A DNA stretch of 51,549 nt, taken from Candidatus Nitrosocosmicus sp. GTDB taxonomy: Archaea; Thermoproteota; Nitrososphaeria; Nitrososphaerales; Nitrososphaeraceae. The translations under genes and the position numbers were made by a program. The notes beneath the pieces are model-generated. The model was not told where the DNA came from. It did not search any database and was given only the letters and a program-made list of their open reading frames with translations. The stretch is taken from positions 1 to 51,549 of the forward strand of contig JAPSGR010000011.1 of the NCBI GenBank assembly GCA_031177355.1, read 5' to 3'. Every line of letters starts with the position of its first letter. Position 1 is the stretch's first letter. Below are positions 1-51,549 of this stretch, piece after piece.

Positions 1-35
1 ATTACACAAACATATAAGAATTTAAAACCCTAGAC

Positions 36-221
36 TTGAATATGGATGCTAGATGCGTGAACTGTAATATGAGAGCAGATTTTGACATAGATAAAAACAA
101 GGTGATATGCAAAAAGTGTGGATTAGAAATAGAATATGATGACTATATTGAACAGATGAAGGAAAAAGCAGTTTCATTAGCTGATGATTTTCAATCAAAT
201 TGGGATAAAAGCGGATTTTAG
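36..221 (+). CDS. small zinc-ribbon protein
   Basis: A 61-residue protein with two CxxC knuckles (CVNC near residue 7 and CKKC near residue 25) spaced as in TFIIB/TFIIS-like zinc ribbons, followed by an acidic helical tail. The reading frame opens with TTG at 36, but the ATG at 42 removes only two residues and is equally plausible. It lies about 100 bp upstream of the eS6 gene on the same strand, so it may be co-transcribed with the translation genes. Function is not recognisable beyond zinc binding. A role in transcription or translation is inferred from context only. Confidence 0.7.
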   Translation: MNMDARCVNCNMRADFDIDKNKVICKKCGLEIEYDDYIEQMKEKAVSLADDFQSNWDKSGF

Positions 222-324
222 ATCTTTAAAAAGATTCGAATAGTGGCTAACAGATATATTTCCAGTCTAAAAGTTAGTTTTTTAGCAAGGTTAATTAAGG
301 CTGAAAATTCAAATATAAAGGACT

Positions 325-732
325 TTGGTAGAGTTTAAAGTAGTTATCTCTGATTCAACAGGTAAAAGCACTAATCAGGATTTAAAAGACAAGAGTGCCC
401 AGCCTCTTTTAGGTTCTAAGCTGGGAGATACATTGGAATCCACTATTTTTGGATTTAAGGAAGGTAAAGTAAAACTAACAGGAGGGAGCGATAAATCAGG
501 AACTCCTATGCGTTCAGATCTGCATGGAGCTACAAAGAAATATGTTCTCATGACCAAAGGAGTAGGGATGCGCAATCTAGAGCCAGGCGAAAGAAAGAGA
601 AAACTGGTTAGAGGAAATCTTATCACAGAAGAAATATACCAATTAAATTGTCAGCTAATTGACTCAAAATTACCTGAAAAAGAACAGCCTGCTGATCCAG
701 CCGCTGCTGCTGGAGATACCGCCTCAACTTAA
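325..732 (+). CDS. rps6e: 30S ribosomal protein eS6
   Basis: A 135-residue eS6-family protein of the small ribosomal subunit. The family core is clear: an N-terminal beta segment (FKVVISD), a G-K-L-G-D-type turn, the central K-L-T-G-G-S-D-K-S-G-T-P-M-R stretch, and a basic RKRKLVRGN segment near residues 90-98. The Pro/Ala-rich C-terminal tail (residues 117-135) is variable in archaea. The start is a forced TTG: an in-frame TAA lies three codons upstream (316-318), and no ATG precedes the conserved domain. The order eS6, aIF2-gamma, PIN protein is a conserved archaeal arrangement. Confidence 0.95.
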   Translation: MVEFKVVISDSTGKSTNQDLKDKSAQPLLGSKLGDTLESTIFGFKEGKVKLTGGSDKSGTPMRSDLHGATKKYVLMTKGVGMRNLEPGERKRKLVRGNLITEEIYQLNCQLIDSKLPEKEQPADPAAAAGDTAST

Positions 733-908
733 GATAATCACGAAATTCGCAAGTATCCAACTAAAAGTTTTCAAAATTTTTTTAGTGTTAACATATCATA
801 TATATTATAATATCAGTAGCAGTAGCAATTGCTATTGGTTTGGTTATCTCACTTTATTTTCGACTGTATGAATGTCTTACTTTAATAACATTTTAAGTAA
901 ATTAATAT

Positions 909-2195
909 TTGAATGAAAAAATACAAAAGGTATTGCACTGGAAGGATACTTTACCTGAGTGGTATATTCAAAAATATGGTTATCAACCGTGTGTTAACAT
1001 AGGCACCTCAGGACACGTAGATCATGGTAAAACGACACTTATTGAAGCTATTACAGGTGTATGGACAAGCGGTCATAGTGAAGAGCTTCGACGAGGAATT
1101 ACTATAAAAGTAGGATATGCTGATGCTGCCTTTTATAAATGTCCAAACTGTCCACCTCCATCGAATTATTCAGTACAGCCCAAGTGTGGGCTCTGTGATT
1201 CTGAGGCAGAATTATCAAGAGTAGTAAGTTTCGTAGACTCTCCCGGACACGAGAGTTTGATGGCAAATATGCTCTCTGGTGGTGCACTAATGGATGGTGC
1301 AATACTAGTTATAGCTGCAAATGAAAAGGTACCTCAGCCACAAACAAGAGAACACCTATTAGCATTGCAGGTATTAGGCATCGAAAACATTGTAATTGTT
1401 CAAAATAAGGTGGATCTTACTGAAAAAGAAAATGCGATAGAAAATTATAATCAAATAAAGGAATTTGTAAAAGATAGTGTAGCCGAGAACGCACCAATAA
1501 TACCAATATCAGCACAGCACAGGGCAAACATTGACATCTTGATTGAATATATTGAAAAGTATATTCCTACTCCTGAAAGAGTTCACAATAAAAACGGTAT
1601 TATGCACATACTGAGATCTTTTGACATCAATAAACCTGGAACACCTATTAAAGATATTAAAGGAGGTGTCCTGGGTGGGGCGTTGATTCAAGGCGAATTT
1701 GAAATCGGAAGCGAGATAGAAATCTTACCTGGAATTTACAATGAAAGAAAAAACAGATATGAATCTATTTTTTCCGAGATAGGTTCCTTGGCTACAGGTG
1801 CAGGTTTGGTAGACAGGGTGCGACCAGGTGGTTTAGTGGCCATAGGTTCAAAACTGGATCCATCATTCATAAAAAGTGATTCGTTGATAGGAGCTGTTGT
1901 TGGAAAACCCAATTCATTGCCTCCGGTAGTGGAGGAAATTACTATAGACATTAATCTATTTGATACAGCAGTTGGGACTCAGGATTTGGTAAAAGTCGAG
2001 CCAATAAGGACAAAAGAAAACCTAAGGTTAAATATAGGAACGGCAGTTACAATAGGAAACGTTACAAGTTCAAAGAATCAAAGAATTGAAGTAAAGATAA
2101 AAAAGCCTATTTGTTTGATGCCTAAAAGTCGGGTGGCGTTGAGCCGAAGAATTGCAGACAGATGGCGATTAATAGGTGCAGGAATAACTGTTTAA
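909..2195 (+). CDS. eif2g: translation initiation factor aIF2 subunit gamma
   Basis: The GTPase subunit of the heterotrimer that brings initiator Met-tRNA to the small ribosomal subunit. The 428-residue length matches archaeal aIF2-gamma. Visible elements are the P-loop GHVDHGKTTL (about residues 35-44), the switch I segment RRGITIKVGYA, a zinc knuckle (CPNC then CGLC, residues 78-98), DSPGHE (G3), NKVDL (G4) and a C-terminal beta-barrel. The start is TTG with an in-frame TAA two codons upstream (903-905), so no upstream ATG is possible. The next gene begins 6 bp after the stop, suggesting an operon. Confidence 0.97.
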   Translation: MNEKIQKVLHWKDTLPEWYIQKYGYQPCVNIGTSGHVDHGKTTLIEAITGVWTSGHSEELRRGITIKVGYADAAFYKCPNCPPPSNYSVQPKCGLCDSEAELSRVVSFVDSPGHESLMANMLSGGALMDGAILVIAANEKVPQPQTREHLLALQVLGIENIVIVQNKVDLTEKENAIENYNQIKEFVKDSVAENAPIIPISAQHRANIDILIEYIEKYIPTPERVHNKNGIMHILRSFDINKPGTPIKDIKGGVLGGALIQGEFEIGSEIEILPGIYNERKNRYESIFSEIGSLATGAGLVDRVRPGGLVAIGSKLDPSFIKSDSLIGAVVGKPNSLPPVVEEITIDINLFDTAVGTQDLVKVEPIRTKENLRLNIGTAVTIGNVTSSKNQRIEVKIKKPICLMPKSRVALSRRIADRWRLIGAGITV

Positions 2196-2201
2196 AGCAA
2201 T

Positions 2202-2651
2202 ATGGAGATTGTTTGCGACACTAGTTTTTTAATGGTCTTGTGTTATGAGCCAGTCAAGAATCTGAATGCGTTAGAATCAAAATTTGGAAAATTAATATGG
2301 TTAATTCATCCGGAAACGGTTGACGAATTAATACAGCTAGAAAAAGCAGCAGGAGTAAAGAGATCTAAAATTGCAAATCTTTCTTTAGAAATTATCAAGA
2401 ATCAGATAGAAAAAGGAGATTTTAGATATTTAGACAGGGAGGAACTGGCTAAATTTGAAACAAAAATTGCAAATCTTTCTGTAGACTCTGTTTTATTAAA
2501 TCTTTCACATCAAAAGAAAAAGCCTCTAGCTACAATAGACAAGAATTTGATGAGGCGAGCGTTGAAAAAAGGTGTTGACGTTATAACCCTAAAAAATAAT
2601 AAAATTATCTATGTACATTCTAGACTTGGATCAAATTTAAATCATCCCTAA
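2202..2651 (+). CDS. PIN-domain protein, FCF1/Utp24-like
   Basis: A 149-residue PIN-fold protein. It starts with CDTSFLM, where the Asp is the first metal ligand. A central DSVLLNLS segment and the late acidic ATIDKNLMRRALKKGV stretch (residues 112-127) complete the usual acidic cluster. Archaeal proteins of this type, encoded next to aIF2-gamma, resemble the eukaryotic rRNA-processing nuclease Fcf1/Utp24. The ATG lies 6 bp after the aIF2-gamma stop, so the two are probably translated from one mRNA. A role in small-subunit rRNA processing is inferred from family and context. A VapC toxin is less likely because no antitoxin gene is adjacent. Confidence 0.8.
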   Translation: MEIVCDTSFLMVLCYEPVKNLNALESKFGKLIWLIHPETVDELIQLEKAAGVKRSKIANLSLEIIKNQIEKGDFRYLDREELAKFETKIANLSVDSVLLNLSHQKKKPLATIDKNLMRRALKKGVDVITLKNNKIIYVHSRLGSNLNHP

Positions 2652-2673
2652 TTGCCTTCATTATACTAGATAT

Positions 2674-3336
2674 ATGATCAATATTGAAGGGGTCGAAATA
2701 CGATGGAATGGACATGATGGGTTTAGATTTGATTCGGAAAATAAGATAGTTTATGTTGATCCTTATAAGTTAATCAAAGAATACAATAATAAGAATGACG
2801 CAGATATTCTTTTGATTTCACATAACCATTTTGATCATTTAAGTATTGAAGACATAGATAACGTAATTAACAAAAATACAATAATTTGTTGTTCACAAGA
2901 ATGCTTGGATAATTTGAAAAAGAATTACCCAGAAAATGAGATCTATCCGTTAAAGCCTGGAGAAACAAAGAAGATACAAGGTCTAACAATTACAGGTATA
3001 GAAGCATATAATACAAACAAGAACTTTCATCCTAAAAAAGATGAAAAAATCGGATTCATCATAGCCACAAAAAACAACTTGACAATATATCACACAGGAG
3101 ATACAGACATTATTCCGGAAATGGAAAAAGTAAATCCAGATATTTTGTTAGTACCTGTATCTGGTACCTATGTAATGACCGCTCAAGAAGCTGTAAAGGC
3201 TACAAATGAAATGATCAAACCCAAAAAACTTGCTATACCAATGCATTATGGGTCAATTGTTGGGACAGTTAATGATGCAGAGGATTTTTGCAAAAATGTG
3301 AATGTTTGCAAGACTGTAATACTAGAAATAGAATAA
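2674..3336 (+). CDS. MBL-fold metallo-hydrolase (UlaG/UPF0173-like)
   Basis: A 220-residue metallo-beta-lactamase-fold protein. The zinc motif HNHFDH (H50, H52, D54, H55) is intact, followed by HTGDTD (about residues 140-145) and a late PMHYGS histidine. Such stand-alone MBL proteins of about 220 residues act as hydrolases on varied substrates, often phosphodiesters or lactones. The substrate cannot be read from sequence. It follows the PIN gene by 22 bp on the same strand and may be the last gene of that operon. It starts at ATG 2674. Confidence 0.85.
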   Translation: MINIEGVEIRWNGHDGFRFDSENKIVYVDPYKLIKEYNNKNDADILLISHNHFDHLSIEDIDNVINKNTIICCSQECLDNLKKNYPENEIYPLKPGETKKIQGLTITGIEAYNTNKNFHPKKDEKIGFIIATKNNLTIYHTGDTDIIPEMEKVNPDILLVPVSGTYVMTAQEAVKATNEMIKPKKLAIPMHYGSIVGTVNDAEDFCKNVNVCKTVILEIE

Positions 3337-3368
3337 GACAGTGGCATAGATAGCCAGTCATACTTACC

Positions 3369-3396
3369 CACCTACCTACCTACCTACCTACCTACT
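3369..3396 (+). repeat. CCTA tetranucleotide microsatellite
   Basis: About seven tandem CCTA units lie in the 129-bp gap between the MBL gene and the aglB fusion gene, about 70 bp before the aglB start. The tract is non-coding, and its length could vary by slippage. Confidence 0.9.
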
Positions 3397-3465
3397 TACA
3401 GAGATATACACATACACTAAGAATGATTAAATAAAGTTACAAAAATCATAATAAAGGTGTAGGTA

Positions 3466-6294
3466 ATGGCAGGAATAGAGTTTTTGAAATCAGAGAAGAA
3501 TCGTAAGATAACTAAATATCTTCTTATAATCGCAGTACTTTGTTTAGCTTTTTCAATTGCTTTCATACTTAGAGCTTATCCAATAAAATATGGATTCTAT
3601 CTAAACGAGTTTGATCCCTTTTTTGATTATAGAGCTACAGAATACATAGTAAACAATGGAATAGGAGCGTATTTTGACTGGCATGATTATAAATCATGGT
3701 ATCCTGATGGTAGGGACATAGCGGGAACATCCCAGTCGGGCTTGCATATAACGGCGGCTATTCTTTACCAAGTTTTTGGTTTGAACATGAGTTTAATGGA
3801 TTTTACTATTTGGTTTCCCGTAATCATTGGGTCAGCGTCAACTATACTAATGTTCTTAGTAGTAAGAGTAATAACAGGCAATACTATTCCAGGATTGATT
3901 TCATCTCTATTCTTTGCAGTTAGTCCTGCAATAATACAAAGAGGAAACCTTGGTTGGTTTAAGTCAGAACCATTAGGACTCTTTTATGGGCTCGGTGGTA
4001 CATATTTGTTCTTATCTGCCTTAAAAGATAAGAAATACAAATATTTAATACCAAAAGCAATCTTTGGTGGAATATTAATAGGGCTTGCAGTTACTTCATG
4101 GGGAGGATCTCAATATTTTGTAATACCTATTGGGATTTTTATCATAGCATTAGGATTCATTTCAAAAAACCTTAAAAATAATTTAATAGTTGCAGTATTG
4201 TTTACAATTTCAGTCCTTACTGTAGCTGGCGCATTTCCAAGACCAGGGATGTCGTTTGTTATCGGGCTTCCGGGCATACTATTAATGACAAGCACATTGT
4301 TTCTATTTGTTACCACCATAGTTAGACTAAAAAGTTCTGAGAGAAGAGCAACACTAAAGACAACAATAGTTTTAGGAATATTTGTAATAATTGGAATTTC
4401 TATTGTGGCAGGAGGGTTTTACAAAACACCATCCTTTAGATATCTAAATGCCATTAATCCATTTCTTTCTGCAGAAAATAAACTTGTAGAGTCAGTTGCG
4501 GAGCACTTTACGCCTACCATAGTAGATTACTTTAGACAATTCTCGGTCCTAATAATTTTTGCGGGTCTAGGAATCTGGCTTGCGTTTAAGAACAAAAGTA
4601 ACTCTAATATGATTTTTGCACTGATTATAGGGTTGACTGGCATCTATATCAGCGCAACATTTGCAAGATTGCTTGTGTTTGCGTCGTTAAGCATCATAAT
4701 ATTATCAAGCATAGGAATTTACCAGTCGATCAGAAGCATAACATCGATCAGGACCGAGTCTGAGGAAAGAACAATATCATCTACCAACAAAGACGGTACG
4801 AAATTAAGAAAGGAAATGAAAATAAAAATAAAGAAAGAAGTTTTGCCTTATATAGGATTTGCTACAATTTTGATAATCATGCTTACAATTCCAATGGTTT
4901 ATGACAGTAATACAAATTGGATTACTTCTGCTGATGTTCCAACATCCATAGCTAATGGAGGTACTAACTATAGACTTACGACTGACGACTGGATCGAAAC
5001 TCTAGACTGGATTTCAAAAAACACACCAGAGGACTCGGTGATAACATCTTGGTGGGATTATGGATATTGGATTACCACGTTAGGTAATAGAACCTCTATA
5101 GCAGATAATGCAACGATAAACCAAACAAGGATTGAAACCATAGCAAAAATGTTTATCAATCCAGAAGAAGAGGGATGGAAGATTGCCAATGATCTAAAGT
5201 CAGATTATATTTTGATATATGTAGTAGGACAAAAACTTCCTTCCTTAGACCCTGCTAACCCTACTCCGCTCTATGTTTTAGGTAGCGGAGGGGATGAAAG
5301 CAAAAAGCATTGGTTTATTCGGATTGGTGGATTTAGTGAATCAGAATATGTAGAATCAAATGGAGATACACCAAAGCAAAAGTATTGGGATTCACTTTTG
5401 GGTAATATGATGCCATTTGAGCCGATAGGATTCTTTAATCCAAGTATGGGGACACTATCACCAACGTATCAACCAAATGCTATTCCTTTTTACACAAAGG
5501 ATATAAAGTATCCCAAGGGCAATACTGAAGAACCATTAGCCTTAGAATATGCTTCAAAGAGTTTTGAAAGCAATGATCCTGGATTATTTTTTGGTGTTTT
5601 GTTATACAAAGTAAATCAGGATTATAATCCCAATGCCACCAATGCCACCAATGTAACAACGGCAACTAATAGTAGTATTGATAGTGGTGCTAGGGATTTA
5701 GCAGGCAACCTAACCAATGGAACCGATATTACCTCAAGCCTACAATCTAATATTTTAAATAATATAGACAATACAACATCTTCAAGTAACAATATGACTA
5801 CTACTAATACTACTGCAACTATTGAAACAACCCAAGGTCCAATAAAAATTCAGTTTTACCCTGATGTAGCTCCAAATCACGTCAAAAACTTTCAAGATTT
5901 AGCCCGCAAAGGATTCTATGATGGAATAGTATTTCACAGAATTGTTCCAGGATTTGTAATTCAGGCAGGAGACCCTAATACAAAGAATGAGAGTGCTAGC
6001 AGAGATTCCTGGGGAACAGGTGGTCCCGGATACACAATAAACCAGGAATTTAACAGCATACCTCATGAAAGGGGAGTATTATCCATGGCAAGAACAAACG
6101 ATCCGAATAGTGCGGGTTCACAATTCTTTATAGTGCTTAACGATTCTAAATTTCTGGACAATCAGTATACTGTTTTTGGTAAAGTAACAGAGGGGCTGGA
6201 AGTTGTTGACAAGATTGCAAATTCTACGACCAATTCAATGGATCAACCACAAGATCCCAATGCAGCAAGAATTACCAAGGTAACCGTAAACTAA
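3466..6294 (+). CDS. aglB: AglB/STT3 oligosaccharyltransferase fused to a cyclophilin-type PPIase
   Basis: A 942-residue two-enzyme protein. Residues 1-480 form a polytopic membrane domain with the STT3 acidic motif in FDPFFDYRA (near residue 48). Residues 480-720 are the soluble exoplasmic domain carrying the catalytic/sequon-binding WWDYG at 529-533. A linker at about 721-783 is rich in Asn, Thr and Ser and holds about nine N-X-S/T sequons. Residues 784-942 are a complete cyclophilin domain with FHRIVPGF, the active-site Arg, GSQFFI and YTVFG. AglB transfers lipid-linked glycan to Asn of exported proteins. Cyclophilins isomerise Xaa-Pro bonds. Because the AglB C-terminus is outside the membrane, the PPIase should be too. 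There is no internal stop or frameshift. AAGGTG about 9 bp before the ATG may act as a Shine-Dalgarno site. Confidence 0.93.
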   Translation: MAGIEFLKSEKNRKITKYLLIIAVLCLAFSIAFILRAYPIKYGFYLNEFDPFFDYRATEYIVNNGIGAYFDWHDYKSWYPDGRDIAGTSQSGLHITAAILYQVFGLNMSLMDFTIWFPVIIGSASTILMFLVVRVITGNTIPGLISSLFFAVSPAIIQRGNLGWFKSEPLGLFYGLGGTYLFLSALKDKKYKYLIPKAIFGGILIGLAVTSWGGSQYFVIPIGIFIIALGFISKNLKNNLIVAVLFTISVLTVAGAFPRPGMSFVIGLPGILLMTSTLFLFVTTIVRLKSSERRATLKTTIVLGIFVIIGISIVAGGFYKTPSFRYLNAINPFLSAENKLVESVAEHFTPTIVDYFRQFSVLIIFAGLGIWLAFKNKSNSNMIFALIIGLTGIYISATFARLLVFASLSIIILSSIGIYQSIRSITSIRTESEERTISSTNKDGTKLRKEMKIKIKKEVLPYIGFATILIIMLTIPMVYDSNTNWITSADVPTSIANGGTNYRLTTDDWIETLDWISKNTPEDSVITSWWDYGYWITTLGNRTSIADNATINQTRIETIAKMFINPEEEGWKIANDLKSDYILIYVVGQKLPSLDPANPTPLYVLGSGGDESKKHWFIRIGGFSESEYVESNGDTPKQKYWDSLLGNMMPFEPIGFFNPSMGTLSPTYQPNAIPFYTKDIKYPKGNTEEPLALEYASKSFESNDPGLFFGVLLYKVNQDYNPNATNATNVTTATNSSIDSGARDLAGNLTNGTDITSSLQSNILNNIDNTTSSSNNMTTTNTTATIETTQGPIKIQFYPDVAPNHVKNFQDLARKGFYDGIVFHRIVPGFVIQAGDPNTKNESASRDSWGTGGPGYTINQEFNSIPHERGVLSMARTNDPNSAGSQFFIVLNDSKFLDNQYTVFGKVTEGLEVVDKIANSTTNSMDQPQDPNAARITKVTVN

Positions 6295-6313
6295 ACTTTC
6301 CAAAAAATATATT

Positions 6314-7312
6314 TTATTTTGATATTAAGCCGTAATAGATAAATGGTAGTATAGTGCTTACATCGGCGTGAATAGTCACTTGTTTAGCTTGAGTAGTAAC
6401 TTTACCCCATGAAATTGCTTCTGCAACTGGAGCGCCACTTAAACTCCCATCCCATTCAGAAGCTGTTGTTACATATACAGCATAATCTAACCCTCCACGA
6501 TATTGATTCCACCACAGGGTATGATGTTTCGATAATCCTCCCCCCATCATAAAAGCCCCTGTCATTTTCGCATCAAATATTATCTCGGATAAAATTGTTT
6601 GATCCTTCAAGATATCGATTTTAAAATCCTTATGGGATTGATTAAACAGCCAAATTTGATTTCCGACAGCACCATCTACTATTCCTGGAACAAATACCGG
6701 GATATCATTTTTAGCAGCCCAGTACAAGAATGAGGATTCATTTAGATGATTTCCAATAAAACTTAGAACTTCAGATGGGGCTAATTCTGTTGGAGGTTGT
6801 GATTTATCATAAAGTTTTTGTAAAATAGGTTGGACTTTATTTTCAATAAGAGGTCCATAGTTTTCATTTGGTATGAGTATGTTACCTAATCGATGAATAT
6901 CCTTCTTTAAGAGGAACTGATCGTCTAATCTGAAATCACCTTCATAGTATGAAGAAAAGGATTTTGCGATATCATGATCTAACGCGCCACAGGTGGTAAT
7001 AATACAATCAAACATCTTGTTTTTTACCATGTCCCGGATAATTCCACGGTTGCCAGTGGATACAAGAGCCCCAACAAATGAAAGGAATCGGGTACAGTTT
7101 TTTTCTTCTAGCATTTTTTTCAATATTTCAATTCCATTAGCCAAGTGTCTACCTTCAAAGCCACCAGAATCAGCCATATTTCTTAGTAGCTGATTTAAGG
7201 ATGTATTTCCATTTATTGAATAATCGTTTATGGATTTAGACAGATAATCAGAAGTATCCCTAACATTGGTATTTTTGATCCTTTCCTTCTTTGTCTGTTG
7301 CGGTTTCAACAA
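6314..7312 (-). CDS. dys: deoxyhypusine synthase
   Basis: A 332-residue canonical deoxyhypusine synthase, the NAD-dependent enzyme that moves the aminobutyl group of spermidine to a lysine of aIF5A. The active-site segment GGGLSKHH carries the catalytic Lys at about residue 262. It is followed by DYAVYVTTASEWDGSLSGA and ISWGKV, matching the eukaryotic/archaeal enzyme. The start is TTG at 7312. The gene diverges from a second DHS-family gene at 7415 across a 102-bp shared promoter region. Confidence 0.92.
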   Translation of the reverse strand: MLKPQQTKKERIKNTNVRDTSDYLSKSINDYSINGNTSLNQLLRNMADSGGFEGRHLANGIEILKKMLEEKNCTRFLSFVGALVSTGNRGIIRDMVKNKMFDCIITTCGALDHDIAKSFSSYYEGDFRLDDQFLLKKDIHRLGNILIPNENYGPLIENKVQPILQKLYDKSQPPTELAPSEVLSFIGNHLNESSFLYWAAKNDIPVFVPGIVDGAVGNQIWLFNQSHKDFKIDILKDQTILSEIIFDAKMTGAFMMGGGLSKHHTLWWNQYRGGLDYAVYVTTASEWDGSLSGAPVAEAISWGKVTTQAKQVTIHADVSTILPFIYYGLISK

Positions 7313-7414
7313 AGGATGTAAATATTTTCATATTAATAAACTGCATCAGCCGAAATCATGTTATCATTCAACAGGACAATTACAAATATATAAGTTGGGT
7401 ATAGATTAAAGGGA

Positions 7415-8491
7415 TTGAGCTATAACCGACATAGTTTCTCAGGAAAAAAAATAGACCCTCCAGAGATCTCTGCTAATATGAGCATTTCAGAAATGATTGA
7501 CCTATTCAGAAACACTGGATATAATGCACGAAGGTTGGCAGAGGCTGCCGACATACTAAAAAAAATGGTTGAATCCAATGCCACCATTTGTTTGACCATA
7601 TCCGGAGCATTAACACCGATCGGATTTGGCAAGATGATAGCGACCATGATAGAAAATGGTTTTATTGATTGGATAGTCACGACAGGTGCAAATGCCTATC
7701 ATGATTTACACTTTGCATATGATTTGCCAGTTAGACAAGGCCACTTTGATGTTGATGATGATATATTATACGCAAAACAAATTGTGAGAATATATGATGT
7801 GTACATAAAAGAATATGGTACCCTTCAATCTCAAGATCTTATAATACAACAAAATATTGAAGAAATATACCGAAAAGATATAGATATCGTAAATAGTTCA
7901 ACTGCCGACCTATCTTATTTGATAGGGAAAGAAGCCTCCGAAAAATCTAAATCCCCTGAAAAATCCTTCATGGTATCGGCATTCAAATCTAATGTTCCCA
8001 TTTATATGCCAGCGCTGAGTGATTCGTCAATTGGATTAAATATGTTACCGTCGATGTTAGATGGAAAAAGTTCCATAAATCCGATTAAGGACATTGCGGA
8101 ATCAACAGCAATTCTTTGGAAAAGTAAAATTTCTGGGGGATTGGAATTAGGTGGAGGGGTCCCTAAGAACTTTTTCCAACAAACTGGTCCAGCACTATAT
8201 CAGATTCTAAAAATAAAAGAGGGCGGTCATGATTTTATAGTCCAGCTTACGGACGCAAGACCTGATACAGGAGGATTGTCGGGCGCAACACTACAAGAAG
8301 GCAAAAGTTGGGGAAAAATCAAAACGTCTCATAAAGGAAATGTAATAGTCTATGGGGATTCATCAGTATATTTTCCACTCCTCTGTTCCTATCTACTTAG
8401 TGAATGCAAACCAAGAAAGAGAAAACAAATATTCAAGAAGAAGGATTTATGGGTAGAAGAGATGAAAAAGCAGTATATCTCATCTACATAA
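7415..8491 (+). CDS. deoxyhypusine synthase-like protein (bacterial DHS-like type)
   Basis: A 358-residue paralogue of the preceding DHS that belongs to a different subfamily. The active-site segment reads GGGVPKNFF, with Lys at about residue 251, followed by QLTDARPDTGGLSGAT and SWGKI. This signature is typical of bacterial DHS-like proteins, some of which act on small amines rather than on aIF5A. It keeps the lysine and the NAD-fold segments, so it is probably active. The TTG start at 7415 lies about 30 bp after a TATA-like ATATATAAG. Substrate is unknown. Polyamine metabolism is the most likely role. Confidence 0.85.
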   Translation: MSYNRHSFSGKKIDPPEISANMSISEMIDLFRNTGYNARRLAEAADILKKMVESNATICLTISGALTPIGFGKMIATMIENGFIDWIVTTGANAYHDLHFAYDLPVRQGHFDVDDDILYAKQIVRIYDVYIKEYGTLQSQDLIIQQNIEEIYRKDIDIVNSSTADLSYLIGKEASEKSKSPEKSFMVSAFKSNVPIYMPALSDSSIGLNMLPSMLDGKSSINPIKDIAESTAILWKSKISGGLELGGGVPKNFFQQTGPALYQILKIKEGGHDFIVQLTDARPDTGGLSGATLQEGKSWGKIKTSHKGNVIVYGDSSVYFPLLCSYLLSECKPRKRKQIFKKKDLWVEEMKKQYISST

Positions 8492-8669
8492 AACTAGGTC
8501 AAAAAAAGTATAATTTATTGACTTGATCAAACTATATGGTAAAGATATTTTTCATGCCGTTTGAAAAAACCCGACGTAACAGAGGTAATATTACGTTAAT
8601 TTTTTTCTAAAAACAAAATAAAAAAACGTAATACAAAAAGGGTTGAAAGTGGATATTGTAAGTGGATAA

Positions 8670-9131
8670 ATGTCAGAATTCAATCAACTTTTAGTTAGAA
8701 GAATAAAAAATGGTACTGTAATAGATCATATCGAGTCATCAAGAGCATTATTAGTTCTCAACATTCTAAACATTACGGGCCAGGAAGGAAACGTGATAAC
8801 GGTGGCATTAAACGTTCCAAGTGTAAAACAGAATAAAAAAGACATCATAAAGGTGGAAAACAAGTTTTTGGAGAAGAAAGAGACAGACAAACTCGCATTA
8901 ATTGCACCGAATGCAACAATTAACATAATCAAGGATTACAAATTAACTGAGAAAAGAAGAATTCAGCTTCCTGATAAGATTATAGGATTTTTCAAATGTC
9001 CCAATTTGAGATGCATAACCAATACAGAGCCCGGGTTAAGTTCAAAGATAGAGATTATTGATGAAAAAGAAATAATACTGAAATGTCAATATTGTGCGAG
9101 ATCGATAACAACAAATGAATTAATCAAATAA
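8670..9131 (+). CDS. pyrI: aspartate carbamoyltransferase regulatory chain
   Basis: The 153-residue length fits PyrI, the regulatory chain that binds nucleotide effectors and contacts PyrB in pyrimidine synthesis. The N-terminal allosteric domain starts LLVRRIKNGTVIDHI. The C-terminal zinc domain has two Cys pairs, CPNLRC (near residue 110) and CQYC (near residue 142). No pyrB is adjacent in this window: the upstream gene is DHS-like and the downstream gene is on the other strand. The gene therefore looks detached from its usual partner. Confidence 0.93.
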   Translation: MSEFNQLLVRRIKNGTVIDHIESSRALLVLNILNITGQEGNVITVALNVPSVKQNKKDIIKVENKFLEKKETDKLALIAPNATINIIKDYKLTEKRRIQLPDKIIGFFKCPNLRCITNTEPGLSSKIEIIDEKEIILKCQYCARSITTNELIK

Positions 9132-9331
9132 CTGATAAACTAAAGAATGCTAAAAGAAGGAGAAGAAGGAAAAAGTACAGATTTATAATGTGTACATTAT
9201 CATCACCACCGTTATCATAAAGCTTAACTATTGTTCAGATATTGGCAGTATTAAACAAAATATGAGCGCTGTGTACGACCTCAATTCCAAGCTGTCTATG
9301 TAATTACATCAAAAATCAGATTACCATATTA

Positions 9332-9901
9332 CTATTCTCCCCTACAAACTTCACAAGTATAAGATCCATCGGCATATAATAGAAAATCCGACCATTCACC
9401 ACATTCATCACAATATCCAGATACGTTTCTTGGGGAGCGTCCGATTTCACCTCTTATGAGCAGTGATTTTTCTGAAACTACATCAAATAATTCTGGAGTA
9501 ACAGCAAGTACATCAGATACCGAGATAATTCCTACAAGACTACCCTTATGAGTTACACCTAACCGCTTAATCCCATGTTGTCGTAATAATCGGGCTGCAG
9601 ATGTGATACTTTCCTCACCATTAATCGTAACCAGTGGTTGCATTATACTTGATGCTTTAATTTCAGAAGGAATATGACCAGAAGCAATTGATTTGGAAAC
9701 AATATCCCAGTCTGTCACAATCCCAACCGGTTTATCATTATCTAAAATAATAATACTTCCGATCTTAGCATTAGTCATTAATTTTGAAATCATAATTAAA
9801 TCATCGTTTGGTCCTGCATGGACAATAGGGCTATTCATAACATCGCTAACCAGTACCCGTGTTGTCATTCCGGTCGTTTCATCTCTAATATCTTTAGACA
9901 C
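9332..9901 (-). CDS. CBS-domain pair protein with C-terminal zinc ribbon
   Basis: A 189-residue protein with two CBS repeats (about residues 12-75 and 80-140), the usual adenine-nucleotide-sensing Bateman module. A C-terminal treble of cysteines, CDEC then CEVC (residues 163-186), makes a small zinc ribbon. Proteins of this shape are common in Thaumarchaeota and are thought to be nucleotide-responsive regulators. The target is unknown. The GTG start at 9901 lies inside one copy of a 36-bp direct repeat, which alters its promoter region. Confidence 0.85.
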   Translation of the reverse strand: MSKDIRDETTGMTTRVLVSDVMNSPIVHAGPNDDLIMISKLMTNAKIGSIIILDNDKPVGIVTDWDIVSKSIASGHIPSEIKASSIMQPLVTINGEESITSAARLLRQHGIKRLGVTHKGSLVGIISVSDVLAVTPELFDVVSEKSLLIRGEIGRSPRNVSGYCDECGEWSDFLLYADGSYTCEVCRGE

Positions 9902-9990
9902 ATCAAATCTTCAGTGTTTGAATTTAATTACTTTTCTATTAGTATGCTTTTATATAGACACATCAAATCTTCAGTGTTTGAATTTAATTA
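9895..9990. repeat. 36-bp exact direct repeat, period 60 bp
   Basis: Positions 9895-9930 and 9955-9990 are identical, separated by 24 unique bases. The first copy covers the GTG start of the CBS gene. The second ends exactly on the stop codon of the RqcH gene. Only two copies exist, so this looks like a local duplication of a promoter/5' region rather than a CRISPR. Confidence 0.95.
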
Positions 9991-12039
9991 ACTCTTTTGA
10001 AAAATACTGAAATCATATCTCAAACTACCTTTTTCCATTGGTAATAGTTTGAACTGGCCTACAGGAAGAATCCTCACTATTTCATCTATGGATAGACTCT
10101 TCAAGTGAGTTGTGATACTATCAGGAAATTCATTTTTTAGAGAATACTCTACAAAATCAGCTTTAATTTTTTTTGACGCCTTTACGACATCAAAACCAGA
10201 AGGAAGTATATTTCTCAAACATACAGATCTTTTCGAGACAACAGCAGGTGGACCGACAATCAAAAGTGGCCTTTCGTCTATAAAAGATAACCCTATGGCC
10301 AATTTTATTTCCAAATTTTTAACAAAGTTTTTTTTACCTTCAATTATAAATGCTCCCTTTGGTAGATATTGACCTGTTGGAGCCCCTTTTTTAACTTGGG
10401 ATGGATAAACCCAATAAGCATCAGCAGAAGAAAGGTTGTCTTTCCAAGATCTGCTAAATGATGCGGTCGCTTGAGACACCTGTAATATACTTTGGGAAAT
10501 ATCCGCAACTGACTTGTTATTAGCATTTTTTAATATAAAAAAAGGTGATCCATGCACCTCGGCATGAAAAACATAATCATTTTCTGTTAGATGCTTTCTT
10601 ATAAGCACTGAATTGGACGAAGAATCTCTGCCTCCTATAGCTAACATATCATCTGTAGTAAGAAACCATCTATACTTTTCATACCACTCTTTGTTTGTCA
10701 AAATCTTGATTTCCGACAGTGGTTTTTTATTTTTTTGTTTCTGAATTTTTTCCAATTGTTCATGCAGTTTTGAGCGTGAATTTTCAATAGTAATCAATCC
10801 TCTTTCCATCTCTTTAGCAACATTAAATAAAAGCGAAGAGACTTTTGGAATGTTTAGAGTCCCCATATCTATTGGCACCTTTTCTCCCATAATTTCCAAG
10901 TAGTTCTTTCCTTTTATGTCCAAGATTTTGGCATCAAATTCATTCATCAATTTAACCATTGGTTTATCTTGGTTCTCCGAAGTCATAGTGCTGCTATCTG
11001 AAGATGTAGTGGAAATAGAAGCAACGGCAGATGAATTTTGCATAAGCAAATTAGCAAAATTTCGAAGCTTGTTAGATTTAGAGGTAACTAGATCTTTGGC
11101 TTTCTGTTGTTCGTTCAAATCGTGCTCTATAGATTCAATCTGTTTTTCTAATTCAGAATCTCTAGTATTACTATTTTGTAAAATATTATAATTCAGGTAT
11201 TCGTCAATCGCCTCGGTATAAGAATCAAATTTTTTAATATGATTAGTATCTACATCAGTGGGAATCACGGGACTAATATCTATAGGATTATTATTTTCAT
11301 CTAAAATTAGACCTGGGTCATGTCCTATGCCTGTTGAAATATTCCTTATAATAGAGGTTAACTCTTCAAAAATACTTTTCATTTGAGAAGAACTTAAATC
11401 TTTCACCTTCTTGTTAGGAATTTTAGAATTATTAACCGCAAGCTCAATAAACTTTTTTGAAATAGATAAACTTCTGCCTAGCCACCTTTTCAAATCAATA
11501 TTTTCAGATTCTCTTTTCTCAACTAAAGACAAAAAATCAGTATATGTTATGGAAAGAGGATCTATTCCTCTAGTAGGTGGTGGAAAATACTTTAGCCCTA
11601 CCTTTAGAATTCTGTGTCTAACATTAATTGGGTTTAAAATATTCAAAATTTTATAAGAATCATTACAGATCATTATATTTCCATGACCGAACAATTCGAC
11701 AATTAGGTAATATTTTATTCCCTGAATATTTTGAAAAATAAACTGTACTATTCGCTCCCCTGGAGTTACAAATGCATCAATAAGTTTAGAGCGCTCAAGG
11801 TCGGTCTTGATTTTCTTAAGAGTATCATTATCTTCAATAATTGAATATTTGTATTTGGTGATACAAATTCCGAATGTAGAAATTAGTAAAGAGACATCAT
11901 TTTTTTGAGAATGATGAAATTTTATTATCAGAGAATTCTTAGTTATAAGTGAAATATTGCTTACATAATAAACGCTATCAATAACCTCCTTGATTTTGTT
12001 TACGATAAATATGAGTTCGATCTCTGAAATAGCCATCAA
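9988..12039 (-). CDS. rqcH: ribosome quality-control factor RqcH/NEMF (NFACT family)
   Basis: A 683-residue NFACT protein of the Rqc2/NEMF/RqcH family. In other organisms these bind stalled 50S/60S subunits and direct C-terminal tailing of the nascent chain. Order: NFACT-N (about 1-200), a helix-hairpin segment, a coiled coil (about 280-330 and 410-450), and NFACT-R (about 460-570; WFLTTDDMLAIGGRD, FHAEVHGSPFFILKN). The functionally important Asp-Arg pair of NFACT-N appears as Glu95-Arg96 in TPGERIVQF. Other parts look complete. The stop overlaps the end of the 36-bp repeat. Confidence 0.92.
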   Translation of the reverse strand: MMAISEIELIFIVNKIKEVIDSVYYVSNISLITKNSLIIKFHHSQKNDVSLLISTFGICITKYKYSIIEDNDTLKKIKTDLERSKLIDAFVTPGERIVQFIFQNIQGIKYYLIVELFGHGNIMICNDSYKILNILNPINVRHRILKVGLKYFPPPTRGIDPLSITYTDFLSLVEKRESENIDLKRWLGRSLSISKKFIELAVNNSKIPNKKVKDLSSSQMKSIFEELTSIIRNISTGIGHDPGLILDENNNPIDISPVIPTDVDTNHIKKFDSYTEAIDEYLNYNILQNSNTRDSELEKQIESIEHDLNEQQKAKDLVTSKSNKLRNFANLLMQNSSAVASISTTSSDSSTMTSENQDKPMVKLMNEFDAKILDIKGKNYLEIMGEKVPIDMGTLNIPKVSSLLFNVAKEMERGLITIENSRSKLHEQLEKIQKQKNKKPLSEIKILTNKEWYEKYRWFLTTDDMLAIGGRDSSSNSVLIRKHLTENDYVFHAEVHGSPFFILKNANNKSVADISQSILQVSQATASFSRSWKDNLSSADAYWVYPSQVKKGAPTGQYLPKGAFIIEGKKNFVKNLEIKLAIGLSFIDERPLLIVGPPAVVSKRSVCLRNILPSGFDVVKASKKIKADFVEYSLKNEFPDSITTHLKSLSIDEIVRILPVGQFKLLPMEKGSLRYDFSIFQKS

Positions 12040-12248
12040 GTAATATGTTTTCGATTATTATATAATAACATACGTTGAATTAATGGACCACAGCAATTAA
12101 CTATTGGATAGATATCTAGAAAAAATGCAATGGTCAAAGAAGAGTGATAAACCGGATTTTTACCTTTCATGTTAGCATAACATGTTTTTACTTAGGTTAC
12201 GAAAAGCAGAGATTAAATGTGGTTGATTAAAATTATTAGCACATACCA

Positions 12249-12542
12249 TTGCAAATAGAAGATAAAATTTATTATTTAAGAGTCATTATTGCTGCAATAG
12301 CAGGATCGATTTTAGGTATTATTATAAAACCCAATTCCGATCAATCTAATACAATAGGATTAACAATACTAATTGGCATCATTTCTTACGCAATATCCCA
12401 GATAATTGCAACCCGAATAGCCACAGGAGTTCCCAAAGATAAGAAGAAAAAGATAATTACAATTGCAATTTTTGGATATATTTTCATGCTATTTACCTTT
12501 ATGATATTGATATACACAGTGCTGAACCAAAATATTATATAA
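12249..12542 (+). CDS. small three-helix membrane protein, EMC6-like
   Basis: A 97-residue protein with three hydrophobic helices (about 10-27, 35-55 and 70-92) joined by a lysine-rich loop (VPKDKKKK). The layout and the aromatic final helix (GYIFMLFTFMILIY) resemble archaeal EMC6-like proteins, relatives of a subunit of the eukaryotic membrane-insertion complex. This assignment rests on topology and weak motif likeness. The start is TTG at 12249. The next gene, cbiT, begins 12 bp after the stop, but no functional link to cobalamin is evident. Confidence 0.6.
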   Translation: MQIEDKIYYLRVIIAAIAGSILGIIIKPNSDQSNTIGLTILIGIISYAISQIIATRIATGVPKDKKKKIITIAIFGYIFMLFTFMILIYTVLNQNII

Positions 12543-12553
12543 TTAGATAAAAA

Positions 12554-13171
12554 ATGACATGGAATTACAAAACTCCTGGGATTCCAGACGAATTGTTTGA
12601 TAGAACTGAAAGTGTTCCCATTACAAAAGAAGACATTAGATCAATAATCATCAGCAAGCTGCGTCTGAGGGAGGGGCTTACCACCATAGATATAGGATGT
12701 GGTAGCGGCAGTATAACTGTGGAAATTGCTCTTCAAACAAAAGCCAAGGTATATGCAATTGATTCAGATATGGATGCAATAAATTTAACAAAGAAAAATC
12801 TTTTGAAATTTGGAACGTTAGAAGATGCAGATATTATACATGGTATGGCTCAACATGTCTTACCAAATTTACCCCGCGTTGATGCAATTGTAATCGGTGG
12901 GACAACAGGAGAAACAGATAGAATAATTAATTTAGCGTTATCTAAATTAAAAGAAGGCGGAAGACTTGTGCTTACATCTATACTCATAGAAACCATTTAC
13001 AAGGCCCTTAAAGTAATGCAGGATTCAGGTATACAAGATCTAGATATAACTCAGGTATCAATTGCAAAGTCAAAGAAGACTAGTTCGGGTACAATGATGA
13101 TATCAAGAAATCCAGTTATTATTTTCTCTGGTACGAAAGGAAATGATTCAAAATACAAAAACTTTAATTAA
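12554..13171 (+). CDS. cbiT: cobalt-precorrin-6B C15-methyltransferase (decarboxylating)
   Basis: A 205-residue SAM-dependent methyltransferase of the CbiT type, which methylates C15 and decarboxylates the C12 acetate in cobalamin ring synthesis. It opens with GIPDELF and has the Rossmann motif I TIDIGCGSGSITVE (about residues 42-55), then VDAIVIGGTTG. It leads the cluster cbiT-cbiL-cbiF. The ATG at 12554 follows the EMC6-like stop by 12 bp. Confidence 0.9.
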   Translation: MTWNYKTPGIPDELFDRTESVPITKEDIRSIIISKLRLREGLTTIDIGCGSGSITVEIALQTKAKVYAIDSDMDAINLTKKNLLKFGTLEDADIIHGMAQHVLPNLPRVDAIVIGGTTGETDRIINLALSKLKEGGRLVLTSILIETIYKALKVMQDSGIQDLDITQVSIAKSKKTSSGTMMISRNPVIIFSGTKGNDSKYKNFN

Positions 13172-13190
13172 TATCTTTTAAAAACCCCTT

Positions 13191-13922
13191 ATGCATAATT
13201 CTGTGCTTTATTGTGTTGGTTGCGGACCAGGTGACCCGGAATTGCTGACATTAAAAGCGATTAACATTATAAAGAATGCCGATATAATTTATACCCCAAC
13301 TGCAAGAGAGAATAAACCTAGTGTAGCATTGTCGATAGTAGAAAAACACATATCTGAAGAAACTGAAGTTCGACAACTAATTTTTCCAATGATAAAAGAT
13401 TACGAGAAATTAAGAGAATCTTGGAAGAATAATGCAAAAGAAATAACTAGTTCTATTAGAAATGGCAAAAGGGTCGTTTACCTGACAGTAGGAGACCCAT
13501 CTCTCTATAGCACTTGGATATATATTCACAAAGAGATTCAAAATAATCATAAAGATATTGAAGTAGAAGTCGTGCCTGGAATTACTTCGATTTTCTCGTT
13601 TTCAGCAGAGCTAAAAACACCAGTAGGAGAAGGAGATGAGATAATAGGCATAATTCCAGCATGTTACAATTTGGACAGACTAAAAATCGCGGCAGAATGT
13701 TGTGATACACTCGTGTTCTTAAAAGATGGAAGATATTTTAATAATGTAATAGACATCCTTATGGAATCTAGTTTTCCAGAAGATTCAGACATTTTTATTG
13801 CTCAGGATGTATCAACAGACGTCGAATCATTGCAAAAAAGAAAACTGGTAGATGTGGCGAAGAACAAAAATCAAAACAATGATAAATACTTTTCAATAAT
13901 GATAGCCAAAAAGAAAAAATGA
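13191..13922 (+). CDS. cbiL: precorrin-2/cobalt-factor II C20-methyltransferase
   Basis: A 243-residue tetrapyrrole methylase. It starts with the family motif VGCGPGDPELLTLKA (residues 9-23) and has the conserved LTVGDPSLYSTW (about 99-110) and VEVVPGITSIFSFSA segments characteristic of CbiL/CobI. It methylates C20 of the corrin precursor using SAM. Its stop overlaps the cbiF start by four bases (ATGA), indicating coupled translation. Confidence 0.88.
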   Translation: MHNSVLYCVGCGPGDPELLTLKAINIIKNADIIYTPTARENKPSVALSIVEKHISEETEVRQLIFPMIKDYEKLRESWKNNAKEITSSIRNGKRVVYLTVGDPSLYSTWIYIHKEIQNNHKDIEVEVVPGITSIFSFSAELKTPVGEGDEIIGIIPACYNLDRLKIAAECCDTLVFLKDGRYFNNVIDILMESSFPEDSDIFIAQDVSTDVESLQKRKLVDVAKNKNQNNDKYFSIMIAKKKK

Positions 13923-14701
13923 TTCAAAAAAATACAGTATATTTTGTAGGTTCTGGTCCCGGTGATCCGGATTTAATTACAATAAAAGCAAAGACTCTTT
14001 TGGAAAATGCAGATGTAGTAATATACTCAGGATCTCTATTGAATCCAGAACTATTGAGATATGCAAAAAAGAATGCACAATTATTTGACGCTGCAAAATT
14101 AGATAGAGTAGAGATCTATGAGATTCTCAGAGATTCAACCAAAAACAACAAGTTGGCAATTAGGTTTCATGATGGAGATCCAGCCATTTTTAGTACAATA
14201 CGAGAACAGATAGATAGACTAGAGAAAGACAATATAGAATGCGACGTTATTCCAGGGATTACATCATTGCTTGGAGCTGCGGCGTCAATGAATTTGGAAT
14301 TGACTTTGCCTGGGATAACACAAACAATAATAATAACTCGTGCAGAATTTAGAACTCCAGTTCCAGACAGAGAGAAAATTTCAGAATTATCAAAACATGG
14401 ATCTACCATGGCATTTTATTTAAGCGTACACCTTCTTGACAGGATCATTGAAGAGTTACTAATGGGAGGAGTTTATACGAATGATACACCTGTTGCGATA
14501 ATATACAAGGCAACATGGAAAGATCAAAAGATATTAAAAGGCACGATTGGTACGATTGCAAAAAAAGTGAAAGAAGAGAGAATTGTTAAAACTGCGTTAA
14601 TAGTCGTCGGAGATGTAATAGCGCCAAAGGAATATGAATTTTCTAAGGTATATGATTCACAATTTACCCATGGGTATAGAAAGAGTAAAACAGTAATTTA
14701 G
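13919..14701 (+). CDS. cbiF: cobalt-precorrin-4 C11-methyltransferase
   Basis: A 260-residue tetrapyrrole methylase. VYFVGSGPGDPDLITIKA and VIYSGSLLNPELL near the N-terminus are typical of CbiF/CobM, followed by RFHDGDPAIFSTI and CDVIPGITSLLGAAA. It methylates C11 in cobalamin synthesis. It overlaps cbiL by four bases and ends the three-gene cbi cluster. Other cobalamin genes must lie outside the window. Confidence 0.9.
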   Translation: MIQKNTVYFVGSGPGDPDLITIKAKTLLENADVVIYSGSLLNPELLRYAKKNAQLFDAAKLDRVEIYEILRDSTKNNKLAIRFHDGDPAIFSTIREQIDRLEKDNIECDVIPGITSLLGAAASMNLELTLPGITQTIIITRAEFRTPVPDREKISELSKHGSTMAFYLSVHLLDRIIEELLMGGVYTNDTPVAIIYKATWKDQKILKGTIGTIAKKVKEERIVKTALIVVGDVIAPKEYEFSKVYDSQFTHGYRKSKTVI

Positions 14702-14705
14702 GAAC

Positions 14706-15002
14706 TTAATCAAGTGGAATACGTTGTAATTCTTTTTGATTTACTGATGCCCAAGCACCCATGCCTCGTCCATTGGTTCCTTTGAAATCGATGATCTGGC
14801 TTATGACTATCTCTTTCGGGGCCATGGGTGGCCAGAGCATTGCAACATAATCTCCCTGATTACCAGGTTTATTCATATCAGCCAAAATCATCTGTTCTGT
14901 CTTAAATCCAGCATTAGAAAGCTTTGATTTTACTGATTCAAAAAATTGTTTTTGACCATGTACTATTATATGAACATTTTTTTCTGAAGCATAATTAGAC
15001 AT
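14706..15002 (-). CDS. conserved hypothetical protein
   Basis: A 98-residue soluble protein with no signal peptide or membrane helix. It alternates short beta and helix segments (HIIVHGQKQFFESVKSKL, then IVISQIIDF) and ends in a Gly/Trp-containing stretch (GRGMGAWASV). I do not recognise the family. The codon pattern and a clean TATA-like ATATTTATAAAG just upstream (about 15018-15029) support a real gene. It converges on cbiF with only a 4-bp gap. Confidence 0.6.
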   Translation of the reverse strand: MSNYASEKNVHIIVHGQKQFFESVKSKLSNAGFKTEQMILADMNKPGNQGDYVAMLWPPMAPKEIVISQIIDFKGTNGRGMGAWASVNQKELQRIPLD

Positions 15003-15680
15003 AATATATTACAAGTTGTATATTTATAAAGAGGTTACTAATTTATCTGTGGACAATTAATTCAGAACAGACGCCAATATTACAATGAGCGTATAGAATT
15101 AATAAACTTCCCTTTAGTAACCAACCTGATGGAACGGAATATATTTAATAATCAAACAAAAAGTAATACGGCTGCTAGAATGATACAAATATAGTAACTA
15201 TACTATTTGCCAACCTTACAAACTTTACTTCTGATATGCCTACATTAGATTTGCACTCAATACAAAAAGTAACCGAATAATTAGGCATAGAGAATATTTA
15301 GAAAATGTAATACTAATTTTCTACTGTGCTTGTCCGGATTTTATAATATTATAACTTCTTCAATAAGCTATTTACCTTTTAAATTATCATTTAATACAAG
15401 CTCGAATGTAGAGTAAGATGTAAATCTGATTATTATCATCCATTCCGATTATAATTTCATTATACTATTGATGTATATTTCATTTACGCTTATCCTCGTA
15501 GCCTCGCTGTAAGACTTTTTTAATGCGTATACAAACTAGTATATATATCAGTATTTTAAATCTCTTACATATCTTTGGAAGATTTACGCGAAATATTCAA
15601 TTCTAGGCTAATTGTTTATTAATAATCAAGTACGTGTATAAAAAACATTTAATACCATGCTTGATTAACTTAGAAGCAAC
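15003..15680. other. long AT-rich intergenic region
   Basis: About 680 bp without a supportable gene. Promoters for both flanking genes must lie here: TATA-like sequences sit near 15018-15029 (for the minus-strand gene) and 15638-15652 (for the gene at 15681). I saw no tRNA cloverleaf and no protein-coding remnant. A small non-coding RNA cannot be excluded by eye. Confidence 0.5.
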
Positions 15681-15944
15681 ATGACATTACCAAAGGGATT
15701 TGGTTCACAATCTAATACTCAAAAGAAAAGAACATTTGATGAATGGTGGGCAACCGTACCTGGGGATTTGAAAACAAAAGCTCGCAAAGGTGATGAAGCC
15801 AACAAGGTTTTATTGAACCAAGTAAATTATGTATTACTTCATCTTCATCTTCAAGGCAAACACGATACAAAGCCATCTCATGAAGAATTAAAAGACTGGC
15901 TTCATAGTGGTCAAGTAGACGTAATGCGTCAAATTAAAAAATAA
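15681..15944 (+). CDS. small conserved hypothetical protein
   Basis: An 87-residue basic soluble protein. Its core is FDEWWATVPGDLKTKA followed by two predicted helices and EELKDWLHSG near the C-terminus. I do not recognise a named family. The TATA-like ATAAAAAACATTTAA about 30-45 bp before the ATG and the T-rich tract after the stop suggest a discrete monocistronic gene with strong signals, so it may be well expressed. A nucleic-acid-binding role is possible from charge but unproven. Confidence 0.65.
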   Translation: MTLPKGFGSQSNTQKKRTFDEWWATVPGDLKTKARKGDEANKVLLNQVNYVLLHLHLQGKHDTKPSHEELKDWLHSGQVDVMRQIKK

Positions 15945-15980
15945 GTTTTTTTAATAATTTTATTTTTTTATTATTAGTCT
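15945..15980 (+). terminator. T-rich terminator
   Basis: Two runs of seven thymines directly follow the stop codon of the 87-residue gene (AGTTTTTTTAATAATTTTA, then a second run), the expected form of an archaeal intrinsic terminator. Confidence 0.55.
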
Positions 15981-16046
15981 ATTATAACATAAAACAATAA
16001 AATAAAATATATATATAAATACCTCCGCAGATAAAAAGTATGAGCT

Positions 16047-16739
16047 TTGAAGAGAGGTAGCCATATTGCAATTTTTGATACTTTTAAAACCTATCAAGCA
16101 AAATCTACCAGAGAATCAAAGCGACAGAGAGGCATAATTGCACACATAGCATTAGAAAAGGATCCCAGTAGTAAAACAAGAACCTCAATTGCCCATATAT
16201 TGGCAAAAAAATATGGTATTGCATGGCAAAACATTTACTCAGCCATTTTCAAAGATCTGGATGAAGTATTGATACCTGCAAAGGTAGTCAAAGAGGGTGG
16301 CAGGCTTCCAACCAAAAGAGGTCCAAAAGCCTTACAGATAGAGGGTATACCCTATTATGAGCTTACAAATACTGGACTCATAATTGCATCAACTATTGAA
16401 GAAACAGGGGACATTAGATTCCGCATGAAATTATTAGAGCTGTATATCCTAAATTCAACTATACAAAGTACAAACAGAAATGCGAATACTTCAGTCATTA
16501 ATGAGGGTATTTTATTATTGTCAAGATATGCACCTTCTTTCATTTTAAAAATAATTAACGAGTACATTATAGCGTATAATCGTGGAGAAATCGAAAGATT
16601 AGACACTCTCGATATTGAAAGCCTAAAAAGGGTGATCTCTAAACAAATAACTATTGAAAAAGAATTGGTTGAAGCATGTATGGTATTGTCCAATGATAAA
16701 AAAGAATTACTCAAAAGCTTTATAGAAAAGATTAGTTAA
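16047..16739 (+). CDS. putative HTH-containing protein, unknown function
   Basis: A 230-residue soluble protein. Residues 45-70 (TSIAHILAKKYGIAWQNIYS) look like a helix-turn-helix in which a short helix is followed by a recognition-type helix. The segment after it is basic (RLPTKRGPKAL), then comes a helical C-terminal half without membrane segments. A DNA-binding regulator is plausible, but no family is recognised. The frame starts with TTG at 16047. The nearby ATG at 16040 is out of frame and stops after six codons. The TATA-like AAAATATATATATAAAT run (about 16001-16020) fits a near-leaderless mRNA. Confidence 0.6.
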   Translation: MKRGSHIAIFDTFKTYQAKSTRESKRQRGIIAHIALEKDPSSKTRTSIAHILAKKYGIAWQNIYSAIFKDLDEVLIPAKVVKEGGRLPTKRGPKALQIEGIPYYELTNTGLIIASTIEETGDIRFRMKLLELYILNSTIQSTNRNANTSVINEGILLLSRYAPSFILKIINEYIIAYNRGEIERLDTLDIESLKRVISKQITIEKELVEACMVLSNDKKELLKSFIEKIS

Positions 16740-16759
16740 TTTTCTATCGTATTTTTAAA

Positions 16760-17689
16760 CTAATATCTGTAGGGAACATGAATAAGTTTCAAATCTAAGG
16801 CTATTTCAGTATATAAGAAAACGGAGCGGGCCTCTTTTAATAGAGCATTCAAATCTTTATACCTACTGCTAAAATGTGTTAGGTATAATTTATGAACCGA
16901 TGCTAATTTTGCCAGAGTTGCAGTTTCAACAGCAGTTGAATGATAGCTTTCCTTTGCCTTTGCTAGCTCACTAGATGAGAAAGTAGCTTCAAATATCAGT
17001 AAATCACAATTCTTAAAAAAATTACAAAGGATATTAGATGGGCGAGTATCTCCTGAAATACCAATTTTTCTTCCCGGCCTTGTTTTACCAACGATTTCAC
17101 TGGCATGAACTAACCTATTATTATTTACAATATTGATTCCTTGTTGAAGTAAACTATATAATTCCCCTTCAGGTATACCAAATGCTTTTGCTTTATCTAT
17201 ATCGAATTTGCCTGGTCTATCCTTCTCATGTAAGCAATATGCATATGAACGAATACCGGGCCCATGTTCTGATTTACAGTATAATATATTATATTCCTTT
17301 TCTTCGACCAATACTCCCTGAGAACCAGAAATTTTGTGAATGTTTAATTGAAAGGTCAAGTGTATATGAAGCAATTTCAGGTTCTCTACTATGAAATCAT
17401 AAAGCAATTCAGGACCAAAAATATCAATAGGTAATGTCCTCCCCTGCAATGAAAGGGTTTGCAGAAAGCCAAGAATTCCTAGAATGTGATCAGAATGCAT
17501 GTGAGTGATAAACATCATAGTTTTTTTGTTGAACCCAATTTTTGAACGAATAAAATTATATTGCATACCTTCCCCAGCATCAAAAACTAATAATGTACCA
17601 TTCCTGTTTACCACAATAGAAGAAAGATATCGGTCGGCCGTAGGCATTGCAGCAGACGTTCCTAAGAATGTTATATCAAGATTTACCAT
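16760..17689 (-). CDS. rnz: ribonuclease Z
   Basis: A 309-residue tRNase Z, which removes the 3' trailer of tRNA precursors. The zinc motif THMHSDH (H63, H65, D67, H68) is followed by ILGILGFLQTLSLQGR, the usual RNase Z continuation. ISGDTRP and FEATF plus HSTA and LTHFSSRY complete the MBL metal ligands, and GPGIRSYAY resembles the exosite region. Length matches the short form. The start is ATG 17689. The PRPP synthetase gene lies 28 bp upstream on the same strand. Confidence 0.94.
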   Translation of the reverse strand: MVNLDITFLGTSAAMPTADRYLSSIVVNRNGTLLVFDAGEGMQYNFIRSKIGFNKKTMMFITHMHSDHILGILGFLQTLSLQGRTLPIDIFGPELLYDFIVENLKLLHIHLTFQLNIHKISGSQGVLVEEKEYNILYCKSEHGPGIRSYAYCLHEKDRPGKFDIDKAKAFGIPEGELYSLLQQGINIVNNNRLVHASEIVGKTRPGRKIGISGDTRPSNILCNFFKNCDLLIFEATFSSSELAKAKESYHSTAVETATLAKLASVHKLYLTHFSSRYKDLNALLKEARSVFLYTEIALDLKLIHVPYRY

Positions 17690-17717
17690 GTAATACTCAT
17701 TCGTAGTATGTAATTAT

Positions 17718-18617
17718 CTAACAGTCGAAGATAGAATTCAATGTTTTTGCAATTTCATTAGAGAGATCAATCTTTGAACATGACCTAGGAATACTATTAG
17801 TAGATACTAAATCACAAATTCCTGATTTTTTTAAGGTATCCAAAGATTTTTCATCTGACAAAGCATGGGCACACATAACAAAAATTCTACCACAATTATT
17901 TTTTTTTAATACATCAATCGCCTTCATTATAGTTCCCCCGCTTGATATCATGTCATCTAACAATATTATATCACGATCCTTAACTCCAATATCTAGATTT
18001 TCGTCAATAGTTATATTACCGGAACGTCTATCCCTATTTTTCTTTAAGGTTATAGAAGAAGTCTTTAGAATCTCGGCAAATATCCTTGCCCTCATAGCCC
18101 CACCTTGATCCGGAGAAACAATGAGAGGTTCGTTTAGATTGAAATTGGCTTTCGCATAGTGAGCAAGCAATGGAATAGAAGATATGTTAAAGACATTCAA
18201 ATTAAAACATGATAGCGCTTTGGAACTATGAATATCAATAGTAATTAGATCCTTAGTTCTAAAACACTCAAAAAGTTTTGAAATGAAAGCCATGGTTACT
18301 ACTTCCCCCTCTAAAAAAATTCGATCTTGTCTTGCATATCCCATATAAGGAATAACCGGTATAACCTCTGCAGCGCCTGAGTTAATACAATATGAAAGCA
18401 TCATCAAAGTTTGCAAATAATGTGAATCAACCGGAGGAAAAGTAGATTGTACTACAATACATGTTTTATTAAACAAGTTTGCATTTATCCTTATTTTACT
18501 CTCTCCATCAGAAAAAGTTCGTAGTTCGACATCAATGGGATCAACATTTAAGGATGAAGCAATGGATGTTCCCAACTGAACTGAGGATGGCCCAGGTAAT
18601 ACCACTATATCTTTCAC
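17718..18617 (-). CDS. prs: ribose-phosphate pyrophosphokinase
   Basis: A 299-residue PRPP synthetase that makes PRPP from ribose 5-phosphate and ATP for nucleotide, His and Trp synthesis. Visible signatures are LRTFSDGESKIRI, YMGYARQDR, the metal/ATP loop IDIHSS, VSPDQGGAMRARIFAE, and the PRPP-binding IILLDDMISSGGTI near residues 217-230. The start is GTG at 18617. It is closely followed by rnz, perhaps in one transcript. Confidence 0.94.
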   Translation of the reverse strand: MKDIVVLPGPSSVQLGTSIASSLNVDPIDVELRTFSDGESKIRINANLFNKTCIVVQSTFPPVDSHYLQTLMMLSYCINSGAAEVIPVIPYMGYARQDRIFLEGEVVTMAFISKLFECFRTKDLITIDIHSSKALSCFNLNVFNISSIPLLAHYAKANFNLNEPLIVSPDQGGAMRARIFAEILKTSSITLKKNRDRRSGNITIDENLDIGVKDRDIILLDDMISSGGTIMKAIDVLKKNNCGRIFVMCAHALSDEKSLDTLKKSGICDLVSTNSIPRSCSKIDLSNEIAKTLNSIFDC

Positions 18618-18879
18618 GACATGATTGAAATAAAAAGAGAATCTTAAAAATGTTAAACCACTAAGCTACTAAACAACACTTTACATTTCACAATCTATAT
18701 TGTTAATGTAAATAATCAGTAATTGCTATTGCTTCTGTCGTCGAAGAGATTGGTGACCATATTAGATAATTTATTTTCATAAGCATATTTCGATGTATGA
18801 CAGATTGAAAGATCCTGGAAGTATCCACATATTGTTATATTTAATTTCATAAGTAAGGGTTATAAGAATAATCAAATTT

Positions 18880-20994
18880 TCATTGTTTTATTATTAATAA
18901 AACGTCAGAATTTATTTTTTCCAATTGTTCTCTTATCGCTTGAATCACTTGTTCATTAGCATTGAGGCTAGAAAAATCTAATAATTGAAAACCATCAATC
19001 AAGTGGATATTTGGAGAAAGATCAGAACTTGATGAGAATTTTGATACAATGGACGGAAGTTCTTCAGTTAGTTTTGTTGACGAATTATGTATTATTTTAC
19101 CGTTATCTAATGAAAGGCGCACTCTACCATATTTGTCCAAAACAAGTATTGATTGTCTGTTTGTATTAAAGAACAGTTTTTTTTGTTTATACAAATTAGT
19201 AAAAATACAGTAATTTCCTAACTTATAGGCAAGAGAAACAGTTCCACTATATTGAAACAAATCTTTTGCAATTTCTAACAATTCTTCCTGTTTTAATTCT
19301 TTAGAGCCGTTACTATTCAAGTCAAGGGTAACGTTACCTATGGCAGTTACTCTTAGTATTGACCGGTCACTTACATATTCGGACTGAACAGATAGAGAAT
19401 CAGGGGATGCATTCTTTCGAATCGCTTCGTCTTTAACTTCTGCTATCAATTGGCTAACATCCTCAGGGGTAGGATTATTAATTGTTTTTTCTTTTTCTTC
19501 GTAAATCATACCTGTAGCCACCCCAATCGAAGAAATGACATCGGCATAATCTGCCTTCTTATACTCAAAATTAAGTTTCTTTGCTACCAGAGGAACCAAA
19601 ACAGAGGCTCCTCCACCTCCACCAATAACAACTATCCTCCTTTTGGATAATTTATATTCTTTAATCATTGGATTAATGTAATCGGTAATCTTTGAAACTG
19701 ATATTTCCAAGACTTGTTGGGCTATTTGTTCAGGAGACATCCCTATAAAAGTGGCTAGTTTGGTAAATGCAATTCTAGCTGAATCGATATTTCCATAGGC
19801 ATTATCATTTTTAGGTATAAGATTTAATGCATTAGCTGCACATGTGTTAGTTATTCCGTATCGCTTTCCACTTGGAACTTTAATGCAGATATAATCATTG
19901 GGATCATTATTCAATGGACTAATAGTAACAATTTCTCCTTTTTTCAAATCCTCGGGATTTGCAAAACACGAGTACTCTAAACCTGCAATATGAGAGGACC
20001 TTGGACCGACATCAATAATTTTCTTTTTTGAAGAAACCCTTATCAATGAACCTCCAGCCACGCCACATATTCTAGAGTCAAGAGATCTAATGCAAGTAGG
20101 ATGTTCCATTATGTTTACATAGCGCATTTCCGGTTTGCCATCTTTAATGATACTAATATTGGTTGATGTACCACCAACTTCTATAAATATCCCCTCTAGC
20201 ACTTGTAAAAAAAGTAATGCCCCCACCACGCTTGCTGCTGGACCTGATAATACAGTTACTATAGGCTTGTGTAAAAAAGAGTCCAGTGTAGTTACACCAC
20301 CATCACCTTTCATTATCATTACAGGCACATTAATGCCAAGCTTACTAACTGCTGATTTTACAAAAGTCGCAGTACTTGTAGCCTTTGGAAGAATACTCGC
20401 ATTAATTGTTGCTGTCAATGTTCTAATTTCTAATCCATAAATTCCAGTCAATTCATGTCCAGCTGTACAAGGGAGCTTTGAATGTTTCATAACAAATAGT
20501 TCATTGCTAGGATCGTCGACTCCGAAAGCTTCACTAACAACTATAGATTGAGCACCCTCAGATACTAAATTTTCGATAGATTTTAGAATGCCAGGTCCTT
20601 CTAAATATTTAGAAGTATCCAAAAAAGTATAACAAGTTTTTAAAAACTTATTAGAATTCAAAGATATATCTTTTATATGAGTTCTTTTTACAACATTTGT
20701 TTTTTCCATTCCTACACCCATACCAATTATACCAACTTTTGAGACATCGCCCTCAAGGAATGCATTAACAGCTTGGGTTGTGCTGTGAGAAATCAACTCT
20801 ATCTCTTCATGGTCTATGTTGCAAATTTCAATTAGTGAAGATAGTGCATTTACAATACCAACAGAAACACCACCCTCCATAGAATGGGTAGTTGGGACGG
20901 ATTTTTTTCCAAGGATTTTTTTTTCGACGACATCTATTGCTACGGCTTTAGTAAAAGTTCCACCCACATCTATTCCGATCCGAATCTTTTTCAT
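18880..20994 (-). CDS. hydantoinase/oxoprolinase family protein (HyuA type)
   Basis: A 704-residue ATP-dependent hydantoinase A/5-oxoprolinase-family protein with an actin-like ATPase fold. The N-terminal phosphate loop GIDVGGTFTKAVAIDV (residues 7-22), LISHSTTQAVNA, MKGDGGV, VLSGPAASVVGAL and IEVGGTSTNIS are all present. Family members open cyclic amides such as hydantoins or 5-oxoproline. No HyuB partner is next to it. The neighbouring gene on the same strand, 92 bp upstream, encodes a glutamate-racemase-fold protein, so the two may act together. Substrate is not predictable. Confidence 0.88.
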   Translation of the reverse strand: MKKIRIGIDVGGTFTKAVAIDVVEKKILGKKSVPTTHSMEGGVSVGIVNALSSLIEICNIDHEEIELISHSTTQAVNAFLEGDVSKVGIIGMGVGMEKTNVVKRTHIKDISLNSNKFLKTCYTFLDTSKYLEGPGILKSIENLVSEGAQSIVVSEAFGVDDPSNELFVMKHSKLPCTAGHELTGIYGLEIRTLTATINASILPKATSTATFVKSAVSKLGINVPVMIMKGDGGVTTLDSFLHKPIVTVLSGPAASVVGALLFLQVLEGIFIEVGGTSTNISIIKDGKPEMRYVNIMEHPTCIRSLDSRICGVAGGSLIRVSSKKKIIDVGPRSSHIAGLEYSCFANPEDLKKGEIVTISPLNNDPNDYICIKVPSGKRYGITNTCAANALNLIPKNDNAYGNIDSARIAFTKLATFIGMSPEQIAQQVLEISVSKITDYINPMIKEYKLSKRRIVVIGGGGGASVLVPLVAKKLNFEYKKADYADVISSIGVATGMIYEEKEKTINNPTPEDVSQLIAEVKDEAIRKNASPDSLSVQSEYVSDRSILRVTAIGNVTLDLNSNGSKELKQEELLEIAKDLFQYSGTVSLAYKLGNYCIFTNLYKQKKLFFNTNRQSILVLDKYGRVRLSLDNGKIIHNSSTKLTEELPSIVSKFSSSSDLSPNIHLIDGFQLLDFSSLNANEQVIQAIREQLEKINSDVLLIIKQ

Positions 20995-21086
20995 GTTTTT
21001 TTACTCCTCTTTTTTACATTCATAGAATCTAAAAAACGAGTATTTCATAAATGTCATGTAATTTAAACGCTCGCAAAAAATTAGCC

Positions 21087-21902
21087 TTAAAGCTGCAATG
21101 ATACATCGACTATCAGCTCACGAACTCCCATATATCTAAGGATAGACTGAAAATCATTTTTATCCGCAGATACAAGAATCTCAAGCTTACCTGTCCCATT
21201 TTTATTCAAGTCTCCCATGTATTTGAGATAGTTCTTTACATCACGTGCAACTTCCGTCGAAGAATTTACTAATTTTATAGAAGGTAAAATGGCTTCAATA
21301 TAATTTTTTACAAGTGGTAAATGAGTACTACATAATGCTATTACATCAATTGTATTATCTATGTATGGTTTAACCACATTCTTAATTTTTTGATATGTTA
21401 ATTTATTATCAAACAAAAATGTCCCATCTTCAACGAGTTTAATTATCTCTGAAGAATCTATTTTTTCTACAAAAATTTGTTGAGGTACTTCTTTTTTTAT
21501 GAGATAGTTAAATTCTTTGCTTTCGAGTGTTCCTCTCGAAGCCATGATTGCAATATGTTTTTTCCTACTTTGATTTATACTTTTTTTCAATGGTAGGCGT
21601 GTGGAAATAATATTGGTGGAGAAATCGTTCTTTATTTCATCGTATATTTGGATTGATGGTGTATTTGATGCCATTACTATTAACTTTGGTTGATATCTTT
21701 CCAAGAATTTGATTGATTTAGACATTATTTGTTTTAATTCACTTTTTGTCTTTTCTCCATATGGAAAATGCATTTTATCGGCATAGTATAAAATGTTCTC
21801 AGCTGGAATAATTTTTCTTAACTCTCGTACAACAGATAAGGATCCTAATCCTGAATCAAATACCGCAATAGGTCTATACAGCACAAGTAATAACACGCAC
21901 AA
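21087..21902 (-). CDS. glutamate/aspartate racemase-fold protein lacking both catalytic Cys
   Basis: A 271-residue protein with the MurI fold signatures: VFDSGLGSLSV (residues 14-24), YYADKMHFPYGEKT, and the mirrored THLPL motif. In active MurI enzymes the two catalytic cysteines lie in A-C-N-T and G-C-T-H. Here the first motif is ASNTPS (Ser79) and the second is LCSTHLPL, where Ser192 takes the Cys place and Cys191 sits one residue earlier. Asp16 and Ser17 are kept. Classical two-base racemisation is therefore unlikely. The frame opens with TTG at 21902, but GTG codons at 21896 and 21884 give a start closer to RPIAVFDSG. An archaeon has no murein to supply. Confidence 0.8.
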   Translation of the reverse strand: MCVLLLVLYRPIAVFDSGLGSLSVVRELRKIIPAENILYYADKMHFPYGEKTKSELKQIMSKSIKFLERYQPKLIVMASNTPSIQIYDEIKNDFSTNIISTRLPLKKSINQSRKKHIAIMASRGTLESKEFNYLIKKEVPQQIFVEKIDSSEIIKLVEDGTFLFDNKLTYQKIKNVVKPYIDNTIDVIALCSTHLPLVKNYIEAILPSIKLVNSSTEVARDVKNYLKYMGDLNKNGTGKLEILVSADKNDFQSILRYMGVRELIVDVSLQL

Positions 21903-21927
21903 AGAGAGTAAAAATGTTTGAAATTAA

Positions 21928-22395
21928 CTATTCTTTGATACAACAATTTCCCTCAGGTATTTGATATCCATGAGGGCATATTTTTGGATGTTTTAATAAG
22001 GTACAAAGGGCATCAGTAAAAATATCTTTCATGTGGTGTTCAATACCACAAACCATCTCTTCATCAACATCGATTTTGAGTGCGTCTTTCATTAGCACCT
22101 CCAAAAGTCGCGTGTTACGTATCATCTTTTTTCCTATTTTTTCTCCTTCAGTTGTGAGAGTCACTATCGAACCCCTTTTGTAATCGATTAAGAGAGAATC
22201 ATTTAATTTATGCAGCATTTGAACCACTGACGGCTGAGTTACATTTAAAATCTTGGCTATTGAACTAACCTTTAATTCTTGTCCACTTTCCAATATAGAC
22301 CACATTGCTTTTAAATACATTTCAACATGCTCAGCTTCCGCTGTCCCCACAAACAATTGTTCGGAAAGATCAGAATTTTTTGAATATGCAGTCAA
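21928..22395 (-). CDS. DtxR/IdeR-family metal-dependent transcription regulator
   Basis: A 155-residue regulator. An N-terminal winged helix (SIAKILNVTQPSVVQMLHKL, residues 45-64) is followed by the dimerisation/metal domain with VCGIEHH (C116, E119, H120), equivalent to the DtxR primary site C102, E105, H106. A Cys at this place favours Fe(II) over the Glu of Mn-type MntR. The end HPKICPHGYQIP is the usual DtxR anion-site segment, and there is no SH3 domain. Two ancillary-site histidines of DtxR are not conserved. It lies 25 bp upstream of the racemase-fold gene. DtxR-like boxes at 22835-22865 and 28679-28692 are its probable targets. Confidence 0.9.
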   Translation of the reverse strand: MTAYSKNSDLSEQLFVGTAEAEHVEMYLKAMWSILESGQELKVSSIAKILNVTQPSVVQMLHKLNDSLLIDYKRGSIVTLTTEGEKIGKKMIRNTRLLEVLMKDALKIDVDEEMVCGIEHHMKDIFTDALCTLLKHPKICPHGYQIPEGNCCIKE

Positions 22396-22471
22396 TGTAT
22401 ATGATTATACAGTATTATTTTTTAACTTTATTGATTGGGACTTTATCAGAAAATAACATTTAATAAAAATT

Positions 22472-22834
22472 TCACTGTGAAATAGAACTAGATAAGTTCT
22501 TTTCGTTTTTCTTCAATTGTAAGACGACTTGTTTTTTGTTTAAGACTAGTTCAACGGACTGAATTTTACTCCTATAAAATACGACCTTTTTTCCTTTTTC
22601 ATTTATTAAAATTCTATCTATAAACAATAGACCCAGGTCCTTGAGCTTTCTTATTTTTTTGTAAGTAGAACTGATTGGTAGATCATTTTCCTTACAGATC
22701 TCAAAGACTGTTTTTGAATCCTCTATGGTGGACATTACAATTTTATATGAAAATCCATCGAATAATTCCTTTAAAAGAATTGATGTGTTCTTATTCTCAT
22801 GGTCCAATAAATATTGCTGATCAGATAACATCAT
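22472..22834 (-). CDS. winged-helix transcription regulator
   Basis: A 120-residue wHTH protein. Residues 40-75 (TVFEICKENDLPISSTYKKI, then RKLKDLGLLFI) form the helix-turn-helix and the start of a wing, and the C-terminal part is lysine-rich. It resembles the small ArsR/TrmB-like regulators common in Thaumarchaeota. Two TTAGG-N4-CCTAA palindromes begin at the base next to its ATG, so it is probably iron-controlled through the DtxR protein encoded just downstream. It may extend that response to further genes. A second ATG at codon 2 is an alternative start. Confidence 0.82.
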   Translation of the reverse strand: MMLSDQQYLLDHENKNTSILLKELFDGFSYKIVMSTIEDSKTVFEICKENDLPISSTYKKIRKLKDLGLLFIDRILINEKGKKVVFYRSKIQSVELVLNKKQVVLQLKKNEKNLSSSISQ

Positions 22835-22865
22835 TTAGGCTTACCTAATTGTTAGGACAACCTAA
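22835..22865. promoter_or_regulatory. tandem DtxR-like operator boxes
   Basis: TTAGGCTTACCTAA (22835-22848) and TTAGGACAACCTAA (22852-22865) share the form TTAGG-N4-CCTAA, with centres 17 bp apart. On the minus strand they directly abut the ATG of the wHTH gene. A TATA-like TTTAAATATT sits just upstream (about 22863-22874), so the boxes would cover the transcription start of a leaderless mRNA and block it. Confidence 0.8.
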
Positions 22866-22984
22866 TATTTAAACGCTGTTATATTTTTATGAACAAGTAT
22901 AAATAGAACTTTAATATGTGCAGATTTTAGTTTATGTGAAACAAAGTCTAAAACGATAGACCCTTTCTGGGCGGTCTAATAATC

Positions 22985-23262
22985 TCTGTTCTATTATAAA
23001 TTTTCCCACCATCGAGGGCGATAGAACAATGGTAGTTGTAAGCCCTTATTGTCAAATTTCAATAAATAAACTTGTTTTGATAGTATCATATCAGAGTCAA
23101 ATAATTGTCCTCTTTCGAATCATTGTCAGATTCGTAAGTTGCGCTGTGTGATACATTATCTTCATTGTACCAACTTATAGTCTCACCTTATTTTACAGTA
23201 ACTGGATTTGGAGAATAAGATTTATCCCCGCCTATACCATTATTGTTAACAACACCGAAGTT
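22985..23262 (-). pseudogene. decayed cupredoxin (plastocyanin-like) gene
   Basis: On the minus strand the region still reads as a blue-copper domain in broken frames. From about 23220 down it gives SYSPNPVTVK, then an in-frame TAA at 23190-23188, then GETISWYNEDNVSHSATYES. A frame change leads to LFDSDMILSKQVYLLKFDNKG. A second change near 23010 gives YHCSIALDGGKIYN, where functional relatives have a Y-x-C-x-x-H-P segment. One copper His (in VSHSA) and the Cys survive, while the His after the Cys is lost. At least one stop and two frameshifts make it non-functional. No start or signal peptide is recognisable. Confidence 0.75.
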
Positions 23263-23424
23263 TCAAATATATTTTTTGATCGTGTTCAATCTTGAGCGTT
23301 TGATGTTTTGTTTTTAAGTTTTGGTAATATTCTAATTAAATGCAAGATGTGGCTTTTACGGGCGGTTTGTAATTAGGAGAAAGTTCAAATTCGTTAGAAA
23401 AAATGAAAATACTATATATGATAA

Positions 23425-24087
23425 ATGAAAAATACTTCTCGAGTACAATTGCAGATAATCGATCTAACTCAGGAAATTGATGAACATATACAGGTCTTTC
23501 CAGGCTCTCCACGGGTGAGTTTATTGCAGTGGTCAAACTATGAAACTCATAAATTCGCTTCTGAAGCAATCTTTTGTAGTACACACGTAGGAACTCACAT
23601 CGATGCCCCATATCATTTTAACATAGGTGGTAATACAGTTGAAAAGATTTCTCTTGAAAAGCTAATAATCCGAGACAAGGTAAAAGTTCTAAAGATGGAA
23701 AAGAAAGATTACGAAAAAATTGAGACAGACGATCTGAAAAATTATGAAATCATGGAAAACGATTCGATATTAATTAACACTAATTGGTCAAAATACAAAG
23801 ATATAGGTAAGTATTTTAATAAAAGCCCAGGCTTATCAAAAGCCGCAGCAAAGTATCTGGCAGAAATCAAAATAAATCTTATAGGAATAGACAGTCCAAA
23901 TATTGATCCAGCCACTGACAATGATTTTAGTTCACATAAAATTTTTAGTGAAAGCAACATTCTTGTTATAGAGAATTTAATGAATTTGGATAAATTATTG
24001 AATAATAGATTTACCTTGATTGCACTACCTCTTAAATTAAAGAACTGTTCTGGAGCGCCCATTAGAGCTGTAGCCATATTAGACTAA
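23425..24087 (+). CDS. cyclase-family metal hydrolase (kynurenine formamidase-like)
   Basis: A 220-residue protein of the cyclase/KynB family. The metal motif HVGTHIDAPYHF (H54, H58, D60, H64) is preceded by FPGSPRV and followed late by PLKLKNCSGAPIRAVAI, the usual C-terminal signature. Members hydrolyse formamides or cyclic amides and esters. It starts at ATG 23425 and stands alone on the plus strand between minus-strand genes. Its substrate is unknown, and a kynurenine role is not supported by neighbours. Confidence 0.85.
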   Translation: MKNTSRVQLQIIDLTQEIDEHIQVFPGSPRVSLLQWSNYETHKFASEAIFCSTHVGTHIDAPYHFNIGGNTVEKISLEKLIIRDKVKVLKMEKKDYEKIETDDLKNYEIMENDSILINTNWSKYKDIGKYFNKSPGLSKAAAKYLAEIKINLIGIDSPNIDPATDNDFSSHKIFSESNILVIENLMNLDKLLNNRFTLIALPLKLKNCSGAPIRAVAILD

Positions 24088-24169
24088 TATTTTGCCAAGA
24101 GTTTAACAATAGATCTGAATGCAATAATAAAATCAAAAGAATAATCAATAAAGATTATAAATATATAAC

Positions 24170-25276
24170 CTAAAGGTCATTTTTCCTATTCTTTGATTTT
24201 GAATTGCTAATTAGTCCCACTAATCTATAACCATACTCAAAGTTATGTTTTACATGGTTAATTCCATGTGTTAGATGGGGTTCAAATTTACCATCTAAGA
24301 TATTCTCAATGTAAAACTGAACCTTTTTAATTGAGATTTGAGAATGTCTAATTTGTTTATCGGACAAGGAACGTCCTAGTTCCGATTCAATTTCTAATCT
24401 AAAATCTTTTAACCCTGTCAATTTACCATATCTAAGGATCTTGTTATAATTATTGCATATATCGTATAGCTTTTGTAGTTCTTTAGGAGGTAATGTGGAT
24501 AAAGAAGCCTTGACTTGGATTGGATCTCTATGAACGATTTCTGCGATTTTGTATACCATTTCTTGTATCATGGACATATTGTCTTCTTGGGTATACGTAG
24601 AATGTCGGCGGGTACTTTCCTTTGCAACAACATAGTTTATCTTTGAACCTGATGGATCATCAATCTTACCCAAAAGATGGCCTGAGGGCCCTATATGTTT
24701 ACCAGGTATGTGTGATAATGAATTTAAATCTCTATCTGGGTAAGAATACTTATGAGATATTAATAACGATTTTTTAGAATTATAATATGCCTTCAACTGA
24801 AAGAGAGATATTCTTTTACCTGTGAGATCGGTTTTAAAGAATATAATAGATAAAATATCTACAAGCAAATTTGGAAATTGAATTTTTACATTATCAGGAA
24901 GATTATCATAGTTATGGAGCAAATCGTTACAGATTTCGAAAACAACATTATCATATGTAGATAATGTAAACGGGATAGAATTAACCCGTTTCTTAATCAA
25001 ATGATCAATAAGGAATTTATATGACATTATAAAGAAATCATATACATCATTTTTTCTTAAGATAAATCTATCATTTTGAATAATGATTGTTATCGTTTTT
25101 AACAATATCATGTAAGGATCTGTAACCTTGATATCAGGGAATAAATTTTGAAAATCATTCATAAAGGTAACAAAATAATCATCATTTTGTGCAAGGTCAT
25201 CGACCCAATTAATCCCAAGTTCTCTGAAATTTTCTTTAAATAAAAAATTGAAATCAATATTCGAATTATTAGTCAT
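24170..25276 (-). CDS. hypothetical protein, unknown family
   Basis: A 368-residue soluble, Asn/Ile/Lys-rich protein with no signal peptide or membrane helix and no motif I recognise. The first 170 residues are mostly helical. A central Gly/Ser/His stretch (residues 190-215, HIPGKHIGPSGHLLGKID) is followed by a helical C-terminal half. Intact length, ATG start and codon use like its neighbours support a real gene. It may be lineage-specific. Confidence 0.65.
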   Translation of the reverse strand: MTNNSNIDFNFLFKENFRELGINWVDDLAQNDDYFVTFMNDFQNLFPDIKVTDPYMILLKTITIIIQNDRFILRKNDVYDFFIMSYKFLIDHLIKKRVNSIPFTLSTYDNVVFEICNDLLHNYDNLPDNVKIQFPNLLVDILSIIFFKTDLTGKRISLFQLKAYYNSKKSLLISHKYSYPDRDLNSLSHIPGKHIGPSGHLLGKIDDPSGSKINYVVAKESTRRHSTYTQEDNMSMIQEMVYKIAEIVHRDPIQVKASLSTLPPKELQKLYDICNNYNKILRYGKLTGLKDFRLEIESELGRSLSDKQIRHSQISIKKVQFYIENILDGKFEPHLTHGINHVKHNFEYGYRLVGLISNSKSKNRKNDL

Positions 25277-25377
25277 TCTTGGACATCATATATGATAATT
25301 TTTTTTGTTATTAAACATTAGAAAATAATCCAATCGAAAAATATTATAACAAAATATTATATAATACAACATAAATA

Positions 25378-26049
25378 TTATCTTCTTTTACCATTATTCT
25401 CATTGTCGGAATCGGTTTCAGGGCTATCAATGGCCCAAGGAAACCATTTTCCAATTATTTTGGCCCAATCGAATTTAAATGTAAAAAATAAGAGCAGGAC
25501 TAACAATATTACTGACAATACTGTAACTAGTAAAGCAGAATATTCATTATTAGAATCGGTTACAACGAGAAATCTTTCCATTATTGGTCTACCTAGAAAA
25601 ACTGTACCCCAAACGATTGACGCACCCAAGAAAAACTTGCCAATAAACGTGAATAATGCAAATCTAGATGGACTATACTTTGCTATTCCTAGTGGAATAT
25701 AGACTAGATCATCAGGAATAGGAGTTAGAGCGGCTACAAAAACTCCTATTCCTCCATATTTGCTCAATAGTTTTTGAAGAGGAAGCATTCTAGTCTTTGT
25801 CTTTTTGCTCAAAATGTTACGGCCATAATAACTCGCAATAAAGATTATAGTTTTGGCCAAAACAGCACCAATTGTGCTCAATAAGACTATTATATTTGGA
25901 TCTAAACTTTTATCAAGGGCGGAAGTAACTAAAACAGGAAAATAAGGAACTGGAATAAATGGAATAATACTACCAACAAAGCTGATTAGAAATATACCAA
26001 CATAACCTGAACTACTATAAAAAGAATAAAGGTCTTGTATATCAATCAA
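25378..26049 (-). CDS. DedA/VTT-domain membrane protein
   Basis: A 223-residue polytopic protein of the DedA/SNARE-associated (VTT) superfamily, whose members are implicated in lipid scrambling/flipping and membrane homeostasis. Features are the glycine-rich re-entrant segments (GSIIPFIPVPYFP; GVFVAALTPIPDDLVYIPLG, residues 102-121) and a long final helix (about 170-195). The tail is hydrophilic. The start is TTG at 26049. It is separated from the FTR1 gene by 96 bp on the same strand, though no functional tie is known. Confidence 0.82.
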   Translation of the reverse strand: MIDIQDLYSFYSSSGYVGIFLISFVGSIIPFIPVPYFPVLVTSALDKSLDPNIIVLLSTIGAVLAKTIIFIASYYGRNILSKKTKTRMLPLQKLLSKYGGIGVFVAALTPIPDDLVYIPLGIAKYSPSRFALFTFIGKFFLGASIVWGTVFLGRPIMERFLVVTDSNNEYSALLVTVLSVILLVLLLFFTFKFDWAKIIGKWFPWAIDSPETDSDNENNGKRR

Positions 26050-26145
26050 ACAAAGAAATATAAAATTAACAAATATAACTACTTTCTTAATTTTACGAAC
26101 TTTTCAAATAAAATTAGTAAAAATTTGATATCCTCAATTCCCCAT

Positions 26146-28602
26146 TTACATTTTTGAATCTTTGATTCCTGCAGATCCCCCCTTTTCTCTATCTCCTACG
26201 GACTTTCTCATTGCAACGATCTTTTTTTGTCGTCTAGGCTGTATAAACAAAATATACATGGACCCTGCCACGTAGATAGCAAGCAATATTACCTGTCCTA
26301 CAACAGTTTCAAGCGTTGGATGAATACCGGTCATAGTTGCCACATTAATGTCAAACCTAGGGATAATGCCCAGTAAATGGGTTGTTGGAATCCATCCAAG
26401 TTCCTGGAATTCACGCAGAGCGTTGCCTAGGAATGTTATGGACATAAAAGCTCCTACTCCCATGGTTAGACCAAACAGAACTCTGAGAGGTAGCTTCTTT
26501 CCTAGTTTTCGGATTATAAAGACAACTGCAATAATAATAGCTAATCCTAATACCATGCCTGCCAACACATACAGCTCCATGTATTTTGCAAAGGAAAACA
26601 ATGCTTGATAGAACAAAACAGTTTCAAACCCTTCCCTATATACTGTAAAGAATGCAAGTAGAACAAATACCATAAAACTTCCTGTAGTTGTTGCTTGCCA
26701 TACTTTTGCCTTCACAAATTCAATCCACTTTTTAGTCTCAATCTTATTAAGGACCCAGAAGCTTACCCAGAAGAGTACAGCCACAGCTGAAATTCCGGCT
26801 ATAGCCTCTATGAGTTCCCTTTGCGCCCCAGAAATATCAATTATGAACTCGGCAATTACCCATGTAACCGCCGTAAAACCTATAGCAAGGACGATTCCGG
26901 CATAAACATGTTTTTTGAACTTTTCATTTCGGGAAGCTTCCAAATAAGTGAGTATAGCTCCTATGATCAAAGCCGATTCTAATCCCTCCCTGAAAATAAT
27001 TGAAAACGATGAAGAGAAAGCAATCACTGGTGCCACAACACCTATACCCGATACAAATCTTTCAGATTCGTCTAATCCATTTTTTAGTTCATATATCTTA
27101 GATACAACCTGCTCAGATGGAGCGTTAGCAGATATAAGATTGCGTAGTTCTGCAAATTTTATCTCCATTTCAAGCGTGAAATCAGGATCGATAGGTCTTA
27201 GCGGTATCTCTATTTTTTCATAACTGTCCAGATAGGCTGATCTGGCAGTGGCTAATGCTTCGGATGTATCATTTTGATTGTAAATACTGATAACTTCATC
27301 CAGTTTGATTCTTATAATGTCTATGTCGCTACGAACTTGGCTCTTGAAGTCTTCTGACGCATTTCCCATAGCTCGTCTTTCACCAGTATATATTCCAAAT
27401 CCCTGCTTAAGTGAGTCAATGTTAGCTGTATTCGCAACAAAAGCCGAGGGCAGAGTCAAGTTACCCTGATTTGCCGCAGCAGCAGCAGATGGGCTACTAC
27501 TGGTGCTCAATAATTGTTTAGAAGTTTCAAGATCTGCTTTTATATCAGAGATATAAGCTTGGATTTCAGGTAATGAAGTTTGATTCTGAATCATGTCACG
27601 CAGGTTTTCTCTCATATTTGTTTCAATTTGGAGCATAAGAGTAGAATTTACTTCTTCTATAGGTGCTTCTAGATATTCAAAATTATCCAAATATGCAGAA
27701 GACACATTCTTGTCTGCGGCAGTATAGTCACCATTTTGAAGAGAAGCGAGTGCATTATTCAATAAAGTATCAATGTTATCATAATAAGCTTGGAGAGCAG
27801 GGTCGACGGCATTAGTGGAACTTTGTAAACGAATATTGTTTGATTCATTTAGGTCATTTTCTATTGCCATAACTAGTCTCAAAAATTCTGCGGTATCTTC
27901 ACTTTTAGAGGAGATTAGAGAGTTTAAGTTTGAAATAAAATATTCTACTTCTTCAGATTTTGCAGAGGTCATATTTGGTTTCAGTATTTCAAAAATCGAA
28001 TTGGATTGGTTTAGCAATCCTAAGGTATTTTCATAATCCATCATAGCAAAATGTGCTGCTTCTGCATCAGGTAATTTAGATGAATTCAAGTAAATATCAT
28101 ATGAATTCAAAGCATCTCTAAGCAAATAGGCCATAGTTTGAGATTCAAGAATAGAAAAATCTTGATTGGATAATGAATCCTTTAATTTAGAATGGAAAGC
28201 ATTTATCAAGCTTATTGAGTTTGTGACTTCAGTTCTTAGAAGAGGTGAATCAGGAGTAGTTCTTGCTTGCAGTCCAATATCAGTGAGATTAGCTTCCAGA
28301 TTCCTAGCTAAATTGTTATCGAGAGAAATAGCAACTGGTTTGATGGATGGATAAATTACAGAATGAGGAATATAAGCATGTTCGAATAGAAAAGTATTGT
28401 TATTGCTATTAATCTTATCCAAAATAATATTTAATTGAGTTTCCATTCTGTTTAAATTAAGGTTCAAAAGTAAGAGGTTTTCATTGGAGATAGATGAGCG
28501 TTCAGCAGAAGTTGAAGTTTGAGCTGAAGCGTTATTGATGCATGACAGAGAGACGTTTATAACTAATACAAATACAATAAAAAAAGCTAATAATCTTACC
28601 AT
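26146..28602 (-). CDS. FTR1-family iron permease with large extracellular domain
   Basis: An 818-residue protein. After a signal peptide (about 1-27) come about 490 extracellular, mostly helical residues. These contain at least two related modules built around SAYLDNFEYLEAPIEEV (about 300) and SAYLDSYEKIEIPLRPI (about 455). The C-terminal membrane domain (about 525-790) carries the two iron motifs REGLE (538-542) and REGFE (656-660) typical of FTR1/EfeU. It should import iron, perhaps using the outer domain to bind or deliver it. A Shine-Dalgarno GAGGAG lies 9 bp before the ATG, and a DtxR-like box sits about 77-90 bp upstream, next to an AT-rich TATA region. Confidence 0.92.
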   Translation of the reverse strand: MVRLLAFFIVFVLVINVSLSCINNASAQTSTSAERSSISNENLLLLNLNLNRMETQLNIILDKINSNNNTFLFEHAYIPHSVIYPSIKPVAISLDNNLARNLEANLTDIGLQARTTPDSPLLRTEVTNSISLINAFHSKLKDSLSNQDFSILESQTMAYLLRDALNSYDIYLNSSKLPDAEAAHFAMMDYENTLGLLNQSNSIFEILKPNMTSAKSEEVEYFISNLNSLISSKSEDTAEFLRLVMAIENDLNESNNIRLQSSTNAVDPALQAYYDNIDTLLNNALASLQNGDYTAADKNVSSAYLDNFEYLEAPIEEVNSTLMLQIETNMRENLRDMIQNQTSLPEIQAYISDIKADLETSKQLLSTSSSPSAAAAANQGNLTLPSAFVANTANIDSLKQGFGIYTGERRAMGNASEDFKSQVRSDIDIIRIKLDEVISIYNQNDTSEALATARSAYLDSYEKIEIPLRPIDPDFTLEMEIKFAELRNLISANAPSEQVVSKIYELKNGLDESERFVSGIGVVAPVIAFSSSFSIIFREGLESALIIGAILTYLEASRNEKFKKHVYAGIVLAIGFTAVTWVIAEFIIDISGAQRELIEAIAGISAVAVLFWVSFWVLNKIETKKWIEFVKAKVWQATTTGSFMVFVLLAFFTVYREGFETVLFYQALFSFAKYMELYVLAGMVLGLAIIIAVVFIIRKLGKKLPLRVLFGLTMGVGAFMSITFLGNALREFQELGWIPTTHLLGIIPRFDINVATMTGIHPTLETVVGQVILLAIYVAGSMYILFIQPRRQKKIVAMRKSVGDREKGGSAGIKDSKM

Positions 28603-28678
28603 GATATTTTTCTCCTCAGATAAGGGTTTGACTGGACATAAACTTGATCCTTAAGGCAATAGTTAAATATAACTAACA

Positions 28679-28692
28679 TTAGGCTTACCTAA
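28679..28692. promoter_or_regulatory. DtxR-like operator box upstream of FTR1
   Basis: TTAGGCTTACCTAA is identical to the first box at the wHTH gene. Read on the minus strand, it lies directly downstream of an AT-rich TATA-like stretch (about 28693-28715), so a bound repressor would cover the transcription start. This predicts iron-dependent repression of FTR1. Confidence 0.78.
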
Positions 28693-28859
28693 TTTTATAA
28701 TAAATATAATTTAAACATTGTTAGTTAAATCTGTTAATTCTAACAATCTTCGTTTAAAACTTTTATAATGAATTAATAAATTACACCTAGATTTATTATA
28801 ATATTCTATAATTAATGAGATTATTTGAAAGGGTTAAAATAAAAAGAATAGAAATATTT

Positions 28860-29324
28860 TTATTGGGCCAGTGCAGCGTCAGCTGATACTGTGTTTGATA
28901 TTGTTTCAGTCTTGTTTAAATCAGTTAAAGTAACATTCACCTTTACACTTGTTAACGCAGGATCTGAAAAGGATGTGGCAAATTGAATAATCCCTGATTG
29001 AGTAATTGTAAAGCCACTTGGATATGACGATGTCTTGATCTGGCTTCCGTTAGGTGCAAATACCTCCATAACGCCATTAATGGCAGTATCTATCAGAGAA
29101 AGATCTTTGGTTTGATAGTCGACCAAAACTTTTACTTGATTAGCTGAAGGATTGGAGGTAAGGGGTCCGAAAGTAGCAGAATTTAAACCGATTGTAACTT
29201 TTTCCAATGTTTGTGCATTTATGCCATTGGATGTATAGGCACCAAAAAGCAGCATAGTTGTAGCAAACAGAGTCGCAGAAAGTATCACAATATTTTTATG
29301 ATTTTTTAGTGTATTAAGCATCAA
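28860..29324 (-). CDS. secreted protein of unknown function
   Basis: A 154-residue protein with an N-terminal export signal (hydrophobic VILSATLFATTMLLFGAY, residues 13-30, then NAQ). The mature part is a predicted beta-rich domain with one N-X-T site (NVT) and no cysteines. It lies between FTR1 and amt on the same strand but with long gaps, so it is probably a separate transcript. No family is recognised. Confidence 0.65.
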   Translation of the reverse strand: MMLNTLKNHKNIVILSATLFATTMLLFGAYTSNGINAQTLEKVTIGLNSATFGPLTSNPSANQVKVLVDYQTKDLSLIDTAINGVMEVFAPNGSQIKTSSYPSGFTITQSGIIQFATSFSDPALTSVKVNVTLTDLNKTETISNTVSADAALAQ

Positions 29325-29447
29325 TTAAAATCAAATATTATACTATAAAAACAATATGTTAAGATTTAGTTACACGTTTTAATAAAATAATTTTTGATAA
29401 AAAAAATTATGAAATAATAAAATAGTATATTGTTACTTTATGAAAAC

Positions 29448-30677
29448 TTATTTGTTTTCATACGCCACCTCCTGATGATAAGATATATCTAGACCCAAGT
29501 CTTCCTCTTCTTCTGAAACTCTAAGGCCAACGGTATATTGAATAATCTTCAATATCACTACTGTGGCCACAAAAGCCAAAACAGCACCAACGGCTATACC
29601 AAATGCTTGAATCGGTAATTGCATAGGATTTCCATTGAACAAACCATCGGGACCTGCGGCGTTTACTGCAGAAGTGGCAAACAAGCCTATCCACAATGCT
29701 CCTGTTATACCTGTTATTCCGTGAACCGAGCTTACATCTAGAGCATCATCTATCTTCAACCTTTCTTTGATCAAGACGATACCATAATATGATGCCAATC
29801 CCAGGACAATTCCCAAGAAGAATGCGGATTGTCCGGTAATAAAGCCGGCAGCTGGAGTAATTCCGGCCAGTCCAGAAATCCCACCATTAATTACCGCACT
29901 TACTGTAGGCTTTCCTGTCCTAGCCCAGCTGATGATAACCCACACAAGGGCACAGACAGCAGCTCCAATTTGTGTATTCACAAGGGCAGTCGCAGCCAAT
30001 TGTCCGGAAGCTAAAGCACTACCTGCATTAAATCCAAACCATCCCAACCACAAAAGTGTCGCACCTATGGCAGCAAGGGGTAGATTATGAGGTACCATTA
30101 TCTCAGGCCCATATCCTTTACGTCTACCCAATACTAAAGCTGCTGCCAAAGACGCCATACCCGCACTAACATGTATCACTATACCTCCCGCAAAATCATA
30201 TACACCTATTTGAGCTAGCCAACCTCCACCCCAGATCCAGTGAGCAAGAGGATAATAGACAATTAAACTCCAGAGGATCACAAACATAACAAAGCCACTC
30301 CATTTAACACGCTCCGCAAACGCTCCTGTAATTAGTAGTGGTGTAATTACTGCGAACATCATCTGATACGTAGCGAATGTGATTCCAGGTATGGTAGGAG
30401 CTAAAGCTACACCCTCACTAAAAGGAACGTTGTTATAAAAGAAATTTGAAAGATCTCCTATAACACCACTGAAATCAGGTCCAAATACCAGAGTATAACC
30501 TACTATAAACCAGAGGACTGATAGCAAGGCCATTCCCGTTATTGTTTGCATAATAACAGATAAAGAATTTTTTAATCTGATTAATCCTGACTCAAAAAAA
30601 CCCAGAGCAGGAGTCATCAAAAAGACTAAGCCAGTGGAGATTAACATCCACGTCGTATCACCAGTATCTATTGCCAA
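29448..30677 (-). CDS. amt: ammonium transporter Amt
   Basis: A 409-residue Amt/Mep/Rh protein with about eleven membrane helices. Signatures include TWMLISTGLVFLMTPALGFF (residues 9-28), the pore segment FAERVKWSGF, WIWGGGWLAQIGVYDFAGG and GWFGFNAGSA. The pore histidines sit in SSVHGITG and VIHVSAG. It imports ammonium, the energy source of ammonia oxidisers. The start is a TTG fixed by an in-frame TGA two codons upstream, with a TATA box ATTATAAAG (about 30701-30709) about 27 bp before it, consistent with a leaderless mRNA. No GlnK gene is adjacent. Confidence 0.95.
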   Translation of the reverse strand: MAIDTGDTTWMLISTGLVFLMTPALGFFESGLIRLKNSLSVIMQTITGMALLSVLWFIVGYTLVFGPDFSGVIGDLSNFFYNNVPFSEGVALAPTIPGITFATYQMMFAVITPLLITGAFAERVKWSGFVMFVILWSLIVYYPLAHWIWGGGWLAQIGVYDFAGGIVIHVSAGMASLAAALVLGRRKGYGPEIMVPHNLPLAAIGATLLWLGWFGFNAGSALASGQLAATALVNTQIGAAVCALVWVIISWARTGKPTVSAVINGGISGLAGITPAAGFITGQSAFFLGIVLGLASYYGIVLIKERLKIDDALDVSSVHGITGITGALWIGLFATSAVNAAGPDGLFNGNPMQLPIQAFGIAVGAVLAFVATVVILKIIQYTVGLRVSEEEEDLGLDISYHQEVAYENK

Positions 30678-30960
30678 CGGTCACAAAAGGTTTACAGTAG
30701 ATTATAAAGTTTTTCCTTTTTTGCTTAAAAATTTTAATTAAAATAAAATAAATAATAAAATTATCATAAATTTTTAATTTTTTGATTAACGCTTGTAAAA
30801 GCTTAGTCGATGCATAAGACGATATAGTCTTTATGGGAATCAAGATGATTGATTTAAAATTATCTATATTGCGAATATTTTCAAATTTTGCCCTTTCTAA
30901 GGGCCTTAAATAAATGAGAATAGATTTATGAAAAACAAATAACTGAAATATTTTATCCTA

Positions 30961-31254
30961 TCAATCAAAATTCATAAAGTTTTTCCAGAAATTCATCATT
31001 TCAAAAGCCTTTGAGTCAAAATTCCCTCTTTCATTTATTTGTTCTTTGGTATTATTATTTGTAGAATTATTGGCTCCAGTAGTTGAACAAGATTGATAAG
31101 TATCACAAGTAGTTATTATACATGAATCATTCTTACAATTTTTTTCATAGTATGTATAGCTATTATTTTTGCTATCAAGGGAGTACCCATAGGGTACCTG
31201 TAGTATTGAAAGTCCGAATCCAAATATCAATGCAATAACCAAATATTGATTCAT
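30961..31254 (-). CDS. small secreted cysteine-containing protein
   Basis: A 97-residue exported protein with a signal peptide (about 1-25). The mature part has four cysteines between residues 40 and 56 (CKNDSCIITTCDTYQSC), enough for two disulfides, then an Asn/Thr-rich stretch with several N-X-S/T sites and a Phe/Asn-rich tail. No family is recognised. It may be a small surface or disulfide-knot protein. Confidence 0.55.
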   Translation of the reverse strand: MNQYLVIALIFGFGLSILQVPYGYSLDSKNNSYTYYEKNCKNDSCIITTCDTYQSCSTTGANNSTNNNTKEQINERGNFDSKAFEMMNFWKNFMNFD

Positions 31255-31377
31255 AAGCGAAATATGATGATCAATACATTTTAAAATTTTGAAAGAATGT
31301 TTAGAATAAATTTTTACTATTATTTAGCAATGCGATATAATTAAATTATTTATACTAAGTTATGACTGAAATATAAT

Positions 31378-32409
31378 GTGAAAGCTCTTTTCTATTCAAT
31401 ACCAGGTATAGAAAATCTCACATTCGCTGATTACCCATTGACAGATTTAAGTGATGATGAGATTCTAATTGAAACAAAATGTATGGGCGTAAATCCAATC
31501 GATTACTATACTATCACTGGAATACATGGAATAAATGGTCCTAAAATGAATATATCACCCTATCCACACATACCAGGTACCGAAGTTGCAGGAGTAGTAA
31601 AGAGAAAGGGCGAGAAAGTAAAAAGCAAATTTGTTGAAGGTGATCGAGTAATCGTTTACAATAGGTTATTTGATGGGGTGTGTAAATACTGTAGGAACAG
31701 CATGGAGATGCATTGTATCAATGGTGGGATGATTGGTTTAGTAACAAATGGTGCGTTTGCAGAATATATTAAAGTTCCACATCAAAACATCATACAGATC
31801 CCAGATGAAATGAGTTGGGAAAAGGCTTCTGCTTTACCAATAGCAGGTTTGACTGCTTTTAATGCAATTGAAGAATCAGGACTAAAACCAGGCGAATCTT
31901 TATTGGTGTTTGGGGGATCTGGTAATACTGGACTGTTTTGTTCACAAATTGGAAAAAATGTGGGTTGTATAACAATTTCTATATCATCAAAACCATGGGT
32001 AAAGGATTTCGGTGCCGATTTTGTTTTCAATAATAATGCATCTCTAAAAGATAACATATCAGATGTTACTAATGGTAGTATGATGGATGTTGTAATAAAT
32101 TCACTTGGTGAGCAAACATGGAGTCAAGGAATGAATGTTGTAGGAAAGTTAGGAAGAATAATCACTTTTGGAGTACTAACTGGAGGTAACTTAATTACTG
32201 ATGGTAGATTATTGTATAATAATCAAATTACCATAAAAGGTATAACTGGTGGCTCTATCGAAGGGTTGGGTAGGCTGACTGAACTTGCAAATAGAGAGAA
32301 CGTTAAAACTAAAGTTTGGAGACGTTTTTCTCTGGAAGACTCTAAAAAGGCAGTTGAAAAAATCTTTGATAAAAATAGAGAAGGACGAATAATAATAGAG
32401 AACTACTGA
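31378..32409 (+). CDS. zinc-binding alcohol dehydrogenase (MDR family)
   Basis: A 343-residue medium-chain dehydrogenase/reductase. The N-terminal GroES-like half holds CMGVNPIDYY, HIPGTEVAGVV and a structural-zinc-like Cys cluster (CKYCRNSMEMHC, residues 100-111). The nucleotide site LLVFGGSGNTGLF is at about residues 179-191. The catalytic zinc Cys is conserved in KCMGVNP. It oxidises or reduces an unidentified alcohol, aldehyde or enone with NAD(P). The start is GTG at 31378. The overlapping ATG two bases earlier runs straight into TGA. Confidence 0.87.
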   Translation: MKALFYSIPGIENLTFADYPLTDLSDDEILIETKCMGVNPIDYYTITGIHGINGPKMNISPYPHIPGTEVAGVVKRKGEKVKSKFVEGDRVIVYNRLFDGVCKYCRNSMEMHCINGGMIGLVTNGAFAEYIKVPHQNIIQIPDEMSWEKASALPIAGLTAFNAIEESGLKPGESLLVFGGSGNTGLFCSQIGKNVGCITISISSKPWVKDFGADFVFNNNASLKDNISDVTNGSMMDVVINSLGEQTWSQGMNVVGKLGRIITFGVLTGGNLITDGRLLYNNQITIKGITGGSIEGLGRLTELANRENVKTKVWRRFSLEDSKKAVEKIFDKNREGRIIIENY

Positions 32410-32546
32410 TAAATCATAGTTGTCAATTTATACTTTAAATAATGGAATAGAAAGTATCATGCCATTGCTTAATTGAATTTGTAACGAAACATTTTAGATT
32501 ACTAACCAAGGTATTACTTTTATAATAAGAAAAAATATGATAACAT

Positions 32547-32861
32547 ATGAATAATCTAGGCAAAATATCTGTTGTATTGATAGCTATTTTCATAGCAGGT
32601 AATTCAATGTATCCTATCAGTCAGCTTGTGCATGCACAATTAGATATTTTAGAGACCCCAACAAACCCCAAGAACACGTCAACATCAGCAACAGCAACTG
32701 ATCCTACACCGAAAGCTTTGGAACCAGAAAAGAACGCAAAGATAAAAGAAGGATTAGCTAACATTTTTGAATTATACCAAGTATTAGCAGAAAGAGGTGA
32801 TGTAGACTCACTCTTGAAACTCAATACGATAGAGAGAATTCTACTTGAGTTATTAAGATAA
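32547..32861 (+). CDS. small secreted protein
   Basis: A 104-residue protein with a cleavable-looking signal peptide (about 1-31, ending in VHAQ). A Thr/Pro/Ala-rich linker (residues 38-65) follows, and a C-terminal amphipathic helix (ANIFELYQVLAERGDVDSLL) closes it. No family is recognised. It is flanked by the dehydrogenase gene and, convergently, by nirK. Confidence 0.6.
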   Translation: MNNLGKISVVLIAIFIAGNSMYPISQLVHAQLDILETPTNPKNTSTSATATDPTPKALEPEKNAKIKEGLANIFELYQVLAERGDVDSLLKLNTIERILLELLR

Positions 32862-32937
32862 TAGAAATGACTTAAGAAATATCTTTTTATATTTATTTTA
32901 ATTGTTACAGACTTAATTTATTATTTTAATATGTAAT

Positions 32938-32957
32938 TCTTTATTAAAAAAAATGGT
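32938..32957 (-). terminator. poly-T terminator of nirK
   Basis: On the minus strand a run of eight thymines follows shortly after the nirK stop codon, a typical archaeal termination signal. Confidence 0.5.
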
Positions 32958-34166
32958 TTATTGTCCATTCCATGCCAAGGGTGTACCTAGCATGTATGGT
33001 TTTACATTCACTGGAATGCTGTTTGCACCAGTTGGTGGGATTGCATTAGATGGGTTTGCGTCATCAGTCAAACCTAACAAGTTGCTTGTACCATTATCTG
33101 GGCCATCAACTACTATTAAGCCTGCTTGACCTTTGAACAATTGTGAGTAATCATGGTTTACGAATGCATAGACACCTGGTTGGTCAAATACTACATCGAC
33201 AATTGCATCATTTGATCCACCAACAGTGTATGTTTGTTTGCCAATTCCGCTAACAATGCTACCGTCTGTAACTCTGTCAAGGACTTCACCTACTATGTGG
33301 AAGTTCGTTGGAAGGTCACCGTGATTCAATACGAAGAACCTTACATGGTCACCTTGATCAAAGAACAATGTGGTTGCATTTGGTGTCTTGGTGATTACTG
33401 GGTCATATCCAAATGGAATACCGTTTATCCAAGCTGATGTTGGTTCATGTGCAAACATTGCTGCTGCATCGTATGTACCTGCTTCAGATAAGTAATATTC
33501 CGAGAATTGCAATTGAACTTCCTTTGCATCTGCTTCTACATCAGTTGTAGTCAATGTATTTGTACCATTTTCTACACCGACTCCTTCATACCCTGTATAA
33601 CCGACTTGTGGATCAACAATTACTCCTCCAACCATTCCTTGGAATACGTGTTCGTCCATGGTTAATACAGCGTTACCTTCACAGTGATACTTGAAGAAAC
33701 CTGGTTGAGTTGCTACAAAGCTATATTGCAATGAATCACTAACATTTATTGGACCAAAGTTAGGTACTGCGCTTATTGTTGATGCATGATGGTCCAAGCT
33801 ATGAATTTGTGTATTATTTGGATGATTAATTATGTTAACATTCAAAACATCACCTTGAGTTATACGGATTGTTGGACCTGGGATTGTACCATTCCATGTC
33901 ATTGCTGCGACAGTTTGACCACTAGGTAATGTGAGGTTTTTCTCTAATGCCACAAATGTGACATTCCTTACTGGGGCATCACTTTCTTCTGCCTCTTCAG
34001 TAGAGATTTGTTGGAATCCACCACCTAATTTGAAATTCAAATCGGCAAGGGTTAATTGACCTTGTTCATTTGGTACTGCAAATGATTTCATGTTTATGCC
34101 AGGAAGCAAAATCAATCCAGACATAAGAACAGCAGATAAAGCAAAAATTGCTAATGTACTCTTCAT
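32958..34166 (-). CDS. nirK: copper-containing nitrite reductase NirK
   Basis: A 402-residue exported two-cupredoxin-domain protein with a signal peptide (about 1-30). All NirK copper ligands can be placed: H122, D125 and H127 in HSLDHHAS; H161-C162, H173 and M178 in YHCEG and EHVFQGM; H290 in NFHIVGE; and H338 in VNHDY. This pattern has both type 1 and type 2 sites. It reduces nitrite to nitric oxide outside the membrane, central to NO metabolism in ammonia-oxidising archaea. A TATA-like TTTAAAAATA sits about 20-30 bp before the ATG, implying a leaderless mRNA. Confidence 0.93.
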   Translation of the reverse strand: MKSTLAIFALSAVLMSGLILLPGINMKSFAVPNEQGQLTLADLNFKLGGGFQQISTEEAEESDAPVRNVTFVALEKNLTLPSGQTVAAMTWNGTIPGPTIRITQGDVLNVNIINHPNNTQIHSLDHHASTISAVPNFGPINVSDSLQYSFVATQPGFFKYHCEGNAVLTMDEHVFQGMVGGVIVDPQVGYTGYEGVGVENGTNTLTTTDVEADAKEVQLQFSEYYLSEAGTYDAAAMFAHEPTSAWINGIPFGYDPVITKTPNATTLFFDQGDHVRFFVLNHGDLPTNFHIVGEVLDRVTDGSIVSGIGKQTYTVGGSNDAIVDVVFDQPGVYAFVNHDYSQLFKGQAGLIVVDGPDNGTSNLLGLTDDANPSNAIPPTGANSIPVNVKPYMLGTPLAWNGQ

Positions 34167-34604
34167 TGAGCTAAATTAGCTAGAAGATATTTTTAAACCT
34201 TTTGGATATAAGATTTTTATAGAATATAGTTTCATATCTGAAAATTTGATTTTATGTTACAATTAATGAATAATAATTAAACGCAATTGCAAACATTGTA
34301 AATGTTTAACAAAACTTCAAAAAGTTATAAAATCTTAATTGATAGCCCACTATTCGATAAATTATTCGCTAATTGTTAAAACATTTGAATTAAATACAAT
34401 ATTTACCGAATTATATTATAGAACAGAAAATTATCTTTTTTTAGGCAATTGAAGTGATGTGAATTAAAAAAGATTATTCTCGTTAGCCACTACTTAATAG
34501 AATTCGCTATTGTTTATAGTATGATCTGCTAATTATTTTATATGAAACAGGATCCTTATGGTTGTTTTGTTAATCATTTAGTCTAGTTAGGATTAGTATA
34601 ACTG
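34167..34604. other. AT-rich intergenic region upstream of nirK
   Basis: About 440 bp between nirK and the repeat-protein gene without a supportable gene. It holds the nirK promoter (TATA-like stretch about 34185-34198). No coding remnant or RNA gene was recognised. Confidence 0.5.
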
Positions 34605-34634
34605 GTAACTAAAAAAAACAAAAAATTAAGGTAG
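34605..34634 (-). terminator. poly-T terminator
   Basis: Downstream of the repeat-protein stop, the minus strand reads two T-runs (six and eight thymines), consistent with an archaeal transcription terminator. Confidence 0.55.
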
Positions 34635-35351
34635 TTAGTCTTGTGCTAGAGCGTTGCTACCTGAATTCTCTTGGTTTTGGAAGCTAAAGTTGTTACCAGA
34701 GTCTTCTGTATCTTCGCCTGATACTACCTGGCTGTTTTGTTCAGAGGATTGTGATTGGCCTATTCCTTGTGATGCACTATTGCCGTCATCTTCATCGTCA
34801 TCATCTCCACCGCTTTGAGCTAATGCATTATTTCCAGAGTTCTCTTGGTTTTGGAAGCTAAAGTTGTTACCAGAGTTTGTGGTACTACCACCTGATACTA
34901 TTTGGCTGTTTTGTTCAGAGGATTGTGATTGGCCTATTCCTTGTGATGCGGAGTTTCCACCATTGTCATCGTCATCATCTCCACCGCTTTGAGCTAATGC
35001 ATTATTTCCAGAGTTCTCTTGGTTTTGGAAGCTAAAGTTGTTACCAGAGTCTTCTGTATCTTCACCTGATACTATTTGGCTGTTTTGTTCAGAGGATTGT
35101 GATTGGCCTATAGCCTGAGAAGCAAAGTTACCATCGTAGTCATCACCGTAGTGTTCTTTCAAGTTTTTATCACATGCTTCTTCATGATCTTCATAATAAT
35201 CTTCATCGTCCTTACAATCATCTTTGTCTACACCATAATGTGCTAATGCTGTTTGAAAATTTAATGCGGATGGACCAAAGGTCATAGCAACTGCAAAGAC
35301 CGCTATTACTAAAACTGCTAAAGATTTCTTTGTGTTTATTGACGTTAACAT
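34635..35351 (-). CDS. secreted curlin-like repeat protein
   Basis: A 238-residue exported protein (signal peptide about 1-37) with an acidic, Tyr/Asp/Glu-rich segment (about 40-72). Three tandem repeats of about 56-58 residues follow. Each unit contains GQSQSSEQNSQ, an SGNNFSFQNQENSG block and ALAQ, and units are joined by Asp-rich spacers. Regularly spaced Ser, Gln and Asn in alternating strands resemble curlin amyloid repeats, but the similarity is by pattern only. The DNA repeats are nearly identical, so copy number may vary. A surface, biofilm or metal-binding role (Asp clusters) is inferred. Confidence 0.75.
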   Translation of the reverse strand: MLTSINTKKSLAVLVIAVFAVAMTFGPSALNFQTALAHYGVDKDDCKDDEDYYEDHEEACDKNLKEHYGDDYDGNFASQAIGQSQSSEQNSQIVSGEDTEDSGNNFSFQNQENSGNNALAQSGGDDDDDNGGNSASQGIGQSQSSEQNSQIVSGGSTTNSGNNFSFQNQENSGNNALAQSGGDDDDEDDGNSASQGIGQSQSSEQNSQVVSGEDTEDSGNNFSFQNQENSGSNALAQD

Positions 35352-35694
35352 TTTAAACTTAATTTCTTAAGCAAAAATATATAATATAATAATTTTTTAA
35401 GATCTTTAGCATATTTAGTTCTATGGGAAAAGTTTAGAAGAGTTTTCTGCTATGTTAATATAGGATTTTATATCATGAAAGATGCAACATAATTTGAAAC
35501 GCAATAGATTATATTTATAGACACGCATTGTTAATATTAGAAAAAATTTATTGAATTGGATTATATATTTATCGCATGTCTACAAATAGATAAATTCTAT
35601 CTCCCCAAACCATTATCGAATATATACTATCTTAATAATGAAAGATATTCAATACCTTGTAGAATGATCTTTCATTCGGATACAAGTATAAGCC
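35352..35694. other. divergent promoter region
   Basis: About 340 bp between divergent genes: the curlin-like gene on the minus strand and the kinase gene on the plus strand. It is AT-rich with several TATA-like stretches and holds no supportable gene or RNA. Confidence 0.45.
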
Positions 35695-37506
35695 ATGCAA
35701 GGTGATCCTAGTAATAGTCGCGATTCTAGTGACCTTCGATGCTCTCCATTTCCCAGATTCGAGAAGACTAGACTCAAAACAAATGATGCTATCGATGTAG
35801 ATAATCATGAGGAGAAGACGGAGGTATGGTATGGGGAAGAATCAGCCATGAATGGACTTTTACGAACAATGAGTAGAGTCAAGTCGAGGGCAGATATTGT
35901 TGGTGATTCGTTTGCTCCCTCTTTTTCAATGGGTATTGATCAGATAAGAAAGGAATATGATGGTTTTATAAGGAGAAATATAAGGATACGGTTTATCACA
36001 GAAATAACCAAAGATAACCTTTCTTATTGCAAGGAGCTGATGCAATATGCCGAGGTCCGTCATCTGGACGATGTAAGAGGCAACATGGCAATCAGTGATA
36101 CTGAGTATGTGGCCACCGCACAGCTGAAGGGTGAGGCAAAACCAATCACTCAAACCATCTATAGCAATGTCAAAGCTGTGATAGAGCAGCACCGATATTT
36201 CTTTGAGACGCTTTGGGTCAAGGCAATACCTATAGAGCAAAGGATCAGGGAAATTGAGGGAGGTATTGCATATGGTAGAACCGAGGTAATAGACGATCCC
36301 ATTCGGACAAAGGATCTTTATCTTGGCCTCATGGGTAAAGCAGAGAAGGAAATAATGATGGTTTTTCCTTCATTTAAGGCTGTGAAAAGGCAAAGGGCCA
36401 TTGGTGTGATTGACATGCTAAAGCAGAAGGCCAAAGAAAATTTGCGTATAATGGTCCTGTCACCAATAGATGAGAGCGTTAAGAATATACTTGAAATCGG
36501 AGAAAAAACCTATGGCACCACAAAGATCACTGTCAGGGAAATCGTAAAGCATCAAGACCTCAAATCAACCATTCTGATAGCAGACAAAAAACACCTTTTA
36601 GCCATGGAGCTAAAGGATGACTCTCAGGAGACTTTTGATCGGGCTATAGGTTTGGCGACCTATTCCACAAGTGCGCCCACCGTACTTTCACACATCTCAA
36701 TCTTTGAGAGTCTTTGGACCCAGACAGAAATGAATGAAAGACTTCAAGCCCACGACAGACTTCAAAATGACTTTATCAATATGGCCGCCCATGAGATAAG
36801 AAATCCATCTCAGGCCATTTTAGGGTATGCGGAACTAGCCATAATGGATTATGATGTCGAGGACAAGGAGAAAAACTTACTCTATCTGGAAACAATATCT
36901 AGGAATGCAGAGCGACTTGTCAGGCTAACGGGAAATATTCTTACAACTGCAAGAATTGAGAATAACAGACTAGAGTTAAGGAAAGACATTTTTGACCTTG
37001 GTAAGTTGGTATCTAACACAATAGGGGAATTTAACTCAAAGCTGAGGAAACTACAACACAAAGACATACAGATCTTTGAAAAGAAAATCGGAGAAGGCTA
37101 TGATGATGATGACAATCCTATAAGCCAAAGCCAAAAAGAATCGTCAACGACATCAGAGATAACCAATCGTGGTCTACTGGTCAAAGCTGACAAGGAAAAG
37201 ATAGAGCAGGTATTAGTCAACCTATTAGAGAATGCGGTAAAGTTCTCCAAAGAAAATATTTCTGTAGAGACTAAAAAAAATATTCTCGAGGTTGTGGTCA
37301 GCGTCAAGGATACAGGCCCAGGAATCGACCGAGAAATTCTATCAACCATTTTCTCAAAATTTTCGACAAAATCAGATGTTGGCACTGGGCTTGGGCTTTA
37401 TATCTCAAAGGGAATTGTAGAAGCCCATGGAGGTCGCATATGGGCCCAGAATAACCTAGATAAAAAGGGAGCAACATTTTCGTTTAGTTTACCGCTAAAT
37501 CGGTGA
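35695..37506 (+). CDS. soluble sensor histidine kinase with duplicated N-terminal module
   Basis: A 603-residue cytoplasmic kinase without membrane helices. Residues 45-185 and 205-345 look like two copies of one sensor module (TrmB/PLD-like), each ending in a FETLW or FESLW motif after a long helix. HisKA carries the phospho-acceptor H366 in AAHEIRNPSQ. The HATPase domain has N-box LLENAVKFS, DTGPGI and GTGLGLYISKGIVEAHGG (about 560-577). It autophosphorylates and should pass phosphate to an unlinked response regulator, since none is adjacent. A convergent MEDS-domain gene follows downstream. Confidence 0.9.
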   Translation: MQGDPSNSRDSSDLRCSPFPRFEKTRLKTNDAIDVDNHEEKTEVWYGEESAMNGLLRTMSRVKSRADIVGDSFAPSFSMGIDQIRKEYDGFIRRNIRIRFITEITKDNLSYCKELMQYAEVRHLDDVRGNMAISDTEYVATAQLKGEAKPITQTIYSNVKAVIEQHRYFFETLWVKAIPIEQRIREIEGGIAYGRTEVIDDPIRTKDLYLGLMGKAEKEIMMVFPSFKAVKRQRAIGVIDMLKQKAKENLRIMVLSPIDESVKNILEIGEKTYGTTKITVREIVKHQDLKSTILIADKKHLLAMELKDDSQETFDRAIGLATYSTSAPTVLSHISIFESLWTQTEMNERLQAHDRLQNDFINMAAHEIRNPSQAILGYAELAIMDYDVEDKEKNLLYLETISRNAERLVRLTGNILTTARIENNRLELRKDIFDLGKLVSNTIGEFNSKLRKLQHKDIQIFEKKIGEGYDDDDNPISQSQKESSTTSEITNRGLLVKADKEKIEQVLVNLLENAVKFSKENISVETKKNILEVVVSVKDTGPGIDREILSTIFSKFSTKSDVGTGLGLYISKGIVEAHGGRIWAQNNLDKKGATFSFSLPLNR

Positions 37507-37628
37507 CTTTAGGTGGTTGGATAGTGTTACTAATTGACAGTGGCATTATCCTTAAACTCAGCCTATACAGGCATAGAAATAATGAATGGTAAAGACATAT
37601 TTTCCAAATTAACGTTTTAATTTAAAAA

Positions 37629-38288
37629 CTAAATTCTGAATACCACACTATTGTACTTTGAAGCATATATTGCAAAAGCATGGGCGTCGACAAGATCTTT
37701 ATTTTCATTGTAGAGCTTGGCATAATGTCTTAGGACATCAGATTCTAACAAATCCGGATAACGTGAATTATAAGCGCAAAGAATCGATATGGGCAAAGAC
37801 ATCTTTTTCTCAAGGGCGTACTCCAGCTCATGCCATTGGTGAATTAGGCCTCGGGTTAAGAAATGCGACGACAGGTCGGCGGCCACCCTGACCCCCTTTT
37901 TGCCTTTCGAGGTAAACATCTCTGAAACAGATTTTGCTGTATTTATCCAATGGTCAATGTCAGGATTTTCATCGTTTATATACAGGTCTTCTCCCTTCAC
38001 TATGAGAAGGCTTCCGTCCCCTTGACCGTTCTTCTCATATTGCATTGTGTCTATTCCGTGGCGTTGCATTGATTTTCTTACCTCCTCCACCGGTTCAGTA
38101 GCCGTTGCATATACAACTCCCCAATTGTTTTCTAAGCCAGATTTAACAAAGGCAAAATGAATTTTTTGCATTTCCTCTCGGGACGAATAAAAAATACAAC
38201 CGTGCTCACCAGCCTCCAAGTCATGGAGGAATTTTTCTGCTGAAACAGCGATTCTTCCGGAGATATCTTGCATAAGAATGGTAAACAA
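37629..38288 (-). CDS. MEDS-domain sensory protein
   Basis: A 219-residue protein matching the MEDS (methanogen/methylotroph DcmR sensory) domain, a RecA-like fold. GEHGCIFYSSREEMQKIHFAF near the N-terminus and the late CAYNSRYPDLL segment are typical. Related domains occur in signalling proteins with histidine kinases, and here the gene converges on one. The frame opens with TTG at 38288, but the ATG at 38273 is an alternative start that still keeps the domain. The output is unknown. Confidence 0.78.
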   Translation of the reverse strand: MFTILMQDISGRIAVSAEKFLHDLEAGEHGCIFYSSREEMQKIHFAFVKSGLENNWGVVYATATEPVEEVRKSMQRHGIDTMQYEKNGQGDGSLLIVKGEDLYINDENPDIDHWINTAKSVSEMFTSKGKKGVRVAADLSSHFLTRGLIHQWHELEYALEKKMSLPISILCAYNSRYPDLLESDVLRHYAKLYNENKDLVDAHAFAIYASKYNSVVFRI

Positions 38289-38871
38289 TGGCAGAATATA
38301 ATTGTTGGAATCGTATTATACTACCACATACCGAATTGAAGGATGTGTAGAAGACAATCTCCTTCGCAAACTTGCACGTTTGATCCTATGCATTCTGACT
38401 TGGAATGTAAAAGGAAAAAACCAAGAAAGATAGAGACAAACTCCGAAAGACGAATATTATCTATCAAAATATAGACGCGTGAATGTAAGAAAGGGTTTAA
38501 ATGCCATCCTCTCTAAGTTAAGTTCAAGCAAGGAATTTAATTAGCTGTTTAAGACATCTAATCCCTCTCCTGGTGCTATATACCCGAATTATGATAACAT
38601 TTCATTAACGTTTAGAAAAAAAATGATTAGTTGCTACAATTGATAAGTCTCATGGTAATTTATCTCAGTAAAAGAGGAAAAAACTAAATTAATAAACAAT
38701 AGTTTTTAACTATTCATCTTGATTTATTAATTAAGTAAGTAACGTTTTATGAAATAGGATTGATGATATACTTCTTAAGAATGCTAGATAATCATATGGA
38801 GATATGGGTAAAGTACCATATGTATGTGATTAACATATTTGTATATATTAATTTTGAAATATTGACACTAT
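38289..38871. other. intergenic region with one possible small ORF
   Basis: About 580 bp between minus-strand genes. Apart from the uncertain 43-codon frame at 38343-38474, nothing coding is evident. TATA-like sequences occur near 38313-38322 and 38498-38505. Confidence 0.4.
38343..38474 (+). CDS. possible 43-residue basic protein
   Basis: A short ATG-initiated frame giving a lysine/arginine-rich peptide with three cysteines (positions 2, 11 and 23). A TATA-like GTATTATACT about 25 bp upstream fits a leaderless transcript. There is no recognised family, and it is too short for firm support from composition. Confidence 0.22.
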   Translation: MCRRQSPSQTCTFDPMHSDLECKRKKPRKIETNSERRILSIKI

Positions 38872-39870
38872 TCATTCACTTTTGTCTGTAGGATGAAATC
38901 GTTCTATCTGAATTGTCGAATGATTAATCTTAAATTTCTTTTCCAGTAAAGAATTGATATCATCCAAAATTCGGTATGAATTGCTTGTATCCATTATCAC
39001 TATATGAGCTGACAATGCATGTAGACCGGAAGTTATACTCCATATATGTAAATCAAATACCCCAGTCACCCCTTTTACTTGTAATAGCGCCTGTTGAATT
39101 AGTTCATACGAGACATTTGAGGGAACACCTTCCATCAATATATGTACAGATTTTTTCAGTAGGCTATAAACACGAGGTAGAATGAATAAGGAAAGTCCGA
39201 TACTCAATATAGGATCTATCATCATAATATTCGTCATAGATATCAAAATGCCACCTAGTATTACACCTATTGAACCAATGATATCACTTAATAGTTCTAA
39301 CTTGGCACCTTGGATATTCAAATCCTCAGTTTTAGTATCATAATTCTTCTCGCGATGAGGTAAAATTTTAGAAGTACTCTTCTTATCTAACTTCTTTGGT
39401 ATTTTCTTATGAGTAGTATCGTTTGCGTTATGATCATGAAAATGTTCTCCACGTAATACATACATCCCCACAATATTCACAACCAAACCAATTATAGCTA
39501 CAAGTATCATCGGCAAGCTTTGTATTTCGATAGGTTCAAAAATCCGTTTATACGCCTCGTAAATAATAATAATAGACAGTAACGATAAGATTATACTATT
39601 TATAAAGGAGGCAAGAATTTCTGTTCTAAAAAAGCCATATGTGTGAATAGGAGTAGCTTCTCTTTTGCTATAAATTGCAGCTATCAAGGCAATACATATT
39701 CCAAAAGTATCACTAAGCATATGTCCTGCATCAGCAATAAGAGCTAGACTCCCTGTGTAGAAGCCAGCAAGAATTTCAACAACCATATAAGAAGCCAGCA
39801 AGCCTATAACAATCTTTAATTTCCTTATTTTCAAATTGGTTTTAACTATTTCCGTCGCAGTATTATGCAA
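38872..39870 (-). CDS. cation diffusion facilitator (CDF) transporter
   Basis: A 332-residue CDF protein with six membrane helices. A cytosolic His-rich loop (GEHFHDHNANDTTHKK, residues 141-156) is followed by a lysine-rich stretch between helices 4 and 5, and there is a C-terminal CDF domain. The transport site in helix 2 reads ADAGHMLSD (H50, D54). In helix 5, ELLSD places Glu192 where zinc-type CDFs have His, four residues before Asp196. CDFs export divalent metal (Zn, Fe, Mn or Co) by proton exchange. The altered site may shift metal choice. The start is TTG at 39870. Confidence 0.9.
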   Translation of the reverse strand: MHNTATEIVKTNLKIRKLKIVIGLLASYMVVEILAGFYTGSLALIADAGHMLSDTFGICIALIAAIYSKREATPIHTYGFFRTEILASFINSIILSLLSIIIIYEAYKRIFEPIEIQSLPMILVAIIGLVVNIVGMYVLRGEHFHDHNANDTTHKKIPKKLDKKSTSKILPHREKNYDTKTEDLNIQGAKLELLSDIIGSIGVILGGILISMTNIMMIDPILSIGLSLFILPRVYSLLKKSVHILMEGVPSNVSYELIQQALLQVKGVTGVFDLHIWSITSGLHALSAHIVIMDTSNSYRILDDINSLLEKKFKINHSTIQIERFHPTDKSE

Positions 39871-40297
39871 GTTATTTAAAAAGGTAAAACAAAGATAATA
39901 TTATAAACTTGCTCTCAAAAGGATCAACTCTATTTGTGAAACGAAACGATTTTGAATATGCGAAAATAAATGAAGTAACGTGGTTAAATAAATTCTTTCT
40001 TAGCGAGTGAAATTTTTTTATTCAAGGTAACAGTAAACCTGCTATACTTTGCTTGTTATTCTCGTAAAATTTTCATCGCGTCAGTAATTAATATTCTGTA
40101 GTATTTATCGCTACTCCAAGTCAGATGCTTTCATTATTGCTCATAGTGCAGATTTAATAGCCTAAACATAATAAAAAGGTAAAATTTGTGTAGATCCCAC
40201 GAGTAAACAGACAATTAGTAAATATAGATCTAATCGGTCGCCATAATTTCAATAATTGAAATGAAATAAGGCAGGTTTTATAAGTCGATTTTGAATA
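39871..40297. other. divergent promoter region
   Basis: About 430 bp between the divergent CDF and membrane-protein genes. It contains the 17-bp palindrome at 40246-40262 and TATA-like sequences at about 39896-39905 (minus) and 40273-40283 (plus). No coding remnant is seen. Confidence 0.45.
40246..40262. promoter_or_regulatory. 17-bp perfect palindrome, possible operator
   Basis: ATTTCAATAATTGAAAT is a perfect inverted repeat about one base on the central A. It lies 36 bp before the ATG of the membrane-protein gene and just upstream of its TATA-like TTTTATAAG, a position typical of a regulator-binding site. Confidence 0.4.
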
Positions 40298-41449
40298 ATG
40301 TATATAGTATTGATTACTTTTAGAAGTTTTCATATTAATTCTGTTACACGAATTCCAATTATTCTTATATCACTCTTCTTAATCTTTTCTTCTTATCTTC
40401 TTAGTTCGTCAGCTTTTATTACAGTTTATGGTCATTTTAGCCATGCAGCTCACTACAATAATGGACAAACACCTGTAGGGGACAAGTACAATGTTTTTCA
40501 GCAGATGGAACCAGAATACACAAAACCAAACGAGACATCATATATTCAATTTAGTATACAAGACAGACAAGGTAAAGATGTGAGTAATAAAGAGGTCATG
40601 GTTGAAATTTATTCTTCACTTACAAATGAAAGGGTCGCGGTATTTCCTTGGATCCATGTTGAATCTGGAGATTTTCAAATTCCCTATATCTTTTCCAAAG
40701 CAGGAAATTATCAAATTGTACTAAGTCTTTTAAACGATGATGCTAATCCAACCGAAGTACTAAATACAGTTCCACTTGCCCGAACCATTCTGGGTGATAA
40801 TCTAAACTGCAACTGTGAGAGGGCGGTATTTAACATTTCTGTTGGAGAATCATTTGGATTTATTTTCATTTCTGTAATTTATAGCTCAATTTTGGGAGTA
40901 ATTTTGATAGTTGGTACAGTTTTAAGCTGGATGTTTTTAAGCAGAAGAAAAAGCAAAACAAATCCCATTTCAAATGAAGAGTTCATTAAATATTCGGTCT
41001 TATTCTTAGCAGTTGGTGCAGCGATAGTTCATATAGCAGTATATTCAGGTCATGCAACTTTAAGACTAGAGTATAGCATATTCTTACTTTGTGCTGCTGG
41101 AGGGCAACTTTTCTATGGTATTTCATATATATTCTTGATATTCTCTGATGACAGACTAGCCATTAAAAAAACTGACAAAAAATTTATATCAAAAGAATAT
41201 TACAAAAAGTCTAAAATTTTAAATTTGATAGGATTAGCAGGCTCTTTGGTCTTGATAGGTTTATACATTTATTCAGTTACTTTCCCCCCTCCATTATCAC
41301 CAAATGCACATCCTGAAGATGTGGATTTGGCAGGTATTATTGATAAATCTCTGGAAATAGTTTTGGTAATTGGAATTATATATTTAATGAAAACGGAGAA
41401 GAAGAGATATTTGTACAGCAGACAAATTTCAGATAATAGAAATATCTGA
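40298..41449 (+). CDS. multi-pass membrane protein with exoplasmic domain
   Basis: A 383-residue protein. It has an N-terminal helix (about 18-43), a His-containing start of the outer domain (HFSHAAHYNNG), and an Ig-like beta domain to about residue 180 that includes a CNC pair. Five or so helices follow (190-210, 228-250, 258-280, 302-325, 340-360). No family is recognised. The His-rich segment and a CDF exporter as divergent neighbour make a metal-related role possible, but this is inference. The start is ATG 40298. Confidence 0.7.
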   Translation: MYIVLITFRSFHINSVTRIPIILISLFLIFSSYLLSSSAFITVYGHFSHAAHYNNGQTPVGDKYNVFQQMEPEYTKPNETSYIQFSIQDRQGKDVSNKEVMVEIYSSLTNERVAVFPWIHVESGDFQIPYIFSKAGNYQIVLSLLNDDANPTEVLNTVPLARTILGDNLNCNCERAVFNISVGESFGFIFISVIYSSILGVILIVGTVLSWMFLSRRKSKTNPISNEEFIKYSVLFLAVGAAIVHIAVYSGHATLRLEYSIFLLCAAGGQLFYGISYIFLIFSDDRLAIKKTDKKFISKEYYKKSKILNLIGLAGSLVLIGLYIYSVTFPPPLSPNAHPEDVDLAGIIDKSLEIVLVIGIIYLMKTEKKRYLYSRQISDNRNI

Positions 41450-41645
41450 TTTGTAAGAATTTTTGCTCTCTCCATTAATGTTTTGACAATACTCTTAATC
41501 CTATACTTTTTGAAGATATACCCAAAAATCGATGTTCTGTAGTTAGGAATGGCAAAGGTGTTCTTACATTTCTTTTAATCAGTAAAGGAAATAGACTCAG
41601 TCGTATTGCTTATTAAATTAACGGTTTTTACATACAGTTAGAAAA

Positions 41646-42158
41646 TTAATATCTAATTTTATTGGTCTTACTATAGTTTTTAAAATATCGACTACTTTTT
41701 ATTATCTGGTTAAGGTATTGCTCGGCTTGAACATTAGGAATCTGCATATGCTTGGCCACATAATTTACAATTTTTACTTTGCCTTTTACAGAACGATTAA
41801 AATCTACAGCATCTTGAATTATTTTCACTGGATCAGAACTACGTAACGCTCCAATAATAAGAGTAGAAATATAGTTAATTTTATCGCTTTCTTTAACATC
41901 AACTAATTCTTTTTCTAACTCTATAAATGGCTGCATCAACTTTCCAAAAATATCAACGATATTTAGATCTTCAATCTCCTGCTCATAAAAAGGATCATAG
42001 TTTGTTGTAGTATTGGATTCCTTACTATTTTTAAAATCCACTCCAGTGGCTTTATTATAAACTATAGCTAATTCATGATGTATTTGCTTATTATGACGTA
42101 GTGCGTTCCATTTTCTACTGAATTTTTTATTGCATTGATTGCAAATATAATCGGCCAT
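41646..42158 (-). CDS. C2H2 zinc-finger protein
   Basis: Classical eukaryote-type C2H2 finger at the extreme N-terminus: Cys6, Cys9, His22 and His27 in CNQCNKKFSRKWNALRH. About 140 helical residues without another known domain follow. The frame is open upstream to a GTG at 42197 (183 residues), but I prefer the ATG at 42158 (170 residues). A TATA-like CTTAAATATAATAA lies about 15-29 bp before that ATG, and the GTG start would fall inside a 10-bp inverted repeat upstream of the TATA box. A sequence-specific DNA- or RNA-binding role is likely. Confidence 0.78.
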   Translation of the reverse strand: MADYICNQCNKKFSRKWNALRHNKQIHHELAIVYNKATGVDFKNSKESNTTTNYDPFYEQEIEDLNIVDIFGKLMQPFIELEKELVDVKESDKINYISTLIIGALRSSDPVKIIQDAVDFNRSVKGKVKIVNYVAKHMQIPNVQAEQYLNQIIKSSRYFKNYSKTNKIRY

Positions 42159-42188
42159 GCTTTCACATATACAATTATTATATTTAAG

Positions 42189-42211
42189 ATGAGTCACTCT
42201 TAGTGACTCAT
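42189..42211. promoter_or_regulatory. 10-bp inverted repeat, possible operator
   Basis: Arms ATGAGTCACT (42189-42198) and AGTGACTCAT (42202-42211) are perfect reverse complements around the spacer CTT. On the minus strand they lie just upstream of the TATA-like element of the zinc-finger gene, suggesting a dimer-binding site, perhaps autoregulatory. Confidence 0.5.
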
Positions 42212-42293
42212 TTATCTATCTAACATAGATCAAAGATTGTCAAAGATTCAAAAAAATTAATGAAAAATTGCATACACATAAATCAGATAAAAT

Positions 42294-43070
42294 TTAGAAT
42301 GAGAGGTTCTTGTTTTTGAAAACAAATTTATGAATAAGCGACCCATACTGAATAGCTTTTTTCGGATGAAGAGCAGATTCCCTTGGAACATCAATATTTA
42401 GCGCAATTTCCCTTATAATGTGTTTTCGCAGCATATCTTCTGGACCTTTGATTTTGTATTCAAGGGGAATATCTTTAGCAAAACGGATGAATGATTCGGT
42501 CAAAAAAGGTTGAAATGATTTAATATTCAAGTCTGCAATTACCATAGAAATTTCTTTCATCATGTGAGTCTCATTAGCTAATTTTTCTTCCATATACGTT
42601 AGCAAGAAATCCTTACCTTTATGATAATAAGATCTATATCTATCGTATCCACAGAATAACTCATCAAAACCATTTGCTGTCAAAAATGAATTACCTAATC
42701 CATTATTCTTTACAATTTTGCTTATCTGATAAAATGCAATACAGTTTTCGATATGAGAAAGGTTAGTACATTTTAAACTTAGTTTCACTTTTCTAATGCT
42801 ATCATTAAAATCATCATCCATAAGCTCATAAGCAATGTGAGTGGACGATAAATCAAGTAATTTTGAGATATATTTAGAAAACAAAATGTCATGAGAACCA
42901 GGAAAACCTATAGTGACTAGATAAACGTGCTTGCCTAAATCCTTGCAAATCTTTGCTAGTATGGAACTATCAACCCCTCCAGAAAAGGCAATGACAACCC
43001 GATCAGATTGTTTTACGAAATCCTCGACAGCAGAATATAAACAAGTGGTCAATTCTTTCGATATTAGCAC
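42294..43070 (-). CDS. asparagine synthase-like PP-loop ATPase
   Basis: A 258-residue protein matching only the synthetase half of asparagine synthetase B. It has the PP-loop AFSGGVDSS (residues 28-36) and ANGFDELFCGYDRYRSYY (about 152-169), but no N-terminal glutaminase domain. Such short ATPases adenylate a carboxylate or amide for amidation. The ammonia source and the substrate are unknown. The start is GTG at 43070. It diverges from the QueD-like gene at 43141 across a 70-bp shared promoter. Confidence 0.82.
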   Translation of the reverse strand: MLISKELTTCLYSAVEDFVKQSDRVVIAFSGGVDSSILAKICKDLGKHVYLVTIGFPGSHDILFSKYISKLLDLSSTHIAYELMDDDFNDSIRKVKLSLKCTNLSHIENCIAFYQISKIVKNNGLGNSFLTANGFDELFCGYDRYRSYYHKGKDFLLTYMEEKLANETHMMKEISMVIADLNIKSFQPFLTESFIRFAKDIPLEYKIKGPEDMLRKHIIREIALNIDVPRESALHPKKAIQYGSLIHKFVFKNKNLSF

Positions 43071-43140
43071 TTTTATAATTTGATTGCTTTAAAATATATT
43101 TGTAATAATTATAATAGAGAGAAGGTAATAATTAATAGAT

Positions 43141-43923
43141 TTGGACAAGGATCTAAAATTTATAGGTCAAAAAAAGAACCTAATTGAAAATAGAACTGGA
43201 TATTCGATATCAAAACTATTAGATTTTCTAAAAATAGAATATGAATATAACAACAGCTTTAATGATTCTAATCTAAATATTGATTTTAAGATAGGCGATA
43301 AGTATATCAAAATAATAGAAGACGAATCCGATATGAATGAATTCAGAATAATTAAGGACAAGTTTCCCCTATTAGATTTGATTGCCATAGGCAAGTCATC
43401 ATACTTGGGAAAGATTAATGAAATGGATAGTATTTTCATGTTTGATAAAAACAGTGAACAAATTGGATCGATTTTCATAGAAGACCCATCCTTAGCCTTT
43501 GACTATGCACATATTCTACCTTTGGTAGAAAAGTGTTCTATCATTCATGGTCACACGTCAACAATCATGGTCGAAATCATAGGAGAAATGAAAAACAATC
43601 TAGTAATTGATTTTTCAGAAGCAAAGAAGATCATAAAGGAAGCTTTGTATCAAATAGATCACAAATTCTTTATCAATAAAAAATATCTGAAAAAAGAAGA
43701 TGGAGATCATTATTTTATAGAATTTGATGGTCCAAAGGGATATTTTGATTTAAAAGTACCGAAATATACAACATACCTTTTAGATGGTGAAGCAACAGTT
43801 GAAAATCTTTCTACTGAAATAATTTCGATGCTTTCAAACAAAATGCCATCCAATGTTCAGGCATTAGGTGTGTACATTTATGAAGGAGTCAATAAGGGTG
43901 CACACATACTTTCGTACATTTAA
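43141..43923 (+). CDS. QueD/PTPS-family protein with extra N-terminal domain
   Basis: A 260-residue protein. Residues 115-260 are a 6-pyruvoyl-tetrahydropterin synthase/QueD domain with zinc His124, His136 and His138 (FDYAH, then IHGH), catalytic Cys132, DFSEAKKII, Asp173-His174 and TVENLSTEI. Archaeal QueD-like enzymes feed the 7-deazaguanine (archaeosine) pathway. The first 115 residues are not part of the usual 120-150-residue enzyme. Residues 45-60 (LNIDFKIGDKYIKIIEDE) recall a nuclease-like core, but too weakly to call. The start is TTG at 43141. Confidence 0.82.
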   Translation: MDKDLKFIGQKKNLIENRTGYSISKLLDFLKIEYEYNNSFNDSNLNIDFKIGDKYIKIIEDESDMNEFRIIKDKFPLLDLIAIGKSSYLGKINEMDSIFMFDKNSEQIGSIFIEDPSLAFDYAHILPLVEKCSIIHGHTSTIMVEIIGEMKNNLVIDFSEAKKIIKEALYQIDHKFFINKKYLKKEDGDHYFIEFDGPKGYFDLKVPKYTTYLLDGEATVENLSTEIISMLSNKMPSNVQALGVYIYEGVNKGAHILSYI

Positions 43924-44288
43924 ATAATGAGAGAAATACTGAATTAAAAATTTAGGTGAGTTTTTATTTGTCTATATAGGTGAGTTAATAGAAGCTTAAT
44001 TTTTCTCAACGTCAAAATTTATGTCTTTGTTCTAAAATACCCTTGATAAAGTCAGAATAAGTATCAACATATACGAAATCATTAGACTTGACTTGGGCTT
44101 CTTTTTTTAGTAATGACAAAACAATAAAAAATTATCTGTAATATACAGGATTAAATATAGCAAAACAGTCCATATTAAATCGATCCCCAATTGGCTTGAC
44201 CTAACATAAAGAAAAATCAATTACATTTACAAAAATAATTCGAGGAAGATTAATAACTAATTGACTAAAGAATATAACAAATTAAAAA
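43924..44288. other. intergenic region upstream of valS
   Basis: About 365 bp. It contains an uncertain 35-codon minus-strand frame (44012-44119), a small CTGTA-N3-TACAG palindrome at 44136-44148, and a repeated TAGGTGAGTT (about 43954 and 43976). The valS promoter must also lie here. No RNA gene was recognised. Confidence 0.4.
44012..44119 (-). CDS. possible 35-residue peptide
   Basis: A TTG-initiated frame whose C-terminal part (SNDFVYVDTYSDFIKGILEQ) has protein-like composition and ends in TGA. An in-frame TAA lies close upstream, so it is either a very small gene or the remnant of a longer one. No family is recognised. Confidence 0.25.
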   Translation of the reverse strand: MSLLKKEAQVKSNDFVYVDTYSDFIKGILEQRHKF

Positions 44289-46661
44289 TTGAGTTCAAAG
44301 CTTACAGAAAAGACTTGGTCAATAGAAATAGAGAAAAAAATTTTACAAGATTGGAAAGTAAATAAGATATATGATTTTAATGCAACTGATCAAAGTAATG
44401 AAAAATATTTTGTTATAGACACCCCCCCGCCTTACCCCTCCGGAAGGCCATGGCATATAGGAGCTGCAGCTCACTATTCACAGATTGATATGATTTCAAG
44501 ATTTGCCCGTCTAAAGGGATTGAAAGTTATTTTTCCCATTGGTGTAGATCGCAATGGAATTCCTGTAGAAATTCATACAGAAAAAAAATATAAGGTTAGG
44601 ATGAGAAATACTGAAAGAAAAGAGTTCTTAAGACTTTGCAAACTAACACTAGATGAGACTGAAGAGGAATTTATCGAAATTTTGGCTAGTCTTGGCCTAA
44701 GCGCAAATTTCAATCAGAAATATCAAACTGATTCGCCAGACTTTAGGACATTTACACAGGCAACTTTTATCGAACTGTGGAATAAGGGCCTTGTATATCT
44801 TGGCAATAGACCAAATAACTATTGTATTGATTGTGGCACTACTATAGCTGATGCGGAGATTACATACTCGGATATTGAAACAAAATTAGTTTACATAAAG
44901 TTTTTGATTCAAAATAGTAATGAGGGCATCGTTATTGCAACGACGAGACCGGAGCTACTTTTTGCATGTCAAGCAATTATAGTGAACCCAGAAGATGTGC
45001 GATATAAAGAATTTCAAGGAAAATATTTGAAAATTCCATTATTTAATAGAGATGTAAAAATAATACCGCATAACTCTGCTGACATGAATTTCGGATCTGG
45101 AGCAGTGATGATATGTAGTTATGGTGATCTTAAAGACGTTCAATTATTCAGAGAGTTAGGTTTAACTGAAATCCGATCTATTGATATGAATGGAAAGACC
45201 ACAGAATTCGCTGGACAATTCGCCAATCTCAAGATAAAAGAAGCAAGAGACAAAATAACAAATGAGCTAACAAACCAAGGGGTAGTAGAAAAGATAGAAA
45301 TCATCACTCATAGAACTCCGCTTTGTGAAAGAAGTAAAACGCAGATAGAAATAGTTTCGCTTGAAGATTATTATCTAAAACAGGTTGATATAAAGTCAGA
45401 GTTACTTAAACGATCCAAAGATATCAAATTTTATCCTGAAATGCATAGGCATATTCTTGTAAATTGGATAAACTCAATCGCCATAGATTGGCCAATATCG
45501 AGAAGAAGGTATTATGGGACAGAGATTCCAATATGGTATTGTACAAGATGTAATAGCCCTAATCTACCCCAACCAGGAAGGTATTATAGGCCATGGGAAG
45601 AAGACCCACCATTTGATAGGTGCAGTAAATGTAATAATGATAAGTTTGAAGGTGAAAAAAGGATTTTTGATACATGGATGGATTCTAGTATAACTCCACT
45701 TTATATCACAAAATTTGATAAGGATAGAGAATTTTTTAAGAAAGCTTACCCCACTGCTATTAGGCCGCAAGGAAAAGATATTGTAAGAACTTGGCTCTAC
45801 TATACTATCTTAAGATGTCTATATCTTACAGACCAAATACCCTGGGATAGTGCATGGATAATGGGATATGGTGTGGATGAAAAAGGTGAAAAAATGAGTA
45901 AAAGTAAGGGAAATGTGATCGATCCACTTCCATTAATTAAAAGGTATGGAGCAGATGCCTTTAGATTTTGGTCTGCAAGTGAAACAAACGTAGGATACGA
46001 TTTTAGATGTTCAGAACTGAAAATACAAGGCGCCCAAAAATTCTTATCAAAATTGTGGAACATTGGAAGGTTCATTTCAAATTTTACAGTCATTGATGAA
46101 AGCAACAAACCTCAAGAGCTAAATTCAACAGATAAGTGGATACTAGCAGAGCTATCCAAAACAACAGAGAAATGTCTTGAGGGATATGAAGAATTAAATT
46201 TCTTTATACCAGCTAACGCTCTAAGAGAATTTACATGGAATATATTTGCTGCTCATTATATAGAAATGATCAAAGGCAGGGCTTACAATACTGAATCAGA
46301 GAACGATAGAAAATCTGCTCTATATGCAATTCATAAATGTTTTAAAACAATATTACTTCTATTAGAACCTATTTCTCCATTTATCTCCTATGAACTTTGG
46401 TCTAAAATTTATGGTAATGAAAAATCAATTTCACATCAAAAAAAGATTCCTACTATAGAGAAAGAATATGAATCCCTTATATTATCAACGCAGTCTATAA
46501 TCAAATTCAATTCAGAAATCTGGAATAAGAAAAAAGAAACTCTTTCTGAAATTACAAATAAACCTCTTTCCCTTAAAGATCCGATTAAAACGAAAATACC
46601 CACTGAATTGGAATTATTTAGGGAAGATTTGGTAGTAATGCATAATATAATATTAGAATAA
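44289..46661 (+). CDS. valS: valyl-tRNA synthetase
   Basis: A 790-residue class I aminoacyl-tRNA synthetase of the archaeal ValRS type. The HIGH-like motif is WHIGAAAHY (H56) after TPPPYPSGRP. The editing domain holds VIATTRPELLFACQA, and there is a zinc-binding CTRC/CSKC insert (about residues 419-456). KMSKSKGNVIDP starts at residue 535. An anticodon-binding helical domain closes the protein, with no long C-terminal coiled coil as in bacteria. It charges tRNA-Val and edits Thr-tRNA-Val. The start is TTG at 44289. Confidence 0.93.
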   Translation: MSSKLTEKTWSIEIEKKILQDWKVNKIYDFNATDQSNEKYFVIDTPPPYPSGRPWHIGAAAHYSQIDMISRFARLKGLKVIFPIGVDRNGIPVEIHTEKKYKVRMRNTERKEFLRLCKLTLDETEEEFIEILASLGLSANFNQKYQTDSPDFRTFTQATFIELWNKGLVYLGNRPNNYCIDCGTTIADAEITYSDIETKLVYIKFLIQNSNEGIVIATTRPELLFACQAIIVNPEDVRYKEFQGKYLKIPLFNRDVKIIPHNSADMNFGSGAVMICSYGDLKDVQLFRELGLTEIRSIDMNGKTTEFAGQFANLKIKEARDKITNELTNQGVVEKIEIITHRTPLCERSKTQIEIVSLEDYYLKQVDIKSELLKRSKDIKFYPEMHRHILVNWINSIAIDWPISRRRYYGTEIPIWYCTRCNSPNLPQPGRYYRPWEEDPPFDRCSKCNNDKFEGEKRIFDTWMDSSITPLYITKFDKDREFFKKAYPTAIRPQGKDIVRTWLYYTILRCLYLTDQIPWDSAWIMGYGVDEKGEKMSKSKGNVIDPLPLIKRYGADAFRFWSASETNVGYDFRCSELKIQGAQKFLSKLWNIGRFISNFTVIDESNKPQELNSTDKWILAELSKTTEKCLEGYEELNFFIPANALREFTWNIFAAHYIEMIKGRAYNTESENDRKSALYAIHKCFKTILLLLEPISPFISYELWSKIYGNEKSISHQKKIPTIEKEYESLILSTQSIIKFNSEIWNKKKETLSEITNKPLSLKDPIKTKIPTELELFREDLVVMHNIILE

Positions 46662-46685
46662 AAATTTTGGAATAGGATTGAAGGT

Positions 46686-47054
46686 TTAAGACTTGTTTCC
46701 GCTTACAATGTCCAAAATATTCTCAGCTAAATCAATTACGTTCTGGGATTCCATGTTAGGTTCCAATGTAATCAATAACATTTTTTTATCCAAGTAAAAT
46801 GTTAATAGAGATAGCTTTTCACGCTCTACGTATACAAAACGAGCTTTACCCATTGTATCGTCAAATCTTTCTCGCATAGATTTTCGAAGGGCTGTATGTG
46901 TAAGATACAATTCTTCACTTGGCTGATCAACAATAGAATCAATCCCATGGCGCATTCCACCAACTATCAATGAACCGGTTTCATCAATCAATCCTGCATA
47001 CCGAATATCATCGTTTAGTTCAAAAATAGTATCAATTATTTTTTGGTAGTCCAT
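46686..47054 (-). CDS. roadblock/LC7-like small protein
   Basis: A 122-residue soluble protein with an alternating beta-helix layout (IRYAGLIDETGSLIVGG, then ARFVYVEREKLSLLTFYL) resembling a roadblock/longin-type profilin fold, followed by a C-terminal helix. Proteins of this size recur in Thaumarchaeota. A partner small GTPase is not nearby. It converges on valS with a 24-bp gap. Function is unknown, and the fold call is by pattern only. Confidence 0.55.
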   Translation of the reverse strand: MDYQKIIDTIFELNDDIRYAGLIDETGSLIVGGMRHGIDSIVDQPSEELYLTHTALRKSMRERFDDTMGKARFVYVEREKLSLLTFYLDKKMLLITLEPNMESQNVIDLAENILDIVSGNKS

Positions 47055-47319
47055 GAATATTTAGAATGGATACTATTTATTGAATGTTAAGATCATTTTT
47101 TACAAATTTTAGTACAAACCCAAAAACATCTTGATTCGAATATATAAATATAGTAAAAACTTTGTAATGATAAAGATCTTATTATAAGTAAATCTTCTTA
47201 ATCTTATAAGCCTATATCGAATGAAAGCCACAATTTTTTAATATTTTTTCTGTTAATTAACATATGAGGAAGAATTTTATAGAAAAAAGGTATAGAAGAC
47301 AAGCAAGTAAAAAAGAATC

Positions 47320-49329
47320 TTAGTTTACAGCTATCTCCCTCACACTCAAGTTCTTTATATCTACATTCGAGCTTCCATCCCATCTGAATGTGACAATCGG
47401 GCCACCCCATGAAATTAATTCATCTGGACTTCCTCCACATCTATCTCCTTCATCACCAAATCCACCACTATCGGTATAACCAAATATTTTTTTCCATTGA
47501 CCATTGTTATTTTCGTCAACCCAATTTTCAAGCTTTACTGCAGGCTCTCCATTTACTACAGTATTGAACATAATTGTTTTGAACCCTACCCATTTATCTT
47601 CAATAGATCCAATATTTTTCTGTGCTGGTGTGAATGCGTAACCGCCTGAATGCCATTGTTCTTTAGCAAATCTGGAACGACCATCCTTGAATAATCCTCC
47701 CTTATATGCGGTACCTTCACAAGGAACATCAGAGTTGTGTTTACCACCATGTGCATACCAGGTCAAATCAAAGTCTGAATCAGAAGCTGAATTTATTTTG
47801 ACAATTCCAGTTATTTCCAGATTTCTCCAGTCATTCACAGCTTGCATATAGCCTTTTCTAGACAATTCCTTCTGATTATATGTATCAATATCATTTTGAT
47901 GATATCCAGTGCTAGTAAACACATTCATTCTAACTTTATCAGATGTAACTTTCCACGATCCATCGCTATTTTTCTTTAATGTTAATTTAGGATCGAATCG
48001 GCTATCAGAATTCGGGTTATTCATGTTCATGAACCATTTTTCCCCATTAGGCTTGTCGGGGTAAATTTTCTTTACACCAAAGATATCGGTTTCATTACTT
48101 GGGTTGGGGTTGGGGTTGGGGTTGGGGTTGGGGTTGGGGTTGGGGTTGGGGTTGGGGTTGGGGTTGGGGTTTGGATTAGGATCTGTTGATGATGGTTTGG
48201 AAAATGCACGGATTTCAGATATCGAAGCCCAATCATTCTCTGTGTTGCCATTTACGGTAACTCGGATGTACTTTGCCTTAAGATCAGGATCTTGTATCAA
48301 ATAGCGTTCATGTGTATTAGTTTGTCCACTACTTTTTCCAGAGAACAAAGTTGTAAAGCTGGAGCCATCCTGAGAAGTTGAAATCGAAAAGGTATTTACC
48401 CTAACATCACCTCTATGCCAGGCAATATCTACTGCACAAAGTACATCGTTTTTCTCAAGTTCAATCTGGATGTAAGATCCTCTTCCATAATCTGACCATC
48501 TTGTATTATAGTTATTGTCGAGAACGTTTTGTGGTCTGTTGCCATCATCGCCACTTGCTCCTATGCGAGTAACTTTAGATTCCGAACAATCTGGGGGTAA
48601 TTGCTGACCAGGGTTTGGATTTGGATTAGGATTAGGATCTGTTGATGATGGTTTGGAAAATGCACGGATTTCAGATATCGAAGCCCAATCATTCTCTGTG
48701 TTGCCATTTACGGTAACTCGGATGTACTTTGCTTTTAACGTAGAATCTTGAACTACATAGGATTCGTATGAATTAGTTTGTCCACTACTTTTTCCAGAGA
48801 ACAAAGTTGTAAAGCTGGAGCCATCCTGAGAAGTTGAAATCGAAAAGGTATTTACCCTAACATCACCTCTATGCCAGGCAATATCTACTGCACAAAGTAC
48901 ATCGTTTTTCTCAAGTTCAATCTGGATGTAAGATCCTCTTCCATAATCTGACCATCTTGTATTATAGTTATTGTCGAGAACGTTTTGTGGTCTGTTGCCA
49001 TCATCGCCACTTGCTCCTATGCGAGTAACTTTAGATTCCGAACAATCTGGGGGTAATTGGGCCTGAGGCTGAGGCTGAGGCTGAGGCTGAGGCTGAGGCT
49101 GAGGCTGAGGCTGAGGCTGAGGCTGAGGCTGAGGCTGAGGCTGAGGCTGAGGTGTGGGATCGGAATTTGTATTAGGCCAAGGCCAAGGCACACCATCCAA
49201 ATATCCACCAATAATGTCATTAATATTCACACTTGCATATGCTTGAGTAACCAAATTAGCTAAACCAGGAGATGAAAGAATTAATGTTAAAGCTAGAAAA
49301 ACACTTAAAAAGTTTTTATAATTTTTCAT
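47320..49329 (-). CDS. secreted protein with two discoidin domains and Pro-rich linkers
   Basis: A 669-residue exported protein with a signal peptide (about 1-33) and a (Pro-Gln)15 linker (about 60-89). Two almost identical F5/8 type C (discoidin) domains of about 135 residues follow, each beginning LPPDCSESKVTRIGASGDDG and ending ISEIRAFSKPSS. They are separated by a short (Asn-Pro) linker and followed by a long one. A C-terminal domain of about 250 residues has the look of a polysaccharide-lyase/lectin jelly roll (WFMNMNNPNSDSRF, WYAHGGKHN). It probably binds extracellular or cell-wall glycans. Its linkers are encoded by hexanucleotide satellites. Confidence 0.85.
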   Translation of the reverse strand: MKNYKNFLSVFLALTLILSSPGLANLVTQAYASVNINDIIGGYLDGVPWPWPNTNSDPTPQPQPQPQPQPQPQPQPQPQPQPQPQPQPQAQLPPDCSESKVTRIGASGDDGNRPQNVLDNNYNTRWSDYGRGSYIQIELEKNDVLCAVDIAWHRGDVRVNTFSISTSQDGSSFTTLFSGKSSGQTNSYESYVVQDSTLKAKYIRVTVNGNTENDWASISEIRAFSKPSSTDPNPNPNPNPGQQLPPDCSESKVTRIGASGDDGNRPQNVLDNNYNTRWSDYGRGSYIQIELEKNDVLCAVDIAWHRGDVRVNTFSISTSQDGSSFTTLFSGKSSGQTNTHERYLIQDPDLKAKYIRVTVNGNTENDWASISEIRAFSKPSSTDPNPNPNPNPNPNPNPNPNPNPNPNPNPSNETDIFGVKKIYPDKPNGEKWFMNMNNPNSDSRFDPKLTLKKNSDGSWKVTSDKVRMNVFTSTGYHQNDIDTYNQKELSRKGYMQAVNDWRNLEITGIVKINSASDSDFDLTWYAHGGKHNSDVPCEGTAYKGGLFKDGRSRFAKEQWHSGGYAFTPAQKNIGSIEDKWVGFKTIMFNTVVNGEPAVKLENWVDENNNGQWKKIFGYTDSGGFGDEGDRCGGSPDELISWGGPIVTFRWDGSSNVDIKNLSVREIAVN
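48101..48170 (+). repeat. (GGGGTT)n hexanucleotide satellite
   Basis: Twelve consecutive G-tracts (one of three, eleven of four) separated by TT on the plus strand. They encode the Asn-Pro linker of the discoidin protein on the other strand. The repeat has strong G-quadruplex potential on the transcription template strand. Confidence 0.95.
48180..49058 (-). repeat. tandem duplication of about 420 bp, period 456 bp
   Basis: The two discoidin domains are encoded by copies that are identical base for base over nearly their whole length (offset 456 bp), except for a patch of about 40 bp at 48277-48316 versus 48733-48772. Confidence 0.9.
49063..49152 (+). repeat. (CTGAGG)15 hexanucleotide satellite
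   Basis: Fifteen perfect CTGAGG units. On the minus strand they read CCTCAG and encode (Pro-Gln)15 after the signal peptide of the discoidin protein. The tract is perfect, so length change by slippage in steps of two residues is expected. Confidence 0.95.
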
Positions 49330-49646
49330 TTAAACACTGTCCTCCATTAAGCAGGAATCTTTTGGATAATTCAAATCAATTTTGATAACTAATAATGCAT
49401 TAATTATGCTCATTCCAAGAATTTAGGAGAATTTAATATTTATGGGAGGCTTGTTTTTATTATTAAAAAAATTTAATGTATTTAGTTATAAGAGTTTAAT
49501 AATTAATAATCAATATCTACTTTATCCTACCCGTATTTTACTATTGCTTAAGATATAAGAAAATCCTATAAAATAAAATTATATAAAATTTTATTACAAA
49601 TTACAACATATTTCATAAATATCAACAACCGTAATATAAATTAAAA
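49330..49646. other. divergent promoter region
   Basis: About 320 bp, very AT-rich, between two divergent secreted-protein genes. TATA-like stretches are abundant. No coding remnant or RNA gene is seen. Confidence 0.45.
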
Positions 49647-50576
49647 TTGTTTCAATATGTTAAAGTAAAGAATGTTGTAATTATAGGTGCATTTATTACC
49701 TTTATGATCAGTTCCGGTATAATAACTCTAAGCCCAATTAACAAAGTATTTGCGACACCATTAGAACTACCTAAAGCAAGCTTGCTTCACAATGGAGGTA
49801 TCTCAGACCTTAAGCCCACATTAACTGTAAAGGACAAAATAATCGATAAGATACAAGTTCCAGAGGATGAGCACGAGTTTGAATTCAATTCGTTGATATA
49901 TGCGATAAATAGAGGAGACAAAATATCTTTTGACTTTGAAGAAGAACCGGCACAAGTGGATGCCTTTCTTATAGATTATGAAACAGATTATACCACACTG
50001 TGGGCTTTAGAGAAAACTGAGACCGGCGAATATATCGCAAATACACCATCGCCAGGAATTTATAACCTAGATGTTCATGCAATATATCCAAATGGAGAAT
50101 ACGTATCGTATTCAAAGTTGATTAATGTTGTAGATAACAATCTAGACCTATTGAGTTTAACTCCAAAAACTAATGAATGCGGAAACGAGCTACCATTAGA
50201 CAAGCTAACAGCTGTTGGAGACCCCACTACAAGTATTTTAAACAAAATCATTAATCAACCGCTAATTAAAGAACTTTCGTTTGGAATAATAGATGAATTA
50301 AATGTACAATTGGCAGATATCAAGAATATATGCGGTATTCAGTTAGGACTTAAGAATGCTCAAAATGATATTAATTTCTTTGCAGTACAAAGCTCTAACG
50401 ATGGAAGTCGGTATTCTGATCCTATAGTCTTTTCTAACACGGGATTTAGTGGAGAGTTGCCGGAAATCTATAAATATCCATCAACTGTAGAGGCAAAGTT
50501 CTTAAAAATAATACCTCTTGGAAGTACGTTGGAAAAGGGTCTCGGGATAACTGACTTTAAATTATTTGGTCACTAA
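49647..50576 (+). CDS. secreted protein of unknown function
   Basis: A 309-residue exported protein. An N-terminal hydrophobic signal (VVIIGAFITFMISSGIITL, residues 10-28) is followed by a beta-rich domain (about 60-165, an Ig-like fold by pattern). A second domain (about 175-309) ends like a discoidin fold (FFAVQSSNDGSRYSDPIVFS, then VEAKFLKIIPLG). The last feature echoes the neighbouring discoidin protein and suggests a related surface role. The start is TTG at 49647. Confidence 0.65.
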   Translation: MFQYVKVKNVVIIGAFITFMISSGIITLSPINKVFATPLELPKASLLHNGGISDLKPTLTVKDKIIDKIQVPEDEHEFEFNSLIYAINRGDKISFDFEEEPAQVDAFLIDYETDYTTLWALEKTETGEYIANTPSPGIYNLDVHAIYPNGEYVSYSKLINVVDNNLDLLSLTPKTNECGNELPLDKLTAVGDPTTSILNKIINQPLIKELSFGIIDELNVQLADIKNICGIQLGLKNAQNDINFFAVQSSNDGSRYSDPIVFSNTGFSGELPEIYKYPSTVEAKFLKIIPLGSTLEKGLGITDFKLFGH

Positions 50577-50613
50577 TCACGAAATTCCTTTGAAGAATCG
50601 ATATTTAGAACTC

Positions 50614-51084
50614 TTACAATTGAATAATAAAATCGACTTCCACCGGAGAATTTAATGGTAAGCTGTTTACCCCAACAGCTACTCTAGTATGTCTTCCAAT
50701 TTCTCCAAAAATCTCGATAAGAAAATCTGAAGCACCGTTAATAACCTTTGGATGGTCTACAAAAGACTCATCACAATTTACATAGCCTGTTATTTTGACT
50801 ATCCTTTTTACTTTGTCTAAATCTCCAATCAAATTTTTTAGAATTGATATAGCATTAAGGCAACAGATTTTACAAGCCAGTTGCGCATCCTCTATTGAAA
50901 TTTGTTTTCCCACTTTACCTTTAAATTTTAGATCATTATTGGGAGAATCGATATCGATTGGTATCTGGCCTGAAATGAAAACTAGGTTATCAACTCTTAC
51001 TATTGGAACATAGGAACCTAGTGCTTTTGATATCCCTTTTGGTATAGAAAGATTTAGTGATTCTATTTTTTTTTCGGGGGTCAT
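50614..51084 (-). CDS. RidA/YjgF-family protein
   Basis: A 156-residue protein of the RidA/YER057c/UK114 superfamily, in the longer subgroup. VRVDNLVFISGQIPID and the IEDAQLACKICCLNAISIL helix are characteristic, as are DLDKVKRIVKITGYVNCDE and the C-terminal SLPLNSPVEVDFII. Canonical RidA enzymes hydrolyse reactive enamine/imine intermediates. Whether this subgroup does so is unclear. The start is ATG 51084, and the gene diverges from the truncated gene at 51167. Confidence 0.88.
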   Translation of the reverse strand: MTPEKKIESLNLSIPKGISKALGSYVPIVRVDNLVFISGQIPIDIDSPNNDLKFKGKVGKQISIEDAQLACKICCLNAISILKNLIGDLDKVKRIVKITGYVNCDESFVDHPKVINGASDFLIEIFGEIGRHTRVAVGVNSLPLNSPVEVDFIIQL

Positions 51085-51166
51085 AATTTAATATCACTAG
51101 TGAGACCTCAAATGTTAACTTTTACGTGTAGTAACCTTTTTAATATCTTTAACTTTTGTTGTATTT

Positions 51167-51549
51167 ATGTCAAAGGAGGATGACCGTCCAAAACTTCCGA
51201 CAAAGAAATGGCAAATAGGCACTATAGGTATTTCTCTGATAGTTATGGGATTATCCTTATTATTTATTTATATCTTATGGGCATCTTTTGGTTATATTGG
51301 TCCATCTTTTTCATCCGACGTTTTGAATTTACAACAGTCAAATTTAAGAGCCCAATATAATTTGCCTGAAGAACCGGTCATCACAGACCCAACTGTGTTA
51401 CAAACTCCTCCTTCTCTTCGTCCGTTTTTGGCAGATAATGCAACAGGCTCATCTAATGCAACAGGCTCATCTAATGCAACAGGCTCATCTAATGCAACAG
51501 GCTCATCTAATGCAACAGGCTCATCTAATGCAACAGGCTCATCTAATGC
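51167..51549 (+). CDS. membrane-anchored protein with sequon repeats (truncated at window end)
   Basis: The 5' part of a gene cut by the window edge, 127 codons so far. A short basic N-terminus precedes one membrane helix (about residues 22-44), so the rest is probably extracellular (type II topology). After about 45 linker residues an array of NATGSS hexapeptides begins at residue 91. Every unit is an N-X-T glycosylation sequon. The start is ATG 51167. No further domain is visible. Confidence 0.75.
   Translation, partial: MSKEDDRPKLPTKKWQIGTIGISLIVMGLSLLFIYILWASFGYIGPSFSSDVLNLQQSNLRAQYNLPEEPVITDPTVLQTPPSLRPFLADNATGSSNATGSSNATGSSNATGSSNATGSSNATGSSN
51437..51549 (+). repeat. 18-bp minisatellite encoding NATGSS
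   Basis: Six perfect 18-bp units (starts 51437, 51455, 51473, 51491, 51509, 51527) and the beginning of a seventh, running off the window. Units are identical at the DNA level and in frame. Confidence 0.95.

Follow-up and report, generated by a model that had tools for sequence, protein, structure and literature searches.

Conserved TTAGG-N4-CCTAA boxes suggest a DtxR-type, most likely iron-responsive, regulon in Candidatus Nitrosocosmicus

Leyn and Rodionov are said to have described archaeal regulons of the DtxR family in 2015. For IdeR, structural work put forward the 14-bp sequence TTAGGNNNNCCTAA as the true consensus for a single dimer, and the apparent KD of IdeR on a half site was 78 nM (PMC8464063). 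In the literature found on iron in ammonia-oxidising archaea, uptake was described and no iron regulator was named, and DtxR was not mentioned in PMC6776035. An archaeal box with the same sequence as this IdeR site for one dimer, TTAGGNNNNCCTAA, was found at conserved promoters of Candidatus Nitrosocosmicus and its relatives, and the analysis of these promoters supports a regulon of the DtxR type, most likely for iron, in this organism. A sequence-only reading of the DNA had noticed a likeness to IdeR/DtxR sites, and the match proved to be to the whole 14-bp site. As far as the literature found shows, a regulon of this type is new for this group, while the kind is known from bacteria and other archaea.

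The window, which is the whole 51,549-nt stretch of DNA that was analysed, comes from Candidatus Nitrosocosmicus, so the ammonia-oxidising archaeon proposed in the sequence-only reading was correctly named. Three exact TTAGG-N4-CCTAA boxes were found in it, at the positions previously given, where 0.04 were expected by chance, and none of the shuffled windows reached three. There was no excess of boxes with up to two mismatches in the window (24 found, 27 expected), so the signal is limited to near-perfect copies. The features discussed below are all on the minus strand and are as follows.

18880 to 20994, minus strand: hydantoinase/oxoprolinase-like ATPase, linked partner of FTR1 (PF01968, 1.7e-51)
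21087 to 21902, minus strand: glutamate-racemase-like gene between dtxR and the hydantoinase-like gene (TIGR00067, 7e-48)
21928 to 22395, minus strand: two-domain DtxR-family metalloregulator, proposed to bind the boxes (PF02742, 5e-20; PF01325, 1.5e-12)
22472 to 22834, minus strand: 120-aa ArsR-like winged-helix (wHTH) regulator, proposed regulon member (AlphaFold model, pLDDT 79)
22835 to 22848, minus strand: putative operator box 2 of the wHTH promoter, TTAGGTAAGCCTAA, adjoining the ATG (22832-22834), with box 1 17 bp away
22852 to 22865, minus strand: putative operator box 1 of the wHTH promoter, TTAGGTTGTCCTAA, immediately following the TATA element and conserved in all 14 congeners that have the gene
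22866 to 22873, minus strand: TATA element of the wHTH promoter, TTTAAATA, invariant across 14 congeners
26146 to 28602, minus strand: 818-aa FTR1/EfeU-type iron permease with a long N-terminal domain (PF03239, 4.3e-18)
28679 to 28692, minus strand: putative operator box at the promoter of FTR1, TTAGGTAAGCCTAA; of the 29 intact promoters of this gene, 28 have an exact box
28709 to 28715, minus strand: TATA element of the FTR1 promoter, TTTAAAT (from the sequence and the promoters of orthologs)

The pair of boxes had been placed at the wHTH start; box 2 abuts the ATG and box 1 abuts the TATA element TTTAAATA. The FTR1 box precedes the ATG (28602) of its gene by 77 bp and follows TTTAAAT at a distance of 16 bp. 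The earlier naming of FTR1 as an iron permease agreed with its Pfam match, which scored 66 bits against a cut-off of 25.3; the match to TIGR00145 (1.4e-33) fell under the curated cut-off, so the NCBIfam EfeU equivalog level was missed. For the wHTH protein there was no family match in Pfam or NCBIfam. Its AlphaFold model, which gives a generic fold only, was most similar in the PDB to the P. furiosus heat shock regulator 2p4w, and its best matches included the ArsR-like neighbors 2p4w, CzrA, and SmtB, with TM-scores of about 0.5-0.6.

wHTH and FTR1 orthologs were collected with their promoters from 80 relatives. The box pair was present at every one of the 28 wHTH promoters whose upstream sequence was intact, with at most one mismatch per box, and a degenerate pair in G044 made 29. 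The spacing of the pair was 17 bp in the window's genus and 14 bp, in other words abutting, in other genera. The single intact FTR1 promoter without an exact box was that of G023. Together, the conserved boxes at the two promoters span about ten genera. The background rate is 1.8 boxes per million bases, which for a promoter of 150 bp amounts to 2.7e-4. Across the wHTH locus of 14 congeners, all 20 arm columns were invariant, whereas variation was seen in six of the eight N4 columns, in 44 of the 45 upstream ones, and in 44 of the 60 coding ones. At the level of sequence, this pattern of arms, center, and flanks is that of a classic binding-site footprint.

We consider it highly probable that the boxes are operators of a metal-dependent repressor of the DtxR/IdeR type, very probably the one encoded at 21928-22395, which would repress iron-uptake genes; DtxR as the binder, iron as the metal, and repression as the effect are all three what we infer. 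The motif, its positions and conservation, the identities of the genes, and the co-occurrence of genes are what was observed. The DtxR homolog that had been read at 21928 was borne out by its PF02742 and PF01325 matches, both over the curated cut-offs, and by the presence of C116-G-I-E-H120. No other PF02742 protein was found in the genome, which is in 131 contigs and 97% complete. The predicted structure (pLDDT 86) had its best PDB matches in IdeR and DtxR, with an rmsd of about 2 A, and IdeR-DNA complexes were the best structural match (E 3e-9). When DtxR/IdeR residue numbering was transferred via phmmer ranges, the primary ligands Met10, Cys102, Glu105, and His106 were kept as M26, C116, E119, and H120, and by these predicted ligands the window DtxR is of the iron type. 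The ancillary metal site, which comprises His79, Glu83, His98, and ligands from the SH3 domain, was not kept, with His79 replaced by Thr95 and Glu83 retained, and there is no SH3 domain in the 155-aa protein, which counts against the DtxR model. The recognition-helix positions Ser37, Pro39, Thr40, and Gln43 correspond to T53, P55, S56, and Q59, of which P55 and S56 were invariant in 21 DtxR orthologs and Q59 was mostly retained; in IdeR, the Q43A substitution leaves binding unweakened (PMC8464063). The protein also has invariant C-terminal cysteines (C131, C140, C151, and C152).

The primary site bears on which metal would be sensed. MntR has acidic residues at the positions equivalent to 10 and 102, whereas the window protein has Met and Cys there, like DtxR/IdeR, and this argues against a regulator that senses manganese (as MntR or SloR does) or metals generally rather than iron. 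Such a regulator is unlikely here, even though the PDB sequences nearest to the window DtxR are those of the manganese regulators SloR and ScaR, neither the iron nor the manganese equivalog cut-offs of NCBIfam were passed, and the ancillary site was lost. The predicted targets point the same way as the ligands, being mostly iron genes (FTR1, FeoB, VIT1, and ferritin), with a ZIP transporter in two genomes as a point in favor of a manganese or general metal response. These targets were found by mapping exact boxes in further genomes and identifying the genes with Pfam. FTR1 carried a box in three genomes of family f4 (G051, G067, and G077), and a second FTR1 did so in G009. Boxes were also found at a FeoB promoter (G067), at VIT1 iron transporters (G050 and G064), at ferritin (G042 and G037), at substrate-binding proteins (G050 and G066), and at the ZIP gene (G016 and G021, the latter protein being named by its likeness to the former). 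In G058, three boxes, one exact and two with one mismatch, preceded an operon of FTR1-N, FTR1, the hydantoinase-like gene, a 142-aa ORF, and DtxR. Some of the further sites, within ORFs or beside unrelated genes, are probably due to chance. The f9 genomes contained DtxR and mostly imperfect boxes, which counts against a DtxR model.

It was also considered that the wHTH protein binds the boxes, regulating itself and FTR1, and that DtxR is a mere neighbor. In all orthologs, the strongest operator, the pair, adjoins the start codon of wHTH, and the wHTH gene adjoins FTR1 in G031, G036, and G024. However, the FTR1 box was present in G043 and in G067 (family f4), which had no wHTH match, and the FTR1 boxes of G033, G038, and G048 and the ZIP boxes of G016 and G021 occurred in genomes with distant wHTH paralogs only. 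The DtxR ortholog was present in G043, G033, G038, G048, and G016, and in G067 (f4) there was one that is 50% identical. Because the boxes persist where wHTH is absent, DtxR rather than wHTH is the likely binder and, from these comparisons, the better candidate. In addition, in four lineages (G051, G077, G062, and G063) a box was found at the DtxR gene itself, the motif is the IdeR half site, and ArsR-like folds are not known to recognize it. Binding by the wHTH protein is thus quite improbable.

Genome-wide, there were five exact boxes compared to three for a reversed-pattern control, and copies with up to one mismatch were fewer than in the control (50 as compared to 133). Enrichment by genome-wide count was dropped as a test, since the control was comparable or higher and the counts were uninformative, and positional conservation was used instead. 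Four of the five exact sites were at three promoters, with the TATA element, the box, and the downstream sequence conserved in the genus. The fourth of the exact sites was on contig C105, while the fifth (C93:53066) was within a kinase-like ORF and looks like chance. Thus the earlier statement that the boxes occur only at two promoters held for the window and not for the genome, where the promoters are three, and instead of the wide set of boxes near gene starts that had been expected genome-wide, there was a small one, comprising FTR1, wHTH, and one RNA-like locus. The total number of boxes was near chance in most genomes of the family, so lone sites elsewhere are not to be trusted unless they are conserved. 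A random distribution had been named as grounds for refuting the reading. The raw count was close to what chance gives, yet the positions were kept at orthologous promoters throughout the family, and also at iron genes outside it, a pattern that random occurrence cannot produce. That the boxes are chance palindromes, as these control counts might suggest, is refuted by the footprint at the wHTH promoter, with its invariant arms and variable center, and by positions kept across about ten genera, and can be dismissed.

The hydantoinase-like ATPase and FTR1 were either both present or both absent in 30 of 30 family genomes, six of which lacked both; the chance of such concordance is 1.7e-6, uncorrected for kinship. 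The two genes are adjacent in G056 and G058, and the hydantoinase-like gene has its own upstream box in five genomes of genus g12 and in G019, G023, and G026. In the window's genus it has its own TATA element and no box. The racemase-like gene was not supported as a member of the regulon because it stays in G004, a genome of the same genus that has lost FTR1, wHTH, and the hydantoinase-like gene. DtxR was also kept in G004, a genome with three exact boxes; it must have a different function there, which counts against the DtxR model. In the window's genus, dtxR is preceded by a conserved TATA-like element and by no box, and for this reason a reading of dtxR as simply the second gene of a wHTH operon is doubtful.

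The C105 box (12994-13007) and its TATA element were conserved in nine of the 15 genomes of the genus, which are the window's genome and eight congeners. The box is followed by approximately 220 nt of conserved sequence in which long blocks are invariant and the reading frames are broken. In four g12 genomes, a box pair precedes a different conserved sequence of approximately 105 nt with a GC-rich hairpin. Searches of Rfam with both loci gave only sub-threshold noise and nothing at gathering level, and a model of the g12 RNA had no convincing match outside g12. The Nitrosocosmicus sequence of approximately 220 nt did not fold clearly better than its shuffles (z -1.7 and +0.4), and in seven congeners an ORF for a 120-122-aa membrane protein starts approximately 300-500 nt past the C105-type box, which makes a 5' leader an alternative to an RNA. 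The C105 locus may encode an RNA or be the leader of the membrane-protein gene. A tentative suggestion is that ammonia-oxidising archaea also have non-coding RNAs that respond to iron and are driven by DtxR boxes, in a role like that of RyhB or IsrR.

In the mechanism proposed for DtxR, when ferrous iron is sufficient a metal-loaded DtxR dimer would occupy each 14-bp box. Two dimers would sit side by side at the wHTH promoter, spanning the TATA element to the start codon, and a single dimer would lie over the expected transcription start at the FTR1 promoter; both placements would hinder the archaeal initiation complex or RNA polymerase. The distance from the center of the TATA element to that of the box is approximately 11 and 28 bp for the wHTH boxes and approximately 26 bp for the FTR1 box, and the usual archaeal distance from TATA to transcription start is approximately 25 bp, so the operators cover the expected start site and a bound dimer should block initiation. 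The position had been called right for repression, and it is consistent with a repressive effect. Of the two promoters, that of wHTH is expected to be held more tightly, since it offers two neighboring sites. With iron shortage the repressor would be released and the FTR1 permease, the wHTH regulator, and the RNA-like locus would be made, and the wHTH protein would then act as a second-tier regulator produced under iron shortage.

Cultured Nitrosocosmicus or Nitrososphaera can now be used to test a concrete operator together with a candidate regulator and a short list of targets. In addition, the 14-bp site for a single IdeR dimer, the function of which was left open (PMC8464063), now has examples that are natural and conserved, and there are pointers to an unexplained partner of FTR1 and to archaeal RNAs that may be controlled by iron.

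The proposed regulon resembles that of IdeR/DtxR in Actinobacteria, with its operator TTAGGTTAGSCTAACCTAA, in the family of the regulator, the primary metal ligands, the CCTAA repeats, and the spacing per dimer. It differs in that the operators here are 14-bp sites that stand alone or in adjacent pairs with a spacing of 14 or 17 bp, whereas those of Actinobacteria have two overlapping dimer sites in 19 bp. Furthermore, neither the SH3 domain nor His79 of the ancillary site is present in the window regulator, and the promoter is an archaeal TATA promoter. Compared to the EfeU/FTR1 systems, an FTR1-domain permease under what is probably iron-type control is shared, while the partner here is a hydantoinase/oxoprolinase-like ATPase, and the neighbors of FTR1 that were inspected included neither a multicopper oxidase nor an EfeB gene. 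The archaeal DtxR-family regulons (Idr/SirR/TroR, in haloarchaea) share palindrome-based control of iron genes by a DtxR-family protein with the regulon proposed here; the haloarchaeal examples, unlike the present one, target siderophore ABC transporters (PMC11349517).

FTR1 and the hydantoinase/oxoprolinase-like ATPase (window 18880-20994) co-occurred perfectly in the 30 family genomes, and in two other families the hydantoinase/oxoprolinase-like gene was the direct neighbor of FTR1. The ATPase is a possible new partner in iron uptake. In a Nitrosocosmicus congener, FTR1, the wHTH regulator and the hydantoinase were all lost together, with dtxR and the racemase-like gene retained, making this genome a regulon knock-out made by nature:

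G004:C61:22000-29000, regulon-loss locus L194

In a MAG, stops break up the wHTH, hydantoinase and FTR1-like reading frames (G012:C4), reflecting either decaying genes or faulty assembly.

A TATA element and box also preceded a frame-broken sequence of ~220 nt, conserved in nine Nitrosocosmicus genomes and without an Rfam entry, which is a candidate for a non-coding RNA under iron control or a 5' leader:

own genome, C105:12773-13013, minus strand, locus L202 (box at C105:12994-13007)

Four genomes of genus g12 contained a conserved RNA-like sequence of 100-160 nt with a GC-rich hairpin, 3' of a box pair; a search outside g12 found no convincing match:

L097:2060-2166, plus strand
L118:1950-2050, minus strand
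L112:1863-2021, minus strand
L109:1952-2054, minus strand

A gene resembling those for TFB-type general transcription factors has a box 5 bp upstream (L122:2045-2746, G050:C6).

In the glutamate-racemase-like protein (window 21087-21902), the expected first catalytic Cys is replaced by Ser (ASNTPS) and the second is retained (LCSTH); it may not be a true racemase.

The C-terminus of the window DtxR (21928-22395) carries four cysteines, C131, C140, C151 and C152, invariant in 21 orthologs and possibly forming an additional metal or redox site; they are additional to the usual CPHG motif.
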